Source of the DNA: Deltaproteobacteria bacterium
GTDB lineage: Bacteria > Myxococcota > Myxococcia > SLRQ01
NCBI GenBank assembly: GCA_029210625.1
Contig: JARGFU010000008.1
Coordinates: forward strand, 1 to 64,000
Direction: 5' to 3'
Length of the DNA: 64,000 nucleotides
The notes below the pieces were generated by a model. It was not told where the DNA came from, did no database searches, and worked only from the letters and a program-made list of their open reading frames with translations. The translations under genes were made by a program, and so were the position numbers. Below are positions 1 through 64,000 of the stretch, one piece after another (position 1 is the first letter of the stretch; each line of letters begins with the position of its first letter).

Positions 1-299
1 GCCACCCCGAAGATCCCGACCGCCACCTCCATCGCCCCGTAGAGGAAGAGCCAGCGGCGGGAGCGGTCCGCCAGCCTCCCCCCCAGGAGCGCCCCGAGGG
101 TCAGCCCCAGGAGGAAGCCGGCCACCGTCAGGGACACGGCCCAGGTGGTGCTCCCGATGAGGAGGGTGATCTGCCGGACCCAGACGATCTCGTAGGCCAG
201 GCCAGCCATGCCGGAGAGCGCGAAGACGACCGCGATGGCCACCGCTCGCCCGGCTCCGCTTCCCCTGCTCATCGGGCTCCCCGCCGCCATCGGGCTCAT
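1..299 (-). CDS. Fused MFS/spermidine synthase-like membrane protein, N-terminal part (cut by window edge)
   Basis: Only the N-terminal ~90-100 residues are present; the gene runs off the left edge. The translation has a short basic leader, a membrane segment starting VAIAVVFALSG, then the stretch MAGLAYEIVWVRQ, followed by a second hydrophobic segment (TVAGFLLGLTLGALLGG) ending in a basic loop RLADRSRR. This opening is typical of the large membrane proteins in which an MFS-like membrane domain precedes a spermidine-synthase-like methyltransferase fold. The catalytic half is outside the window, so substrate cannot be judged. In-frame start codons lie at 299, 290 and 272; the 272 start has GGGAG just upstream, the 299 start has GGCAGG abutting it. 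It is transcribed divergently from the aminotransferase. Confidence 0.7.
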   Translation of the reverse strand, partial: MSPMAAGSPMSRGSGAGRAVAIAVVFALSGMAGLAYEIVWVRQITLLIGSTTWAVSLTVAGFLLGLTLGALLGGRLADRSRRWLFLYGAMEVAVGIFGV

Positions 300-340
300 C
301 CTGCCACCATTTCGACTTCGAAAGGACGCCGCGCTTTTGC

Positions 341-346
341 TAGGGT
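341..346 (+). promoter_or_regulatory. -10-like element TAGGGT, probable leaderless start
   Basis: TAGGGT ends 8 nt before the ATG at 355. No Shine-Dalgarno sequence lies between them. The same arrangement precedes several other genes here, so a leaderless transcript is inferred. No convincing -35 is visible. Confidence 0.45.
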
Positions 347-354
347 GCCCCGCC

Positions 355-1659
355 ATGCGCAACAACATCGTGCACATCGGAGCTGGTGAGCTGACCTACG
401 AGATCCGGGCGATCGTCGAGGTCGCCAACCGGATGCAGGCCCTGGGCCTCCAGACCTTCATGGAGAACATCGGGGATCCCATCGCCAAGGGCGAGGAGCT
501 CCCCGGCTGGATCAAGGACATCGTCTGCGAGCTGGCCCGGGAGGACAGCAGCTACGGCTACAGCCCCACCCGGGGCCTCCTGCCCACCCGCACCTTCCTC
601 GCCGAGCGCACGAACGCCCGGGGGGGCATCCAGATCGGCGCGGACGACATCCTCTTCTTCAACGGCCTGGGCGACGCGATCCAGAAGGTCTACGGCCTGC
701 TGCGCCGGGAGTGCCGGGTGCTGGGCCCCTCCCCCACCTACTCCACCCACTCGTCGGCGGAGGCCGCCCACGCCGGACAGCACCCGGTCAGCTACCGCCT
801 CGATCCCGACAACAAGTGGTTCCCGGATCTCGAGCACCTCCGCCTCTCGGTGAAGTTCAACCCCGCGATCTCGGGGCTCCTGATCATCAACCCGGACAAC
901 CCGACGGGCTCGGTCTGGCCGCGGGAGACCCTCGAGGAGATGGTGGCGATCGCCAGGGAGTACGACCTCTTCCTGATCGCCGACGAGATCTACATGAACC
1001 TCATCTACAACGGTGAGACCACCAGCCCCATCGGCGACATCATCGGCGACGTCCCCGCCATCGCCATGAAGGGCATCTCCAAGGAGGTGCCCTGGCCCGG
1101 CTCCCGCTGCGGCTGGATCGAGTTCTACAACCGGGAGAAGGATCCCGTCTTCGACACCTACGCCCGCTCCCTCCTGAACTCGAAGATGGTGGAGGTCTGC
1201 TCCACCACCCTGCCCCAGGCCGCGATCCCGAAGCTCTACTCCCACCCCGAGTACGAGGGCTGGCTGGAGGAGCGGCGGCAGCGCTACGCCCGGCACTCCC
1301 AGAAGGCCCAGGACCGCCTCTCGCAGGTGAAGGGCATCAAGTGCAACCGCACCAACGGCGCCTTCTACAAGAGCGTGGTCTTCGAGGACGGAGTCCTCCA
1401 CGACAAGCAGACCCTCCCCATCGAGAACCCCGAGGTGAAGGCCCTGGTCGAGGGCCTGGTCGACAAGGAGGGTGTGAGCCTGGACAAGCGCTTCGTCTAC
1501 ACCCTGCTGGCCTCCACCGGCATCTGCGTGGTGCCCCTCTCCAGCTTCGGCACGCACCTCCAGGGCTTCCGGATGACCCTGCTGCAGAAGGACGAGGAGC
1601 TCTTCGACCAGATCATCGACAACCTGGCCGAGGCCATCGAGGCCTACCTGGCCAGTTAG
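355..1659 (+). CDS. Pyridoxal phosphate-dependent aminotransferase, class I/II
   Basis: A 434-aa fold-type I aminotransferase that should transfer an amino group between an amino acid and a 2-oxo acid in the cytoplasm. Family marks are NPDNPTG (about residues 182-188), the PLP-phenol region FLIADEIYMN, and the PLP-binding lysine in GISKEVPWPGSRCGW (K243). It belongs to a distinct subgroup with an N-terminus like RNNIVHIGAGELTYEIR and a long C-terminal insertion. The substrate is not readable from sequence; alanine or another branched or aromatic acid are possible. The open frame extends upstream to 208, but that part has no family similarity, overlaps the start of the divergent gene, and the ATG at 355 sits next to a TAGGGT -10-like element, so 355 is chosen. 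It converges on sat, with a shared hairpin between them. Confidence 0.9.
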   Translation: MRNNIVHIGAGELTYEIRAIVEVANRMQALGLQTFMENIGDPIAKGEELPGWIKDIVCELAREDSSYGYSPTRGLLPTRTFLAERTNARGGIQIGADDILFFNGLGDAIQKVYGLLRRECRVLGPSPTYSTHSSAEAAHAGQHPVSYRLDPDNKWFPDLEHLRLSVKFNPAISGLLIINPDNPTGSVWPRETLEEMVAIAREYDLFLIADEIYMNLIYNGETTSPIGDIIGDVPAIAMKGISKEVPWPGSRCGWIEFYNREKDPVFDTYARSLLNSKMVEVCSTTLPQAAIPKLYSHPEYEGWLEERRQRYARHSQKAQDRLSQVKGIKCNRTNGAFYKSVVFEDGVLHDKQTLPIENPEVKALVEGLVDKEGVSLDKRFVYTLLASTGICVVPLSSFGTHLQGFRMTLLQKDEELFDQIIDNLAEAIEAYLAS

Positions 1660-1693
1660 TGGCCAGGCCCTCGCCAGCTAGCACCAACGAGAA

Positions 1694-1723
1694 GAGCCCC
1701 GCCCGGACGACCGGACGGGGCTC
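1694..1723. terminator. Bidirectional hairpin terminator between aminotransferase and sat
   Basis: Stem of 13 bp with one mismatch: GAGCCCCGCCCGG (1694-1706) against CCGGACGGGGCTC (1711-1723), loop ACGA. It lies between two convergent stop codons. There is no strong T-run, so it is a GC-rich hairpin rather than a textbook intrinsic terminator. Confidence 0.65.
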
Positions 1724-1752
1724 CTCGCTCGAGCGCTCCGCGGTGGAGAGCG

Positions 1753-3009
1753 CTACGCGCCCTGGGCCTTGTAGGCCTCGATGAGCACGTCGGCGGTCTG
1801 GGGCCGCATGATCTTCTCGGAGGGGCGCTCGCCGGAGACGAGCAGCTCCCGCACCTTGGTGCCCGAGATGAAGAAGGGCTTCTCCTCGGCGTGGTTCGCC
1901 ATCAGGTCGACCCGGCCGAGGCTCTCGTAGAAGGCCGCGAAGCCGACCTTCACCGGCTTGGTGTGCAGCTCGCCGGGCAGGTCGTCGAAGACCTCCTGGG
2001 CGTCGAAGTCGCCCCAGATGGGGGAGTTGTCGTGGAAGGGCGCGTCGGCGTGCTTCCGGCCGATGACGATGTGGCTGAAGCCATGGTTCTGCCGGTAGAT
2101 GGCGTGCATCAGCGCCTCGGCAGGGCCGCCGTAGAACATCTTGATGTCGAGGCCCACGAGGGCGAAGACGTCGTTCAGATCGTAGCCGGTCTCGGCCCAG
2201 AGGGCGGTGTCCGAGTCGCCCTGGCCGAGGAGGCGGCCCTTGAGGAGAGCCTCGTAGGTCTCCATCCGGGTGGCGGCGTCCACGTCGTCGCCCTTGAGCT
2301 GACCGACGAGCGGGTTGAGGACCACACCGGCGTGGAGCCCCTCGCGGGTGAGGGTCTCGACCCCGTAGACCAGGGCGTACTCGTGAGCCCGGTGCAGCGG
2401 GTTGCGGGTCTGGAAGGCCAGGGCGGCCTCCCACTTGCGGTCGGCGATCATCGCCCGGGTCTGCCGGGGCGAGAGGACGTACTGACCGAAGTCGGGGTTC
2501 TTGGGCTGGGGCAGGGTCTGGATCTTGCCGCCCACCAGCTTGGTCCGGGGGTCGTTCATCACGATGTCGCCGCCGGGGTGATCGTGGCGGTCGGTCCCGT
2601 AGACCTTCTCGAGGTAGCGGTTCTTGTCCCAGTCGAAGAGGCTCTCGACCTCGAGGACGCCGACGACCTCACCGGCGCTGTTCTTGATGACGGCCTTCTT
2701 GCCGACCTCGAGCTTCGCCGCCTCGGCGTCGGTGACCGGCAGGGACATGGGGATGCCCCAGACGTAGTTCTTTCCGCCGCGGGTGATCGTGCGGGTGTCG
2801 AGGACCTGGTTGAACTCGTCCTCGTTCATCGGCCCCTCGAGGGGGGAGAGGGTGCCGTCGGAGAAGCGGTAGACGGCCGAGAGGTCGGCGTCGTTCACCT
2901 CGAAGGAGGACATCCCCTCTGCCTCGGCGAGGAGGGCCTTGCGCTGGGAGAGGGGGAGGATGCGATCGACGGGCTCGTTGAGGCCGCCGTGGACGGGGAC
3001 GAGGGACAT
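1753..3009 (-). CDS. sat: Sulfate adenylyltransferase (ATP sulfurylase)
   Basis: A 418-aa Sat-type enzyme forming adenosine 5'-phosphosulfate and pyrophosphate from ATP and sulfate (assimilation), or running in reverse in sulfur oxidation. The ATP-site motif QTRNPLHRAHEY is intact, as is the C-terminal ISGTKVRELL. The usual GRDHA motif reads GRKHADAP, a variant known in part of the family. The start is the ATG at 3009: it has AAGGAG nine bases upstream, and the 17 extra residues upstream lack similarity. A TAGGGT -10-like element at 3059-3064 gives a leader of about 45 nt. No APS reductase or APS kinase gene is adjacent, so the direction of the reaction in vivo cannot be inferred from context. 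The PAS/ABC1-kinase genes lie upstream on the same strand. Confidence 0.95.
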   Translation of the reverse strand: MSLVPVHGGLNEPVDRILPLSQRKALLAEAEGMSSFEVNDADLSAVYRFSDGTLSPLEGPMNEDEFNQVLDTRTITRGGKNYVWGIPMSLPVTDAEAAKLEVGKKAVIKNSAGEVVGVLEVESLFDWDKNRYLEKVYGTDRHDHPGGDIVMNDPRTKLVGGKIQTLPQPKNPDFGQYVLSPRQTRAMIADRKWEAALAFQTRNPLHRAHEYALVYGVETLTREGLHAGVVLNPLVGQLKGDDVDAATRMETYEALLKGRLLGQGDSDTALWAETGYDLNDVFALVGLDIKMFYGGPAEALMHAIYRQNHGFSHIVIGRKHADAPFHDNSPIWGDFDAQEVFDDLPGELHTKPVKVGFAAFYESLGRVDLMANHAEEKPFFISGTKVRELLVSGERPSEKIMRPQTADVLIEAYKAQGA

Positions 3010-3058
3010 GCTGGCTGCTCCTTCGCAGGGAGGGTCGTCGGGTGTTGCGGAGCCGCGC

Positions 3059-3064
3059 ACCCTA
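3059..3064 (-). promoter_or_regulatory. -10-like element TAGGGT of sat
   Basis: On the minus strand TAGGGT is preceded at 17 bp by TTCCGC, a poor -35. It leaves a leader of about 45 nt carrying an AAGGAG ribosome site before sat, unlike the leaderless cases elsewhere in the window. Confidence 0.4.
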
Positions 3065-3131
3065 GTCCAAACCGAGCCGCTGCGGAACCAGGAGGCATTT
3101 CGCCCCTCTTTTCAGGGGCTTTCCCGCCGAT

Positions 3132-3713
3132 TCAGAGCTCGGGGTAGTGCTTCTTCACGCACTCCGGGCAGATGCTGTGGCTGATGTCGGCCAGGAGGTG
3201 ATCCCGGATGTAGACGTCCACCTGTTGCCAGTAGCCCTGGTCGTCGCGGACCTTCTTGCAGAAGGAGCAGAGCGGCAGGATGCCCCGCAGGCTCTTGATC
3301 TCCTCGATCGCCTTGGTCAGCTGGCCGATGAGGCGCTCGCGCTCGTCCTCGGCCTTCTTCAGCTCGGAGAGGTCGTCGAAGATGCAGAGCAGGTAGGTCT
3401 CTCCCTCGAAGACGAGCGGCTGGAAGAGGGCGTTGCCGGTGAGCTCCCTGCCGAAGCTGGAGGTCAGGCTGAGCTTGATCGAGGTGGACTGGCCGCTGGC
3501 CATGGCCTGGTCCGCGGCCTGGGTCAGCCCCGAGGCCCTCCACGATTCGAGCTCGTGGTAGTTCTGCGCCAGGATCTGCTCCCGGCTCCCGCCCACGATC
3601 TTCCCGATCGCCTCGTTCGCGAGGATGGCGTTGCCCTCGGCGTCGCAGACGACCTTTCCCAGGGGAGAGCGGTCGAAGATCAGCTGATGGAAGGCGAGCT
3701 GGTCGTAGGCCAT
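3132..3713 (-). CDS. PAS-domain protein with C-terminal CxxC/CPEC motif
   Basis: A 193-aa cytoplasmic signalling protein. Residues about 8-118 form a PAS domain (FDRSPLGKVVCDAEGNAILANEA... start; FDDLSELKKAEDERE end), followed by a helix likely to form a coiled coil (about 115-145). It ends in SLRGILPLCSFCKKVR ... ICPECVKKHYPEL. This four-cysteine tail is found after PAS or receiver domains in many deltaproteobacterial proteins and could bind a metal or act as a redox switch. No kinase, cyclase or DNA-binding domain is present, so output is probably by protein contact. It starts 7 nt after the ABC1-kinase stop and is in that operon. Confidence 0.8.
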   Translation of the reverse strand: MAYDQLAFHQLIFDRSPLGKVVCDAEGNAILANEAIGKIVGGSREQILAQNYHELESWRASGLTQAADQAMASGQSTSIKLSLTSSFGRELTGNALFQPLVFEGETYLLCIFDDLSELKKAEDERERLIGQLTKAIEEIKSLRGILPLCSFCKKVRDDQGYWQQVDVYIRDHLLADISHSICPECVKKHYPEL

Positions 3714-3720
3714 GGCGCTC

Positions 3721-5097
3721 CTAGAGCAGCCCCCGCCTCGCGATGATCTCCCGGGAGAGCTGCTTCACGTCGATGGTGATGTCGAGGCGCTGCATCAACC
3801 CCCAGATGCCGATGGCGGTGCGCCCGTAGAAGATCATCTCCCGGGGCGGGGTCAGGCCGATGAGGCTGGGGTGGCGCAGCATGAAGCGGTTGGTGTCGTT
3901 GTGGGGATTCCACTTCCCGAAGGCGAAGGGGCCCTCGTGGAAGAGGGGCGCCACCACGAGCTTGAGCCACTCGTCGAGGACCTCGCCGGAGACCGTCACC
4001 TTTCCCTCGCCGAAGCCCAGCCGGGCGAAGAGGGCGGGCAGCTCGTCCACCCTCCCCTCCCAGACCGTGACCAGCAGGCGCAGGAGGTCGTCGGTGAAGG
4101 CGGGGTCGTAGGTCCGCACCGCACCGAAGTCGAGGATGACCAGCTTGCCCTCGGCGTCGATGAGGTAGTTGCCGGGGTGGGGATCGGCGTGGAGCAGCTG
4201 CTTCTCGTAGAAGAGCCAGGCGACCAGGTCGATGAAGTGCCGCACGACCTCGGAGCGCTTCTCCGGGGCCCGCTCGAGCAGCCAGTGATCGAGCTTCCGG
4301 CCCTCCATCAGCTCCATGGTGAGGACGGTCTTCCGGGTCAGCTCACCGACGGGCCGGGGGACCCGCACGTCGTCCCGCCCGGCGAGGGCCTCGTGGAAGG
4401 CCCGGAGGTTGTCGGCCTCCACCCGGTAGTCGCTCTCCTGGGCGAGCACCTCCCGGATCTCCTCGAGCACCTCGTCGATGCTCCTCGCGGAGGCGAAGGG
4501 CCGCCCCATCTGAGCCATGGTGGCGATGTTCTTGAGATCGGCCACCAGGGTCTGCTCGACCCCCGGATACTGCACCTTCACGGCCACCGGCGTGCCATCG
4601 AAGAGCTCGGCCCGGTGGACCTGCCCGATGCTCGCCGAGGCCAGCGGCGCGGGATCGAAGAAGCGGTAGAGGCTCTCCACCGGCTGATCGAAGGCCTCCT
4701 CGATCTGGTCGCAGACCATCTTCCAGCCCATGGGCGGCGCCGAGCGCTGGAGCACGGCCAGGGCGTCGCGCAGCTCCTCCGGGATGTGCTCCTCCTGGAG
4801 CGGCGCCATGGAGAGGATCTGACCGAGCTTCATGGCCGCGCCCTTCAGCTCGCCCATGGTGCGGACCATCTTGGCCGCGTTCTTCTCGATCATCTTCTTG
4901 GTGCGCGCCTCGCGGACCGAGTCCGGGAGGATGCGGCCCACCAGCCGGTCACCCACCAGGGAGGCGCCCACCGAGGTGGTCAGCCCCCCCAGCTTCATGA
5001 GCCGGGCGAAGCGCCCTCGCGGGGCGTGGCCCTCGGGCTCGTCGTCCAGGAGGTCGTCGAGCTCGTCATCGGGGCCGAGATCGTCGAAGTCGGGCAC
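3721..5097 (-). CDS. ABC1/AarF/UbiB-family atypical kinase
   Basis: A 458-aa member of the ABC1 (AarF/UbiB/COQ8) family of atypical kinases, which support isoprenoid quinone biosynthesis and lipid handling. Visible marks: the family-specific KxGQ region MKLGQILS (near residue 90), the Ala-rich loop ASASIGQVHRA in place of a P-loop, the lysine in VAVKVQYPG, the catalytic loop HADPHPGN (near residue 300) and DFGAV (near 320). The N-terminus is acidic and lacks family similarity. The start is GTG at 5097; TAGGAT lies 5 nt upstream (5103-5108), so the message may be leaderless. No quinone biosynthesis gene is nearby. The PAS protein follows in the same operon. Confidence 0.9.
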   Translation of the reverse strand: MPDFDDLGPDDELDDLLDDEPEGHAPRGRFARLMKLGGLTTSVGASLVGDRLVGRILPDSVREARTKKMIEKNAAKMVRTMGELKGAAMKLGQILSMAPLQEEHIPEELRDALAVLQRSAPPMGWKMVCDQIEEAFDQPVESLYRFFDPAPLASASIGQVHRAELFDGTPVAVKVQYPGVEQTLVADLKNIATMAQMGRPFASARSIDEVLEEIREVLAQESDYRVEADNLRAFHEALAGRDDVRVPRPVGELTRKTVLTMELMEGRKLDHWLLERAPEKRSEVVRHFIDLVAWLFYEKQLLHADPHPGNYLIDAEGKLVILDFGAVRTYDPAFTDDLLRLLVTVWEGRVDELPALFARLGFGEGKVTVSGEVLDEWLKLVVAPLFHEGPFAFGKWNPHNDTNRFMLRHPSLIGLTPPREMIFYGRTAIGIWGLMQRLDITIDVKQLSREIIARRGLL

Positions 5098-5102
5098 ACC
5101 TC

Positions 5103-5108
5103 ATCCTA
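5103..5108 (-). promoter_or_regulatory. -10-like element TAGGAT, 5 nt before a GTG start
   Basis: TAGGAT on the minus strand ends 5 nt before the GTG at 5097. The intervening GAGGT abuts the start codon and is too close to serve as a ribosome site. Confidence 0.45.
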
Positions 5109-5147
5109 GCGGAGATGGTCCGGCGCGCCGAGACGTGTGGCGCTCCT

Positions 5148-8100
5148 CTAGAAGTAGACCCAGCCCAGGCTGAAGTTCGTGACCCACTGCCCGTTGTTGG
5201 GGAGCCCCCGCTCCACCCCCACGAGGGTGGGGTTGGCCCCGACGTCCACCGGCTTGGCGAAGTGCAGGCGGAAGACCAGGGGCCCGAAGCCGAAGTTCAC
5301 GCCCAGCACCACGTCCAGGACCCGCTTGTTCCAAAGCTCGGACAGCTCGTTGCCCACTGCCCCGAAGTCCACCCCCAGGACCCCCTCGATGTCGGTGAAG
5401 AGGATCAGCCGCACGATGGCGTTGAGGGGGAACTGCAGCTCCAGGGTGCCGTAGGCGAAGTGCTGCCCCCGCAGGAAGTCGGCGTCGCCGAAGGGGACCC
5501 CGCGCAGGGTGTCGAAGCTCGAGAGGTAGAACTGCCGGGCGAAGCGCGAGCCGAAGGCGGTGCCCGCGCCGACCCGCAGGAAGACGTTGGCCCGCCCCCA
5601 GAGCGGCAGGTACTTCTCGGCGTCCACCCGCACGTTGCCGAAGAGCTCCCCGTCCAGGGGCTGCACGGTGGTGGTGGACTCCAGCATCAGCGAGGAGCCG
5701 GCCAGGGGGCCGGTGGCCCGGTGGTAGCGGATGGTGTCGTAGCCGTAGCGCAGGGTGACCTCGCCCTGCAGGCGGGCGCCCTCGTTCGCGTCCCGCCAGA
5801 GCTGCAGGAGGTTGCGGTGGGTGCCGTTGAGCTCGCCGTCGCCCAGGATCAGCTCGGCGTCCTCGAGGAGGAAGTAGGTGGTGCCGCCGATCGAGAGATC
5901 GCCCTGCACGTGGTGGTAGGTGTCGAAGGGGTAGCGCAGGCTGCCCAGCGCGCCGTAGTAGCGCTCGGCGGTCGTCACCTGCACCCCGAGGTCGGCGATG
6001 CCCGGGGTCTGATCGGTGCGGAAGAGCAGGGACTGGAAGACGCCGGTGCCCCAGGTCATCCGCCCGGCCTGGTTCACGTAGACGGCGAAGCCGTCGGTGA
6101 GATCGAAGCTGCCGAAGATGAAGAGGTTGAGCAGCACCGCGTGGTTGCGCAGCTTGTCCGAGCCGCTGGCCATCAGCTGACCGAAGACGCCGCTGCCCCC
6201 CGCGCCGAAGAGCCCGAAGAGGTTGCCGAGCTCCCAGTTCCGGGGGCGCAGGGGATCGTAGGGCGTGGCCCCCACCAGCGGCTGGGAGGCCAGGGTGCGG
6301 GGACGCCCCGCCTCGGCCGGCGCGGTGGGCTCGGCCGGCGTCAGGGCCGAGGCCGGCAGCTTCACCGGGATCCGCTGCCCGGCGTTGTGCCAGAGCACCC
6401 AGAGGTCCCCCTTCCCGGCGGGCGAGGGATCGAAGACCCCGGTGTCCATCAGGGTGAGGGCGCGGACGCCGGCCGCGGAGACCTCGTAGATGTCCGCCCG
6501 GGCCTGGTCGAAGGCCACGTAGACGATGCGTCCATCCGGCAGGACCTTGATGTCCTGCGCGTCGCGCGCCTCGAAGGTGAGGCGGGTCGGCTCTCCCCCC
6601 TCCGGGGCCACGCTGAAGAGGTTGTAGTGGCCGGTCTCGGTGGCGTCCGAGGTGTAGACGATGCCCGCCAGGCCCCAGCTGACCTCGCGCTCGGCCCAGA
6701 GGTCGTCGGTGAGCGCGCGGGCAGGCTTTCCGTCGTGCACGTCGACGACGTAGACGTCCTTCTGCCCGGCCTCGTTCAGGGCGATGAAGACGATGCGCCG
6801 CCCGTCGGGGGAGAAGGCCGGCGAGCCCACGGCGAGGATCCCCTCGGGCAGCGGCAGGGAGACCCGGCTCCCCAGCTCGAGCTTGGTGGTCCAGCTCCCC
6901 GGCTCGTGGAGGGAGGCGCCGCGCCCCTCGGTGGGCTGCCCCGGCCGGGCGGTGCGCTCCTTGGCCAGGTGGACCAGCGGGCGCCAGTAGAGGTGGTCGC
7001 GGCCCCGCACCTGCGCCACGTAGGTGATCCCATCGGCCCGGACGTCGAAGTTGCGGCCGGAGACCGGGTGGAGCGACTCGGCGCCGGGGACGCCGTCGGC
7101 CACCACGGTCCGCGAGAGGTTGGGCGCCCGCGGATCGAGGAGGGTCAGGCGAGAGCGGCCGGTGTCTCCGTCCATGCTGCGCAGCAGGACGAGCTGACCG
7201 TCGGGGGAGGCGGCCAGGGCGTCCACGTTCTCCAGGCCGATCTTCAGGGGCTCGAGCTCGGCCTCGCCGATCGCCGAGTCGAGGTAGCTGGGGAAGGCCC
7301 GCCGCTTGAGCCAGTCGGAGAAGGCGGCCGCGACCTTGCGCGGCTCGTCCCCGGTGAGCTCCTCGATGAGGCGGGCGAAGCCGTCGACCTGGCGCTGCCC
7401 CTCGTAGGCGCCGACCAGGCGGGGGGAGCGGTCGAGGATCTTCTGGATCGTGCCCGCACCGTAGTGGTCCTCGAGGAAGGCGCAGCGCACCTGCCCGACC
7501 TTGTAGGTCCAGAGCACCGAGTAGGGCCGGTCCTCGAAGAAGCCGAGCATGGCGTAGCCCCGCTGGAAGCTGGGGTTGACCAGGATGTCCCGCACCAGCA
7601 TCTCGGCCTCGGGATCGACGCCGCGCTGAGCGTAGTACTCGGCGAGGCCCTCGATGAACCAGAGGGGCATGTTCTCGAGGGGATCCCCCCAGAGGTCGGC
7701 CTGCTTGGCCACCGCCCGCACCTTCTGGATGGTGAACTGGTGGGCCATCTCGTGGGTCCCCACCTCGTCGAAGAGCCGGTGATCCCCGAAGTAGGGCAGG
7801 GTCATCTTGAGGTCGCGGGGCGAGGTGACGCCGAGCACCCCCTCCTGCAGAGGGAAGAGGTTGGTCTGGAGGAACTCCTGGTAGGAGCTGTAGAGGATGA
7901 AGGGGATCTGCTCCCGGGGGATGAAGTCGAAGCGCTCGGAGAGGTAGCGGTAGGAGCCCTCGACGAGCACCGAGGCCCGCTCGGCGACCTCGCGCTCTCG
8001 CTCGTAGAAGTAGAGCCGCACCCTCCCGGCGCCCCGCAGCTGGCTCGCCGCGTCCTCCGGCTTCGCCCCCCGGTCGGCGGGCTTGCCCAGGCCGGCCACC

Positions 8101-8648
8101 GCGCGGGCGCCGGCGTCGGGATGCTTCTGCGGCACCGGGCGGGCCGGCGGCGCGACGGCTCCATCGGTCCCCTCCGGCTTCGGCGCATCGACGACCACCG
8201 TCGGCGGTGCCGGCTCCGCGACGGGCGCGGGTGCGGGGGCGGGCGCGTTCGGCTCACCCTCGGCACCGTCCGCAGGCGTCACCGCCGCCTTCAGGGTCCT
8301 GCCAGAACCAGCGCCGGAGACCTCGGCCTCGACCGGTGCGTCCCCGTTTCCGTCACCGTCACCCTTTCCGTCTTCTCCCTCTTCACCTCCGGAACCCTCG
8401 GAGACGGGAACGGCGTCCGGAGCCTCTTCGACCTTCTCCTCGTCACCTTCCTCCTGCTTCTCCTCTCCCTCCGGCTTCGTCAGGTCCACATCGATGATCA
8501 GATCCGAGTGCTGCCAGTCGAAGTCGAAGTGGCGCACCAGACTCTTGTCGGGGCGGCGGGGGTAGACGAAGACCTGCCCCGCGGCTTCCACCGGCCAGAG
8601 CAGAACCAGCGAGAGGGGGAGGAAGAGAAGGATCGAGGCGCGCTTCAT
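5148..8648 (-). CDS. Outer-membrane protein with metallopeptidase-like, propeller and beta-barrel regions
   Basis: An 1166-aa exported protein with a cleavable-type signal peptide (MKRASILLFLPLSLVLLWPVEAAGQ). An acidic, Pro/Ala-rich linker spans about residues 55-200. Residues about 200-480 resemble gluzincin peptidases of the MA family: THEMAHQF (HExxH near 298) and, about 35 residues on, FIEGLAEYYA, which would supply the third zinc ligand. Residues about 480-820 carry TolB/PD40-like propeller repeats (GSPAFSPDGRRIVFIAL, SPDGQLVLLRS). The last ~340 residues look like an Omp85/BamA-type barrel (SSFDTLRGVPFGDADFLRGQHF) and end in aromatic Phe after WVY, as barrel proteins do. The start codon shares one base with the SDR stop (TGATG), so the two are probably translationally coupled. 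Substrate unknown; a surface protease-receptor role is inference. Confidence 0.85.
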   Translation of the reverse strand: MKRASILLFLPLSLVLLWPVEAAGQVFVYPRRPDKSLVRHFDFDWQHSDLIIDVDLTKPEGEEKQEEGDEEKVEEAPDAVPVSEGSGGEEGEDGKGDGDGNGDAPVEAEVSGAGSGRTLKAAVTPADGAEGEPNAPAPAPAPVAEPAPPTVVVDAPKPEGTDGAVAPPARPVPQKHPDAGARAVAGLGKPADRGAKPEDAASQLRGAGRVRLYFYEREREVAERASVLVEGSYRYLSERFDFIPREQIPFILYSSYQEFLQTNLFPLQEGVLGVTSPRDLKMTLPYFGDHRLFDEVGTHEMAHQFTIQKVRAVAKQADLWGDPLENMPLWFIEGLAEYYAQRGVDPEAEMLVRDILVNPSFQRGYAMLGFFEDRPYSVLWTYKVGQVRCAFLEDHYGAGTIQKILDRSPRLVGAYEGQRQVDGFARLIEELTGDEPRKVAAAFSDWLKRRAFPSYLDSAIGEAELEPLKIGLENVDALAASPDGQLVLLRSMDGDTGRSRLTLLDPRAPNLSRTVVADGVPGAESLHPVSGRNFDVRADGITYVAQVRGRDHLYWRPLVHLAKERTARPGQPTEGRGASLHEPGSWTTKLELGSRVSLPLPEGILAVGSPAFSPDGRRIVFIALNEAGQKDVYVVDVHDGKPARALTDDLWAEREVSWGLAGIVYTSDATETGHYNLFSVAPEGGEPTRLTFEARDAQDIKVLPDGRIVYVAFDQARADIYEVSAAGVRALTLMDTGVFDPSPAGKGDLWVLWHNAGQRIPVKLPASALTPAEPTAPAEAGRPRTLASQPLVGATPYDPLRPRNWELGNLFGLFGAGGSGVFGQLMASGSDKLRNHAVLLNLFIFGSFDLTDGFAVYVNQAGRMTWGTGVFQSLLFRTDQTPGIADLGVQVTTAERYYGALGSLRYPFDTYHHVQGDLSIGGTTYFLLEDAELILGDGELNGTHRNLLQLWRDANEGARLQGEVTLRYGYDTIRYHRATGPLAGSSLMLESTTTVQPLDGELFGNVRVDAEKYLPLWGRANVFLRVGAGTAFGSRFARQFYLSSFDTLRGVPFGDADFLRGQHFAYGTLELQFPLNAIVRLILFTDIEGVLGVDFGAVGNELSELWNKRVLDVVLGVNFGFGPLVFRLHFAKPVDVGANPTLVGVERGLPNNGQWVTNFSLGWVYF

Positions 8649-9358
8649 CAGGGCTTTCTCACATCGAGCTCGGCGCCCCGGATGTCCGCGGCAGCGTCGG
8701 AGAGGAGGAAGAGCACGGCGTCCGCAACCTGCTCGGGAGCGAGGATCTTCCCCTCGGGCTCCTCGCCGAAGATCGAGGCACGCAGGGTGGTGCGGGTCCC
8801 GCCGGGGCAGACGGTGTTCACCCGGATCCCCAGGGGCGTCCCCTCGGCGGCGAGCGCCCGGGCCAGCCCGTGGAGGCCGCTCTTGGCGGCGCAGTAGGCG
8901 GCCCACATGGCCTTGCCGTGCTTGCCGGCACCGCTGGAGACGTTCACGATCGCGCCGCCGCCGGCGGCGGGCATCGTCCGGAAGGCCTGCCGGCTGCAGA
9001 GGAAGGCCCCCGTGAGGTTCACGCCGAGGCAGTGCTGCCAGTCGGCGAGGCTGAAGTCGGCCGTGGGGCCCACCGGCGCGTTGCCGGCGTTGTTGACGAG
9101 GTAGCGCAAGGGGCCGAAGGCCTCGACCGCACCGGCGAAGAGGGCCTCGACCTGGGCCTCGTCGGTGACGTCCGCGCGAAAGGCCCGGGCCGCTCCCCCG
9201 GCCTCTCGGATCGAGGCCGCCACCGCCTCGACCTCCGAGGGGGTCCGGCTGGCGAGGGCCACGCTCGCCCCCGAGGCGGCCAGCCGCCGGGCGATGGCCG
9301 CGCCGATGCCCCGTCCGGCGCCGGTGACGATGGCCGCTCCCTCCAGGTCGATCTGCAT
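8648..9358 (-). CDS. Short-chain dehydrogenase/reductase (SDR)
   Basis: A 236-aa classical SDR, expected to be a cytoplasmic NAD(P)-dependent oxidoreductase. The cofactor motif TGAGRGIGAA is at about residues 12-21, NNAG is in the middle, and the active site follows the Ser-Tyr-Lys pattern (NVSSGAG ... AAYCAAKSG). CPGGTRTT supports the family. FabG-like 3-ketoacyl reductase is possible but the protein is generic and the substrate cannot be read. It starts at ATG 9358 with TAACCT (9365-9370) only 6 nt upstream and no ribosome site. Its stop overlaps the start of the outer-membrane protein by one base, an odd partnership for a soluble enzyme. Confidence 0.92.
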   Translation of the reverse strand: MQIDLEGAAIVTGAGRGIGAAIARRLAASGASVALASRTPSEVEAVAASIREAGGAARAFRADVTDEAQVEALFAGAVEAFGPLRYLVNNAGNAPVGPTADFSLADWQHCLGVNLTGAFLCSRQAFRTMPAAGGGAIVNVSSGAGKHGKAMWAAYCAAKSGLHGLARALAAEGTPLGIRVNTVCPGGTRTTLRASIFGEEPEGKILAPEQVADAVLFLLSDAAADIRGAELDVRKP

Positions 9359-9364
9359 CGGGAC

Positions 9365-9370
9365 AGGTTA
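9365..9370 (-). promoter_or_regulatory. -10-like element TAACCT, 6 nt before ATG
   Basis: TAACCT on the minus strand ends 6 nt before the SDR start, fitting the recurrent leaderless pattern in the window. No clear -35. Confidence 0.4.
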
Positions 9371-9551
9371 GTACGGAAGCCCGAGCCGGCCCACCAGCCA
9401 CCGGGGTGCCAGACCAGGCGCCCGGGTCCCAAGCCTGAACGTGTTTGCAGCGGCTTGACTCCTCTGCCCCCGCCCCCCAAATAGCAAGGGTCCGAGGCAG
9501 GGGGAGGGAGATCTCCACCTGCGCCCTCGTGCCCACTTTCTGGAGGCTTTC

Positions 9552-12500
9552 GTGAAGAGGCTCGCGCTCGCTCTGGCCCTGATCCCCGTGCTCCTCGTCG
9601 GCTGCCCGGCCGACGTCACCACCTGGAGCAACCCCTACGATCCCGAGTCCATCGCCCCGGCCCCCGGCCTCATCCAGGGCGTGGTGGCCGAGACGAGCTG
9701 GGACAGCAGCGGCAACCTCGTCGCGCAGCCCATCGCGGGCGCCACCGTCACCGTGAGCAAGAGCCCGGAGGCCGTGACCCCGGCCACCACCGACGCGGCC
9801 GGCGCCTTCTCCTTCGACGGCCTGCCCCCGGGGGAGTACCAGCTGCTGGTCACGGCGGTCGGCTACCAGCCGGCCTCCCTGCCGGTCATCGATCTCCCGG
9901 TGGCCACCCAGCGCGACCTGGGCTCCATCTACCTGGTGCCGCTGTCCACCACCGACGACGCGAGCACCTTGAGCGGCGTCACCACCCTCGAGGGCGCCCC
10001 GAGCCACGAGGGCATCCTGATCCGCATGGTGGGGCGCCCCTTCCAGACCCTCACCGCGCCCGACGGCAGCTGGTCGATGCGCCTCTCCGAGGGCACCTAC
10101 GACCTGGAGATGAGCGCGGCGGACTACCAGCCGGTGCTGCTCTCCGGCACCGTGGTGCCCCGGGCAGCCGATCTCCAGCTGGATCCGGTCGTGCTCCTGG
10201 CCAACCCGGGGAGCATCGAGGGCATCGTCGAGCGGCAGACCTGCGAGGCCGACCCGCGCAACGAGGTGATCCTCCCGGCCGAGGGCGCCCTGGCCGCCGC
10301 CCTCCCCTCGGGGGGCACCACGGTCGCCGACCCGACCGGCGCCTTCGTCCTCGGCGGCCTCTCCGCTGGCAGCTACGCCGTCCGCGTCTCCCTCGACGGC
10401 CACGAGAGCGTCACCGTCAACGGCCTCACCGTGCGCGGCGGCCGGAGCACCACGCTCCCCGAGCCGCTCCTCCTGCCCGCCGCGAAGGGCGGGGTCACCG
10501 GCCGGGTGACCCTCACCGGAGAGACCAACCACGCCGGCGCCCTCGTGCAGATCGAGGGGACCCCCTTCGTGGCCTTCACCGGCTCGGACGGCAGCTTCTT
10601 CCTCGAGGGGGTCTGCGCCGGCACCAACTACCAGCTCATGGCCCGCCGGGACGGCTTCATCGAGCAGTCCGTGGGCGGGGTGACCGTGACCGCCGGCGGG
10701 GTCGTCGACGTGGGCGAGCTGCAGCTGGCCCGCCAGCAGGGCGGCCTGGTCCTCCACTCGGGCAACGCCTTCGCCAACCTGCGTACCGTCGCCTACCAGC
10801 TCGAGGCCCCCACCGGCACCACCGAGATGCGCATCGGCGAGGACGAGACCCTCTTCGACGATCCCGCCCGCGCCGACGAGGGCTGGGTGCCCTACGCCAC
10901 CAACGGCACCTACGATCTCGCCGGCCCGGAGGGCGAGGTGAAGGTCTTCGCCCAGGTGCGCGGCAGCAGCGGCGTCGGCGCCAAGGTCTCCGATGTCGTG
11001 ATCCTCGACCTCACCGCCCCCACCGATCCCCGGGTGGTGGTCGAGGACGACAGCGGCTGGTCCCGCGACCCCGACGGCGTCCTGCTCCTCACCCTGACCG
11101 CCTCGGACGCCCCGCCCCTCGGGAGCACCATCGTGACCAGCGGGCTGGCCGCCTACAAGGTGCTGACCACCGACGTTCAGGCCTGCGCCCCGGCCGCCTG
11201 CAGCGAGCCGGCCCAGAGCGCCTGGGACCTGGCCACCCTGCAGCCCTACAACCGCAGCCTCGACTTCCCCATGCTCCGCCCCTCGGTGGACGAGGAGAAG
11301 GAGGTCTGGGTCCGCTTCCAGGACCGGGCCGGCAACTGGTCCGCCTCGGCCAACACGAAGGTCGTGCTCGACCGCGAGGCCCCGGACGGGACGGTGGTGG
11401 AGGTCGAGGGCGGCTCCACCTGGTCGCGTACCGCGATCGTCAGCGTCGGCCTCACGGCCGCCGACGAGAACCAGGCCGCGGGCCTCACCATGCGGCTGGC
11501 GAGTGACAGCGGCTTCAGCGGCGCGGTCTGGCAGCCCTACCAGAGCGTGATCACCTGGTTCCTCTCCCCCGGCGACGGAGCCAAGCAGGTCTTCGCCCAG
11601 TTCCGCGATCCCGCGGGCAACGTCTCCGCGCCGGTGAGCGACGGCATCACCCTGGACACGGTCGGCCCGACCGGCGCCCGCCTCGCCATCGACCAGGCCC
11701 CCTACGCGGGCAGCCGGAACCTCACCCTCACCACCGGCGCGCAGGGCGCCAGCGAGATGGTGGTCTCCCTCGCACCCGACTTCACCGACCTCGCGGGCAA
11801 CCCGGTGGCCTGGGAGAGCTACGACGTCTCGACCACCCTCCAGCTCCCCGACGCCGACGGCCCCTACGTCCTCTACGGCAAGTACCGCGACGCCGCCGGC
11901 AACGAGACGGTCCGCCTCGACGCCGCGGTCACCCTCGACCGGGACGCCCCGGTCATCGCCTCGGCCTCCATCGTGGAGGGCGCCGCGGTCTCCACCCCCA
12001 ACGTCACCCTCCTGGTGCAGGCCGTGGCCGGCGCCGCCTACGCCCACGAGATGAAGGTCGACGTCGAGGACGTCGCCTCCGGCGGGCTGGTGCAGGGCAT
12101 CTGGGGCCCCTTCAACCCCACTCAGCCGGTGACCCTCGCCGCCCCCCGGGGTGTCAAGCGGGTGCACGTCACCCTCCGGGACGCCGCTGGCAACACCAGC
12201 GCGCCGCGGAGCGTGGACGTCGAGTGGGACGACACCGCCCCGCAGATCACCCTGGTCACCCTCGCCGGGGGCGCGCCCTGGGTGACCGAGACCGCCCTCA
12301 CCCTCGACGTGGTCGCCACCGGCGCCACCGAGCTGCAGGTCTCCAACCGCGCCGACTTCGCCGGGGCGCTCTGGCAGCCCTACGCCACGCCCCTGGCCTG
12401 GACCCTCGATCCCGGCGACGGGGCGAAGACCGTCCACGTCCGGGTGCGGGACTCGGCCGGCAACCTCGACACCTCCAGCGCCAGCGTCTCCCTCGATCGC

Positions 12501-15500
12501 ACCGTGCCCCAGCCCCTGAGCCTCACCCTGGACGGCGGGGCGACCTACAGCACCGATGGGAGCGTGGACGTGGTCGTCGGCGCCGCCGACGCCACCAGCG
12601 GGATCGCCAGCGTGCTGCTCTCCAGCGAGCCGGGCTTCTCGGCGCCCACCTCCGTGACCTGGAGCGGCACCGGCAGCGAGACCGTCACCGGCTGGGCCCT
12701 CACGCCGGGCGAGGGCTCGCGCACCGTCTACCTGCGAGTCATCGACGTGGCGGGCAACATCGCGAACTCCGTGGCCGGCATCGAGGTCGACACCGGCGCC
12801 CCGGCGGGCACCGCCTTCATCGACGCCGACGCCGACGGCCAGGAGGACGCGTGGGCGCTCGGCACCGGCGTCGTCGTGCGCATCTTCGCCCCGGCGGACA
12901 CCCGGGACATGGCCCTGGGCAACGGCAGCCTCGACTGCAACACCGCGACCTGGACGGCCTTCGCGGCCGCACCGAACTGGACCCTCGACGGCGGCAGCGA
13001 CGGCGCGAAGACGGTCGTGGTCTGCCTGCGGGACGCCGCGGGCAACATCGCCTCGACCTCCGACGGCATCTCTCTCGATCGTCAGGATCCGACGGGCGGC
13101 AGCCTCACCATCGACAAGGGCGCGAGCCACGCCACCAACCCCCGCGTGCTCTTGAGCCTCACCGCCCCCGCCGACGTCGCCTCCCTCGCCCTGGCCGACG
13201 GGGCCAGCCTGGCCTGCGCCACGGCCAGCTACGAGGCCTTCTCCTCCACCCGGGCCTGGACCCTCCCCAGCGGGGACGGGACGAAGCAGGTCACGGCCTG
13301 CCTGCGCGACGCCGCCGGGCGGACCGCCTCGGTCACGGACTCGATCGTGCTGGACACCACCTTGCCGGCCGGCACGGTGGTCCTCGACGCGGACGGCGAC
13401 GCCGCCGCGGACACCCACGCCACCTCGGCGAGCGTGGACGTCCTGCTCACCCACCCCTCGGACACCACCGGCGTCGCCGTGGCCAACGAGCTCCTCGACT
13501 GCGCCACGGCCAGCTACGCCCCGCCGGGCGGGGCCACCACCACGACCGTCGCCGGGCACCTCCTCGGCGCCGGTGACGGCGCCAAGACCGTGGTGGCCTG
13601 CTTCCAGGACGCCGCCGGCAACCGCGCCACGGCCTCCGCCTCCATCATCCTCGACACCGGCGCGCCCGCCGGCTCGGTGGTCATCGCCGGCGGCGCGACC
13701 ACGACCCGCAGCGATCTCGTGGACCTGGCCCTCGACTCCCCCGCCGACACCGTCGCGATGAAGATCTTCAACGGCGTCGTCGACTGCGCCAGCGCGACGA
13801 TCGACGGCCCCCGCATCACCAGCGTGGCGAGCTGGGATCTCGACCCCGCCGACGACACCGCCAACGACGGCAGCGTGACCGTCACCGCCTGCTTCCTGGA
13901 CGGCGCCGGGCTCCGCTCCGGCGCCACCGACGTCATCCTCCTGGACCGGGTGGCGCCCACCGGCACCGTGAGCATCGACGGAGGGGCCGCCGACACGCGC
14001 AGCCACACCGTCACGATCTCCCTCACCGCCAGCGAGACCGTGAGCGTGGCGCTGGTCAACGGCACCAGCCTGAACTGCACGACCGCCTCCTACGGCGGCT
14101 GGGTCGCCACCCGCAGCTGGACCCTCGCCGCGGGCGAGGGCAGCCGGAGCGTGGCCGTCTGCTTCCGGGACTCCGCCGGCAACACCGGCAGCGCGACGGA
14201 CGCCATCAACGTCGACACCCTGCCGCCCACCGGCACCCTCGCCATCAACGGCGTGGACACCCACACCGACACCAACACCGTGACCCTGACGGTCAGCGCC
14301 TCCGCCGACGCGAGCAGCATCGCGATCGCGAACGAGAGCCTGGACTGCTCGACGGCCTCCTACGGGGGCATCAGCAGCCCCCTGGCCTGGACCCTCGGGC
14401 TGGGTGAGGGGACCCGGCGGGTCGTCGCCTGCCTGAAGGACGGGGCCGGCAACGTCGCCTCTCTCCAGGACGAGATCATCCTGGACACCCTGGAGCCCGA
14501 GCCCAAGCTGGTGATCGGCGACGGCAGCGGCTTCTCCACCACGAGCCCGGTTAGCGTGACCGTCTCCTTCCCCAACGACGTGAACGGCTACGCCGTGGCG
14601 CAGACGAGCCTGAACTGCAACAGCGCCACCTACACGCCGGTGCTGGTGGGCACCTCGAGCGCCACCACGAACCAGGCCCTCGGCGGAGGCGACGGCGCGA
14701 AGACCGTCGTGGCCTGCGTGCGGGACCAGGCCGGGAACCTCGGGACCCTCAGCGGCTCCGTCACCCTCGACACCACCAACCCCACCGGCAGCGTGGCGAT
14801 CGACGGCGGCGCGGCCTGGGCCACCCGGCGCAGCGTCGTCCTCTCCTTCACCGCGCCCTCGGACGTGGTCTCCATGGCGGTCGCCGACGGCACGACCCTC
14901 TCCTGCGCCTCGGCCACCTACGAGCCCTACGCCTCGGTCCTCCCCTGGACCCTCCCGGCCGGCGACGGCGACAAGGACGTGGTGGTCTGCTTCAAGGACC
15001 GCGCCGGGCGCACCGCCAGCGACACCGACCGGATCGGCCTGGACACCTCCCGGCCGGCCGGCGCCTTCGTCATCGACTCCAGCTCCCCGGTGGACGGGGT
15101 CGAGGACGACTACGCCACCAGCACCTCGGTGAGCCTGGCCTTCACCGCCCCGGGCGGCGAGGATCTCTCCACCCTGCAGGTGGCCGTGGCGAACGGCTCC
15201 ACCCTCGACTGCTCCAGCGCCGCCTACTCGGCCTACCCGCTCACCCACCGCCTCTCCCGGACCCTCACCGGCCCCGACGGGCTGGTCACCGTCAGCGTCT
15301 GCTTCCGGGACGCCGCCGGCAACACCGCGAGCGCGGCCGACTCGATCGTGCTCGACCGCAGCCCCCCGGGCGGCAGCCTCTCCATCGCCCGGGATCTCGC
15401 GGTCACCGGCTCGGATCTGGTCGACCTCATCGTCTCGGCCACCGGCGACACCACCCAGATGAAGGTCTTCAACGGCACGGTCTCCTGCGCCAGCCAGACC

Positions 15501-18500
15501 ATCGACCAGCCCTACGCCACCAGCGTGGCCTCCTGGGACCTGGATCCGGCCGACAACACCGGCAACGACGGGACGAAGACCGTCACCGTCTGCCTGCGCG
15601 ACGCCGCCGGCCTGCGGGCGACCGCCACCGACACGATCGTCCTCGACCGGATCGCCCCCACCGTGAGCAGCGTGGTCATCGACGGCGGGGCCGCCATGAC
15701 CCGCAACACCCTGGTGGCCGTGACCGTCTCCGCCAGCGATGGCAGCGGCTCGGGGATCACCGGCCTGCGCCTCTCCGAGGCCAGCGACTTCTCCGGCGCG
15801 CCCTGGCTGGTGCACAGCGGCGCCACCACCCTCACCGAGAACCTGGTCCTCTCCTCGGCGGGCGGCACCAAGACCGTCTACGCCCAGGTCCGCGACGCCG
15901 CGGGCAACGTGAGCGTGCTCGACGGCAGCGACTCGGACACCCTCGGGCTGGACAACATCGCCCCGACCATCACCGGCATCTCCTTCCCCAACGCGCCGCT
16001 GGACGCGGTGATCAGCACCTCGGTCCAGGTGGTGGTCGACGCCTACGACGATCAGCCCGACGCCTCGGGCTACCGCTTCAAGATCCTCGAGGGCCCGATC
16101 GACTGCAACACGCTCGACTACAGCGCCTGGGACGGCCGGGTCGACGCCATCTGCGGCCTCTCCGGCTGCACGAGCGCCACCTACTCCCGCTCCCTCTCCG
16201 CCGGAGAGGGCGCCAAGCCGATCGAGGTCTGCCTCGCGGATCCGGCGGGCAACATCACGGCCTTCCCCTTCCGCCGCTCGGTGATCCTCGATCTGACCGC
16301 GCCGGGGGTGCCGACCGGCCTGGTCGCGGTCTCGGGCAGCGAGCAGCTCTCGCTCTCCTGGTTCGCGGCCCAGGACGCGCAGAGCGGCATCGCCTACTAC
16401 GAGATCCTGGTTCGAGAGGCCGTCATGTCTCCGCCTCCCGCCCAGTATTTCCAGACCTCGCAGCCCGAGAGTGTGGTGACCGGGCTTCGAAACGGCACGC
16501 CCTACTCGATCTCGGTCCGCTCGGTGGACCGCGCCGGCCGGACCAGCACCTGGTCCACGAGCATCGAGGCGACGCCGGGCTATCGCCAGCACCTCCTGAG
16601 CGCCCCGCTGGCGGCCGGTGATCGGATCGACGCGACCCTCACCAACGCCCAGGGCCGGCTCTGGTGGCCCGCGAACGAGGTCGATCCCTCCACCGGGCTC
16701 GAGCACATCGTGGTGGCCTCCTGCGACCTCGTCCTCGACGACTGCAGCGACGCCGGCGACTGGCAGCACTTCCGGCTCGACACGGGCTACCGGAACCGGG
16801 CCCGGCGGATCGAGCTCGTCGGCACCCCCGACGAGCTGATCATCCCCACCGTGGAGAACCCGGCCGACGACGGCTCGCCCCGGGTGGGCTTCTGGCACTG
16901 CTCCCGCCAGAGCGACTGCACGCTGGCCTCGAGCTGGATCTTCGTGGAGCTCATCCCCTTCGGGGGCACCGGCTACTCCTCGGGCACCTTCCGGAACACC
17001 TCCATCCGGGCCGATGTCGCGCCCGACCGGACGATCATCGCCTCCGTGGGGCCCGGGATCTACCGCTCCCTGGCCATCTCCACCTGCCACCACGGCAGCG
17101 ACTGCAGTCAGGCCGCCAGCTGGTCGACCGTGGCGGTGCCCAGCCCGATCAACACCCAGGCGGTCAACCAGGGGGATCAGATCGCCGTCGTGGCCACCGA
17201 CACCCAGATCGTCGGGGCGTTCAGCGCCAACGCCGGCATCTGCCACGTGGGCTGTCAGCTCTCCACCGGCTGTGACCTCCTCGCCGACTGGACGGGGCCG
17301 AGCTGCGACGACTTCGGGAAGGAGGAGCTCTTCCTGGCCAAGTCGAACCGCTACCTCCACGAGCTCGGGGAGTACATCGACAACCCCTCCGTCCGCCGCT
17401 GCCCGCTGAACGCGGACTGCGCCGTCGCCGCCAACTGGTCCACCCACGAGGCGTGGATCTCCGGTGACCTCAGCTCCGTCGAGCTCGAGGTGCTGGCCGG
17501 CAAGGTCAACGTCATCGGCGTCGACGATGGCAGCGGCGAGATCCGCCTCTCCATCTGCGAGAGCGGCGACACCACCGGGTGCGTGGTGAACGCCGACTGG
17601 TCGGTCGCCGCCCTCTCCCTCGCCTCGGGAGGCCCGCGCGTCGGCCTGACCGCGCGGGGTGCCGACGTGATCGCCGGGTGGCGTGACGAGGATCGGCGCA
17701 TGCGTCTCATCCTGCCCACCGCCCTCTCGCCCGAGGGCTTCCGGGTCGCCGCCGGCGCGGGGAGCTCCACCGGGGAGCTGAACCTCCGCTGGGACGCCTC
17801 CCCCCCGGACGTGGCCGGACACTACATCCTGCTGGACGACCCCTGGGCCCTGAGCCCGGGCTGGGACAGCGAGATCCTGATCGGCGATCCCTCCGTGACC
17901 TCCAACATCGCCGTCCCCCTGCTCTCCGGCACGACCTATCGGGCCTCCGTCAAGTCGTTCCTCGCGGACGGGCAGCGATCCTCGGCCCCCCGCTCCAGCC
18001 TCGTCCGGAGCGCCCGCCGGGTCATCCTGACGTCCTCGGGGAGCAACTCCCGGACGGCCGACGCGCATGACGGCCGCCTCGCCGTGGCCCTGGCGCAGGG
18101 CACGCTCGACCAGCCCTACGTCTGGTGGTGCGATCGCCACCAGAGCGACTGCGAGGTCTCGGGGGACTGGACCCTGACCTCACCCCTCGTGGCCACCGCC
18201 CCCTACCAGACCGTGGCCGTCGGGGTGGACGAGGGCGCCCTCTACGTCGCCGCCCGCTCCGACGCCGGGGACCTGCACCTCTCCCGGTGCGACTTCTCCA
18301 CGGGCTGCGATGCGGACGCCTACTGGAGCCCGGCCGTCACCCTGGGAACGGGGCTGGACTCCTACCCGATGGTCTCCCTCGAGGCCCGCGGCAGCCGCGT
18401 CTGGGTCACCCACCGCGACGGCGCCGGCGCCATGGTCGTGAGTCAGTGCCTGAAGTCCACGGGCTGCGCGGCCGCGGGCAACTGGACCACCCTCACGGTG

Positions 18501-19613
18501 GACGCCACGCCCAACACCCGCTTCGGGGCGACGCTGCGAGCCGTGGAGACCGGCTCCACCTGGGAGGTCGTCATCCTCCGCTCGATGGACGACTCGGTGC
18601 GCTTCTTCCACTGCGACGGCACCTCGACCGGCTGCGACGCTCCGGCGGACTTCGATCAGAGCACCCTGGTGACGACCGGCGTGTTCCCCGACCTGCCCCA
18701 CCCGACCCTCGCCACGAGCCCGGAGGATCCCGCCGAGGGCGCCTCCTTCGCCACGGCGTGGGACGACGTCCTCTACCTGGGCGTCTGCGCGACCCCCCTC
18801 TCCCGCTGCGGCGATCCGCAGAGCTGGGTCTTGCGGGACGTGAGCGCCTTCAGCACCTACAACGACACCAACGTCGAGGTGATCCACGGCTACGGGGGCG
18901 AGCGCTACCTCGCGTACCAGGAGGGTCGCTTCGGCGGGAAGATCAGCCTCTGGAGCTGCGCCGACGAGTGCTACATGCCCGACCAGTGGCGCCGGGCCGG
19001 CGCCATCGTCTCGGGGACCGCCGCCACGACCAACCGCACCACCGGGCGCTGGGTGGCCTTCGATGAGCGAGACGGATCGGTCTTCTTCGTCAACAACAAC
19101 TTCTCCTCGACCCGCGCCCACGTGGGGGCCCGGACCGACATCGAGCTCCTCCCCCGCCAGCCCTACCTCGAGGGCGGCCACCCGCTGCCGGGCCGGCTCC
19201 AGGCCGAGGCCTATGACCACGGCGATCTGGGCATCGCCTACTTCGACCGCAGCCGGGGCAACTCTGGCGGCGAGGTGCGCGTGGACGACGTGGACGTGCG
19301 GGCCTGCGCCGCGCCGGGCTGCTACCAGGTGACCGACACCCAGGCCCGGGAGTGGCTGGAGTACCGGGTCTCGGTCGGCACCGCCGGCACCTTCACCCCC
19401 GCGCTCTCGGTCGCCTCCCCGGTCGGCGGCAACCTGCGCCTGGAGGTGGACGGCGCCGACGCGGCGGGCGTGCTGGTGGCGCCGAACACCGGCGACTTCG
19501 ACACCTTCCAGACGGTGACCGGACCGGACATCCCCCTCTCCGCCGGCGATCACGTCGTCCGCCTCTACTTCGAGGACGGCGACATCGACGTCGACTGGAT
19601 CGACCTGCTCTAG
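9552..19613 (+). CDS. 3353-aa modular surface lipoprotein (CarboxypepD-reg, Ig-like, FN3, propeller-like, CBM6-like)
   Basis: An enormous lipoprotein: signal sequence with lipobox LLVGC (C18). Four carboxypeptidase-regulatory-like domains occupy about residues 39-393. About 18 Ig-like repeats follow (about 400-2245), each ending in a motif like RDAAGN; from the seventh on nearly all carry a cysteine pair (such as LDCSTASY ... VVACLKDGAGN). An FN3 domain (about 2249-2343) precedes a cluster of six C...C...W motifs (about 2350-2728), then another FN3-like domain, a second cluster of six (about 2825-3190), and a C-terminal CBM6-like carbohydrate-binding module (about 3203-3353, ending DIDVDWIDLL). 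The C...C...W units are spaced about 55-70 residues and look like propeller blades. The start is GTG with TGGAGG six bases upstream. No enzyme domain is recognisable; a long adhesin or substrate-binding surface fibre is the likely role. Confidence 0.92.
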   Translation: MKRLALALALIPVLLVGCPADVTTWSNPYDPESIAPAPGLIQGVVAETSWDSSGNLVAQPIAGATVTVSKSPEAVTPATTDAAGAFSFDGLPPGEYQLLVTAVGYQPASLPVIDLPVATQRDLGSIYLVPLSTTDDASTLSGVTTLEGAPSHEGILIRMVGRPFQTLTAPDGSWSMRLSEGTYDLEMSAADYQPVLLSGTVVPRAADLQLDPVVLLANPGSIEGIVERQTCEADPRNEVILPAEGALAAALPSGGTTVADPTGAFVLGGLSAGSYAVRVSLDGHESVTVNGLTVRGGRSTTLPEPLLLPAAKGGVTGRVTLTGETNHAGALVQIEGTPFVAFTGSDGSFFLEGVCAGTNYQLMARRDGFIEQSVGGVTVTAGGVVDVGELQLARQQGGLVLHSGNAFANLRTVAYQLEAPTGTTEMRIGEDETLFDDPARADEGWVPYATNGTYDLAGPEGEVKVFAQVRGSSGVGAKVSDVVILDLTAPTDPRVVVEDDSGWSRDPDGVLLLTLTASDAPPLGSTIVTSGLAAYKVLTTDVQACAPAACSEPAQSAWDLATLQPYNRSLDFPMLRPSVDEEKEVWVRFQDRAGNWSASANTKVVLDREAPDGTVVEVEGGSTWSRTAIVSVGLTAADENQAAGLTMRLASDSGFSGAVWQPYQSVITWFLSPGDGAKQVFAQFRDPAGNVSAPVSDGITLDTVGPTGARLAIDQAPYAGSRNLTLTTGAQGASEMVVSLAPDFTDLAGNPVAWESYDVSTTLQLPDADGPYVLYGKYRDAAGNETVRLDAAVTLDRDAPVIASASIVEGAAVSTPNVTLLVQAVAGAAYAHEMKVDVEDVASGGLVQGIWGPFNPTQPVTLAAPRGVKRVHVTLRDAAGNTSAPRSVDVEWDDTAPQITLVTLAGGAPWVTETALTLDVVATGATELQVSNRADFAGALWQPYATPLAWTLDPGDGAKTVHVRVRDSAGNLDTSSASVSLDRTVPQPLSLTLDGGATYSTDGSVDVVVGAADATSGIASVLLSSEPGFSAPTSVTWSGTGSETVTGWALTPGEGSRTVYLRVIDVAGNIANSVAGIEVDTGAPAGTAFIDADADGQEDAWALGTGVVVRIFAPADTRDMALGNGSLDCNTATWTAFAAAPNWTLDGGSDGAKTVVVCLRDAAGNIASTSDGISLDRQDPTGGSLTIDKGASHATNPRVLLSLTAPADVASLALADGASLACATASYEAFSSTRAWTLPSGDGTKQVTACLRDAAGRTASVTDSIVLDTTLPAGTVVLDADGDAAADTHATSASVDVLLTHPSDTTGVAVANELLDCATASYAPPGGATTTTVAGHLLGAGDGAKTVVACFQDAAGNRATASASIILDTGAPAGSVVIAGGATTTRSDLVDLALDSPADTVAMKIFNGVVDCASATIDGPRITSVASWDLDPADDTANDGSVTVTACFLDGAGLRSGATDVILLDRVAPTGTVSIDGGAADTRSHTVTISLTASETVSVALVNGTSLNCTTASYGGWVATRSWTLAAGEGSRSVAVCFRDSAGNTGSATDAINVDTLPPTGTLAINGVDTHTDTNTVTLTVSASADASSIAIANESLDCSTASYGGISSPLAWTLGLGEGTRRVVACLKDGAGNVASLQDEIILDTLEPEPKLVIGDGSGFSTTSPVSVTVSFPNDVNGYAVAQTSLNCNSATYTPVLVGTSSATTNQALGGGDGAKTVVACVRDQAGNLGTLSGSVTLDTTNPTGSVAIDGGAAWATRRSVVLSFTAPSDVVSMAVADGTTLSCASATYEPYASVLPWTLPAGDGDKDVVVCFKDRAGRTASDTDRIGLDTSRPAGAFVIDSSSPVDGVEDDYATSTSVSLAFTAPGGEDLSTLQVAVANGSTLDCSSAAYSAYPLTHRLSRTLTGPDGLVTVSVCFRDAAGNTASAADSIVLDRSPPGGSLSIARDLAVTGSDLVDLIVSATGDTTQMKVFNGTVSCASQTIDQPYATSVASWDLDPADNTGNDGTKTVTVCLRDAAGLRATATDTIVLDRIAPTVSSVVIDGGAAMTRNTLVAVTVSASDGSGSGITGLRLSEASDFSGAPWLVHSGATTLTENLVLSSAGGTKTVYAQVRDAAGNVSVLDGSDSDTLGLDNIAPTITGISFPNAPLDAVISTSVQVVVDAYDDQPDASGYRFKILEGPIDCNTLDYSAWDGRVDAICGLSGCTSATYSRSLSAGEGAKPIEVCLADPAGNITAFPFRRSVILDLTAPGVPTGLVAVSGSEQLSLSWFAAQDAQSGIAYYEILVREAVMSPPPAQYFQTSQPESVVTGLRNGTPYSISVRSVDRAGRTSTWSTSIEATPGYRQHLLSAPLAAGDRIDATLTNAQGRLWWPANEVDPSTGLEHIVVASCDLVLDDCSDAGDWQHFRLDTGYRNRARRIELVGTPDELIIPTVENPADDGSPRVGFWHCSRQSDCTLASSWIFVELIPFGGTGYSSGTFRNTSIRADVAPDRTIIASVGPGIYRSLAISTCHHGSDCSQAASWSTVAVPSPINTQAVNQGDQIAVVATDTQIVGAFSANAGICHVGCQLSTGCDLLADWTGPSCDDFGKEELFLAKSNRYLHELGEYIDNPSVRRCPLNADCAVAANWSTHEAWISGDLSSVELEVLAGKVNVIGVDDGSGEIRLSICESGDTTGCVVNADWSVAALSLASGGPRVGLTARGADVIAGWRDEDRRMRLILPTALSPEGFRVAAGAGSSTGELNLRWDASPPDVAGHYILLDDPWALSPGWDSEILIGDPSVTSNIAVPLLSGTTYRASVKSFLADGQRSSAPRSSLVRSARRVILTSSGSNSRTADAHDGRLAVALAQGTLDQPYVWWCDRHQSDCEVSGDWTLTSPLVATAPYQTVAVGVDEGALYVAARSDAGDLHLSRCDFSTGCDADAYWSPAVTLGTGLDSYPMVSLEARGSRVWVTHRDGAGAMVVSQCLKSTGCAAAGNWTTLTVDATPNTRFGATLRAVETGSTWEVVILRSMDDSVRFFHCDGTSTGCDAPADFDQSTLVTTGVFPDLPHPTLATSPEDPAEGASFATAWDDVLYLGVCATPLSRCGDPQSWVLRDVSAFSTYNDTNVEVIHGYGGERYLAYQEGRFGGKISLWSCADECYMPDQWRRAGAIVSGTAATTNRTTGRWVAFDERDGSVFFVNNNFSSTRAHVGARTDIELLPRQPYLEGGHPLPGRLQAEAYDHGDLGIAYFDRSRGNSGGEVRVDDVDVRACAAPGCYQVTDTQAREWLEYRVSVGTAGTFTPALSVASPVGGNLRLEVDGADAAGVLVAPNTGDFDTFQTVTGPDIPLSAGDHVVRLYFEDGDIDVDWIDLL

Positions 19614-19624
19614 ACCGCCCGCGG

Positions 19625-19654
19625 GGCGAGGGGCGCCAGCGCGCGTCCCTCGCC
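19625..19654. terminator. GC-rich hairpin between convergent genes
   Basis: Inverted repeat GGCGAGGG (19625-19632) and CCCTCGCC (19647-19654), with additional CGC/GCG pairing inside. It occupies the gap between the end of the 3353-aa lipoprotein gene and the convergent TPR gene. No T-run. Confidence 0.45.
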
Positions 19655-19670
19655 GCTACGAGGGCGGACC

Positions 19671-20249
19671 CTAGACGACGCGCAGGCGGGGCTTCTTCTG
19701 CCCCTGGGCGATGGCCTGCTCGCAGCCCTCGAGGAGCCCGAGGGCGTCGCGGGTGCGCGTGCGGGCCGTCTCGAGGGCGGACTGGGCCTCGTCCATGCGG
19801 CCGAGTTGCACCAGCGCCTCGATCCGCGCGCTGTGGAGGAACTCGGTGAGGTCGTCGTCCCTCCCCTCCGCCTTCTCGATGCCGGCGTCGAGCCACTCGA
19901 GGGCCTCGTCGGCCTGGTCGATCTCCAGGAGGGTCGCGCCGAGGTCGTAGTAGGCGTCGGCCTTCCCCGGCTTCACCCGGATGGCCTCCCGGGTGTAGAC
20001 CGCCGAGGCCTTGGCGTCGCCGAGCATCGCCAGGAGGGTGCCGGCCAGGGAGAGGGCCTCGTAGGAGCGCGGGTCGAGGGAGAGGGCGCGGAAGGTCGCC
20101 TCGAGGGCCTCGTCCTCATGCCCCCGGGTCATCCGCTCCTGGGCCTCCTCGAGGGCGGCCTCGATCCGGTCCTGGCGGTAGGCCCGAAGGTCGTGGACCT
20201 CGGCCAGGGGCCGGAGGTGGGTCTGGGTCTGGGATGCGGGGTGGCTCAT
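19671..20249 (-). CDS. Tetratricopeptide-repeat protein
   Basis: A 192-aa soluble protein of about four TPR helices-turn-helix units: typical residues include ALEATFRALSLDPRSYEALSLAGTLL, AREAIRVKPGKADAYYDLGATLLEID and ALEWLDAGIEKAEG. It has no signal peptide or membrane segment and no catalytic domain, so it is probably a protein-binding scaffold. ATG at 20249 is preferred; an upstream in-frame GTG at 20276 would add nine residues but has no ribosome site, whereas AGGAGAG lies about 20 nt before the ATG. It follows nrdJ in reverse orientation terms: nrdJ ends 40 nt upstream on the same strand, so co-transcription is possible. Confidence 0.8.
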   Translation of the reverse strand: MSHPASQTQTHLRPLAEVHDLRAYRQDRIEAALEEAQERMTRGHEDEALEATFRALSLDPRSYEALSLAGTLLAMLGDAKASAVYTREAIRVKPGKADAYYDLGATLLEIDQADEALEWLDAGIEKAEGRDDDLTEFLHSARIEALVQLGRMDEAQSALETARTRTRDALGLLEGCEQAIAQGQKKPRLRVV

Positions 20250-20289
20250 CGAGTCGGGCTCTCGCTCTCCTAGCACGGAGGAAGGGGAC

Positions 20290-23151
<2,862 letters not shown>

Positions 23152-23276
23152 CCGCTCGCCTGGAGCTCGTCACCGGATCGGCGTGACCGCCCGCGGGGTC
23201 GCGCTCCAGCCTCGCCCCGCGAATATTGATGTTCCGACCGCCGGCAGACCCTCGATTTCCCGTCCTCGAGAGGTCT

Positions 23277-23296
23277 CTCCAGGGCCTTTCCTGGAG
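23277..23296 (-). other. Small hairpin in the nrdJ leader
   Basis: Perfect 7-bp stem CTCCAGG/CCTGGAG with a 6-nt loop inside the predicted ~175-nt leader of nrdJ. Its role is unknown. No cobalamin-box sequence was found in the leader. Confidence 0.3.
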
Positions 23297-23333
23297 TGCC
23301 CGCGGCCACGCCCCGGCTCGAACGTAGCGGCAG

Positions 23334-23363
23334 GATGTAGCGATTCGGAGCCTCGCCCGTCAA
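23334..23363 (-). promoter_or_regulatory. Predicted sigma70-type promoter of nrdJ
   Basis: Minus strand TTGACG (23358-23363), 18-bp spacer, TACATC (23334-23339). The predicted start lies near 23327, leaving a long leader before nrdJ. The NrdR-like boxes lie immediately upstream of the -35. Confidence 0.5.
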
Positions 23364-23372
23364 GGCAAAACT

Positions 23373-23388
23373 GCACCAAATATCGTGG
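23373..23388 (-). promoter_or_regulatory. NrdR box-like site 1 (promoter-proximal)
   Basis: The 16-bp site (plus strand GCACCAAATATCGTGG) matches the known NrdR consensus acaCwAtATaTwGtgt at about 11 positions. Its centre is exactly 31 bp from that of site 2, the tandem spacing typical of NrdR boxes. NrdR represses ribonucleotide reductase genes when dATP is high. Confidence 0.65.
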
Positions 23389-23403
23389 CTTAGCCCACCC
23401 CCA

Positions 23404-23419
23404 CCCCCAGGTATTGTGG
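23404..23419 (-). promoter_or_regulatory. NrdR box-like site 2 (distal)
   Basis: Second site, plus strand CCCCCAGGTATTGTGG, sharing CCA-RR-TATYGTGG with site 1. It is a weaker match on the left arm. Together with site 1 it forms a tandem pair with 31-bp phasing. Confidence 0.6.
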
Positions 23420-23496
23420 GTCGTCCTGTGGACGAGCGGAGGGGCGCCGCGGGCAAGCTCCCGGAAAGTCGGGGCTCTCCCGGCCCACAGGGGGCC

Positions 23497-23514
23497 ATCC
23501 ACAGCTGTGGATAA
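23497..23514. promoter_or_regulatory. DnaA box within a 16-bp palindrome
   Basis: TGTGGATAA (23506-23514) is a perfect DnaA box (TTATCCACA on the minus strand). It overlaps the perfect palindrome ATCCACAGCTGTGGAT (23497-23512), whose other arm is a degenerate second box. DnaA is known to control ribonucleotide reductase genes in other bacteria, so control of nrdJ is possible. Confidence 0.55.
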
Positions 23515-23550
23515 GTTGCGGGACAGTCGACCACGTGCACCTCATGGTCA

Positions 23551-23576
23551 GGTCATGACCACACATTGCATGGTGT
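23551..23576. repeat. Palindromes in the nrdJ-lipoprotein intergenic region
   Basis: GGTCATGACC (23551-23560) is a perfect palindrome and is followed by an imperfect inverted repeat ACACATTG/CATGGTGT (23561-23576). These look like operator-type sites but no regulator can be named. Apart from these and the sites above, I see no gene in 23152-23675. Confidence 0.35.
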
Positions 23577-23675
23577 GCGGGGTCACCTCCGGGGTCAACT
23601 TTTCTCCCTCCCCCGAACGGCTCCCCTCGGAGGCGAAAGTAGAGGTAAAGTGCGCGTTTCCACGAGGTGAGCCCG

Positions 23676-24164
23676 ATGCGCGACACGACCCCCGTCACTC
23701 GATTCCGCCCGATCGGTCAGACCATTTCGAGCCTGCTCGCAGCGATCGCCCTCGCCGCCGGAGTGATCGGATCGGGCACCACCGGCTGCGCTCGCGCGCG
23801 TCCCGTCCCGGAGGCCGAGGCGCCCCCCGCCCCTCCGCCGGCGCCGGCGCCGGCCGCGGAGCCCGCCGCGGACACCTCGACCTTGAACGGCCGCTTGCAG
23901 AAGCTCGGCCAGGAGCTCCAGACCCTCCCCGAGACGACCTCCCGGCGCTTCGCTCCGGAGCTCGAGCGCATCGAGAAGATGCGCGACGACCTGGCCGCCC
24001 GCCTGAAGCGGGAGGGCGAGGTGGTCGGCGAGAAGATCGAGGGGGCGGTGCAGACCCTCGAGGACGACCTGCGGGTGCTGCGCTCCCGGATGAGCGCGCC
24101 GCCGGCCCCCTCGGACGACGAGGGCGAGGGCGACGCCGAGACGACGAGCGGCGGGGGCGAGTAG
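23676..24164 (+). CDS. Small coiled-coil lipoprotein
   Basis: A 162-aa predicted lipoprotein, not recognised as a named family. It has a basic N-terminus, a hydrophobic stretch ISSLLAAIALAAGVIGSGTTGC with lipidation at C38, a Pro/Ala-rich linker (about 45-70), then a charged helix (about 72-145, LQKLGQELQTLPETTSRRFAPELERIEKMRDDLAARLKREGEV...) likely to form a coiled coil, and an acidic tail. The ATG at 23676 is chosen because GAGGTGA lies about five bases upstream; a GTG nine bases earlier falls inside that site. TAAAGT at 23646-23651 could be a -10. It is divergent from nrdJ and followed by the GntR-type regulator after 61 nt. Confidence 0.75.
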   Translation: MRDTTPVTRFRPIGQTISSLLAAIALAAGVIGSGTTGCARARPVPEAEAPPAPPPAPAPAAEPAADTSTLNGRLQKLGQELQTLPETTSRRFAPELERIEKMRDDLAARLKREGEVVGEKIEGAVQTLEDDLRVLRSRMSAPPAPSDDEGEGDAETTSGGGE

Positions 24165-24225
24165 CCCCCTCCTGCAGCGAGCGCCGATCGAGGCTACATT
24201 CTCACCGAAGGATCCGGACGCGCGA

Positions 24226-24951
24226 ATGACCGACGACGGCAGCAACAAGAAGAAGTTCCCCGACGAGATCATCGAGCACCTGCAGAGGAAGATCCTGAGC
24301 GGGACGATCCCGGTGGGCGAGCGCCTGCCGCCCGAGCGGGAGCTGGCCGCCGAGCTGGGGACCAACCGCAACACCCTGCGCGAGGCGCTGCGCGCCCTCG
24401 AGGCCCAGGGGCTGGTCAAGGCCCGCCAGGGCGACGGGGTGCGGGTGCTCGACTTCCGCAAGACCGGGGAGCTCAACCTCATCGCCCCCTTCTTCCTCGC
24501 CGCCGAGGGCGAGGACCGGGCGCGGCTCCTGGCGGACATGCTGCGCATCCGCCGGCTCGTCGCCCGCGAGGCGGTCGTGCTGGCCGCCCGGCGCGCCACC
24601 CCGGGCGAGGTCGTCCGGATCGAGAAGCTGCTCGCGGAGATGCTCGAGGCCGCCGAGCGCGAGGACCGGGTGCAGGTGCCCCGCCTCGAGCTGGCCCTCT
24701 ACCGGGCGATCACCGAGGCCAGCCACAGCGTGGGGGGCCTCTGGCTCTTCAACAGCCTGGAGAAGGTCACCCTGAGCCTCCTCGACGCCTACCCGGGGCT
24801 GTGGATCACCCCGCCCTCCTTCGCCGACGGCTGGCGCGCGGTGGTGCAGGCCATCGCCGACGAGGACCCCGACACCGCCGGCGAGTGGGTCTCCAAGAAG
24901 CTCGAGCAGACCGACCGGATGATCCTCAAGCTCATGGGGCTGGAGGATTGA
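24226..24951 (+). CDS. GntR/FadR-family transcriptional regulator
   Basis: A 241-aa DNA-binding regulator. Residues about 10-77 are a GntR-type winged helix (LPPERELAAELGTNRNTLREALRALEAQGLVKARQGDGVRV). Residues about 90-235 are all-helical and resemble the FadR/FCD ligand-binding domain, though the usual FCD metal-binding Asp/His set is not clearly present, so a FadR-like acyl-CoA-type pocket is the better comparison. Its ligand is unknown and no fatty-acid genes are adjacent. AAGGAT about 13 nt before the ATG is the only ribosome-site candidate. The kinase gene starts 15 nt after its stop. Confidence 0.9.
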   Translation: MTDDGSNKKKFPDEIIEHLQRKILSGTIPVGERLPPERELAAELGTNRNTLREALRALEAQGLVKARQGDGVRVLDFRKTGELNLIAPFFLAAEGEDRARLLADMLRIRRLVAREAVVLAARRATPGEVVRIEKLLAEMLEAAEREDRVQVPRLELALYRAITEASHSVGGLWLFNSLEKVTLSLLDAYPGLWITPPSFADGWRAVVQAIADEDPDTAGEWVSKKLEQTDRMILKLMGLED

Positions 24952-24953
24952 GG

Positions 24954-24959
24954 TAAGAT
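24954..24959 (+). promoter_or_regulatory. -10-like element TAAGAT, 7 nt before a GTG start
   Basis: TAAGAT ends 7 nt before the GTG of the first kinase gene and sits just after the regulator stop codon. It suggests a separate leaderless transcript for the kinase. Confidence 0.4.
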
Positions 24960-24966
24960 CCCGCCC

Positions 24967-26565
24967 GTGCCGGGCTCGGAATCAGCGCGACCCGGGCGCT
25001 TCGGGCCCTACCGGCTGCTGGAGCGCCTCGGCGAGGGGGGAATGGCGGAGGTCTGGCTCGCCAGCCAGGAGATGGAGGGCGTGCTTCGCCTCCTGGCCGT
25101 GAAGCGGATGCACCCCGAGCTGCAGGCCGACGAGGGCTTCGTGCAGATGTTCCTCGACGAGCTGCGCATCGCCCTGGAGCTGCACCACCCGAACATCGGC
25201 CACATCTTCGACGTGGGAGAGATCGAGGGCCGCTACTTCCTGGCGATGGAGCACATCGAGGGCCGGGACCTGGCCACCGTGCTCCAGCGGCTGGAGTCCG
25301 CGGACGAGTTCCTGCCCCTGGAGATCTGGTGCGAGATCGGCCGCAAGGTCGCCGCCGCCCTCGACCACGCCCACACCCGCCTCTCCGGCGACGGACGGCC
25401 GCGGGGCATCGTCCACCGCGACGTCTCGCCCGACAACGTCATCCTCACCTTCGACGGCCAGGTGAAGCTGGTGGACTTCGGCATCGCCGTGGCCGAGGGG
25501 CGCGTGGCCCGCACCCAGGCCGGCACCCTCAAGGGCAAGCCCCCCTACATGGCCCCGGAGCAGATCCTGAGCGAGCAGGTGGACGCCCGGGCCGACCTCT
25601 TCTCCCTGGGCACCCTCCTCTACCGGGCCGGGACCGGCCGGCACCCCTTCGCCGGCTCGAGCCCCGAGCGGGTCTTCCACAAGGTGGTCGAGCACACGCC
25701 CCGCAGCATGCACCGGGTGGAGGGCGACTTCCCCGAGGAGCTCTCGATCCTGGTCTCGCGCCTGATGGAGAAGGATCCCGCGGATCGGCCCCAGAGCGCC
25801 GAGACCTTCCTCGGCGAGCTCGAGGCGCTCGCCGCCCGGCTGGAGCTGATGATCTCCCCGAAGGGCATGGCCCGCTGGCTGCTCGAGCTCTTCCCCGAGG
25901 CCGCCGACGCCCGGGCGGCCCTCTCCGAGGATCCCTTCGACGAGGAGGCCCTCCTCACCACCTCCTACCACGTGACCGTGGGCAGCCCGGCGGTGGAGCA
26001 GGCCCACGACCCCGAGCCGGACGAGCCGGAGGAGCTGCCCGAGCCGGCGACCGTCACGGCCCAGGCCCTCCGGCCGGAGCCGGAGCCGAGCGCCGCCGCC
26101 ACCGAGGACCACGAGTTCGAGCCGGCCACCGCGCTGGCCACCGTGCCCGAGCTCGCGGCGGCCGAGGAGGACGAGGCTCCGGACGACGAGCCGCCGGAGA
26201 TGGCGACCGTGATCGGGGCCCGCGTGCCCACTCCGGAGGACGGCGGCGCCGAGGCGCTCGAGCGCGCCGCCACCCGCTTCGAGCGCATCCCCGAGCACCG
26301 GGCCCGGGGCGAGCGGCCCCTCCCCGCGCCCTCCGGCCGCCCCGCCCGGGACGCGCGGCGGGAGCTGCCCCCGGAGCCGGATCCCGGTCCGATCCTCCCG
26401 CTGCCGCCGATCCCCTCGCGGCGCGCCCAGCCCTGGAGCCTCGAGGATCACTGGAACCACCTGCCCGCCGCCTACCGCTCCCCGGCGGTGCTCGGCGCGG
26501 CCGCCCTCCTCGCCGCGGCCCTGCTCTTCCTGGCAGCCGTGGGATTGCGGACCCTTCTGGGGTAG
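24967..26565 (+). CDS. Hanks-type serine/threonine protein kinase with C-terminal membrane anchor (1)
   Basis: A 532-aa kinase. The kinase domain (about 13-285) shows the Gly loop LGEGGMAEVW (21-30), lysine in AVKRMHPEL (K46), catalytic loop HRDVSPDN (about 153), DFGIA (about 170) and PYMAPEQ. The HRDVSP form is common in myxobacterial kinases. Residues about 325-505 are an acidic, Pro/Ala-rich, low-complexity linker. One transmembrane helix (about 509-530, AAALLFLAAVGLRTLLG) ends the protein with nothing beyond it, so no external sensor is present and signals must come through partners or the membrane. The start is GTG. It lies 23 nt before the second kinase. Confidence 0.93.
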   Translation: MPGSESARPGRFGPYRLLERLGEGGMAEVWLASQEMEGVLRLLAVKRMHPELQADEGFVQMFLDELRIALELHHPNIGHIFDVGEIEGRYFLAMEHIEGRDLATVLQRLESADEFLPLEIWCEIGRKVAAALDHAHTRLSGDGRPRGIVHRDVSPDNVILTFDGQVKLVDFGIAVAEGRVARTQAGTLKGKPPYMAPEQILSEQVDARADLFSLGTLLYRAGTGRHPFAGSSPERVFHKVVEHTPRSMHRVEGDFPEELSILVSRLMEKDPADRPQSAETFLGELEALAARLELMISPKGMARWLLELFPEAADARAALSEDPFDEEALLTTSYHVTVGSPAVEQAHDPEPDEPEELPEPATVTAQALRPEPEPSAAATEDHEFEPATALATVPELAAAEEDEAPDDEPPEMATVIGARVPTPEDGGAEALERAATRFERIPEHRARGERPLPAPSGRPARDARRELPPEPDPGPILPLPPIPSRRAQPWSLEDHWNHLPAAYRSPAVLGAAALLAAALLFLAAVGLRTLLG

Positions 26566-26588
26566 ACCATCGGTAGAAGAGGCAGCCC

Positions 26589-28292
26589 TTGATCGACACC
26601 CGCTTTCCCATGGCCTTCGGCAACTACACCCTCCTGGAATCCCTGGGGCGGGGTGGGATGGCCGAGGTCTTCCTCGCCGACTACGAGGCGATGCCCGGCA
26701 CCCGGCGGCTGGTGGCCCTCAAGCAGGTGCTGCCGGCCCTGGCCACCGACCCGACCTTCGTGGGCATGTTCCTCGACGAGGCGCGGGTGCTGGCCAACCT
26801 CTACCACGCCAACCTCGATCACGTGCTGGACGTGGGCGAGGTCGGCGGCGTCCCCTACCTGGCGCTGGACTACAACCCCGGCCGCGATCTGCTGCAGGTG
26901 CTCCACCAGCAGGAGGCGCAGGCCGCCCTGCCCCCGGCGCTGGCCGTCCACATCGTCACCAAGGTGCTGGCCGGCCTCTCCCACGCCCACAACCGCACCG
27001 GCCCCGACGGCCGCAACCTGGGCATCGTCCACCGGGACGTCTCCCCCGAGAACATCATCCTGGGCTTCGACGGCACGGTGAAGCTGGTGGACTTCGGCAT
27101 CGCCCGCGGGGAGATGCGGGCCATCGTCACCGAGCCGGGCTTCATCAAGGGCAAGCCCTCCTACATGGCCCCCGAGCAGGTCCTCGGTCAGGCCATCGAT
27201 CCGCGCGCCGACATCTTCGCGGTGGGCGTGCTCCTCTACCGCCTGGTGGTGGGGCGCCACCCCTTCCGCGTCTCGGGGAACGACGAGGAGACCTTCCGGC
27301 GCATCGTGCAGGAGTCCCCGGCGCCGCCGCACCTGGTCCGGCGCGGCATCGACGACGACCTCTCGGTGATCATCCTGCGGGCCATGTCGAAGCGCCCCGA
27401 TCTGCGCCCGGCCACCGCCGACGCCTTCCTCGGTGAGCTCGAGGGGGTGATGGCCGACCACCGCTGGGTGGGGGGCGAGCGGCAGCTGCGCGAGCGGATG
27501 GGCGAGCTCTTCCCCCACGCCGCCGACGCGGCCCGGCGCCTGCAGAGCGAGCCCGAGGATCTGGCCGCGGCCCGCGAGGCCTCGCACTACATCGCCGCCT
27601 CGGAGTTCGACTCCATCGACACCCCGACGGGACTGAAGGTCCCCGAGCTACCGCCGGAGCCGAAGCGCGCCCCCTCCCGCTCGCGGCGTTCGAAGAAGAG
27701 CGGCCAGAAGCCGCGGCGCTCGAGCACCTCCGACGACACGCGCCTGGGCACGCCCTTCCCCGACGACGAGGACGAGGTCGAGGAGCACACCCCCACCGAG
27801 ACCCACACCGTCGAGATCTCCGACGTGGACACGCTCCCCGGCGAGGTCCTCGACGGCCCCGGCTCGCTGCCGCCCCCGGTGCCCGCCGACGCCCTGAGCC
27901 ACTCGGCCCGGCGGCGGCGCCCGCCGAGGCCCCTGCCGGACGCGGCCGACGCCCGGCTGCGCCTCGAGGCCGAGGAGGAAGAGGACGGCTCCGAGATCTA
28001 CTCGGACGTGGCCACCCACACCTCCCTTCGCCCGCCGGGAGACGACTCGGCCTCCGGCGAGACCGCGCACACCCTCGCCGAGGAGATCGACGACGAGCCC
28101 ACCGGCGTCGATCCCCACGCCCTCTCCTTCGCGGGTGAGGGCGGGGTGGCGCCGCTGCCCTCTCCCGCCTCGGATCCCTACCGGCCGCCGCCGCGCAGCG
28201 AGCCGACGGATAGCTACGCGAACCTGCCGATCGTCTGGCTGCTCGGGGGCTTCGCCCTCACCGCCATCCTCCTGGGCATCGCTTTCTGCTGA
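26589..28292 (+). CDS. Hanks-type serine/threonine protein kinase with C-terminal membrane anchor (2)
   Basis: A 567-aa paralogue of the preceding kinase. Gly loop LGRGGMAEVF (19-28), lysine in ALKQVLPAL (K45), catalytic loop HRDVSPEN (about 148), DFGIA (about 168), SYMAPEQ. A long charged linker with a basic patch (SRSRRSKKSGQKPRRSS) and acidic stretches runs from about 330 to 540. A single transmembrane helix (about 544-566) closes the protein. TTG at 26589 is the likely start, with AGAGG six bases upstream; an ATG at 26610 lies inside the kinase domain edge and has no ribosome site. The two kinases probably arose by tandem duplication and may act on each other; this is inference. Confidence 0.92.
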   Translation: MIDTRFPMAFGNYTLLESLGRGGMAEVFLADYEAMPGTRRLVALKQVLPALATDPTFVGMFLDEARVLANLYHANLDHVLDVGEVGGVPYLALDYNPGRDLLQVLHQQEAQAALPPALAVHIVTKVLAGLSHAHNRTGPDGRNLGIVHRDVSPENIILGFDGTVKLVDFGIARGEMRAIVTEPGFIKGKPSYMAPEQVLGQAIDPRADIFAVGVLLYRLVVGRHPFRVSGNDEETFRRIVQESPAPPHLVRRGIDDDLSVIILRAMSKRPDLRPATADAFLGELEGVMADHRWVGGERQLRERMGELFPHAADAARRLQSEPEDLAAAREASHYIAASEFDSIDTPTGLKVPELPPEPKRAPSRSRRSKKSGQKPRRSSTSDDTRLGTPFPDDEDEVEEHTPTETHTVEISDVDTLPGEVLDGPGSLPPPVPADALSHSARRRRPPRPLPDAADARLRLEAEEEEDGSEIYSDVATHTSLRPPGDDSASGETAHTLAEEIDDEPTGVDPHALSFAGEGGVAPLPSPASDPYRPPPRSEPTDSYANLPIVWLLGGFALTAILLGIAFC

Positions 28293-28312
28293 CCCGGGGG
28301 GAGGTCTCCCGG

Positions 28313-31201
28313 CTAGCGCAGCTCGACGCGGGCGGTGTCGAGGTAGTAGCCGCCGGTGGGGCCCACCAGGATGATCCGGGGCGCGCTGGGGTCGGGCTCG
28401 ACCAGCAGGCGCAGCCGCCGGATGCCGACGTAGAGGGAGTTGAGGCGGCTCTGGTTGAAGGGTAGCTGCCAGGCCGCGGTGTAGAGGTTCTCGGGCTCGA
28501 CGGCCTCCCCGCCGGCCTCCATCAGCTCGGTGAGCACCCGCCAGAGTACGCGGCGGCGCGCGAAGGAGACGGTGCGGCCGCCCGCGAGCTTCACCTCGCG
28601 GCTGGCGACCCGCAGCTCCAGCTCGGCGGTGCCCGCGTGCTCGGGGGCCCAGGGCACGCTCGCCGGCGCCGAGGCGGCCACCATCCCCTGCAGGGCCTCG
28701 ACGATGGGCTGGAGGGAGGCGTCCACCTCCCGGCCCAGGAGCCCGTCGCAGAGGGCGCGCGCCAGGGCGTCGGGCCCCTTCTCGACCTTCCGCAGATCGG
28801 CCGTGGCCGGCTCCTCTCCCCGGCGCAGCGCCCGCGCGACGCGCAGGGCCGCCACCCGGGCGCAGCGCGCCGGGCTGCGCGCCCCGTCCGCCAGGCGGCG
28901 GGCGCGGCCGAGGACCGTCCCGAGGCCGCGGTCCCGGCCGAGGGTGAGGTGGGCGACCGCGAGCAGTTCGAGGGCGAAGAGCCCCATCCGGAGCTGGCCG
29001 AGCTGCATCCCGGCCCGGTGGGCCCGCAGCGCCCGACGGGCGGCCTCGGCCGGGCGGCCCCGGATCAGCTCGACGACGCCCTCGAGGAGGAGCATGGCCG
29101 CGGTGGAGGCCGCCTCGGCCGCGAAGTGATCGCGCAGGAGGGCGACGCTCTCGGCGGCCTCGCGCAGCCGCCCCTGGAGGAGGCGCACGGCGATCGACTC
29201 GGCGTGGAGGAGAGGCAGAGCCGAGAGATCCTCCCGGGGCAGCCGGCTCTCGAGCTCCTCGAGGAGCTCCCCCGCCTCGGCGAGCTCGGCCCGCGCGCGG
29301 TGGAGCATGAGCACCGAGAGGGGATCGCCCTCGAACTCGCCGAGGTCGATCCGGGGCGAGAGACCCTCGCGCTGCAGGACCCCGAGCGCAGCGGCGCGGC
29401 GCCGGATCCACTCCCGGCTCCGCCCGGGGTGGGGCACGGCGGTGGCGAGCAGGTGCGCCGCCCCGGCGTAGTCCGCCGCGGCGAGCGAGGCCTCGACCTC
29501 GAGCTGGTCCTTGGTCCAGGGCATCGAGGAGAGCCCGGCCGCGGCGCTGGCGAGGATGCGCTGGGCCTCCCGCACGTGCCCTCGCCGCAGGGCGATCTCG
29601 GCCCGGGTCAGGGCGAGGTTGCCCCGGCGCTGGGTGGGGTGCCCCCGCGCGAGGATGGCGTCGGCGGCCTCGAGCCAGTCGGCCGCCTCGCTCGGCCGGC
29701 CCTGCCGGCCCGAGAGCTCGGCCAGGGTGCCCAGCACGATCAGCTGATCGTCGTCGAGGTTGTGGCGCCGGGCGAGCTTCAGCGCCGGCTTGAGGTGGCG
29801 CAGCGCCGAGTCGATCTCACCCTCCAGGGCCTCGATCCGCGCCTGCACGTGGAGCGCGCGCACCTCGAGGGCCGGCGCGGAGCACTCCCGGGCCAGGCTC
29901 GCGGCGCGGCGGGCCAGGGGCTCGGCGGCCTGCAGCTCGTCCCCGGTGATCCGGGCCCACACCTCCCAGAGCAGGGCATAGGCCTCGCCGTAGGCGTCGC
30001 CCTCCTTCGCCGCCCGGGCCGCGCTCTGCCGCAGGGCGAGGGCCGCCTCCTCGAGCTTGCGCTCCTCGAGGAGGAGGAAGCCGAGGAAGGTCTCCGCCTC
30101 ACGGTGCTCGGGCGGCGCGAAGGCGCCCTCCTTCTGCAGCGCCGTGATCTCGCCCCGGGTCCGCCGGATGTCGTGGTGGCGCCCGAAGGCGAGGGCGACG
30201 CTGGCGAGGCCGGCGCAGGCGCCGAGGGCGCCGTCGGCCTCGAGGGCCAGGCGCTCGATGGCGCGCTGGAAGACGATGGAGGCGACCTTGCCGCGGCTGG
30301 CGCGCTGGGCCTCCCGGGCGGCCTCGAGGGCCTCCTCGGGCGCACCGAGACCGTGGAAGAGGTGCGCCTCGGCCAGCCGGACCAGGCTGCGGTCGAGGAC
30401 CCGGCGGCGGCGCAGCTCCGCGAGGGCCGTGCGGCGGCGGGCCTCGGTGGGCTCAGGCCAGTGCGCCACCAGCAGCAGGGGGCTGGCGACCAGCGCGCCG
30501 TCCACCCGCTCGGCGAGCCCGGCCTCGACGAGCTGTCCGGTCCCGCTGGTGAAGCCGCGCAGAGGCAGCCCGTCGGGGAGCCAGCCTCCGGCCGCCGCGA
30601 GCAGGGCGGCCTCCCGGTGAGCGGCGCTCCCCAGCGGCTCCAGGTAGGCGCCCTGCACCTCTCCGGCGAGCACCTTGTCGAGGACCTCGATCTTCTGGTC
30701 GCGGCGCGCGCGCCCCAGCCAGCGCCCGGCCCGGCGCAGGAGGGCCGGGTGCCCGGCGCAGCGCAGCAGGACCGCGCTGGCCTGCGCGGTCCGCAGCCCC
30801 CTCCGGCCCTCGAGGAGGCCCCAGCTCGCCTCCTCCCCGAGGGTGGTGAGGCGGTAGGGCTTCACCCGGCGCGGCGCCTGGGTGACCGAGTAGAGGGCGA
30901 TGAGCGCCCGGCCGTCGGCCTCCACCACCCGGCGCAGCAGCGCGCCGAGCGCCCGGCGGCCCAGGTTCTGGGCGTCGTCGAGGACCACGAGGTCGCCCAC
31001 CTCGACCTCCTCGGGAGGCCGGCCCCGGAAGCAGGGGACACCGTAGAGATCGGCGATGGTCTCCAGGAGGATCGTCCGGCCCATGCCCCGGCCGGCCACC
31101 ACCCCGACGACCCGGTGCTCGTCCAGGAGGGTCAGGATCGCCCGGAGATCCTCCTCACGCCCCGGCGGGGGCGCTCCCCCCTGGGCACCGATCCGTGACA
31201 C
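28313..31201 (-). CDS. STAND-like ATPase/TPR regulator with C-terminal winged-helix domain
   Basis: A 962-aa protein. The N-terminus has a degenerate P-loop GRGMGRT (37-43; the usual Lys is Arg) and Walker B-like DLVVLDDAQ (70-78), as in STAND-type signal ATPases. A long helical middle (about 250-830) is TPR-like. The last ~95 residues (LELRVASREVKLAGGRTVSFARRRVLWRVL ... RLNSLYVGIRRLRLLVE ... GGYYL) are an OmpR/PhoB-type winged helix. Such regulators usually have an N-terminal SARP or C-terminal LuxR domain, so a C-terminal OmpR-type domain is uncommon. The start is GTG at 31201 with AAGGAGG about 11 nt upstream. It converges on the second kinase, with a 20-nt gap, and could be its target. 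Arg for Lys in the P-loop may impair ATP hydrolysis. Confidence 0.85.
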   Translation of the reverse strand: MSRIGAQGGAPPPGREEDLRAILTLLDEHRVVGVVAGRGMGRTILLETIADLYGVPCFRGRPPEEVEVGDLVVLDDAQNLGRRALGALLRRVVEADGRALIALYSVTQAPRRVKPYRLTTLGEEASWGLLEGRRGLRTAQASAVLLRCAGHPALLRRAGRWLGRARRDQKIEVLDKVLAGEVQGAYLEPLGSAAHREAALLAAAGGWLPDGLPLRGFTSGTGQLVEAGLAERVDGALVASPLLLVAHWPEPTEARRRTALAELRRRRVLDRSLVRLAEAHLFHGLGAPEEALEAAREAQRASRGKVASIVFQRAIERLALEADGALGACAGLASVALAFGRHHDIRRTRGEITALQKEGAFAPPEHREAETFLGFLLLEERKLEEAALALRQSAARAAKEGDAYGEAYALLWEVWARITGDELQAAEPLARRAASLARECSAPALEVRALHVQARIEALEGEIDSALRHLKPALKLARRHNLDDDQLIVLGTLAELSGRQGRPSEAADWLEAADAILARGHPTQRRGNLALTRAEIALRRGHVREAQRILASAAAGLSSMPWTKDQLEVEASLAAADYAGAAHLLATAVPHPGRSREWIRRRAAALGVLQREGLSPRIDLGEFEGDPLSVLMLHRARAELAEAGELLEELESRLPREDLSALPLLHAESIAVRLLQGRLREAAESVALLRDHFAAEAASTAAMLLLEGVVELIRGRPAEAARRALRAHRAGMQLGQLRMGLFALELLAVAHLTLGRDRGLGTVLGRARRLADGARSPARCARVAALRVARALRRGEEPATADLRKVEKGPDALARALCDGLLGREVDASLQPIVEALQGMVAASAPASVPWAPEHAGTAELELRVASREVKLAGGRTVSFARRRVLWRVLTELMEAGGEAVEPENLYTAAWQLPFNQSRLNSLYVGIRRLRLLVEPDPSAPRIILVGPTGGYYLDTARVELR

Positions 31202-31328
31202 CCTTCCCGTGCCTCCTTCGCTCGAAGTTCCTCTGCAAGGCGGCGTCGAGACCCCTCCCGCGCTGCCTTACATCTTCGAGGACTATCGCACGAGGCGCGG
31301 CCTCCGAGCGAGCGGTGGAACCAAAAGG

Positions 31329-31360
31329 GACGCCGGAGCCCCCCCCGAGGCTCCGGCGTC
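31329..31360 (-). terminator. Intrinsic terminator downstream of the rhodanese-moeB gene
   Basis: Perfect 12-bp stem GACGCCGGAGCC/GGCTCCGGCGTC with an 8-nt loop, followed on the minus strand by TCCCTTTTGG. It lies 33 nt past the moeB stop codon. This is the clearest Rho-independent terminator in the window. Confidence 0.85.
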
Positions 31361-31393
31361 CAGGGCCCCCAGCCCGGTAGTCGTCGTCCCGCC

Positions 31394-32560
31394 TCAGGCC
31401 GCCAGGGAGCAGAAGGCCTCGTAGTCGATCAGCTCGGTGATCGTCGCCTTCTCCCCGCAGACCGGGCAGTCGGGATCCTTGCGCAGCTTCAGGGTGCGGA
31501 AGGTGTTCGAGAGGGTGTCCACCGCCCAGAGCTTGCCCACCAGCCCCTCGCCGATGCCGAGGATCAGCTTGATGGCCTCCAGGCACTCCATGCTGCCGAC
31601 CAGCCCCGGCAGCACCCCGAGGACCCCGGCCTCGGCGCAGGAGGGCGCCAGCCCCGGAGGCGGCGGCTCGGGATAGAGGCAGCGGTAGCAGGGACCGTGA
31701 TCGGGGTGGAAGACGGTGCACTGCCCCTCGAAGCGGAAGATCGACCCGTGCACCACCGGCTTCTTCAGGAAGACGGCGGCGTCGTTGACGAGGTAGCGGG
31801 TCGGGAAGTTGTCGCAGCCATCCAGGATCAGGTCGTAGCCCGCGAAGAGCTCCATCACGTTCTGCGAGGTCAGGCGCGTCCGGTGCATCTCGACCCGGAC
31901 GTCCGGGTTGAGGGCCTCGAGGGTCGCCTTCGCCGACTCGACCTTGGGCTGACCGACCCGCTCGGTGTTGTGGAGCACCTGCCGCTGGAGGTTCGACTCG
32001 TCCACCACGTCGTCGTCGACGATGCCGATGGTGCCGACCCCGGCCGCGGCCAGGTAGAGGGCCGCCGGGGAGCCGAGCCCCCCCGCGCCGATGCAGAGCA
32101 CCCGCGCCTCGAGCAGCTTCTTCTGCCCGGCCTCGTCGACCTCGGGCATGGAGAGGTGGCGGGCGTAGCGCATCCGCTGCTCGGGGGTGAGCTGCCACTC
32201 GCGGTGGAGGGGAAGGCCCGCCCTCTTCCAGGCGCCGATGCCGCCGGCGAGCGAGACCACGTCGGTGTAGCCCAGGTCCTGGAGGCTCTTGGCGGCCAGG
32301 GCCGAGCGCGCCCCCACGGCGCAGTAGATCACCACCGGGGCGCCGCGGTCGGGCGAGAGGGACTCGATCTTCATCTCCAGCAGGCCCCGCGGCACGGTGC
32401 GGGCCCCCTCGATGATCCCTTGCGCAAACTCGTCGGCCTCGCGACAGTCCAGGAGCAGGGGCGGGTTCGCGGCCGAGAGCCGCCGCTGCAGGCTCTCCAC
32501 GTCGATCTCGCGGATGCTCTTCTTTACTGATTCGATAAACTCACTGGCCGAATAGGACAT
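31394..32560 (-). CDS. moeB: Rhodanese-MoeB/ThiF fusion, sulfur-carrier adenylyltransferase
   Basis: A 388-aa cytoplasmic enzyme. Residues about 15-115 are a rhodanese domain with active-site cysteine in VIYCAVGARSA (C80). Residues about 125-388 are the E1-like adenylyltransferase: RYARHLSMPEV, the nucleotide loop GAGGLGSPAALYLAAAG, LILDGCDNFPTRYLVND, and zinc-binding pairs CYRCLYP and CPVCGE. It should activate the C-terminus of a small sulfur carrier (MoaD, ThiS or similar) and hand over sulfur from rhodanese persulfide. The rhodanese is N-terminal, whereas MOCS3/MoeZ-type proteins carry it C-terminal. ATG 32560 is preferred over GTG 32569 because GGAG is 8 nt before it. No carrier gene is adjacent, so molybdopterin versus thiamine or cysteine use is open. 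Confidence 0.92.
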   Translation of the reverse strand: MSYSASEFIESVKKSIREIDVESLQRRLSAANPPLLLDCREADEFAQGIIEGARTVPRGLLEMKIESLSPDRGAPVVIYCAVGARSALAAKSLQDLGYTDVVSLAGGIGAWKRAGLPLHREWQLTPEQRMRYARHLSMPEVDEAGQKKLLEARVLCIGAGGLGSPAALYLAAAGVGTIGIVDDDVVDESNLQRQVLHNTERVGQPKVESAKATLEALNPDVRVEMHRTRLTSQNVMELFAGYDLILDGCDNFPTRYLVNDAAVFLKKPVVHGSIFRFEGQCTVFHPDHGPCYRCLYPEPPPPGLAPSCAEAGVLGVLPGLVGSMECLEAIKLILGIGEGLVGKLWAVDTLSNTFRTLKLRKDPDCPVCGEKATITELIDYEAFCSLAA

Positions 32561-32602
32561 CGCTATCACTCCGCTCTTTCGGGGTATTGGCCCGATATGG
32601 GG

Positions 32603-32631
32603 AGTATGGGCTCCTCAAACCCGGTGGTCAA
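32603..32631 (-). promoter_or_regulatory. Predicted sigma70-type promoter of moeB
   Basis: Minus strand TTGACC (32626-32631), 17-bp spacer, CATACT (32603-32608). Both boxes match the consensus at four or more positions. The start of transcription would be about 35 nt before the moeB ATG. Confidence 0.65.
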
Positions 32632-32646
32632 GCGTTTCATAGTTTA

Positions 32647-33675
32647 GTGATTGACTGTAGTACATCGAGGAGGCTCCAGCTCCTCCTCCCCTTCCGGGAC
32701 GCGGCGGCCCACCTGCCGACCCTGGTGGCCGACCTCTGCGCCCAGACCCACCGCGCCTTCCAGCTGGTGGCGGTGGACGACGGCTCCCGGGACGGGGGCG
32801 GCCCGCTGCTCTCGGCCCTCGCGGCCGAGGCCGGGCTCGACCTGCTCCTCCTCTCCCCCGGAGCGCTCGGCCTGCCGGGCGCCCTCCAGCGGGGCCTCGA
32901 GGCCTGCAGTGCCCCGCTCGTCGCCCGGGTGGACGCCGACGACCGCATCCTGCCCGAGCGCCTCGAGCGCCAGCTCCGCTTCTTCGAGGGCGCGCCGCGC
33001 TCGCTGACCGTGCTGGGCTGCGGCGTCGAGAGCTTCAGCGAGGAGGCCCCGATCGGCGAGGGCTTCGCCCGCTACGACGCCTGGCTCAACGGCCTGCTCG
33101 AGCACGAGGCCATCGCCCGGGAGGCCTTCGTCGAGAGCCCGCTGGCGCACCCCACGGTGATGTTCCGACGGGAGGCGATCCTCGCGGTGGGCGGCTACCG
33201 CGAGCGGGGCTGGCCCGAGGACCACGACCTCTGGCTGCGCTGCCTGCGCGCCGGGCAGCGGCTGGCGAAGCTGCCCGAGGTGCTCGTGCGCTGGCGGGAT
33301 CACCCGGGCCGCGCCACCCGCGCCCACCCCCGCTACCGGCCCGAGGCCTTCCGGGCCTGCAAGGTGCACCACCTCCTGCGCGGCCCCCTGGCCGGGCGCT
33401 CCGAGGTCCTCGTGTGGGGCGCCGGCCGCTTCGGCAAGGCCCTCTCCCGCGACCTCGAGGCCGGGGGCGTGCGCACCCGCCTCTTCGTCGACGTCGATCC
33501 GCGCAAGCTCAAGCCCGACGCCTCGCCGCCGATCCTCTCCTTCGAAGCGCTGCCCCCGCCCGGCGAGGCCTTCCTGCTCGCCGCGGTGGGCAGCCGCGGC
33601 GCCCGGGAGAAGATCCGCGCCCACCTCGCCGCTGCCGGCTGGCGCGAGGGCCCCGACTACCTGGCGGTGGCCTGA
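32647..33675 (+). CDS. Family 2 glycosyltransferase with C-terminal nucleotide-binding-like domain
   Basis: A ~342-aa GT-A-type glycosyltransferase. Residues from about 13 read LQLLLPFRDAAAHLPTLV, then LVAVDDGSRDGG (nucleotide-sugar site) and the metal-binding region ARVDADDRILPERLE. GYRERGWPEDHDLWLRC is the usual acceptor-side motif. From about residue 255 a second segment (SEVLVWGAGRFGKALSRDL ... RLFVDVDPRK) resembles a Rossmann nucleotide-binding fold and is often found in such transferases. The start is uncertain: GTG 32647 is the first start codon just before the conserved region, but no good ribosome site precedes it. Sugar and acceptor unknown. Divergent from moeB. Confidence 0.82.
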   Translation: MIDCSTSRRLQLLLPFRDAAAHLPTLVADLCAQTHRAFQLVAVDDGSRDGGGPLLSALAAEAGLDLLLLSPGALGLPGALQRGLEACSAPLVARVDADDRILPERLERQLRFFEGAPRSLTVLGCGVESFSEEAPIGEGFARYDAWLNGLLEHEAIAREAFVESPLAHPTVMFRREAILAVGGYRERGWPEDHDLWLRCLRAGQRLAKLPEVLVRWRDHPGRATRAHPRYRPEAFRACKVHHLLRGPLAGRSEVLVWGAGRFGKALSRDLEAGGVRTRLFVDVDPRKLKPDASPPILSFEALPPPGEAFLLAAVGSRGAREKIRAHLAAAGWREGPDYLAVA

Positions 33676-33716
33676 AGGCTTCTCAGGCACGCGGCCCCGG
33701 GCTAACACGCGGGGCC

Positions 33717-35951
33717 ATGAAGACCCCATCGCTCCTCCTCGCGCTCGCTCTTTTCCTGACCGCCTGCAGCGGTGCTCCCGAGAAGCCGGAGGCGCCGATC
33801 GAGGCGCCGGCCGAGGCCGCCCCGGCCGCCGAGCCGGAGGCCCCGCCCGCCCCGGCCTACCCCGAGACCCGCAAGGCGCCGGTGAGCGACACCTACCACG
33901 GCGTCACCGTCACCGAGGACTACCGCTGGCTGGAGGACGCCTCCCAGCCGGAGGTGATGACGTGGGTCGAGGCGCAGAACGCCTTCACCCGCGAGAAGCT
34001 CGACGCCCTGCCCGGCGTGCCCGTGCTGCGAGAGCGGATCGGCGCCCTGATGCGCGGCAAGCGCACCCAGTACGGCGGCCTCGCCTTCGCCGGTGGGCAC
34101 CTCTTCTCCTTCAAGGTCGAGCCGCCGAAGCAGCAGGCCTTCATCGTGGTCACCGACGACTGGAACGACTCCAGCGCCGAGCGGGTGGTGGTGGACCCCA
34201 ACGTCCTCGATCCGAGCGGCGGCACCTCCATCGACTGGTTCTTCCCCTCCCACGACGGCAAGCTCCTCGCGGTCTCCCTGGCGAAGGGCGGCACCGAGAA
34301 GGGCGACCTCCACGTCTTCGAGACCGCGACCGGCAAGCAGGTCCACGAGGTGATCCCCGGCGTGAACGGCGGCACCGCCGGCGGCAGCGTCGCCTGGGCG
34401 CCCGACGATCGCGGCTTCTACTACACGCGCTATCCGCGCGGCGACGAGCGCCCGGAGGACGAGAAGGCCTTCTGGGTGCAGGTCTACTTCCACCGCCTCG
34501 GCACGCCGACCGAGAAGGATCGCTACGAGCTCGGCAAGGACTTCCCCAAGATCGCCGAGATCGATCTGCGGGTGGATCGCCGCTCGGGCCGAGTGCTCTG
34601 CACGGTGCAGAACGGTGACGGCGGCGAGTTCTCCCTCCACCTCCGGGAGAAGAAGGGCAAGTGGCGGACCTTCAGCACCTTCGGCGACGGACTGGTGCAG
34701 GCCGTCTTCGGCCTGAAGGACGACCTCTACCTGGTCTCCCTGAAGGGCTCGCCTCGCGGACGCCTCCTTCGGATGCCGATCAAGAGCCTGGATCCGGCGA
34801 AGGCCGTGGAGCTCCTCCCCGAGGGCGAGGACACCCTGGTGCCCAGCTTCTGGGGCACCCCCTCGATCGTCCTGACCAAGAGCCGCCTCTACGCCACCTA
34901 CCAGCTCGGCGGCCCCTCCCAGATCCGGGTCTTCGATCACCGGGGCAAGGCCCTGCCCACGCCGGAGCAGCTGCCGGTCGCCTCGGTGGGCGACCTGACC
35001 CCGGTGAACGCGGCGAAGGGCGACGACCTCTTCTTCTCCGCTCGCTCCTTCCTCGAGCCCACCACCGTCTTCCACCTCGACGGCAAGAGCGGGAAGACGG
35101 CGGCCACCGCGCTGCGGGCAGTCAACCCCGCCAGCTACGAGGGCGTCGAGGTGATCCGGGAGCTCGCCACCTCGAAGGACGGCACGAAGGTGCCGGTGAA
35201 CATCCTCGCCCCGAAGGGCATCGAGCTCGACGGCTCGCATCCGCTGATCCTCTATGGCTACGGCGGCTACGGGGTGAACATGGAGCCCTACTCCAGCACC
35301 ACCAACAGCGTCTTCCTCGAGAACGGCATCCTCTACGCCGTCGCCAACATCCGCGGCGGCGGCGAGTTCGGCGAGGCCTGGCACCGGCAGGGCAACCTCG
35401 AGAACAAGCAGAACGTCTTCGACGACTTCGAGGCGGTGGCCCGGCACCTCGTCACCCGCGGCTACACCTCCTCCGAGCGCCTGGGCATCCGCGGCGGCAG
35501 CAACGGCGGCCTGCTGATGGGCGCGACGATCACCCAGCACCCGGAGCTCGCCCGGGTGTGCGTCTCCCACGTCGGCATCTACGACATGCTGCGGGTCGAG
35601 CTGCACCCCAACGGCGCCTTCAACGTCACCGAGTTCGGCACGGTGAAGGACGAGGGTCAGTTCCGGGCCCTCCACGCCTACTCGCCCTACCACCGGGTGG
35701 TGGACGGCACGGCCTACCCGGCCACCCTGCTGCTCACCGGGATGAACGATCCCCGGGTCGACGCCCTGAACTCCCGCAAGATGGCGGCGCGCCTGCAGGC
35801 CGCCACCGCGGGCGACGCGCCGATCCTGCTGCGCACCAGCCTCGACACCGGGCACGGCATGGGCACCCCCCTCGACGAGCAGATCGCCCAGTACGTCGAC
35901 GAGTTCGCCTTCTTCTTCGCCCACCTCGGCGTCGAGCCGAAGACTCCCTAG
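33717..35951 (+). CDS. Prolyl oligopeptidase-family lipoprotein (S9A-like)
   Basis: A 744-aa peptidase with a lipoprotein signal (LALALFLTAC, lipidated C17) and an Ala/Pro/Glu linker. The N-terminal ~70-450 forms the seven-bladed propeller seen in the family; the C-terminal alpha/beta-hydrolase carries the catalytic triad: S595 in GGSNGG, D678 in GMNDPRV, H713 in DTGHGMG. It should cleave short peptides after proline in the periplasm or at the cell surface. TAACAC lies 8 nt before the ATG, a possible leaderless start. Its stop codon overlaps the convergent phosphate transporter stop by 4 nt (CTAG). Confidence 0.95.
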   Translation: MKTPSLLLALALFLTACSGAPEKPEAPIEAPAEAAPAAEPEAPPAPAYPETRKAPVSDTYHGVTVTEDYRWLEDASQPEVMTWVEAQNAFTREKLDALPGVPVLRERIGALMRGKRTQYGGLAFAGGHLFSFKVEPPKQQAFIVVTDDWNDSSAERVVVDPNVLDPSGGTSIDWFFPSHDGKLLAVSLAKGGTEKGDLHVFETATGKQVHEVIPGVNGGTAGGSVAWAPDDRGFYYTRYPRGDERPEDEKAFWVQVYFHRLGTPTEKDRYELGKDFPKIAEIDLRVDRRSGRVLCTVQNGDGGEFSLHLREKKGKWRTFSTFGDGLVQAVFGLKDDLYLVSLKGSPRGRLLRMPIKSLDPAKAVELLPEGEDTLVPSFWGTPSIVLTKSRLYATYQLGGPSQIRVFDHRGKALPTPEQLPVASVGDLTPVNAAKGDDLFFSARSFLEPTTVFHLDGKSGKTAATALRAVNPASYEGVEVIRELATSKDGTKVPVNILAPKGIELDGSHPLILYGYGGYGVNMEPYSSTTNSVFLENGILYAVANIRGGGEFGEAWHRQGNLENKQNVFDDFEAVARHLVTRGYTSSERLGIRGGSNGGLLMGATITQHPELARVCVSHVGIYDMLRVELHPNGAFNVTEFGTVKDEGQFRALHAYSPYHRVVDGTAYPATLLLTGMNDPRVDALNSRKMAARLQAATAGDAPILLRTSLDTGHGMGTPLDEQIAQYVDEFAFFFAHLGVEPKTP

Positions 35952-37195
35952 TCCCCCGGCTCCTCGGCCTCAGCCTCAGCCTCAGCCTCAGCCTCAGCCT
36001 CAGCCTCAGCGTCAGCCTCAGCCTCCGGCGCAGGCTCGGCCACGGCCTCCTCCTCAGGCTCGGCCTGCGGCTCGACCTCCGGCGCGGGTGGGACCACGAC
36101 GGCCTCCTGCGCCTCGTGCTCCACCGACACCACGGCGGCGCCCGGCTCCGGAGCCGGGGTCACGACCTGCTGCTGGAAGACGTTCTGCACGAAGAAGAGG
36201 GCCACGAAGGAGAGCAGGCCGGCGAAGAACGGGGTGGTGATCCAGCCGGAGGCGATCCGGCCGAGCACCTTCAAGTCGAGGTTCCGGATCCCCTTGGTGA
36301 AGCCGATGCCGATCACCGCGCCGATCACCGCCTGGGAGCTGGAGACCGGGACCAGGGGGATGGTCGGCAGGCCGTGGCCGGCGAGGAAGGCCTCGAGCTC
36401 GCGGGAGGCGAAGAGGAAGAGCACCAGGGACTGGGAGACCACCACCACCAGGGCCGCGACCGGCGAGAGCTTGAGCAGGTCGCTGCCCACCGTCGACATG
36501 ACCTGCCGCGAGTAGGTCACCACGCCGAAGCCGATGGCGATCGCCCCCAGCGCGAAGAGCGACTGGGTCCCGGTGAAGGTGAAGTCCCCGAAGCTCAGGT
36601 CGTCGATGGGCCTCGCCGGGACGAAGACGCCCATCACGTTGGCGATGTTGTTCGCCCCCAGGCTGTAGGCGCCGAAGGCCCCCGCCACGACCAGGCTCCA
36701 GCGGACGAGGGCGTCTTCCTTGAGGAGGTGCACGTGCACCCGGCGCAGCACCCGCAGGCTCACCCCGTAGATCAGGTAGGAGAAGACCGCCGCCAGGACC
36801 GGGCAGATGATCCAGGTCGAGACGATCTTCGAGAAGGTGCTCCACTCGGTGGACGAGCCGGTGAAGAGGTTCCACCCGACGATGGCGCCGACGATCGCCT
36901 GGGAGGTCGAGACCGGCAGCCTCGCGCGGGTCATCCAGGCGACGGTGGCGCCGGCCGCCAGCGCGACGGTGAAGGAGCCCGCCAGGGCGTTGACCGCGCC
37001 GAGCTTGCCCAGGGTGTGGCTCGCGCCCGCGCCGCTGATCACCGCCCCGAGGGTGACGAAGACGCAGGTCACGATGGCAGCGGTGCGGAAGCGCACCATC
37101 CGCGTCCCCACGGCGGTGCCGAAGATGTTGGCGGCGTCGTTGGCTCCCAGGGACCACCCCAGGAAGAGCCCGCTCGAGAGGAAGAACCAGATCAT
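35948..37195 (-). CDS. pitA: PiT-family inorganic phosphate transporter with acidic repeat tail
   Basis: A 415-aa inner-membrane phosphate permease of the Pit type. The twofold signature occurs as LGWSLGANDAANIFGTAVG near the N-terminus and LGANNIANVMGV in the second half, with about 10 transmembrane segments. The last ~65 residues are a Pro/Glu/Ala tail ending in an alternating Glu-Ala run, encoded by hexanucleotide repeats; this tail is unusual for the family. It is the last gene of the SRPBCC-DUF47-pit operon; DUF47 proteins commonly pair with Pit. Substrate could in principle be sulfate, but the DUF47 partner supports phosphate. Confidence 0.92.
   Translation of the reverse strand: MIWFFLSSGLFLGWSLGANDAANIFGTAVGTRMVRFRTAAIVTCVFVTLGAVISGAGASHTLGKLGAVNALAGSFTVALAAGATVAWMTRARLPVSTSQAIVGAIVGWNLFTGSSTEWSTFSKIVSTWIICPVLAAVFSYLIYGVSLRVLRRVHVHLLKEDALVRWSLVVAGAFGAYSLGANNIANVMGVFVPARPIDDLSFGDFTFTGTQSLFALGAIAIGFGVVTYSRQVMSTVGSDLLKLSPVAALVVVVSQSLVLFLFASRELEAFLAGHGLPTIPLVPVSSSQAVIGAVIGIGFTKGIRNLDLKVLGRIASGWITTPFFAGLLSFVALFFVQNVFQQQVVTPAPEPGAAVVSVEHEAQEAVVVPPAPEVEPQAEPEEEAVAEPAPEAEADAEAEAEAEAEAEAEAEEPGD
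35967..36020. repeat. Hexanucleotide tandem repeat inside the phosphate transporter gene
   Basis: Nine 6-bp units on the plus strand: seven GCCTCA, one GCGTCA, one GCCTCA. On the coding strand they give alternating Glu-Ala. Changes in copy number would keep the frame and only lengthen or shorten the tail. Confidence 0.9.
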
Positions 37196-37211
37196 GCGCT
37201 AGGGGGCCCCC

Positions 37212-37856
37212 TCAGTCGTATCGCTTGATCACGGCGATCGAGAGTCGATCGGTGACGTCCTCGGCCCGGTCGGAGACCGAGAGCATCTGCTCGACGAAGA
37301 AGCGGATGTGGAGCTTCCTCGCCAGCTCGATGTCGGAGTCGAAGAGGGTCTTCACGATGGCCTTGCCCGTGTCGTCCGCCTCCTGCTCGTAGAAGAGGAC
37401 CTTGGTGATGTGGTCCCGGACCGCGGCCGGGTCGCGGAAGTAGGCCCGCAGGGCGCCGACCAGCGCCTCCATCGCGTTGGCCGAGGAGGCCGCCAGGGCG
37501 ATCAGCTTCTCGTGCAGCTCGACGGGGATCTCCGGGTGCTCGGCGGCGAAGCGGTCGAGGAGCTCCTCGGCCCGGTTGAGCACCCCATCGGTGGCCTCGA
37601 GGAGGCCGAGCACGTCGCCCCGGGACTCGGGGATCAGGGTCTCGGTGTAGAGGCTCGCCTCGATGTCGCGGCGCAGGGTGTCCGCCTCGCCCTCGACCTT
37701 GTCGAGCTGCTCGATGCTGTGCCGGCACTCCTCGAAGCGATGCTGGAGGTAGTGCTCGACGCCCTGCCGGAAGAGCAGCCCGCCGGTGAGCACACGATCG
37801 AGGAAGTTGTCGAACTGCGCCTCGAGCTGTCGGGTCCTGCGGAAGACGATGGCCAT
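37212..37856 (-). CDS. DUF47 (PhoU-like) phosphate-transport regulator
   Basis: A 214-aa all-helical protein of the DUF47/TIGR00153 family, related to PhoU and generally encoded next to Pit transporters, where it is thought to gate phosphate uptake. Typical residues: FDNFLDRVLTGGLLFRQGVEHY, QLDKVEGEADTLRRDIEASLY, YEQEADDTGKAIVKTLFD, LSVSDRAEDVTDRLSIAVIKR. It is cytoplasmic. It ends 16 nt before pitA and begins 4 nt after the SRPBCC gene, so the three genes form an operon. Confidence 0.92.
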   Translation of the reverse strand: MAIVFRRTRQLEAQFDNFLDRVLTGGLLFRQGVEHYLQHRFEECRHSIEQLDKVEGEADTLRRDIEASLYTETLIPESRGDVLGLLEATDGVLNRAEELLDRFAAEHPEIPVELHEKLIALAASSANAMEALVGALRAYFRDPAAVRDHITKVLFYEQEADDTGKAIVKTLFDSDIELARKLHIRFFVEQMLSVSDRAEDVTDRLSIAVIKRYD

Positions 37857-37860
37857 GTGC

Positions 37861-38394
37861 TTAGCCTTTCTTCGACTCGTCCTCGAGGAAGCGGGTGAGG
37901 CTCTTGCTCACGTCCTCGAGGTTCTTCTGCACCGCCTTGACGATGAACTCCTCGGCCAGGCGGCCGACCTTGCCGGCGAGGAGCCTGGGCACGCCGCGGA
38001 TCTTCTTCGCGTCGAGGGTCATCTCCCCGCGGATCTCGAGGCGGGTGCCGCCCTCGACCTCGGTGTAGAAGTTGGTGCCCTCGCTGGAGACGGCCTCCCG
38101 GAAGGTGTGCGGCTCGACCCGCCAGTGGCACTCCCACTTGTCCCCGTACCAGTCGGCGTGGTCGGTCCAGGAGAGGGCCGACTCCGAGAGGACGGCCTGC
38201 ACCGCCTTGGGGAGGTCCCCGCCCCCCTTCCAGATGTTGACCAGGTGGACGTGGTCGCCCTCCTCCTTCCGGCTCTCGACCTCGATGGTCTTCACGTTGG
38301 GGAGGTAGGGGAGCATCTCCGGGAGCCGGTCACGGTAGGTCCGGTAGACCAGGTCTCGGGGAAAGGGGATGACGGCGTCGCATCGGATTTCCAT
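37861..38394 (-). CDS. SRPBCC/START-like protein (DUF2505-type)
   Basis: A 177-aa soluble protein with the pattern of the SRPBCC ligand-binding fold: MEIRCDAVIPFPRDLVYRTYRDRLPEMLPYLPNV at the start, and the C-terminal long helix RLAEEFIVKAVQKNLEDVSKSLTRFLED. It resembles DUF2505 proteins. A hydrophobic ligand is likely but unknown. The ATG at 38394 is preferred over 38412, because TAGGGT (38403-38408) sits 8 nt before it and would lie inside the coding region otherwise. It heads the phosphate-transport operon, a link I cannot explain. Confidence 0.75.
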   Translation of the reverse strand: MEIRCDAVIPFPRDLVYRTYRDRLPEMLPYLPNVKTIEVESRKEEGDHVHLVNIWKGGGDLPKAVQAVLSESALSWTDHADWYGDKWECHWRVEPHTFREAVSSEGTNFYTEVEGGTRLEIRGEMTLDAKKIRGVPRLLAGKVGRLAEEFIVKAVQKNLEDVSKSLTRFLEDESKKG

Positions 38395-38402
38395 GGAGCG
38401 GC

Positions 38403-38408
38403 ACCCTA
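38403..38408 (-). promoter_or_regulatory. -10-like element TAGGGT of the phosphate operon
   Basis: TAGGGT on the minus strand, 8 nt before the first ATG of the operon. Same sequence and near-identical spacing as the aminotransferase gene at 341-355. Confidence 0.45.
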
Positions 38409-38555
38409 TCATCGACCGCGTCGGCAGGCTCTCCCCGCCGCGGCCGGACCGAGGGTTGCCCCCCGGATACCGGAACCCTCATCCCCCGTGATATGCGACC
38501 GGTGCCCCGGCTCCCCGTCGGTGCGCGCCGCGACCTCCCGAGCAGGCTCGACATC

Positions 38556-40733
38556 ATGAGACACCCCGCCCTCCTCGCTCTCCTCCTCGCCCTCCCCACC
38601 CCCGCGCTCGCCTCTGGAGGCGGTGAGGGCTCGCTGACCCACCGGATGATGGAGCTGGCGTTCCAGATCGGCGTCATCCTCTTCGCGGCACGCCTCGGCG
38701 GCTGGCTGATGAAGAAGATCGACATGCCCTCGGTGCTCGGCGAGCTGATGATGGGCATCGTCATCGGCCCCTACCTCCTGGGCGGCCTCCACCTTCCCGG
38801 CTTCGCGGGCGGCCTCTTCCCCCTGCCCCCTTCCGGCTTCCCGGTCTCCCCCGAGCTCTACGGCATCGCCACCCTCGCCTCGATCATCCTGCTCTTCCAC
38901 GCCGGCCTCGAGACCGACCTGCCCCTCTTCCTGCGCTTCTCGGCCAAGGGCGCGGTCATCGGGGTGGGCGGCGTCGTCGCCTCCTTCGCGGCCGGAGCCT
39001 GGGCCGGCACGCTCTTCACCGAGCAGCCGCTCCACGCCCCGGTGAACCTCTTCCTCGGCGTGATCAGCACCGCCACCTCGGTGGGGATCACCGCCCGGAT
39101 CCTCTCGGACCAGCGCCGGATGGACTCCCCCGAGGGCGTGACCATCCTCGCCGCCGCGGTGATCGACGACGTGCTGGGCATCATCGTCCTGGCCATCGTC
39201 CTGGGCATCGTCTCGGTGCTCTCGGCCGGCGGCGGCTCGGTGGACTGGGGCGCCATCGGCGGCATCGCCTTCAAGGCGGTCGGCGTCTGGCTGGGCTTCA
39301 CCGCCCTCGGCCTGATCTTCGCCCGGAAGATCGGCAAGGCGCTGCGGATCTTCGGCAGCCAGACCTCCATCGCGGTGATGAGCCTCGGCCTGGCCCTGCT
39401 CCTCTCCGGCATCTTCGAGATGGCCGGCCTCGCCATGATCATCGGCGCCTACGTGATGGGGCTCTCCCTCTCGCGGACGGATCTCTCCTTCGTGATCCAG
39501 GACAAGCTCCACCCCCTGCAGGAGTTCTTCGTGCCCGTCTTCTTCTGCGTGATGGGCATGCTGGTGAACGTGAACGACTTCCTGCGCCCCGAGGTGCTGC
39601 TGGCCGGGCTGCTCTTCAGCGTGGTCGGCATCGTCTCCAAGCTGGCGGGCTGTGGGCTCCCCTCCCTGGCGATGAACTTCAACCTCCTCGGCGCCACCCG
39701 GATCGGGGTGGGCATGGTGCCCCGGGGCGAGGTCGCCCTGATCATGGCCGGCATCGGCATCGCCGCGGGCATCCTCGACTCCACCCAGTTCGGGGTCGCG
39801 GTCTTCATGACCCTCGTCTCCACCCTGGTGCCCCCCCCGATCCTCACCGCCCTCCTGCGCTCCGAGCGCCGGGGCACGCGCACCGAGATGCGGGGCTCGA
39901 GCCTGGTGGTCAACGACTTCGCCTTCCCCTCTCCGGAGATGAAGCTGCTGGCGCTCTCCAAGGTGGGCGCGGCGCTGCGGGCCGAGGGCTTCTACATCCA
40001 CAACATGGAGCTCGACCACCCCGTCCACCAGGCCCGCAAGGAGTCGGTCTTCTTCACCTTCCACGAGTACGAAGAGAACTTCGAGGTGGTCTGCGATCCT
40101 CAGGACGTCCACTACCTGAAGACGGTGGTCTACGAGGCCCTCCTCGCCCTGAACAACACGGTGGAGAAGCTGCGCACCCTGGCCCGGCCCGAGACCATGA
40201 AGAAGGAGCTCGCCGAGATCGACGAGGGCAAGGTGCGGGGCAACTTCTTCAAGCTGATCCCCGAGGGGTGCATCTCCCTGGCCCTGAAGGGGGAGACGAA
40301 GCAGGAGATCATCGAGGAGCTCATCGGCATGCTGGCCGCCGACGGCCGGGTCGAGGACGTCGAGGACTGCGTCGGGGCGGTGATGGAGCGCGAGGCCTCC
40401 ATGAGCACCGGCATGCAGCACGGCATCGCCATCCCCCACGGCAAGTCGAACGGCGTGAAGGAGCTGATGGTGGCCATCGGCATCAAGCAGGAGGGCGTGG
40501 ACTTCGACTCGGTCGACGGCGAGCCCTCCCGGGTCTTCTTCCTCACCCTCTCGCCCCGGAACGCCACCGGGGCCCACATCCAGTTCCTCTCCTCGTTGAG
40601 CGTCATCCTGAGCCAGCCCGAGCTGGTGCAGACCCTGCTCGCCTGCGAGGGCGCCAACGAGATCAAGGACCTGCTGGTCCGGGCGGCCAGGAGCAACCGC
40701 CAGAAGCAGGCCTCGACCCCGCCCGAGGCCTGA
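38556..40733 (+). CDS. CPA2-type cation:proton antiporter with C-terminal PTS EIIA-like domain
   Basis: A 725-aa membrane protein. It opens with a signal-like segment (HPALLALLLALPTPALAS), then about 12 transmembrane helices of a Na+/H+ exchanger domain to about residue 430: LGELMMGIVIGP, LLFHAGLETDL, TATSVGITARIL, AAAVIDDVLGI (the ion-binding Asp pair), and GVGMVPRGEVALIM. After a soluble linker, residues about 575-715 resemble a fructose/mannitol-type EIIA domain, including GIAIPHGKS with a candidate phospho-histidine at H628. A phosphotransferase input controlling the exchanger is inferred. ATG 38556 is preferred; upstream residues to 38493 lack similarity and the signal-like helix starts here. 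Confidence 0.9.
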   Translation: MRHPALLALLLALPTPALASGGGEGSLTHRMMELAFQIGVILFAARLGGWLMKKIDMPSVLGELMMGIVIGPYLLGGLHLPGFAGGLFPLPPSGFPVSPELYGIATLASIILLFHAGLETDLPLFLRFSAKGAVIGVGGVVASFAAGAWAGTLFTEQPLHAPVNLFLGVISTATSVGITARILSDQRRMDSPEGVTILAAAVIDDVLGIIVLAIVLGIVSVLSAGGGSVDWGAIGGIAFKAVGVWLGFTALGLIFARKIGKALRIFGSQTSIAVMSLGLALLLSGIFEMAGLAMIIGAYVMGLSLSRTDLSFVIQDKLHPLQEFFVPVFFCVMGMLVNVNDFLRPEVLLAGLLFSVVGIVSKLAGCGLPSLAMNFNLLGATRIGVGMVPRGEVALIMAGIGIAAGILDSTQFGVAVFMTLVSTLVPPPILTALLRSERRGTRTEMRGSSLVVNDFAFPSPEMKLLALSKVGAALRAEGFYIHNMELDHPVHQARKESVFFTFHEYEENFEVVCDPQDVHYLKTVVYEALLALNNTVEKLRTLARPETMKKELAEIDEGKVRGNFFKLIPEGCISLALKGETKQEIIEELIGMLAADGRVEDVEDCVGAVMEREASMSTGMQHGIAIPHGKSNGVKELMVAIGIKQEGVDFDSVDGEPSRVFFLTLSPRNATGAHIQFLSSLSVILSQPELVQTLLACEGANEIKDLLVRAARSNRQKQASTPPEA

Positions 40734-40781
40734 GGATCACCGGGGGGAAGAAGGCGCGCCGGCCGGCGGTTGTCGCCACCG

Positions 40782-41459
40782 ATGCCCCGCCGCCTCGCCC
40801 TCCTCCTCGGCGCGCTCCTGCTGACCGCGCCCGGCCTCCTCCGGGCCGAGGGGCTCGCCCGCTACCGGAAGGCCCAGGCCGACCTGGAGGCCCGCCGCCA
40901 GGTGCTCGCTGGATCCGAGCGCCTGGGGCCCACCGAGCTGGCGCTGGCCCGGAGGATCCTGCTGGAGACCATCGCCGGCGAGCTGCTGCCCGCCTGGGAG
41001 GGCACCCCCTGGGCCTTCCACGGCACCAGCGAGACGCCGGGCGAGGGCGAGATCGCCTGCGGCTACCTGGTGAGCACGGTCCTGCGCGACGCCGGCCTCG
41101 GGGTCGAGCGGGTGGCGCTGGCCCGCCAGGCCTCCGAGCGCATCATCCAGACCCTCACCGACGAGGCCCACATCTGGCGCTTCCGCCGGCGGCCGGTGAG
41201 CGAGGTCCTGGCCCGGGTCCGCGAGGAGGGCGAGGGCCTCTACCTCATCGGCCTCGACTACCACGTGGGCTTCCTGGTGAACCGCGGCGGCAAGATCGAG
41301 ATGTGCCACAGCTCCGTCCTCCCGCCGGGGCACGCCCTCTGCCGCGACGCCGCGAAGGATCCGGCGATGCTCTCGGACTACCACGTGCTGGGGAGGCTGC
41401 TGACCGACCGCATGGTGCGCCGCTGGCTGAAGGGCCAGCCCTTCCCGACCCGGAGCTGA
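40782..41459 (+). CDS. Exported protein, possible NlpC/P60-like cysteine peptidase
   Basis: A 225-aa protein with a signal peptide (MPRRLALLLGALLLTAPGLLRAEG). The mature part has TPWAFHGTSETPGEGEIACGYLVSTVLRDAG, with a cysteine at the start of a helix, and about 80 residues on GLDYHVGFLVNRGGKIEMCHSS, with a histidine in a strand. This C...H order is that of papain-like NlpC/P60 or related amidases that act on cell wall peptides, but the similarity is weak and I cannot name a family. ATG 40782 is used; an in-frame TTG at 40770 is less likely. It follows the antiporter by 48 nt. Confidence 0.65.
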   Translation: MPRRLALLLGALLLTAPGLLRAEGLARYRKAQADLEARRQVLAGSERLGPTELALARRILLETIAGELLPAWEGTPWAFHGTSETPGEGEIACGYLVSTVLRDAGLGVERVALARQASERIIQTLTDEAHIWRFRRRPVSEVLARVREEGEGLYLIGLDYHVGFLVNRGGKIEMCHSSVLPPGHALCRDAAKDPAMLSDYHVLGRLLTDRMVRRWLKGQPFPTRS

Positions 41460-41498
41460 CTCGAATCCCACCGGGGTCTCTGCGATGATGCCGCCCCC

Positions 41499-43310
41499 GT
41501 GACCGACCCCCGCCAGAGCTACGAGCGGCGCCTCGAGGAGCGCCGGCAGGTGCACGCCCGGGAGGAGCGCACCTTCGCCCGCGTCGGCAGCCTGCGGGGC
41601 TTGTGCTTCGTGCTCTTCCTCGCGGTGGGCGTCGCCGCCCTGAGCGTCGAGGGCGTGAGCGGCCTCTGGACCCTGCTGCCGGTCGGGCTCTTCCTGACGC
41701 TGGTGATCCTCCACGAGGGGATCGACCGCCGGCGACTGGCGGCGCTGCGGGCAACGCGCCACTACGAGCGCGGCCTCGCGCGCCTCGACGACGCCTGGGC
41801 CGGCCAGGGCGAGGCGGGCGAGCGCTTCGCGGAAGGGCCCCACCCCTTCGCCGCCGACCTGGACCTCTTCGGGGAGGGCTCCCTCTTCGAGCTGCTCTGC
41901 ACCGCCCGCACGGCCCCCGGCGAGGAGGCCCTGGCGCGCTGGCTGAAGACCCCCGCGGATCCCGCGACGGCCCGCGCCCGCCAGGCCGCGGTGCGCGAGC
42001 TCGCCGGCAACCTCGACCTGCGAGAGGGCCTCGACGGCCTCGGCCAGGAGGTGCGCGCCGGGGTGGAGCGCGAGCACCTCGAGGCCTGGGCCGCCCGCCC
42101 GCCCCTGGCGGTGAGCGGCGCCCTGCGCCTCGCCCTCCCCGGCCTGGCCGGCGCGGTCGCGCTCGCGGGCCTCGCGGCGATCTTCCTCTCGCTCTCTCCC
42201 TGGGTCTTCGTCGCCCTCGGCGCCCTCGCCGTCGCCCTGCGCGGCCGCCTCGAGCCGCGCCTGCGCCTCGTGCTCGGCGCGGTGAGCCGGCCGGGGCGGG
42301 AGCTCGATCTGCTGGCGCGGATCATCGAGCGCCTGGAGCGCGAGCCCTTCGAGGCCCCCTTCCTGAAGGACCTGCAGGCCCGGCTCCAGGACGAGGGCCA
42401 GTCCGCCTCCGCGCGGATCCACCAGCTGCGCCGCCTGGTCGACATGGCGGCGGCGCGGGACAACCAGGCCTTCGTCCCCTTCGACCTGCTCCTGCTCTGG
42501 ACCCCGCAGGTGGCCCTGGCGATCGAGGCCTGGCGCCGGCGCCACGGCCCCCGCCTCGCGGAGTGGCTCACGGCCACCGGGGAGCTCGAGGCCATCCTCT
42601 CCCTCTCCGCCTACGCCTTCGAGAACCCCGGCGATCCCTTCCCCGAGCTGGTGGAGGCGAGCGAGGGGCCCCTCTACGAGGGCGAGGCGCTCGGCCACCC
42701 CCTGCTGCCGCGGAAGGTCTGCATCCCCAACGACCTCCACCTCGATCGCGCGCGGCCCCTCCTCATGGTCAGCGGCTCCAACATGAGCGGCAAGACCACC
42801 TACCTGCGCACGGTGGGCATCAACCTCGTGCTGGCCCGCTGCGGGGCCCCGGTGCGCGCCCGCTCCCTGAAGGTCTCGCCGCTGCTGCCCGGCGGCACCC
42901 TGCGGATCCAGGACTCCCTGCGGGAGGGCGCCTCGCGCTTCTACGCCGAGCTCGAGCGCCTCAAGGCGCTGGTCGATCTCTGCGAGGGAGAGGGCGGCCT
43001 CCTCTTCCTCCTGGACGAGGTGCTCTCGGGCACCAACTCCCACGACCGGCGCATCGGCGCCGGGCACCTCCTGCGCGGCCTGCTCGAGCGCGGCGCGGTG
43101 GGCCTCTGCACCACCCACGACCTGGCCCTCACCGAGATCGCCGAGACCCTGCCCGGCGCCACCAACGTCCACTTCGAGGACGAGCTGGTCGAGGGCCGGC
43201 TGCGCTTCGACTACCGGCGCCGCCCCGGCGTCGTCGAGCGCAGCAACGCCCTGGCCCTGATGGAGGCCGTGGGGCTGCCGGTCGCCGGGGAGGCTGGCCC
43301 TCCCGACTGA
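41499..43310 (+). CDS. Membrane-associated MutS-like ATPase
   Basis: A 603-aa protein of the MutS superfamily without the mismatch-recognition and connector domains. Residues about 30-70 hold two hydrophobic helices (GLCFVLFLAVGVAALSVEG, LWTLLPVGLFLTLVIL) and about 200-245 two more. A clamp/lever-like region precedes the ATPase: Walker A SGSNMSGKTTYLRT (about 424-437), QDSLREGASRFYAELERLK, Walker B LLFLLDEVLSGTN, and CTTHDLALT. Members of this small subfamily occur in several phyla; their job is not established and is unlikely to be mismatch repair. The start is GTG at 41499 with a GATGAT hexamer 9 nt upstream. Confidence 0.9.
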   Translation: MTDPRQSYERRLEERRQVHAREERTFARVGSLRGLCFVLFLAVGVAALSVEGVSGLWTLLPVGLFLTLVILHEGIDRRRLAALRATRHYERGLARLDDAWAGQGEAGERFAEGPHPFAADLDLFGEGSLFELLCTARTAPGEEALARWLKTPADPATARARQAAVRELAGNLDLREGLDGLGQEVRAGVEREHLEAWAARPPLAVSGALRLALPGLAGAVALAGLAAIFLSLSPWVFVALGALAVALRGRLEPRLRLVLGAVSRPGRELDLLARIIERLEREPFEAPFLKDLQARLQDEGQSASARIHQLRRLVDMAAARDNQAFVPFDLLLLWTPQVALAIEAWRRRHGPRLAEWLTATGELEAILSLSAYAFENPGDPFPELVEASEGPLYEGEALGHPLLPRKVCIPNDLHLDRARPLLMVSGSNMSGKTTYLRTVGINLVLARCGAPVRARSLKVSPLLPGGTLRIQDSLREGASRFYAELERLKALVDLCEGEGGLLFLLDEVLSGTNSHDRRIGAGHLLRGLLERGAVGLCTTHDLALTEIAETLPGATNVHFEDELVEGRLRFDYRRRPGVVERSNALALMEAVGLPVAGEAGPPD

Positions 43311-43357
43311 AGGCGGGCATCCTCGGGGCCGAACCATCACCTTTCGGGGGAGAGAAG

Positions 43358-45112
43358 ATGAGCCAGCCCGCCGCCGTCCTGTCCGGTTCCGCGAAGATCC
43401 CCGAGGCCGAGGGGCAGCTGCCGCCCACCTCCCGCGAGGAGATCGACGCCGCCCTCACCGCGCTCTCGGCGAAGAAGGACGACTGGGTCGCCCTGACCCT
43501 CGTCGAGCGGGTGAGGATCCTGGAGCGCCTCGCCGACGCCACCCTGGCCGCCTCGCCGCGCTGGGTGCAGGCCGCCCTGAAGGCGAAGGGCATCACGCCC
43601 GGCACCGTGGGTGAGGGCGAGGAGTGGATCGCGGGCCCCGTCCCGCTGATGCGCAACATCATGCTGCTCATCCGCTCCCTCACCGACATCGCCCGCAAGG
43701 GCAACCCGCAGCTGCCGGGCAAGGCGTATGCGCGCCCCGACGGGCAGGTGGTCGCCCCGGTCTTCCCCACCGACACCTGGGACAAGCTGATGTACCAGGG
43801 CTTCACCGCCGAGGTCTGGATGGACCCCGAGGTGAGCCTGGCCGAGCTCCCCTCCACCCAGGCGGCCTTCTACCGGGACCCGCCCGAGGGAGGGAAGGTC
43901 GCCCTGGTCCTGGGCGCGGGGAACGTCTCCTCGATCGGCCCGATGGACGCCCTCTACAAGCTCTTCGTCGAGGGGCAGGTGGCCGTCCTCAAGATGAACC
44001 CGGTGAACGCCTACCTCGGCCCCTTCATCGAGGAGGGCTTCGCCGAGCTGATCTCCCGGGGCTTCCTGCGGGTGGTGCAGGGCGGCGCCGCCGAGGGCGA
44101 GTACCTCTGCAACCACCCCGAGGTCGAGGAGATCCACATCACCGGCTCCGACAAGACCCACGACGCCATCGTCTACGGCACCGGCAGCGAGGGCGCCGAG
44201 CGCAAGGCCCGGCGCGAGCGGCGGAACGCGCGGCGGATCACCAGCGAGCTGGGCAACGTCAGCGGCATCATCGTCGTCCCCGGCCCCTGGAGCCGCTCGG
44301 ACATCGACTTCCAGGGCCTCAACCTCGCCTCCTCCCTCACCAACAACGCCGGCTTCAACTGCAACGCGACGCGGGTGGTGATCCAGCACCGGCAGTGGGG
44401 GCAGCGCGACGCCCTCCTCGACGCCATCGAGCGGGGCCTCGCCCAGGCGCCCCAGCGCGAGCCCTACTACCCCGGCGCCCTCCAGCGCCACGCTGCCTTC
44501 GTCGAGGCCCACCCCGACGCCCGGCAGGTCGGCCGGCAGGGGGAGGGCAAGCTGCCCTGGACCCTGGTCGCCGGCGTCGCCCCCGAGGCGGTCGAGGACA
44601 TCTGCTTCACCACCGAGGCCTTCTGCGCCGTCACCTCCGAGACCGCCCTCTCGGCGGGCTCGGTGGTCGAGTACATCGAGAAGGCCGTCGACTTCGTGAA
44701 CGACACCCTCTGGGGCACCCTCAACGCCGCGATCATCGTCCACCCCAAGTCGCTGAAGGACCCGGCGGTGAAGGCCGCGGTCGAGAAGGCGGTGGCCGAC
44801 CTGCGCGCCGGCGCGGTGGCGGTGAACCACTGGCCGGCCCTGGCCTACGCCTTCACCTCCCCGACCTGGGGCGCCTTCCCCGGCCACGAGGACCACGACA
44901 TCCGCTCGGGCCGCGGCGTGGTGCACAACACCTACCTCTTCGATCGCCCCCAGAAGTCAGTGGTGCGCGGACCCTTCCGGGTCAGCCCCAAGCCCGCCTG
45001 GTTCTGCAACCACAAGACGATCCACCGCCTGGGGCCGAAGCTCGCCGAGATGACCCGGCGCCCGACGATGGCGAAGCTCTCCTCGATCCTCCTCGACGCC
45101 CTGCGCGGCTAG
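43358..45112 (+). CDS. Aldehyde dehydrogenase-family protein
   Basis: A 584-aa member of the NAD(P)-dependent aldehyde dehydrogenase superfamily, about 80-100 residues longer than the usual 480-500. NAD-site residues VALVLGAGNVSSIGPMDALYKL and AVLKMNPVNAY, the glutamate region ITSELGNVSGIIV (ELGG is ELGN here), and the nucleophile in TNNAGFNCNATRVV (C335). The N-terminal ~100 residues and the C-terminal ~60 residues are extensions. Substrate unknown. GGGAG lies seven bases before the ATG. Its stop overlaps the stop of the convergent thioredoxin-like gene (CTAG). Confidence 0.9.
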   Translation: MSQPAAVLSGSAKIPEAEGQLPPTSREEIDAALTALSAKKDDWVALTLVERVRILERLADATLAASPRWVQAALKAKGITPGTVGEGEEWIAGPVPLMRNIMLLIRSLTDIARKGNPQLPGKAYARPDGQVVAPVFPTDTWDKLMYQGFTAEVWMDPEVSLAELPSTQAAFYRDPPEGGKVALVLGAGNVSSIGPMDALYKLFVEGQVAVLKMNPVNAYLGPFIEEGFAELISRGFLRVVQGGAAEGEYLCNHPEVEEIHITGSDKTHDAIVYGTGSEGAERKARRERRNARRITSELGNVSGIIVVPGPWSRSDIDFQGLNLASSLTNNAGFNCNATRVVIQHRQWGQRDALLDAIERGLAQAPQREPYYPGALQRHAAFVEAHPDARQVGRQGEGKLPWTLVAGVAPEAVEDICFTTEAFCAVTSETALSAGSVVEYIEKAVDFVNDTLWGTLNAAIIVHPKSLKDPAVKAAVEKAVADLRAGAVAVNHWPALAYAFTSPTWGAFPGHEDHDIRSGRGVVHNTYLFDRPQKSVVRGPFRVSPKPAWFCNHKTIHRLGPKLAEMTRRPTMAKLSSILLDALRG

Positions 45113-45498
45113 CCCGCGAGCAGCGCCTCGAGGCGGGACTGGGGCTGGGCGCCGATGAGCAGCTCCGTCACCGTGCCCCCGTCCACCACCAGGGTGGCGG
45201 GGGTGCCCATGATGCCGAAGGCCCGCGCGGTCTCCATGTCCTGGCTGATGTCGATGGCCTGGACCCTCGAGCTCGCCTTGCCCATCCGCTGCACCACCGG
45301 GGTCATCGCCCGGCAGGCGCCGCAGGTGGGGCTGTAGAAGTAGAAGAGCAGGCGCTCTCCCTTCGCGATGCGCTCACCGAGCTTGCCCGGCAGCGCGGGG
45401 GCCGGCTTGCCCTTCGCCGCCCGCATCTTGAGGACCAGGAAGATCTGCAGACCGAAGAAGAGGGCCACCACTCCCAGGGCGACGTAGACGAAGCTCAT
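45109..45498 (-). CDS. Membrane-anchored thioredoxin-like protein
   Basis: A 129-aa protein with one N-terminal transmembrane helix (MSFVYVALGVVALFFGLQIFLVL) and a thioredoxin fold carrying the active site SPTCGACRAMTP (C59, C62) and the cis-proline region MGTPATLVV. The orientation (basic KMRAAKGK after the helix) suggests the domain faces the cytoplasm. It lies 13 nt after trxB and probably receives electrons from it or from the soluble thioredoxin. Confidence 0.88.
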   Translation of the reverse strand: MSFVYVALGVVALFFGLQIFLVLKMRAAKGKPAPALPGKLGERIAKGERLLFYFYSPTCGACRAMTPVVQRMGKASSRVQAIDISQDMETARAFGIMGTPATLVVDGGTVTELLIGAQPQSRLEALLAG

Positions 45499-45511
45499 CG
45501 GGGATTCCTCA

Positions 45512-46480
45512 TCAGGCGGCCTGGTCGTGGGAGACCTTCGCCCGGCTCTCCAGGAAGTCGACCGCCGAGAGGGCGGCGACGGTGCCGTCGGCCACCGCGG
45601 TGGTGATCTGGCGGTAGCGCTTCTGCCGGGCGTCGCCCGCGGCGAAGACGCCGGGGAGGCTGGTCTGGAGGGTCTCGTCGGTCACCACCTCGCCCCGCTC
45701 GCTCAGGGAGAGCTGACCGGCGAAGGCCCCGGTGTTGGGCACGTAGCCCACGAAGACGAAGCAGCCCTCGACCGGCACCCGGTGCCGCTGACCGGTGGCC
45801 TTGTCCACCGAGGTGACGGCCTGCAGGCTGCCCTCGCCCTCGAAGGCCTCGACCCGCTGGTCCAGCAGGAACTCGATCTTCGGGTTGGCGCGGGCCTCGT
45901 CGACGATCCAGGACTGGGCCTGGAAGTGCGGGAACTCGTGCAGGACGGTGACCTTCGAGGCGTAGCGGGTCAGCGCCACCGCCTCCTCCAGCGCCGAGTT
46001 GCCGCCACCGATGACGGCGATCTCCTTGCCGGTGAAGAAGTCCCCGTCGCAGGTGGCGCAGTAGGAGATCCCGCGCCCCTCGAAGTCCGCCTCGCCCGGG
46101 AGGCCCAGGCGGCGGGGCAGGCCGCCCACGGCGAGGATCACGGCCGGGGCGGTGAAGGTGCCCTCGTCCTCGACCACGATCCGCTTCACCTCCCCCTCGA
46201 GCTCGAGGGAGACGACCTCGGCCTGGGTGATCACCTCGGCCCCGAAGCTGCGCGCCTGGCGCAGCATCGTCAGGCCGATCTCCTGGCCCGAGGCCTCCTC
46301 CACGCCGGGGTAGTTGGCGACCTTGTAGGAGAGGACCATCTGCCCGCCGGCGGTGCCGGTGTCGACCACCAGCACCCGGCGGCGAGCGCGGGCGAGGTAG
46401 ATGGCGGCGGTCAGGCCGGCGGCCCCCGCCCCCAGGATCAGGACGTCGTACTCGCTGCTTCTCTTCTCGGTGTCGGACAT
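45512..46480 (-). CDS. trxB: Thioredoxin reductase
   Basis: A 322-aa low-molecular-weight thioredoxin reductase, FAD- and NADPH-dependent. FAD loop GAGAAGLTAAIYLARA (17-32), redox-active disulfide YCATCDGDFF (C141, C144), second nucleotide motif IAVIGGGNSALEEAV, and FAD motif GVFAAGDARQKRYRQITTAVADG. Length and motif order are typical. It is in the middle of a three-gene operon with a soluble thioredoxin 39 nt upstream and a membrane thioredoxin downstream. Some relatives use ferredoxin; the GGGNSA motif here is compatible with NADPH. Confidence 0.95.
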   Translation of the reverse strand: MSDTEKRSSEYDVLILGAGAAGLTAAIYLARARRRVLVVDTGTAGGQMVLSYKVANYPGVEEASGQEIGLTMLRQARSFGAEVITQAEVVSLELEGEVKRIVVEDEGTFTAPAVILAVGGLPRRLGLPGEADFEGRGISYCATCDGDFFTGKEIAVIGGGNSALEEAVALTRYASKVTVLHEFPHFQAQSWIVDEARANPKIEFLLDQRVEAFEGEGSLQAVTSVDKATGQRHRVPVEGCFVFVGYVPNTGAFAGQLSLSERGEVVTDETLQTSLPGVFAAGDARQKRYRQITTAVADGTVAALSAVDFLESRAKVSHDQAA

Positions 46481-46519
46481 GACGACCTCCTGTCTCGGGG
46501 TGGGAGCGCCCGGGGCGGG

Positions 46520-46882
46520 CTAGGCGACCTTGCTCTCGGGGGTGCCGAACTCGCGGTCGAGGATCTCCTTGACCTGCGCCTTGTTCTGGATGCCGCTGGT
46601 GGCGGCGACCACCTTGCCGCCCTTGAAGTAGACGACGAAGGGCAGGCCCATGAAGTTCCGGGTCTCGGGGAGGGAGCGGATGTTGTGGGAGGCCGGGCCG
46701 TCGAACCAGAGATCGCGGAAGGCGACGTGGGAGTAGCTCTCCTCGAGCTTCTCCATGACGTCGTAGACCGGCAGGCACATCGGGCCCATGCGGCCGCAGC
46801 AGATCATGACCTCGTCGTTGTTCTGCAGGACCTCCTGGAAGTCCTCGTCGCTCAGGATGTGCTGGAGGTTGGTGTGGAGCAT
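46520..46882 (-). CDS. Atypical thioredoxin with CGRMGPMC active site
   Basis: A 120-aa soluble thioredoxin-fold protein. In place of WCGPC it has ICCGRMGPMCLPVYDVM, so the redox cysteines would be C29 and C36, spaced six residues apart, with an extra adjacent C28. The cis-proline region is MGLPFVVYF and KVVAATSGIQNKAQV follows. Close relatives of this form are known in anaerobic deltaproteobacteria and Firmicutes. ATG 46882 is used: AGAGGAA is about eight bases upstream, and the 27 upstream residues lack similarity. It heads the operon with trxB. Confidence 0.88.
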   Translation of the reverse strand: MLHTNLQHILSDEDFQEVLQNNDEVMICCGRMGPMCLPVYDVMEKLEESYSHVAFRDLWFDGPASHNIRSLPETRNFMGLPFVVYFKGGKVVAATSGIQNKAQVKEILDREFGTPESKVA

Positions 46883-47030
46883 GGTGCGTTCCTCTTCTCG
46901 TTGCGGCCGGAAGGACCGGCCGGTTGGTTTTGGGATCGCGGGTGGGAGCCCGGGAGGGCCCAAAAGGGTGCAGGCCTCCGCTGGCCCTTACACGTCCCCC
47001 CGGCACCTTGTTCGAGCGGGGGCGCCTCCC

Positions 47031-47036
47031 TACGAT
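47031..47036 (+). promoter_or_regulatory. -10-like element TACGAT, 8 nt before ATG
   Basis: TACGAT followed by eight C/G bases and the ATG of the metzincin lipoprotein. No ribosome site in between. Confidence 0.45.
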
Positions 47037-47044
47037 CCCGCCCG

Positions 47045-48409
47045 ATGCGAAGCCTCCTCACCCTCTCCCTGACCCTCCTCCTCTGCGCGGCCTGCCCGGG
47101 AGGAGAGGGCGGCGGGGGCGGCGGCCTCCCGGGGGAGGACGGCGGGCTGCCCGATGGCTCCGCCGTGACCGACGGGGGCGCGCTCCCCGATGGTGGCGCA
47201 GAGGACGGCGGCGGCGACGCGGGCGAGCCCCTCCCCCTCCTCCCCCACCTGGCCGAGGACCTCGCGATCACCTCGGTGGAGATCTTCCAGACCCTGCAGA
47301 TCCCCCTGATGATCCAGGGCGTCCCCGCCGCCCCGACCGGCGTCCCCCTGATCGCCGACCGGGAGTCCGTGATGCGGATCTGGGTCGAGCCGCAGGCCGG
47401 CTGGGTCGCCGGGCCGGTCACCCTGGAGCTCGAGGTCGGCCCTCCCGGGAGCACGATCGAGCCGCTCTCCCTGACTCTCGGGGTCGACCGCGCCCTCCCC
47501 TTCGACCTCACCGTGCCGGCGGAGCAGCTGGGCCTCGACGCCCACTATGCCCTGCGCCTGCTCACCGAGACCGGCACCCCCACCGAGGCGGGCGTCGATC
47601 ACCCCGGGCGCCATCCCCGGGACGGCTCGAGCCTGCCCCTGCCCACCGAGCGCGACGAGGGCGGCGTCGACCTGGTCCTGGTGCCGCTGCGCTACCAGGC
47701 CGACGGCTCGGGGAGGCTGCCGGACACCAGCCCCGAGCAGCTCGCCATCATCGAGGAGCTGCTGCTGGCCCTCTACCCGATCGAGTCGGTGAGCATCGAC
47801 GTCCACGCGCCGATCGACTGGAGCGACCCCCTCACCCTCTTCACGCGCAACTTCGACTTCGGCGACCTGAACACCTACCTGAAGGATCTCAAGATCGCGG
47901 AGGGCGCGCCGAGCACGACCTACTACTACGCCCTGGTCCAGCCGGCGGCGACCTTCGCCGACTACTGCGGGCGCTCCTGCACCACCGGCCAGGCCTTCGC
48001 CGTCACCGACCCCGAGAACGGCAACTACCGGGTGGGCGGCGGCATGGGCTACTCCGGTGAGCGCTGGGCCTGGACCCTCGTCCACGAGCTCGGCCACATG
48101 CACGGCCGCTTCCACGCCCCCTGCGGCGTGGACAGCTGGGACGCCGACTACCCCCACGCCGGCGGCACCCTCGGGGTCTGGGGCTACGACCGGCGGCGGG
48201 ACGTCTTCCTCGATCCCGCGCTCTACGCCGACATGATGGGCTACTGCGACGACCAGTGGATCTCGGACTACACCTACGAGGCGCTCTTCGAGCGGATCCT
48301 CACCCTGAGCACCCTGAAGTCGCGCAAGGGCGCTCCCCTCACGAAGGGCGCCGCCGCCGTCTGCCGCAGCGGGCTCGGCGAGGGCGGCCCCACCTGCGTC
48401 TGCGACTGA
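47045..48409 (+). CDS. Metzincin-type zinc metalloprotease lipoprotein (StcE/M66-like)
   Basis: A 454-aa lipoprotein: lipobox LLLCAAC, then a Gly/Asp-rich linker (to about residue 62). A middle Ig- or jelly-roll-like region precedes the catalytic domain. The zinc motif is HELGHMHGRFH (H347, E348, H351, H357), a full HExxHxxGxxH, and a Met-turn candidate is DMMGYC (about 397-402) followed by ISDYTYEALFERI, which recalls StcE-type M66 peptidases. Four cysteines near the site may form disulfides. It probably cleaves surface or secreted glycoproteins or peptides at the cell surface. Its stop directly abuts the thioesterase stop on the other strand. Confidence 0.88.
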   Translation: MRSLLTLSLTLLLCAACPGGEGGGGGGLPGEDGGLPDGSAVTDGGALPDGGAEDGGGDAGEPLPLLPHLAEDLAITSVEIFQTLQIPLMIQGVPAAPTGVPLIADRESVMRIWVEPQAGWVAGPVTLELEVGPPGSTIEPLSLTLGVDRALPFDLTVPAEQLGLDAHYALRLLTETGTPTEAGVDHPGRHPRDGSSLPLPTERDEGGVDLVLVPLRYQADGSGRLPDTSPEQLAIIEELLLALYPIESVSIDVHAPIDWSDPLTLFTRNFDFGDLNTYLKDLKIAEGAPSTTYYYALVQPAATFADYCGRSCTTGQAFAVTDPENGNYRVGGGMGYSGERWAWTLVHELGHMHGRFHAPCGVDSWDADYPHAGGTLGVWGYDRRRDVFLDPALYADMMGYCDDQWISDYTYEALFERILTLSTLKSRKGAPLTKGAAAVCRSGLGEGGPTCVCD

Positions 48410-48865
48410 TCAGCCGCCCTGGAGCTCGACGGTCTCGCCGGCCGCCGCGGCCCCGGCGTCGAGGATCATCAGGCGCACCCGGCCGGTGGCCAGGAGGCGA
48501 TCCTCGCCGTCGCGCACCTCGGCCTGCCAGACGTGGGAGCGGCGGCCCTTGTGGATGGGGGTCGCCCGGCAGCGCAGCGTGCCGCTGCGGCTGGCCCGCA
48601 GGAAGGAGGTCATGTTGTCGAGGCCCACCGCGCTCTTGCCCTCCGGCATGACGTTCACGGCGGCGCCGGTGCTGCAGACCGCCTCGATGAGGCCGGCGTG
48701 CACCCCCCCGTGGACCAGCCCGTAGGGCTGATGGTGTTGCTCACCGACGGTGAGCTCGGCGATCAGCTCGTCGGCGCTCACCTTCAGGTAGCGCATGCCC
48801 ATGGTGGCGTCGAAGCCCATGATGTGGGCGTTGACCATCTCGGTGACGTTCTCGGGTAGCTCCAT
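48410..48865 (-). CDS. PaaI-type hotdog thioesterase
   Basis: A 151-aa hotdog-fold protein of the PaaI/YdiI type, expected to hydrolyse acyl- or aryl-CoA thioesters. The family motif is QPYGLVHGGVHAGLIEAVCSTG, followed by VGLDNMTSFLRASRSG and GRRSHVWQAEVRD. ATG 48865 is used; a longer reading from 48901 would run through the shared promoter. TATACC (48872-48877) lies 6 nt before the ATG, with no ribosome site. Substrate unknown. Confidence 0.9.
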   Translation of the reverse strand: MELPENVTEMVNAHIMGFDATMGMRYLKVSADELIAELTVGEQHHQPYGLVHGGVHAGLIEAVCSTGAAVNVMPEGKSAVGLDNMTSFLRASRSGTLRCRATPIHKGRRSHVWQAEVRDGEDRLLATGRVRLMILDAGAAAAGETVELQGG

Positions 48866-48871
48866 GGTCGC

Positions 48872-48879
48872 GGTATAAC
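48872..48879. promoter_or_regulatory. Overlapping divergent -10-like elements
   Basis: The 9-bp near-palindrome GGTATAACC (48872-48880) reads as TATAAC on the plus strand (48874-48879), 6 nt before the hydrolase ATG at 48886. On the minus strand it reads TATACC (48872-48877), 6 nt before the thioesterase ATG at 48865. The whole intergenic gap is 20 nt. Confidence 0.55.
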
Positions 48880-48885
48880 CCGAAG

Positions 48886-50664
48886 ATGGCTCGCACGGCA
48901 TCGCTCCCGCTCCTGGCGCTCTCCCTCCTGCTCCTCTCCGCCTGCGGCGACGGCCGCGACGGGCCCTGCGCCGACACCGCCTCGGTGATCGCCCTGCCGA
49001 CCCCGCTCTGGGGCGCGGGGGAGGCCTTCGGCCCGCCGGCGAACGACGCCGCGGCCGAGCTCCTCCTCGACGGCACGCACCCCTGGCCCGAGTGGTACGA
49101 CCAGCTCGGCGAGCCCCGGGGCTGGCCTCGCCGCCCCCTCGTCGTCGTCCCCCTCTCGGGGGCCGCCACCGAGGTCGACGCCAGCGCCCTCACCTTCCTC
49201 GGCGCCCGGGAGCCCGGCGGTGAGCTCGAGGAGGTGGCGCTCCTCTTCGAGGCCACCCTGGAGGACGAGGGCCGCAGCCTGATCGTCAAGGGGCGTGAGC
49301 CCGCGCCCGCCGGCCTGGTGGAGCTGGTGCTGGTCATCGCCCCCGGCGCCCTCGCGGTCGATCCCCTCCCGGCCTGCGACGCCGAGGGCCTGATCCACGT
49401 CGACTACGTCGAGGCGAAGAAGCGCCTGCCGAGGAAGACCGAGGCGGCCCTGGCCCTGCCGATGCCCCTCTCGGGCGTCCACCAGGAGCTGCAGCGCCTG
49501 CACGATCACCTGGTCGCCTCGCCGGCCCTGGCGATCTCCAGCATGACCGCCCGCCCCCTCGACGACTACCTGGCCGGCCCCGTCGATCCGGCGGTGGCCG
49601 CCGCCGTCCAGCCCACCACCGCCTACGGCCTGCTCTCGGTGCCCGACTACGCGGGCAGCGAGGGCTTCTTCGAGCTCGACGCGGAGGGCCTGCCGATCGC
49701 GGCCACGGTGAGCGAGCCGGGCTTCATCGTCACCCTGCCCACCCGCGGGACGGCGCCCTACCCCGTCGTCTTCTTCCAGCACGGGGCCGAGGGCAACAAG
49801 TACCACCTCTTCTCGGTGGCCGCGCCGCTCGCGGCCGCCGGCTTCGCCTTCGTCGCCATCGACCTGCCCTTCCACGGCGACCGCAGCGACGGCTCGGGCC
49901 TGATGAGCATGATCGACTTCGCCAACCCGCTGGCCACCCGCGACGCCCTGCGCCAGGCCTCGGCGGATCAGATCACCGTGATCACCGGCCTCGGCCTCCT
50001 CGACGGCGCCCTCGAGCCGGTCTTCGGGGCCGGCCCCCACCTCGACGCCTCGCGGGTCTACTTCATGGGCAACTCCATGGGGGCGATCTCGGGCAGCCTC
50101 TCCTTCTCGGTGACGCCCGAGATCCAGAGCGCGGCCCTCTTCGTCGGCGGCGCGGGCTTCGGCGACCTCGCCGACTACGGGCTCTTCAAGTACTTCCTCC
50201 TCGACGTCCTCGAGCGGCCGCCGGTCGAGCGGGCCGCCTCCTTGAGCCTGATGGAGCTGATGGTCGAGGGCGGCGACGCCTTCGCCTACGCCCTCCACGC
50301 CGAGGATCCCCTCACCGCGCCGAGGCCGGCCCTCTTCTTCCAGGCCATCGACGACGCCATCGTGATCCCCGAGGCCACCGAGGCCTGGGCCCGGGGCTTC
50401 GGCGCCGCGCTCGCGCAGCCGCAGGACCACCCCGTCGCGGGCCTGGAGGCCGCCTCCCTGCCCGCCGCGGACAACCTCGCCACCGAGGCCGGCGTGGGCA
50501 CCCGGCTGCTCCTGCAATACCCCAAGCCCGCCGAGGTGCCGGGCACCGACTGGCACGGCAGCCTGATCCAGCGCCCCGACGCCCAGGCGGTCGTCGTCGG
50601 CTGCTTCACCGGCGTCGAGGGGGGCGAGCCCTGCACGGTGCGGGCGGCCGACTTCCAGCCCTGA
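48886..50664 (+). CDS. Alpha/beta-hydrolase lipoprotein (possible surface lipase)
   Basis: A 592-aa lipoprotein with lipobox LLLLSAC. The first ~270 residues are a beta-rich region resembling the N-terminal domain of bacterial surface lipases (VolA-like), although the match is loose. The hydrolase core follows: strand YPVVFFQHG, then FVAIDLPFHGDRS, the nucleophile elbow FMGNSMGAI (S397), a candidate acid in AIDDAIVIPEA, and a candidate histidine in GTDWHGSL near the C-terminus. It should hydrolyse lipids or esters outside the cytoplasm. Start at ATG 48886 directly after a -10-like element. Confidence 0.85.
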   Translation: MARTASLPLLALSLLLLSACGDGRDGPCADTASVIALPTPLWGAGEAFGPPANDAAAELLLDGTHPWPEWYDQLGEPRGWPRRPLVVVPLSGAATEVDASALTFLGAREPGGELEEVALLFEATLEDEGRSLIVKGREPAPAGLVELVLVIAPGALAVDPLPACDAEGLIHVDYVEAKKRLPRKTEAALALPMPLSGVHQELQRLHDHLVASPALAISSMTARPLDDYLAGPVDPAVAAAVQPTTAYGLLSVPDYAGSEGFFELDAEGLPIAATVSEPGFIVTLPTRGTAPYPVVFFQHGAEGNKYHLFSVAAPLAAAGFAFVAIDLPFHGDRSDGSGLMSMIDFANPLATRDALRQASADQITVITGLGLLDGALEPVFGAGPHLDASRVYFMGNSMGAISGSLSFSVTPEIQSAALFVGGAGFGDLADYGLFKYFLLDVLERPPVERAASLSLMELMVEGGDAFAYALHAEDPLTAPRPALFFQAIDDAIVIPEATEAWARGFGAALAQPQDHPVAGLEAASLPAADNLATEAGVGTRLLLQYPKPAEVPGTDWHGSLIQRPDAQAVVVGCFTGVEGGEPCTVRAADFQP

Positions 50665-50672
50665 GCCCCCGG

Positions 50673-51374
50673 CTACCAGAGCCCGGGTAGCAGCCGGTAG
50701 CGGGTGCGGGTGGTGAACTCGCGGTAGCCGGGCAGCTCGGCCTGCAGGGTGCGGTCCTCGAGGGCGGTGCGCACCACCAGCGCCCCCACGATCAGCCCGG
50801 CGGGCAGATAGGCCCAGAGCGAGCCGCAGACCAGCGGGACGGCCAGCTGCTGGAGGAGGATGCCGGTGTACATGGGGTGGCGCACCAGCCGGTAGGGCCC
50901 GGTGTCGATCACGCGGTGCGCGCGCTCCTCCTGGATGCGCACCGTGGTCTCGAGATGCGGGTTCTCTCCCATCGCCCAGGTGATGGGCAGGTTGCCCAGG
51001 GCCACGACGACCAGGCCCACCCCGGCCCAGCCCTCGGAGAGGACGCTCCAGCCGAAGCGCACCGCATCGAGGCCCGCCACCACCGGCGCGGCCAGCAGGG
51101 CGAGGGAGAAGACGACCGTGAAGACCTTGTCGAAGCCCTTGGTCCCCTCGTGCAGCCGGCCGCGCTCGGCGATCACCTCCGGGTTCCGGGGCATCACCCA
51201 GACGAAGTTCACCAGCAGCAGCACGAGGGAGAGCGCCGCGTACCACCACACCCGCCGCCAGGAGAGGGTCCCGGCCGCGAGGAAGAAGGCGACGAACCAC
51301 AGGCTCGCCGTGAGGAGCACCTGGACCGCCCGGCGGATCACCGCCCTGCGCAGCTCGTCTCCGACGACCGCCAT
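50673..51374 (-). CDS. Isoprenylcysteine methyltransferase-like membrane methyltransferase
   Basis: A 233-aa protein with five or so transmembrane helices and the C-terminal motif VIDTGPYRLVRHPMYTGILLQQLA, followed by RTALEDRTLQAELPGYREFTTRTRYRLLP. This is the ICMT/PEMT-type methyltransferase pattern, which binds S-adenosylmethionine at the membrane. Substrate in bacteria is mostly unknown; lipids or small isoprenoids are possible. TAGGGT (51381-51386) lies 6 nt before its ATG. It is convergent with the hydrolase gene (8-nt gap). Confidence 0.88.
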   Translation of the reverse strand: MAVVGDELRRAVIRRAVQVLLTASLWFVAFFLAAGTLSWRRVWWYAALSLVLLLVNFVWVMPRNPEVIAERGRLHEGTKGFDKVFTVVFSLALLAAPVVAGLDAVRFGWSVLSEGWAGVGLVVVALGNLPITWAMGENPHLETTVRIQEERAHRVIDTGPYRLVRHPMYTGILLQQLAVPLVCGSLWAYLPAGLIVGALVVRTALEDRTLQAELPGYREFTTRTRYRLLPGLW

Positions 51375-51380
51375 GTCCCC

Positions 51381-51386
51381 ACCCTA
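51381..51386 (-). promoter_or_regulatory. -10-like element TAGGGT with possible -35
   Basis: TAGGGT ends 6 nt before the methyltransferase ATG. CTGACG about 18 bp upstream could be a -35, the best -35 match among the leaderless-type starts here. Confidence 0.5.
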
Positions 51387-51486
51387 GGAGGACCCCGGCG
51401 GGACCGTCAGGCGCACCGGCTGACGGCGCCCGCGCCGGTGCCGAAGGTGGAGGTAGCCCCTGAACCGTCGATCGCTGGAGGACGTC

Positions 51487-52215
51487 ATGATGACCAGCCG
51501 CTCGATGCTCGTCCTGGGAAGCTGCCTGCTCCTCTCGGCCGCCTGCCTCGAGCCGGGTCCGCCGGTGGAGACCTCACCTTCGCAGGCCTTCGTGCGCCTC
51601 GGTGACTGCAGCCACCTCGACCCCTATTCCTGCGAGATCCGTCCCGACTGCGTGGTGGACACCTGCTTCCTCTGCTCCTGCACCCCCTTCTTCCGGGCCT
51701 GCCGCCCCTTCTGGTCCACCCCCCCGCGCTGCCCGGTGCTGCCCTGCGCCCAGCCCGACTGCTGCCGTGACGCCTCCGAGTGCCCCCACCCCGAGGATGT
51801 CTGCGCGCCGCCCCGGACGCAGGAGCGCTGCGAGGGCTGCGACGGCGGCCGGGGCGACTGCGAGGAGGACGCCGACTGCCGCTTCTTCGAGGTCTGCGAG
51901 CCCATCCCCTGCTCCTGCACCGGAGCGCGCCGCTGCGTCCGGGGCTGCATCCCCCACCGGGAGAGCTGCCCCTCCGAGGAGGCCTGCGGGCTCCTCGACC
52001 ACTGCCCGCCGGGCCTCGACTGCTCCTGCTCCGATCACCCCCGCTGCCTGCCGCCGCCCTGCCGCCTCGACGGCGACTGCGGCCTGAACCACGTCTGCCA
52101 GGCGGGCGCCTGCGAGCGCCGCCCCTGCGACAGCGACAGCGACTGCGAGGGTCCCTGCGTCCTCGGAGAGTGCCAGGAGCGCTTCGGCGAGTGCCTCCCC
52201 GGCGTCAGCCCCTGA
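51487..52215 (+). CDS. Cysteine-rich lipoprotein, unknown function
   Basis: A 242-aa predicted lipoprotein (LLLSAAC) with about 39 cysteines, near 16% of residues, in short repeated patterns such as PDCVVDTCFLCSC, CPSEEACGLLDHCPPGLDCSC and CDSDSDCEGPCVLGEC. Such spacing suggests a stack of small disulfide-bonded or metal-binding modules resembling the Cys-rich Dickkopf/EGF-like proteins of Myxococcota. I do not recognise a family with a known job. GGAGG is five bases before the first ATG. Disulfide formation fits export to the periplasm or surface. Confidence 0.82.
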   Translation: MMTSRSMLVLGSCLLLSAACLEPGPPVETSPSQAFVRLGDCSHLDPYSCEIRPDCVVDTCFLCSCTPFFRACRPFWSTPPRCPVLPCAQPDCCRDASECPHPEDVCAPPRTQERCEGCDGGRGDCEEDADCRFFEVCEPIPCSCTGARRCVRGCIPHRESCPSEEACGLLDHCPPGLDCSCSDHPRCLPPPCRLDGDCGLNHVCQAGACERRPCDSDSDCEGPCVLGECQERFGECLPGVSP

Positions 52216-52258
52216 GGGCCACGCCGGTGGGGCTTTTCGCCAGCCCCGATCCCTGGTT

Positions 52259-52264
52259 TAGGAC
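52259..52264 (+). promoter_or_regulatory. -10-like element TAGGAC, 6 nt before ATG
   Basis: TAGGAC followed by GCCCTC and the ATG of the AttH-like lipoprotein. Fits the leaderless pattern. Confidence 0.35.
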
Positions 52265-52270
52265 GCCCTC

Positions 52271-53338
52271 ATGGGAAGGTCCACGCTGCTCTCCTCGCTG
52301 CTCGCCCTGCTCCTCCTGACCCCGGCCTGCCCCGGCCCCGGGGGCGAAGGCGGCGGTGACGGCGGCAGCGACGGCGGCGCCCTGCCTGACGGCGGCAGCG
52401 ACGGTGGCGCGGAGACGGCCTGCGACGATCCCGTTCCGGCCGGCCGGGTGACCCTCCCGCAGGACGACGGTTCCCATGCCGAGCCCACGGAGTGGTGGTA
52501 CTGGACGGGCCACCTCGACACGGCCGAGGGGCGCTACTTCGGCTTCGAGTTCGCCTTCTTCCTCCAGGACACCCCCGGCGGGCGCGGCTCGATGGTCCAC
52601 CACGCGCTCACCGACCTCGAGGACGGCACCTTCCACCACACCTCGGGTCTCGAGCTCGGCGTGCCGCCCGAGGTGCCCGGCGGCTTCGACCTCGCCCTGA
52701 ACGGCCAGACCATGGTGGGCGGCGGCGGCCACGACGTCCTCCACGGCGAGGTCGACGGCTACCTCCTCGACCTCAGGGTCGACGCCATCAAGCGGCCGGT
52801 GCTCCAGCACGGGGTCGGCTACGTCGACTACCCCTTCGGTGGCTACACCTACTACTACTCCCGCGAGCGGATGAGCGCCTCGGGCACGGTCACCCTCCCC
52901 GACGGCACGGTCCTGCCGGTGACCGGCACCAGCTGGTTCGACCACCAGTGGGGCCCCCTGGGCGACGCCATCGATCTGGGCTGGGACTGGTTCGCCCTCC
53001 AGCTCGACGACGACCGCGAGATCATGATCTTCGTGGTGCGAGATCTCAGCGGCGATCTCCTGGTGGGCGGCTCGCTCACCGGCGCCGACTGCGAGACGAC
53101 CGAGATCGGGCCGAGCGACTTCAGCATCACCCCCAAGCGGACGTGGACCAGCCCCAACGGCGACCAGGCGACCTACCCCCTGGGCTGGACGATCACGGTC
53201 TTCGACGAGACCTTCGAGGTGGAGCCGGTGATGGACGAGCAGGAGGTCGACGCCATGTTCTTCTGGTACTGGGAGGGCGCCGCGACGGTCAGCGGCGACG
53301 CCACCGGCCGGGCCTACATCGAGCTGACCGGCTACTGA
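52271..53338 (+). CDS. AttH/CrtC-like secreted lipoprotein
   Basis: A 355-aa lipoprotein (lipobox LLTPAC, then a Gly/Asp linker to about residue 48). The mature domain matches the AttH/carotenoid 1,2-hydratase fold, a double lipocalin: EWWYWTGHLDTAEGRYFGFEFAFF, HHTSGLELG, YYYSRERMSASGTV, GTSWFDHQWGPLG, GWDWFALQLDD. Members bind or hydrate hydrophobic molecules; catalytic activity here is not proven. Its stop overlaps the next start (TGATG), coupling it to the sulfotransferase. Confidence 0.88.
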   Translation: MGRSTLLSSLLALLLLTPACPGPGGEGGGDGGSDGGALPDGGSDGGAETACDDPVPAGRVTLPQDDGSHAEPTEWWYWTGHLDTAEGRYFGFEFAFFLQDTPGGRGSMVHHALTDLEDGTFHHTSGLELGVPPEVPGGFDLALNGQTMVGGGGHDVLHGEVDGYLLDLRVDAIKRPVLQHGVGYVDYPFGGYTYYYSRERMSASGTVTLPDGTVLPVTGTSWFDHQWGPLGDAIDLGWDWFALQLDDDREIMIFVVRDLSGDLLVGGSLTGADCETTEIGPSDFSITPKRTWTSPNGDQATYPLGWTITVFDETFEVEPVMDEQEVDAMFFWYWEGAATVSGDATGRAYIELTGY

Positions 53339-54552
53339 TGCTGGAGCGCCTCCACCCACCCCTGCCCTTCCGGCTGATCAACGGCGCCGGCACGGCCCTC
53401 GAGAACCTGGGCCTCACGCCCCTGCGCTTCGAGCCCGAGCGCCTGCGCGCGAAGGCCTCGCGGGCCACCGGCCTCTCCGACTTCGGGCCGGGGCCCCACG
53501 AGGAGGGCCTCGAGGTGCTCTGCCGCTCCTTCGAGGAGGACGCGCGGCTCTCGCTCATCGGCCGCATCGGCATGCAGAACATGGTCTCGCGCGCCCTCCA
53601 GCACCTGCTGCAACGGGTGGAGGCGAAGAAGCGGCGGCCCGATGTCTTCGAGGCGCCCCTCGATCCGGCGCCGCTGATCGTCATCGGCCTGCCCCGGAGC
53701 GGGACCACCTTCCTCCACCGCCTCCTCTGCCAGACCGAGGGCGCCCGGCCCCTGCGCACCTTCGAGCTCCAGCACCCCTTCCCGCCCGAAGGGAAGGATC
53801 GCCGCCGTCAGCTCGTCGACGCCGAGTTCGCCCGCCTGAAGAGCATGGCCCCGTCGCTCGACGTGAAGCACTTCCTCGGCGCCGAGGAGCCCGAGGAGTG
53901 CATGTGGCTGCTCAACACGACGCTCGTGAGCCTCTCCTACTGGGTCTTCGCGCCCGTCCACGCCTACCTCGAGTGGTACCTCGAGCAGGACCACCACGTC
54001 GCCTACCAGGGCTACCGGGAGCACCTGCAGCTCTTCCAGGCGGAGACGCCGGGTCGGCGCCTCACCCTGAAGGCGCCGGTCCACACCGGCCACCTCGACG
54101 CCCTCCTCGCCGCCGTGCCCGAGGCGAAGCTGGTGCAGACGCACCGGGATCCGGTGCCGGTGGTCGGCAGCACCAACAGCCTCATCCACACCATCCACTC
54201 GGTGATGAGCGAGGAGGTGGATGATCGGCGCACCGGCCGCACGAACCTCGAGATGCTCGGGCGGATGATGAAGAAGCACCTCGAGGCCCGCGAGCGGCAC
54301 GCCGACCGGATCCTCGACGTCGACTACGACGCGCTCCTCGCCGATCCGATCGGCACGGTCCGCCGGGTGCACGAGCACCACGGGCTGGGCTGGCGCGAGG
54401 CGGACGAGGCGCGCCTGCAGGAGCACCTGGAGGGACGCCAGCAGCACCGCTTCGGCCGGCACGAGTACAGCCTGGAGGAGTGCGGCCTCGAGGCCGCCGA
54501 GGTCGACGCGCTCTTCGCCGACTACCGAGGTCGCTTCCTGACGAAGGTTTAG
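53338..54552 (+). CDS. Sulfotransferase-family protein
   Basis: A 404-aa protein with the PAPS 5'-phosphosulfate loop LIVIGLPRSGTTFLHRLLCQTEG (about 118-140) and the 3'-phosphate region LVQTHRDPVPVVGS. This is the Sulfotransfer_3 type. It would move sulfate from PAPS to a hydroxyl or amine of an unknown acceptor. No signal peptide. It is translationally coupled to the AttH-like protein; a joint pathway on a hydrophobic metabolite is inferred. PAPS would need the ATP sulfurylase pathway (sat is 50 kb away). Its stop overlaps that of the convergent gene. Confidence 0.88.
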   Translation: MLERLHPPLPFRLINGAGTALENLGLTPLRFEPERLRAKASRATGLSDFGPGPHEEGLEVLCRSFEEDARLSLIGRIGMQNMVSRALQHLLQRVEAKKRRPDVFEAPLDPAPLIVIGLPRSGTTFLHRLLCQTEGARPLRTFELQHPFPPEGKDRRRQLVDAEFARLKSMAPSLDVKHFLGAEEPEECMWLLNTTLVSLSYWVFAPVHAYLEWYLEQDHHVAYQGYREHLQLFQAETPGRRLTLKAPVHTGHLDALLAAVPEAKLVQTHRDPVPVVGSTNSLIHTIHSVMSEEVDDRRTGRTNLEMLGRMMKKHLEARERHADRILDVDYDALLADPIGTVRRVHEHHGLGWREADEARLQEHLEGRQQHRFGRHEYSLEECGLEAAEVDALFADYRGRFLTKV

Positions 54553-55343
54553 AAGCGGACGACCGCCAGCGGCAGCCCCTGCGGCCTCCCCTGCGCCTGC
54601 CCGGCCGCCTCCCGCGGGTAGGAGAGGTGATAGCCGACGATGGAGCCGCTGTAGAAGAGGGCGAGGGCGCCGACGGTGAGGACAGTCGAGACGATGCCCC
54701 AGGTCGAGGCGGCGAGCGCCGCGAGGAGCACCGCCCCGGCCGCCCCGGCGAGGAAGCCCAGCAGGGTCCCCCAGATCTTGCCGCGCGCCCCCATCCAGCG
54801 CCCCGCGAGGTGGGCAGCCAGGGGGTGGAGGATCACGCCGAGGACCATGCCGCTGATGACGACCGCCCCGAGGGCGTCCCACCCGCTGCTGATCAGGGTC
54901 GAGTAGAGCATCCCGAAGCCGAAGGAGCCGACGGCGGTGATCGCCGTGGCCACCAGCTGGGAGAGGAGCTGCATGCCGAGCACCTTTCCGTCCCACTGGG
55001 GCGGCGCCTCGTGGGCGGTGGTGTCGACGTCCTCGGCCCAGCGGCTGGGGCGGGCCTCCTCGACGGCCGGCGGCGGAGGGGCGGGGGGCGCCGGGACGAA
55101 GCTGCCGGGAGGGAGCGCCTCCACCGGGGCGGTGGGGTCGTCCGGCGGCGGCGGCGCCGGGGGCGGGCTCGCCTCGGGGATCTTCACCGGCGGCGGGGGC
55201 AGGTCCGGCGCCTGCGACACCGGCGAGGCGCCGAGGCGCAGCGCGGGGACCAGGCGCAGGGCGGGCGCGGCCTCGGCCGGGGAGGGCAGGAGCAGGCCTG
55301 CCAGCCCCAGCGCGACGAAAAAGGCTCCCCGACGCACGAACAT
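54549..55343 (-). CDS. Exported Pro-rich membrane protein, unknown function
   Basis: A 264-aa protein with a signal peptide (RRGAFFVALGLAGLLLPSPAEAAP), a Pro-rich segment (about 45-100, with PPPPAPPPP-like runs) and then three or four transmembrane helices (about 125-245). No family recognised. TAGTCT (55350-55355) lies 6 nt before the ATG. The stop codon TAA overlaps the sulfotransferase stop. Confidence 0.7.
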   Translation of the reverse strand: MFVRRGAFFVALGLAGLLLPSPAEAAPALRLVPALRLGASPVSQAPDLPPPPVKIPEASPPPAPPPPDDPTAPVEALPPGSFVPAPPAPPPPAVEEARPSRWAEDVDTTAHEAPPQWDGKVLGMQLLSQLVATAITAVGSFGFGMLYSTLISSGWDALGAVVISGMVLGVILHPLAAHLAGRWMGARGKIWGTLLGFLAGAAGAVLLAALAASTWGIVSTVLTVGALALFYSGSIVGYHLSYPREAAGQAQGRPQGLPLAVVRF

Positions 55344-55349
55344 GGGGAG

Positions 55350-55355
55350 AGACTA
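55350..55355 (-). promoter_or_regulatory. -10-like element TAGTCT, 6 nt before ATG
   Basis: TAGTCT on the minus strand, then CTCCCC and ATG. Another instance of the recurrent start architecture; it overlaps the 3' end of the upstream gene. Confidence 0.4.
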
Positions 55356-56186
55356 CACCACGATCTCGAAGGGCGCCGCAGCCAGGAGCGGCTCCGGATC
55401 GAAGGTTCCGGTCCCTCCCCGGAAGCGATCGAGGATCGCCTGCCGGGTCGTCGTGCGATCCAGGGTGAGGGCCGCCTCGCCCTCCCGCCCGACCGAGGCC
55501 AGGAAGTCCTCGAACTTGAAGTCGCCCCCGACGACCCCGTCCCCGAGGCGGGCGCGCTGCGAGGGGATCCCGTAGGCCTCGGCGACGACCAGCCCATGGA
55601 GCGAGCTCGAGACGATGCGCTCGCAGCGGGTGATCTCCCGGATGAAGCGCTCCAGATCCGGCCGGCCGAGGAGGAGGCCCAGCTTGCCGAGCCGCACGTC
55701 GATCACCCGCACCGCCGGATCCGCCCGCAGCTCCTCGAGGGCCGGGTGGCGCCGGTCCGTGTAATGCGGCACCACGCCCAGCGCGAAGCTTCGCTTCGCC
55801 GAGGGCTGCACGAGCCGGGGCAAGAGGAGGGCCGGGTCCCCGTAGACCTCGGGGCAGTCCACGCTCATCGCCCGCAGCTTCTCCCGGGTCAGCGGTCCCC
55901 GCACCGCCCGCACCGCGGCCGGCCGGGCCCGCACCTCGCCCCGGGCCTCCCCCCAGTCCTGCAGGCCCAGGCCGTCGTCGGCGCTGATGAAGCCGCTCCC
56001 CCAGACCGTGGTCCGGGCGTCCGCCATCCGCAGGACGCTGCCGACGGTGAGGAGGTTCGCCCGCTCGCAGGGCTCCCGCAGCGGCACCACCTCGGGCGCC
56101 ACCCCGGAGAGCCGCTCGATCAGCCAGGGCGCGAGGGCGTCCCCCCAGTTCCGGGTGGGATCGTACTTGAGGACCGTCGCTGCCAT
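55353..56186 (-). CDS. Polysaccharide pyruvyl transferase-family protein
   Basis: A 277-aa protein of the polysaccharide pyruvyl transferase family: TRNWGDALAPWLIERLSG at the start, TVWGSGFIS, RAVRGPLTREKLRAM, VYGDPALLLPRL, and the C-terminal SSSLHGLVVAEAYGIPS. Such enzymes add a pyruvate ketal from phosphoenolpyruvate to cell-surface sugars. ATG 56186 is chosen because the conserved NWGDAL stretch starts 12 residues later. It follows bioB by 29 nt in the same operon. Confidence 0.88.
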   Translation of the reverse strand: MAATVLKYDPTRNWGDALAPWLIERLSGVAPEVVPLREPCERANLLTVGSVLRMADARTTVWGSGFISADDGLGLQDWGEARGEVRARPAAVRAVRGPLTREKLRAMSVDCPEVYGDPALLLPRLVQPSAKRSFALGVVPHYTDRRHPALEELRADPAVRVIDVRLGKLGLLLGRPDLERFIREITRCERIVSSSLHGLVVAEAYGIPSQRARLGDGVVGGDFKFEDFLASVGREGEAALTLDRTTTRQAILDRFRGGTGTFDPEPLLAAAPFEIVV

Positions 56187-56215
56187 GCGCTCCGGGGCCT
56201 CGCCGCCCACGTCCT

Positions 56216-57202
56216 CTAGGCCGCGTCGCTGGTGCCGACGGCGCCCGGATCGGGCGCCAGGGGCTTGAGGCCCGCCTTGCCCAGCAGGGCCTTGTCGGCC
56301 TCGAAGCCGGGGTTGCCCGTGGTCAGCAGGCGCTCCCCGAAGAAGATCGAGTTGGCGCCGGCGAGGATGCAGAGCAGCTGCCCCTCCTCGCTCATCTGCT
56401 GCCGGCCGGCGGAGAGGCGGACCATCGAGGTGGGGCAGACGATCCGCGCGGTGGCGATCATCCGGGCCATGGCCACGGTGTCCACCGGGGACCGCCCGGC
56501 CATCGGCGTCCCCTCGATCGCCACCAGGGCGTTCACCGGGATCGACTCGGGGTGGGGATCCCGCGCGGCCAGGGTCGCCAGCATGGCGCAGCGGTCGTCC
56601 ACCGACTCGCCCAGGCCCAGGATGCCGCCGCTGCAGATCCGGATGCCCGCGTCCCGGATCGCGTCGAGGGTCTCGAGGCGATCGGAGAAGCGGCGGGTCG
56701 TCACCACCCGGTCGTAGTGTTGCGGCGAGGTGTCGAGGTTGTGGTTGTAGGCGGTCAGGCCGGCCTCGGCGAGGCGCGCCGCCTGCTCGTCGTTGAGCAT
56801 CCCGAGGGTCACGCAGGTCTCGAGCCCGAGGCCGCGCACCTGCCGCACCATCTCCAGCACCCGATCGAAGGCCGCCCCCTCCTTCACCTCGCGCCAGGCC
56901 GCGCCCATGCAGAAGCGGGTCGCGCCCTGCTCCTTCGCCTCCCGGGCCGCGGCCACCACCTCGTCCACCTTCAGGAGGGGCTCCGGCTTCACCGGCGTCT
57001 CGTGGTGGATCGACTGGGAGCAGTAGCCGCAGTCCTCGGTACAGCCGCCGGTCTTCACCGAGAGGAGGGAGCAGAGCTGCACCGCATCCTCGTCGTGGTA
57101 GCGCCGGTGGATCTCGCGCGCCCGGTAGACCAGCTCGGTCAGGGGCAGGTCGTGGATCGCGCGGATCTCCGAGACCCGCCAGTCGTGCCGGATCTCGCTC
57201 AC
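56216..57202 (-). CDS. bioB: Biotin synthase
   Basis: A 328-aa radical-SAM enzyme that inserts sulfur into dethiobiotin. The SAM-cluster motif is CTEDCGYC (C54, C58, C61). [28 protein letters not shown] and the arginine/asparagine-rich C-terminus [14 protein letters not shown] and [17 protein letters not shown] are characteristic. GTG start at 57202 overlaps the upstream stop by 4 nt (GTGA), so it is translationally coupled. No other bio genes are in the window. Confidence 0.97.
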
Positions 57203-59016
57203 GCGTCGGCCTCGCTCTCGCGCGCACCGTCACCGTTCCCGTCACTGTCTCCGGCCGCCCCCGAGGGATCGGACTCACCGGCGGGTGCCTCGTCAGCCTT
57301 CACGGGCTCGACGGCGACCTTGCCGGCCAGCGCATCCCCCAGGGTCACCCTCCCCTCGTCCGCGGGCTTCGCCTCGCGGGCGGGCCGCTCCTCGGCGGTG
57401 GCGCTCGCCTCCCCGGCCGGCCTCTTCTTCCGGGAGCGCGACCGCCGCCGCTTCTTCTTGGCCTGCGGCTCCCCCTCGTCCGGCGTGCCCTCCGGCTTCG
57501 CCGGCGCCGGAGGCGGCTCGGGGGCACCCGGCCCCTGGCAGGTGCCGTGCAGCTTCACCCGCTCGGCCTGATCCGGGAGGTTCGCCCGGTAGTAGTGCTC
57601 GACCGCCTCCTCCTCCTTGCCGAGGAACTCGGCGCAGCGGGCGGCGCCCTCCCAGGCCTTGGCCTGCTCGTAGTGGGTCAGGGCCTTGCGGGTCTTGCCC
57701 ATGGCCTCCCAGAGGGTCGCCGAGGCGATGTGATCGCCGGCCCGGCCCAGCCAGGTGGCGCGCAGATCGTAGTCGTCGTGCCCCTCGGCCCGCCGCGCCT
57801 CGTGGCGGGCGAGCTCCAGCGCCCTGTCGATGTAGCCGCCCTCGACGAACCAGCGGTGGGCCTTCTCGGGGTGCTTGTCGGCGCAGATCGCGGCGGCCTT
57901 GTCGAGCTTGCCCGCGCTGGCGTAGGCCTGCGCGGCGCCCAGGAAGTCGTGCTTCTCCACGCGCTCCTCGATCACCTTCGCCAGGCAGCGCTCCATGCCG
58001 TCGGCGATACCCGCCTCGGCGTAGGTGCGGTAGGCCTCCCGGAAGTTTCCGGCCTCCTCGAAGGCGCGGGCCGCGATGTCCGGCCTGCCGTTGGCCAGGT
58101 AGAGCTCGGCCAGCTCGGGCCAGTCCTTCCGCTCGGTGAGCACCTGCGCCCAGGCGTCGAGGGTCTGGTAGCGGATCGCCAGCTGGCGCGCCTCCTCCTT
58201 CGGCAGCTGGCCGAGGATCCCGACCATCGCCTCCTGATCGCCGAGCGCGGCGAGGACCCGCAGCTGGTTCTTCAGGTCCTTCGCCTTGCCGAAGGCCTCG
58301 GCGGCCTCGGCGAGCATGCCGTGCCCCTCGAGGGTCTGGGCCGCTTTGCCCCACTGGCCCACGGCCTCGTAGAGCTCGACCCGTCCTTCCCAGTCACCGC
58401 TCTCCTTGAGGACCGCGGCGGCCGCCTTCTCTTTGCCCGCCGCGGCCAGGCAGGCCGCCGCTCGCTTCTGATCGTCCAGGGCCATCCAGACCCGGGCGAG
58501 GCGGGCGTGCACGCCCTTGCGATCGGCCTCCTTCTCCGCGTCGTCCTGCTCCTTGTGCTGACGACCCACGCGCAGGAGCAGGGTCAGGGCCTTGCCCCGC
58601 AGCTCGTCGCCCAGATCGGCGAGGGACTTCAGCTGCATCTCCCCGAGCAGGCGCTCGAGCTCCTGCAGGGGCTTGTGCTGGCCCTTGAAGTCGCCTTTCA
58701 CCATCGGACGATCGATGTCCTTGAGGAGGTCGGTGAGGTACCCGACCATCCGCTGCCGGCGGTTGGGCGGCGCGTCGCGCCCCCGGCCCCGGCTGCCACC
58801 GCCGGGCCCGCGGCCTCCGCCGCCGGGTCCACGGCCGCCTCCGCCGGGCCCGCGGCCTCCGCCGCCGGGTCCACGACCGCCACCGCCGGGCCCGCGGCCT
58901 CCGCCGCCGGGTCCACGACCGCCACCGCCGGCGCCCTCGCCGGCACGTTCGACCAGGCCCCGGCCCGAGCCGGGGCGCCCCATCTGCTTCTCGGACGACT
59001 TCATCGCTGCACCCAT
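57199..59016 (-). CDS. Repeat protein with Gly/Arg-rich N-terminus and basic C-terminus
   Basis: A 605-aa soluble protein. Residues 30-71 are six GGGGRGP repeats, an RGG-like, probably disordered, nucleic-acid-binding type segment. Residues about 90-510 are helical TPR/SEL-like repeats ([71 protein letters not shown]) with several Cys. A basic patch [14 protein letters not shown] (about 528-541) and an acidic Glu/Ala tail end the protein. RNA binding is plausible but not shown. ATG 59016 is used; ATG 59004 is an alternative. It is coupled to bioB by a 4-nt overlap. Confidence 0.8.
58804..58929. repeat. Six 21-bp tandem repeats encoding GGGGRGP
   Basis: 126 bp made of six in-frame 21-bp units inside the Gly/Arg-rich protein gene. 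The units differ only by synonymous bases as far as I can see. It has no spacer structure, so it is not a CRISPR array. Confidence 0.9.
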
Positions 59017-59100
59017 GCCAGCACCGCCCCGTGGTGGTCAACGCCCCTGCAGCGCCTTCACCTTGACTTAGCGCGGCTGACTGTACGAAGCCCTCCCCCC

Positions 59101-59769
59101 ATGGCCCGGCCCCCTTCCACCTCGCTCCACGCTCGCCCCAGCGAGGGCGTGGTCCTCTTCGAGGCCGAGCACCGGCAGGAGGCCCTCGACGCCACCCTCG
59201 TCGAGCCCTACGCCCGCCCCCTCCTCCACTGGCGCCAGCGCCTCTTCGAGGCCGCCGTCATCGGCCAGGATCCCGGCCGCTACGAGGGCGCCGGCTTCGG
59301 CAACGTGAGCGTGCGGCTACCGGCCCGGGGCGACGCCCGCCCCTTCCTCGTCACCGGCACCCAGACCGGGGGGCGCGAGTCGCTCTCCCTCCAGGACCTC
59401 TGCGTGGTCGAGTCCTGGGACCTGAGCCGCAACCGGGTGGTGAGCCGCGGCCTGACCCGCCCCTCCTCCGAGTCGATGACCCACGGCGCCCTCTACGACC
59501 GGGGCCGCGACGTGCGCTTCATCTTCCACGGCCACGCCCCCGCCCTCTGGCGGGCGGCGGCGAAGCTGCGCCTGCCCACCACCCATCCGGACGCAGGCTA
59601 CGGCACCCCCGAGATGGCGCGGGAGGTGGTGGTGCAGCTGCGCGCGCACCCCGGCGCCCGGGTGCTGGCGATGGGGGGCCACGAGGACGGGATCATCGCC
59701 TTCGGCGCGAGCGCCCACGAGGCGGGCACCCACCTCCTGAAGCTCCTGCGCGAGCTGGAACAGAAATAG
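59101..59769 (+). CDS. Class II aldolase/adducin-like protein
   Basis: A 222-aa protein of the class II aldolase/adducin fold. GAGFGNVSVRLP is the N-terminal substrate loop, SSESMTHGALYDRGRDVRFIFHGHAPALW supplies two zinc histidines (HGH), and GHEDGIIAFG a third. Real members include fuculose- and ribulose-phosphate aldolases or epimerases; some are catalytically inert. The substrate is not readable. The ATG is at 59101; the nearby TTGACT and TACGAA could form a promoter but the spacer is short (15 bp). A 28-nt stretch separates its stop from the following hairpin. Confidence 0.82.
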   Translation: MARPPSTSLHARPSEGVVLFEAEHRQEALDATLVEPYARPLLHWRQRLFEAAVIGQDPGRYEGAGFGNVSVRLPARGDARPFLVTGTQTGGRESLSLQDLCVVESWDLSRNRVVSRGLTRPSSESMTHGALYDRGRDVRFIFHGHAPALWRAAAKLRLPTTHPDAGYGTPEMAREVVVQLRAHPGARVLAMGGHEDGIIAFGASAHEAGTHLLKLLRELEQK

Positions 59770-59779
59770 GAATTTCTGT
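59760..59779. terminator. AT-rich hairpin over the aldolase-like stop codon
   Basis: ACAGAAAT (59760-59767) pairs perfectly with ATTTCTGT (59772-59779) around a 4-nt loop. It spans the stop codon of the aldolase-like gene. It stands out in this GC-rich sequence and may be a transcription end or a mobile repeat fragment. Confidence 0.35.
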
Positions 59780-59830
59780 CCCGGCCGGGGCCTGTGGCGG
59801 GGGCCCGGGCGACGGGCCAGACTCCAGGGG

Positions 59831-60985
59831 GTGCAGCCCGATCCCACCCTCGAGCTCTCGGTAGACGCCGGCCTCTCCGAGGTGCCCGCACCGGACTGGG
59901 ACGCCCTGGTCCCGCCCGACGATCCCTTCAGCGAGCACGCCTTCCTCCTGGCCCTGGAGGAGAGCGGGAGCGTCGGCGAGGGGACGGGCTGGCTCCCGCG
60001 CCACCTGCTCCTGCATCGCGGCGGGCGGCTCGTCGGCGCCGCGCCCTGCTACCTGAAGACCCACAGCTACGGCGAGTACATCTTCGACTGGGCCTGGGCC
60101 GAGGCCGCCGGGAGGGCGGGCCTGCCCTACTACCCCAAGCTGGTCTGCGCGGTGCCCTTCACGCCAGTGAGCGGCGGCCGCCTCCTCGTCCACCCCGAGG
60201 AGGACGCCCAGGAGCTGCGCGCGGCGCTCGCCCGCGGGCTGACGCGCCTGGCGGAAGGTGAGGGCGCCTCCTCCGTGCACGTCCTCTTCTGCGAGGAGGC
60301 CGAGCGCGCGGCGCTGGCGAAGCGAGGCTACCTGCCCCGCACCTCGCTCCAGTACCACTGGCAGAACGAAGGGGGCTGGCAGTGCTTCGAGGACTTCCTG
60401 GGCTCGCTGCGCTCGAGCGCGCGCAAGCAGATCCGCCGCGAGCGGCGTAAGGCCCAGGAGCACGGCCTGACGATCTCGCTCCGGCCCGCCGCCGCCCTCG
60501 GCGCGCGGGAGTGGGAGGTGCTCTGGCGCTGCTACCAGGACACCGGCGCCCGCAAGTGGGGCTCGCCCTACCTCACCCGCGCCTTCTTCGACCGCCTCCC
60601 CGGGCTGCCGGAGGGGCGGGTGAAGGTGGCGCTGGCCCACGCCGGTGACGAGCCGGTCGCCGCCGCGCTCCTCTTCGAGAAGGGGCGCACCCTCTACGGG
60701 CGCTACTGGGGCTCGCTGCACCACTACGATCACCTGCACTTCGAGCTCTGCTACTACACGCCGCTCGAGCACTGCCTGACCCACGGGCTCTCGCGCTTCG
60801 AGGCCGGCGCGCAGGGTGAGCACAAGATCCGCCGGGGGCTGATGCCCCGGGAGACGCGCTCGGCCCACCTGCTGCGGCACCCGGCCCTGCACGAGGCGGT
60901 GGGGCGCTTCGTGCAGGAGGAAGCCGCTGCCCTGCGCGAGGAGAGCGAGTGGCTCTCCCGGCACGGACCCTTTCACCGGGCCTGA
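59831..60985 (+). CDS. FemAB/GNAT-fold acyltransferase-like protein (DUF482-type)
   Basis: A 384-aa cytoplasmic protein resembling the peptidoglycan-type DUF482/FemAB-like GNAT family. Marks: PFSEHAFLLALEESG, YLKTHSYGEYIFDWAWAEA, YYPKLVCAVPFTPVSGGRLL, and the second GNAT-like half VAAALLFEKGRTLYGRYWGS, FELCYYTPLEHCLTHGLSRFEAGAQGEHKIRRGL. Members are thought to transfer an acyl or aminoacyl group, but no substrate is established. The start is GTG at 59831, with AGGGG abutting; an internal start is possible. Its stop is 20 nt from the convergent lipoprotein gene. Confidence 0.85.
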   Translation: MQPDPTLELSVDAGLSEVPAPDWDALVPPDDPFSEHAFLLALEESGSVGEGTGWLPRHLLLHRGGRLVGAAPCYLKTHSYGEYIFDWAWAEAAGRAGLPYYPKLVCAVPFTPVSGGRLLVHPEEDAQELRAALARGLTRLAEGEGASSVHVLFCEEAERAALAKRGYLPRTSLQYHWQNEGGWQCFEDFLGSLRSSARKQIRRERRKAQEHGLTISLRPAAALGAREWEVLWRCYQDTGARKWGSPYLTRAFFDRLPGLPEGRVKVALAHAGDEPVAAALLFEKGRTLYGRYWGSLHHYDHLHFELCYYTPLEHCLTHGLSRFEAGAQGEHKIRRGLMPRETRSAHLLRHPALHEAVGRFVQEEAAALREESEWLSRHGPFHRA

Positions 60986-61005
60986 AGACCCTCTGGCGCC
61001 GGGCT

Positions 61006-63108
61006 CTAGAGGCTGATGGTCAGCGAGTAGCCGTTCTCGGCGCCGTTGTAGCCGAAGACCTCGACGTAGACCTTCCCCGAGGCGTCCGAGCCGGAGACGG
61101 TCTCGGAGTTGCCGGTGGAGGTCGAGGAGTCGAGGCTGCTGCCGTTGGCGTCGTAGAGCTTCAGATCCAGATCGCCCTGAGCGTGGGTGAAGGCGATCGA
61201 GGCGGTGACGGTGCCGGTGGTGCTGACCACGAACCAGTCGGAGGTGCCGCCGCAGATCTGGAGGTCGCCGAAGGTGCCGGAGGAGACGTCGGCCGCGTCG
61301 AGGCGGCTGGCGTTGCCGTCGAAGGTATCGGCGCAGGCGCCGCCGCCCCCGCCGCCGCCGGACTGCGGCAGGCTGCACCAGGCGGTGGCCTGGTGGGTGG
61401 CCTCGAGGCCCTCCTGGGTGCCGCGCTGGGCGCAGGGCTCGTCCTCGCTCCAGGCGACCCACTCGTCGCCGCGGCCGATGCTGGCCGCGTACTCGGCGAA
61501 GAGGAGGTAGTCACCGTCGCGCTCCTTGAAGACCGTCGGCTCGACGCACTGACCGGCGACCCGCGCGTCGGCCTGCTGCTGCTCGTTGTAGAGCATGACG
61601 ATCTCGTGCATCGCGCCGGTGGTGCTGTTCCAGCAGCAGGTCTTGCTGCTCTCGTAGACCAGCTCGGCGAAGGCGTAGTCCTCGAGGATGCGGTAGCTCT
61701 CGTCGACCTCGGCGGCGTTCATCCGGAACTTGCTCTGCATCAGGTCGTAGAGCTCGGTGAAGGCCTCCTCCCGGCGGATCCGCGCGGAGCAGGAGGCGGG
61801 GTACTTGCGCAGGTGGTTGCGCATGTCCTCGACGATGCGCAGGAGCGCGTCGCGCTTCTGCTCGGGCGGCACCTCGCCCAGCAGGGTCTCGAACTCCTCC
61901 ACCCGCTGACCGAGGCGCTCGAAGTCGCCCTCGGCGATGAAGTAGGGCGCGTCGCCCCGCATCACGACGTTGGTCCAGCTGCCGTTGCGCTGCCGGGCCA
62001 CCCGCCAGCGCTTGAGGCCGCCGCCGAGCTGGGCGTAGGTCACGCCGTCGCTGCTCATGTCGCTGCCGCCCATGTACTGGTTGGTGAAGTAGCGCTTGGA
62101 GGCGGCCGCGTCGTCCCACTTGCCCTGCCGCCGCGGCATGGAGCCGGAGATCAGCTCGGCCTCGATCCGGTCGCCCTCGATGCGGTCGGCCCGCTTCACC
62201 ACGAGGGTGTGGCCGATGCCCCGGCGCTGCCAGCGCTCGAGGAGGGTGTCGCCCGGCCGGATGGCCTCCGGCACCAGGTTGTAGGTGTTGGTGGTCGAGG
62301 CGAGGTTGACGCTGCCGAAGTAGGAGAGCAGCAGCAGCATGAAGTGGCCGGTGCGCTTGTTGAGGAAGATCTCGTCGAAGTAGGCGCCGGCGTGGGCGTC
62401 CTCGCCGAGGAAGGGCTGGTCGTCGTCCTGGGAGCCACCGAGGCGCTTGGTGCGCAGGTAGCGGTCGCTGGGCCAGTCGCTCACGGCCGCGGCGCCGCGG
62501 TCGCTGTAGTCCTTGTACTTGGACTTGTAGGAGGGCCCGAAGTTGCTGCCGTCCGACTTCAGGGCGCCGAAGTGCCCGAAGACCAGCCGGTTCGGCGGCG
62601 AGCCGCCGGCCATGAAGAAGGGCAGGTTGTACCAGGAGGCGAAGGTCGCCCGCAGGAAGATCGAGGTCTCGGCGCACTCGAGGGCCGGGGCGGGCATGAC
62701 CTTGCCCCAGGGCGTGGTCAGCTCGAAGGTCTGGTAGTAGCTCTCGTGGGCGCCCGTCTTCTGCATCGAGCTCACCCAGGCGGAGAACTTCTGGTCCCAG
62801 TTGAGGCCGCTGTTGGCCGACCAGGCCATGCCGGCCTCACCCTCGATGTCCTCCCAGTCGCGCCGGACCTCCCAGACGGCCGAGGAGGCCGGGACGTTGG
62901 CCTGGCGGATGGTCGTGGGGCCGTCGAGGCTGTCCGCCTTGCCGGCGTTGGGCTCGGGATCGAGGAGCGGCTTGCCGTACTCGTCCGAGAAGTCGGCCAG
63001 CGCCGGATCGTAGCCGTCGGGGAAGGCGTCCCCCTCGGCCGAGCCGCAGCCCAGGGGCAGCAGCAGCGTCACACAGGCCATCGCCGGAAGAAGGCTCTTC
63101 AGGTGCAT
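61006..63108 (-). CDS. Large lipoprotein with C-terminal PPC domain, possible papain-like peptidase
   Basis: A 700-aa lipoprotein (LLLPLGC). The middle is unassigned, with a candidate nucleophile in ALECAETSIFLRATFASWYNLPFF and a candidate histidine in PGDTLLERWQRRGIGHTLVVKR; this C...H order is consistent with a papain or transglutaminase-like fold, but weak. A Gly linker (SGGGGGGGAC) leads to a pre-peptidase C-terminal (PPC) domain (about 596-700: DTFDGNASRLDAADV ... FTHAQGDLDLKLYDANG ... YVEVFGYNGAENGYSLTISL). AGGAGG lies seven bases before the ATG, a standard ribosome site. Secreted or surface role likely. Confidence 0.78.
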   Translation of the reverse strand: MHLKSLLPAMACVTLLLPLGCGSAEGDAFPDGYDPALADFSDEYGKPLLDPEPNAGKADSLDGPTTIRQANVPASSAVWEVRRDWEDIEGEAGMAWSANSGLNWDQKFSAWVSSMQKTGAHESYYQTFELTTPWGKVMPAPALECAETSIFLRATFASWYNLPFFMAGGSPPNRLVFGHFGALKSDGSNFGPSYKSKYKDYSDRGAAAVSDWPSDRYLRTKRLGGSQDDDQPFLGEDAHAGAYFDEIFLNKRTGHFMLLLLSYFGSVNLASTTNTYNLVPEAIRPGDTLLERWQRRGIGHTLVVKRADRIEGDRIEAELISGSMPRRQGKWDDAAASKRYFTNQYMGGSDMSSDGVTYAQLGGGLKRWRVARQRNGSWTNVVMRGDAPYFIAEGDFERLGQRVEEFETLLGEVPPEQKRDALLRIVEDMRNHLRKYPASCSARIRREEAFTELYDLMQSKFRMNAAEVDESYRILEDYAFAELVYESSKTCCWNSTTGAMHEIVMLYNEQQQADARVAGQCVEPTVFKERDGDYLLFAEYAASIGRGDEWVAWSEDEPCAQRGTQEGLEATHQATAWCSLPQSGGGGGGGACADTFDGNASRLDAADVSSGTFGDLQICGGTSDWFVVSTTGTVTASIAFTHAQGDLDLKLYDANGSSLDSSTSTGNSETVSGSDASGKVYVEVFGYNGAENGYSLTISL

Positions 63109-63163
63109 CTCGTCCCTCCTGGCGCCGCCGACAAAAGGGGCGACGCTGAAAACTCAAGCGATC

Positions 63164-63192
63164 ATCTTAGGGGAGCGAAAACGTCCCGGCAA
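63164..63192 (-). promoter_or_regulatory. Predicted sigma70-type promoter of the PPC lipoprotein
   Basis: Minus strand TTGCCG (63187-63192), 17-bp spacer, TAAGAT (63164-63169); both score four of six. It gives a ~48-nt leader with an AGGAGG ribosome site. Confidence 0.6.
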
Positions 63193-63208
63193 TGATCTGG
63201 ACCCCGGA

Positions 63209-64000
63209 CTAGTGCGCGGAGACGCCCGCGGCGAAGACCCGCTCGTTGGCCCGGATCTCCTCGAGGGTCTCCTCCGAGGGCTCGCCCACGACGGCGATCC
63301 GCGCCACGGCGGCCGCGCCGCCGGAGAAGAGGATGTTCTGCATCTCCCCCACGTTGTGCCCGGCGCGCGAGAGGATGCCGAGCACCCCGGCGAGCACCCC
63401 GACCGCGTCGACGTGGCGCACCACCAGGGTGTGGGTCGCCGAGGTCTCCCGGGCCAGGTTCACGCAGTTGGGGATGGGCTCGCGCCGCTTGAAGGCCGCG
63501 ACGATCCGGACGACCTCGGCGCCGACGGCCTCCTCGGCCTCGTCGGTGCTCGCCCCGATGTGGTGGGTGCCGTAGACCCGCTCGTGCCGGCCGAGGGGAT
63601 CCTCGAAGCTGCCCTCCTTCCCCGAGGGCTCCCCGGGGAAGACGTCGAGGCCGGCGCGCAGCTCCCGGTCGGCCATCGCCGCCTCGAGCGCGGCGTGGTC
63701 GATGACCTCGGCGCGGGCGGTGTTGATCACGTAGCCGCCCCGCCGCATCACGGCGAAGACGCTCTCCCCGATCCGGCCGCGGGTCTCGGGGGTGGCCGCG
63801 AGGTGGACGCTGATCGCGTCGGCGCCCTCGGCGGCGAGCTCGGGGGTCTCGGCGTAGCCGACGCCGAGCGCCGCCGCCCGCTCGGGGGTGAGGGAGCGCG
63901 ACCAGGCCACCACCTCCATGCCCATCGCCCGGGCGATGCGCGCGGTGGCCTCACCGATCTGGCCGAGGCCCAGGATGGCGAGCTTGCGCCCGTGCAGCCC
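63209..64000 (-). CDS. serA: D-3-phosphoglycerate dehydrogenase-like protein, 3' part (cut by window edge)
   Basis: About 263 C-terminal residues of a D-isomer-specific 2-hydroxyacid dehydrogenase; the 5' part is beyond the right edge. Seen in order: nucleotide-binding LAILGLGQIGEATARIARAMGME, GYVINTARAEVIDHAAL, LDVFPGEPSGKEGSFEDPL, the catalytic histidine region THHIGASTDEAEEAVG, and a C-terminal ACT domain (THTLVVRHVDAVGVLAGVLGILSRAGHNVGEMQNILF), which in SerA binds serine for feedback control. The conserved NTARG motif reads NTARA. The ACT domain makes phosphoglycerate dehydrogenase the most likely identity. Confidence 0.9.
   Translation of the reverse strand, partial: GLHGRKLAILGLGQIGEATARIARAMGMEVVAWSRSLTPERAAALGVGYAETPELAAEGADAISVHLAATPETRGRIGESVFAVMRRGGYVINTARAEVIDHAALEAAMADRELRAGLDVFPGEPSGKEGSFEDPLGRHERVYGTHHIGASTDEAEEAVGAEVVRIVAAFKRREPIPNCVNLARETSATHTLVVRHVDAVGVLAGVLGILSRAGHNVGEMQNILFSGGAAAVARIAVVGEPSEETLEEIRANERVFAAGVSAH

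Follow-up and report, generated by a model that had tools for sequence, protein, structure and literature searches.

A conserved C..C..W repeat predicted to form paired, probably seven-bladed beta-propellers in a giant bacterial lipoprotein

In the C-terminal third of a 3353-aa bacterial lipoprotein, we found a repeat that is real, conserved and unnamed, and that is a variant of a well-known fold. The gene lies in a 64,000-nucleotide stretch of contig JARGFU010000008.1 from a Deltaproteobacteria bacterium, here called the window. The repeats likely build two seven-bladed beta-propellers with an FN3-like domain between them, placed at the tip of a lipid-anchored stalk and with disulfides in their loops; this tip would bind an external ligand, probably a carbohydrate, in a non-enzymatic manner.

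Results

Twelve cysteine units in two groups of six

An earlier note, made from the DNA sequence alone, had described twelve C...C...W units in two groups of six separated by an FN3-like domain, and pattern counting and shuffling confirmed this arrangement. Exactly 12 units of the form C-x(3-7)-C-x5-[W/F] are present, starting at aa 2391, 2450, 2512, 2568, 2617 and 2669 in group 1 (aa 2391-2683) and at aa 2860, 2913, 2966, 3021, 3079 and 3136 in group 2 (aa 2860-3146). The pattern C.{3,7}C.{5}[WF] matched 12 times in aa 2340-3210 and 0 times upstream in the lipoprotein, whereas matches in 5000 shuffles of that segment averaged 0.20 and did not exceed 4. Together, the units cover positions 16722-18989, inside the interval first claimed (16590-19130). 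Their spacing within groups is 49-62 aa, slightly tighter than the proposed 55-70 aa or so, and the C...C...W form holds except for one of the 12 units (propeller 2 unit 4), which ends in F.

Table 1. Features of the lipoprotein gene in the window
Feature	Position	Residues (aa)	Strand	Basis
Lipoprotein gene, 3353 aa, GTG start	9552..19613		+	Open reading frame; sequence shows a signal peptide and an LVGC lipobox (aa 15-18)
CarboxypepD_reg modules near anchor	9726..10736 (end approximate)		+	Pfam PF13620, E 1.9e-34, 4 stretches
Stalk, ~18 Ig-like (Big_13-type) modules	11019..16286 (ends approximate)		+	Pfam PF19077, E 2.1e-29; signature count
FN3 domain preceding propeller 1	16311..16571	2254-2340	+	Pfam PF00041, E 4e-10
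Propeller 1 (predicted), six Cys units and seventh	16578..17726	~2343-2725	+	AlphaFold2 model; motif positions
Propeller 1 unit 1, CDLVLDDCSDAGDW	16722..16763		+	Motif position
Propeller 1 unit 2, CSRQSDCTLASSW	16899..16937		+	Motif position
Propeller 1 unit 3, CHHGSDCSQAASW	17085..17123		+	Motif position
Propeller 1 unit 4, CQLSTGCDLLADW	17253..17291		+	Motif position
Propeller 1 unit 5, CPLNADCAVAANW	17400..17438		+	Motif position
Propeller 1 unit 6, CESGDTTGCVVNADW	17556..17600		+	Motif position
Propeller 1 seventh unit (three-stranded, cysteine-free)	17637..17711		+	DSSP strands 367-371, 374-380, 388-391 of model; low to moderate confidence
FN3-like domain linking propellers	17727..17981		+	Profile A4 against tenascin FN3
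Propeller 2 (predicted)	17982..19166	~2811-3205	+	AlphaFold2 model, pTM 0.77; Foldseek matches to seven-bladed propellers
Propeller 2 single strand at N-terminal end, proposed as strand 4 of blade 7	18018..18026		+	DSSP strand 14-16 of model; pLDDT below 50
Propeller 2 unit 1, CDRHQSDCEVSGDW	18129..18170		+	Motif position
Propeller 2 unit 2, CDFSTGCDADAYW	18288..18326		+	Motif position
Propeller 2 unit 3, CLKSTGCAAAGNW	18447..18485		+	Motif position
Propeller 2 unit 4, CDGTSTGCDAPADF, F instead of W	18612..18653		+	Motif position
Propeller 2 unit 5, CATPLSRCGDPQSW	18786..18827		+	Motif position
Propeller 2 unit 6, CADECYMPDQW	18957..18989		+	Motif position
Propeller 2 seventh unit (three-stranded, cysteine-free)	19050..19115		+	DSSP strands 358-362, 368-374, 377-379 (low pLDDT); shuffle test of sequence
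C-terminal carbohydrate-binding module (CBM35/CBM6-like)	19287..19601	3246-3351	+	Pfam PF18099, E 1.7e-10; PF03422, E 8.2e-10

Architecture of the host protein

The segment LALALALIPVLLVGC at aa 4-18 comprises a signal peptide and a lipobox Cys, as in bacterial lipoproteins, and the protein would be exposed on the outer surface. Ig-like modules recur with a period of ~90-100 aa over roughly aa 490-2245, by signature count. The domain between the propellers gave no Pfam fn3 match of its own; the label FN3-like is a fair one, because the family profile matches tenascin FN3 across this stretch (E = 0.0021). From the Pfam domains and the Ig-like signature count, the protein therefore reads as a lipid anchor, a long stalk, FN3, propeller 1, the FN3-like domain, propeller 2 and a carbohydrate-binding module (CBM).

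On the opposite strand, the neighboring genes encode a class II ribonucleotide reductase, a TPR protein, an SDR dehydrogenase and a protein with PD40 and a C-terminus that may form an outer-membrane barrel; this set suggests no operon with the lipoprotein gene. An open frame of 4330 codons also runs along the minus strand (window 5148-18140), mostly opposite the lipoprotein gene, and is probably an effect of high GC. A real minus-strand gene appears to lie at ~5148-8582, with the PD40 match and the barrel-like C-terminus.

Predicted fold of the two repeat regions

We modeled the two-propeller region with AlphaFold2 from eight sequences (mean pLDDT 65.8, pTM 0.46). The pLDDT was 70-90 in most propeller blades and below 50 in the linker and ends. 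Modeling of propeller 2 by itself, from 19 sequences, gave a pTM of 0.77, with block pLDDT up to 93 and values below 50 at both ends. The strands of this model form a lone N-terminal strand, then six four-strand units, then a three-strand unit (1 + 6x4 + 3). Each four-strand unit consists of strands 1-2-3, the Cys loop with a short helical turn, and strand 4. Thus, the paired propellers of the earlier note, for which structure prediction had been named as the check, are borne out at the level of predicted fold: the models have repeated four-stranded units in a ring, and the top Foldseek matches are all propellers.

The best Foldseek matches of propeller 2 were seven-bladed PHL/PLL lectins (E 1.7e-8, TM about 0.5-0.6), followed by prolyl oligopeptidase and then rhamnose-glucuronate lyase, GH145 and LGI1; sialidases were also among the matches. 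TM-scores of 0.5-0.6 in such model comparisons are modest. The seven-bladed status of the neighbors other than PLL lectins is general knowledge. Searching a viral fold library returned generic propeller matches only.

The tail of propeller 2 after unit 6 resembles strands 1-3 of the other units, and only 2 of 100 shuffles of this tail gave an equally good match to that half-unit. The test was also significant for three relatives, but not for the tails of propeller 1.

Cysteines and probable disulfides

Both cysteines are kept in 111 of the 114 units from 19 propellers, and every one of the 19 propellers has an even cysteine count (12, 14 or 16). Judging from this conservation, each unit probably contains a disulfide, as the earlier note had supposed. 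Its further idea of a bond that locks blades fared less well. The short spacing suggests that C1 pairs with C2 of the same unit, and because the two cysteines lie 4-9 residues apart on one loop, the bond more likely staples the strand-3/strand-4 loop within a blade than links neighboring blades. In two proteins, the paralog on contig C16 and a protein of genome G107, unit 2 of propeller 2 retains the second cysteine only; both have a cysteine in an N-S-N-C-H motif of blade 1, and the total stays even. In propeller 2 of loci L039 (the C16 paralog) and L040, this co-occurrence of a lone unit 2 cysteine with the NSNCH cysteine of blade 1 suggests a rewired disulfide between neighboring blades.

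The repeat has no match to a named family

The earlier note had not recognized the repeat as a named family, and a profile match to one would have spoken against its claim; none was found in Pfam, NCBIfam or PDB sequences. With a cutoff of E<=10, the two propellers gave a single Pfam hit, which was at chance level, and neither matched PDB sequences as a single sequence. Nearly all PDB matches of the paired-module profile were FN3 structures aligned to the domain between the propellers, and single-propeller profiles gave nothing meaningful against PDB sequences. Scans of 19 family members with NCBIfam and Pfam found no family common to more than one member. The weak database matches to the propellers are due to chance or to the FN3 part. 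In the open-access literature, we found no description of a C..C..W propeller repeat.

Two known families were considered and set aside. For the BNR/Asp-box sialidases, there was no BNR/sialidase Pfam match at E<=10, and the motif is C..C..W, with no Asp-box S-x-D-x-G-x-T-W. For the PHL/PLL lectins, judged by sequence homology to the PLL W-motifs, there was no PDB sequence match with either a single sequence or a profile.

Relatives and evolution of the paired module

The window genome encodes two paralogs with the whole propeller-FN3-propeller module: a 3808-aa frame on contig C40, which ends at the contig edge, and a 4476-aa frame on contig C16 (L039, G000:C16), a giant lipoprotein with its own lipobox. 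The latter and the window protein have a common start, 'lipobox ... NPxDPE'. Among 195 genomes of the phylum, the blade profile had matches in 15 and the full-module profile in 21, and the paired module also occurs in several other families of the phylum. A collinear alignment of 848 aa links the window protein to one of another family (G166; E 5e-35), and the proteins of G166 and G167 also have the six plus six arrangement. Neither viral contigs nor plasmids contained relatives. A first scan of the genome contigs with the window protein as query gave no match, and a profile built from a two-row alignment recovered only its two source proteins. An alignment of eight rows contained no sufficiently conserved stretch.

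Genomes of one family (f2, probably Myxococcaceae) encode short lipoproteins with a single propeller, usually of six Cys units, several of them with a Gly-rich linker. Four short lipoproteins (L019, L057, L058 and L062) combine the Gly-rich linker with a single six-unit propeller, the terminal unit of which has its own extra cysteines. In three proteins (L035 of G165, L041 of G163 and L045 of G166), unit 2 of propeller 2 is followed by an insertion of ~150-250 aa, in which repeats center on 'GxYLIVTxGxxxGxEGxYxIY' and 'DVLxLxxxDGT'.

In a tree of the propellers, which has long branches, all single propellers fall into one clade (100/100), the propeller 1 copies group together (79/88), and the propeller 2 copies group except for one. 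Because the propeller 1 and propeller 2 copies group largely apart, the pairing seems to predate the divergence of these lineages, a claim that we make with moderate confidence.

Discussion

Judging from the models, each propeller probably has seven blades, not six. In six blades of each propeller, the C-x(3-7)-C-x5-W loop would sit between strands 3 and 4, with the Trp beginning strand 4; the Asp-box of sialidase-type propellers occupies a comparable position. The seventh blade may be closed by the N-terminal strand acting as its fourth strand. Closed in this way, it would have no continuous strand-3/strand-4 loop and hence no motif, which would leave six motifs per seven blades.

The earlier note had instead proposed two six-bladed propellers with one Cys unit per blade, in which case the terminal segments would be linkers. 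The six motifs per group fit this proposal, the terminal unit is poorly modeled, and the six-bladed fungal lectins AOL/AFL/FleA are also among the Foldseek matches of propeller 2. These lectins, however, score below seven-bladed structures, which top the ranking for the better of our models, and in the two-propeller model, unit 6 of each propeller is followed by a further, motif-free unit of three strands, so that neither would have exactly six blades. Moreover, six four-strand units and a lone N-terminal strand leave spare strands unless a seventh blade forms, and the terminal unit of single-propeller relatives has cysteines of its own. We therefore regard six blades as unlikely. Seven blades agree with the layout and neighbors of the propeller 2 model, yet the pLDDT of the closing blade is largely below 50.

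A related question is what the propellers do. Across the 19 propellers, the only invariant columns are C and W, so no catalytic residue is conserved, and the protein is most likely a stalked, non-enzymatic surface protein that binds an external ligand. The Foldseek matches to GH145 BT3686, rhamnose-glucuronate lyase and sialidases, together with the attached CBM, could point instead to active or degenerate polysaccharide-cleaving enzymes; given those invariant columns and the lack of any Pfam or PDB sequence match to such an enzyme, this seems quite improbable. As for the ligand, a carbohydrate is probable because of the lectin-like fold neighbors and the terminal CBM, although similarity of predicted fold to lectins does not prove sugar binding. 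The ligands could also be proteins, as in adhesion between cells or assembly of the envelope, a serious possibility that we rate as somewhat less probable. The LGI1 EPTP and CyRPA propellers bind proteins, and LGI1 is itself a Foldseek match. Furthermore, the C40 paralog and other relatives have no CBM and stop immediately after propeller 2, which means that sugar binding is not constant across the architecture. Against protein binding stand the lectins as closest fold neighbors and the CBM of the window protein.

Beyond the preferred reading of seven-bladed binding domains, a broader scenario, for which we see about even support, is that these proteins represent a propeller lineage not named before, with a disulfide loop instead of the Asp-box in every covalently continuous blade. 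An early duplication would have given rise to the fixed propeller-FN3-propeller tip, and the lineage would have diversified within the phylum as stalked surface receptors. If true, our reading adds a propeller repeat family missed by current libraries, provides a simple signature (six C..C..W units for seven blades) for annotating giant surface proteins, and offers candidate recognition or adhesion receptors in these bacteria.

Several known propellers resemble those described here in part. The two-propeller model matches GH145 BT3686 over a single propeller (rmsd 4.8-5.2 over about 379 columns), but with about 10% identity, and no polar residue is invariant in the lipoprotein propeller family. 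Plasmodium CyRPA, in its solved structure, has six blades, all with disulfides except the one that both termini build together (PMC5349852); the predicted lipoprotein propellers would likewise have one disulfide inside each blade except that built from both termini. CyRPA differs in being a six-bladed, sialidase-like single propeller, and no sequence match between the two was found. In Asp-box (BNR/sialidase) propellers, the motif likewise connects strand 3 to strand 4, with its final W at the start of strand 4, whereas the lipoprotein motif has cysteines in place of the Asp-box and lacks a BNR/sialidase Pfam match. The PHL/PLL lectins of Photorhabdus are not stalked lipoproteins and have no sequence match to the lipoprotein propellers, and the part of their description consulted here (PMC6943638) reports no per-blade Cys pair. 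PLL lectins are seven-bladed beta-propellers (PMC6943638), and these top Foldseek matches share with the lipoprotein a Trp-containing repeat ('W-motifs') and, probably, the seven-bladed fold predicted for it.
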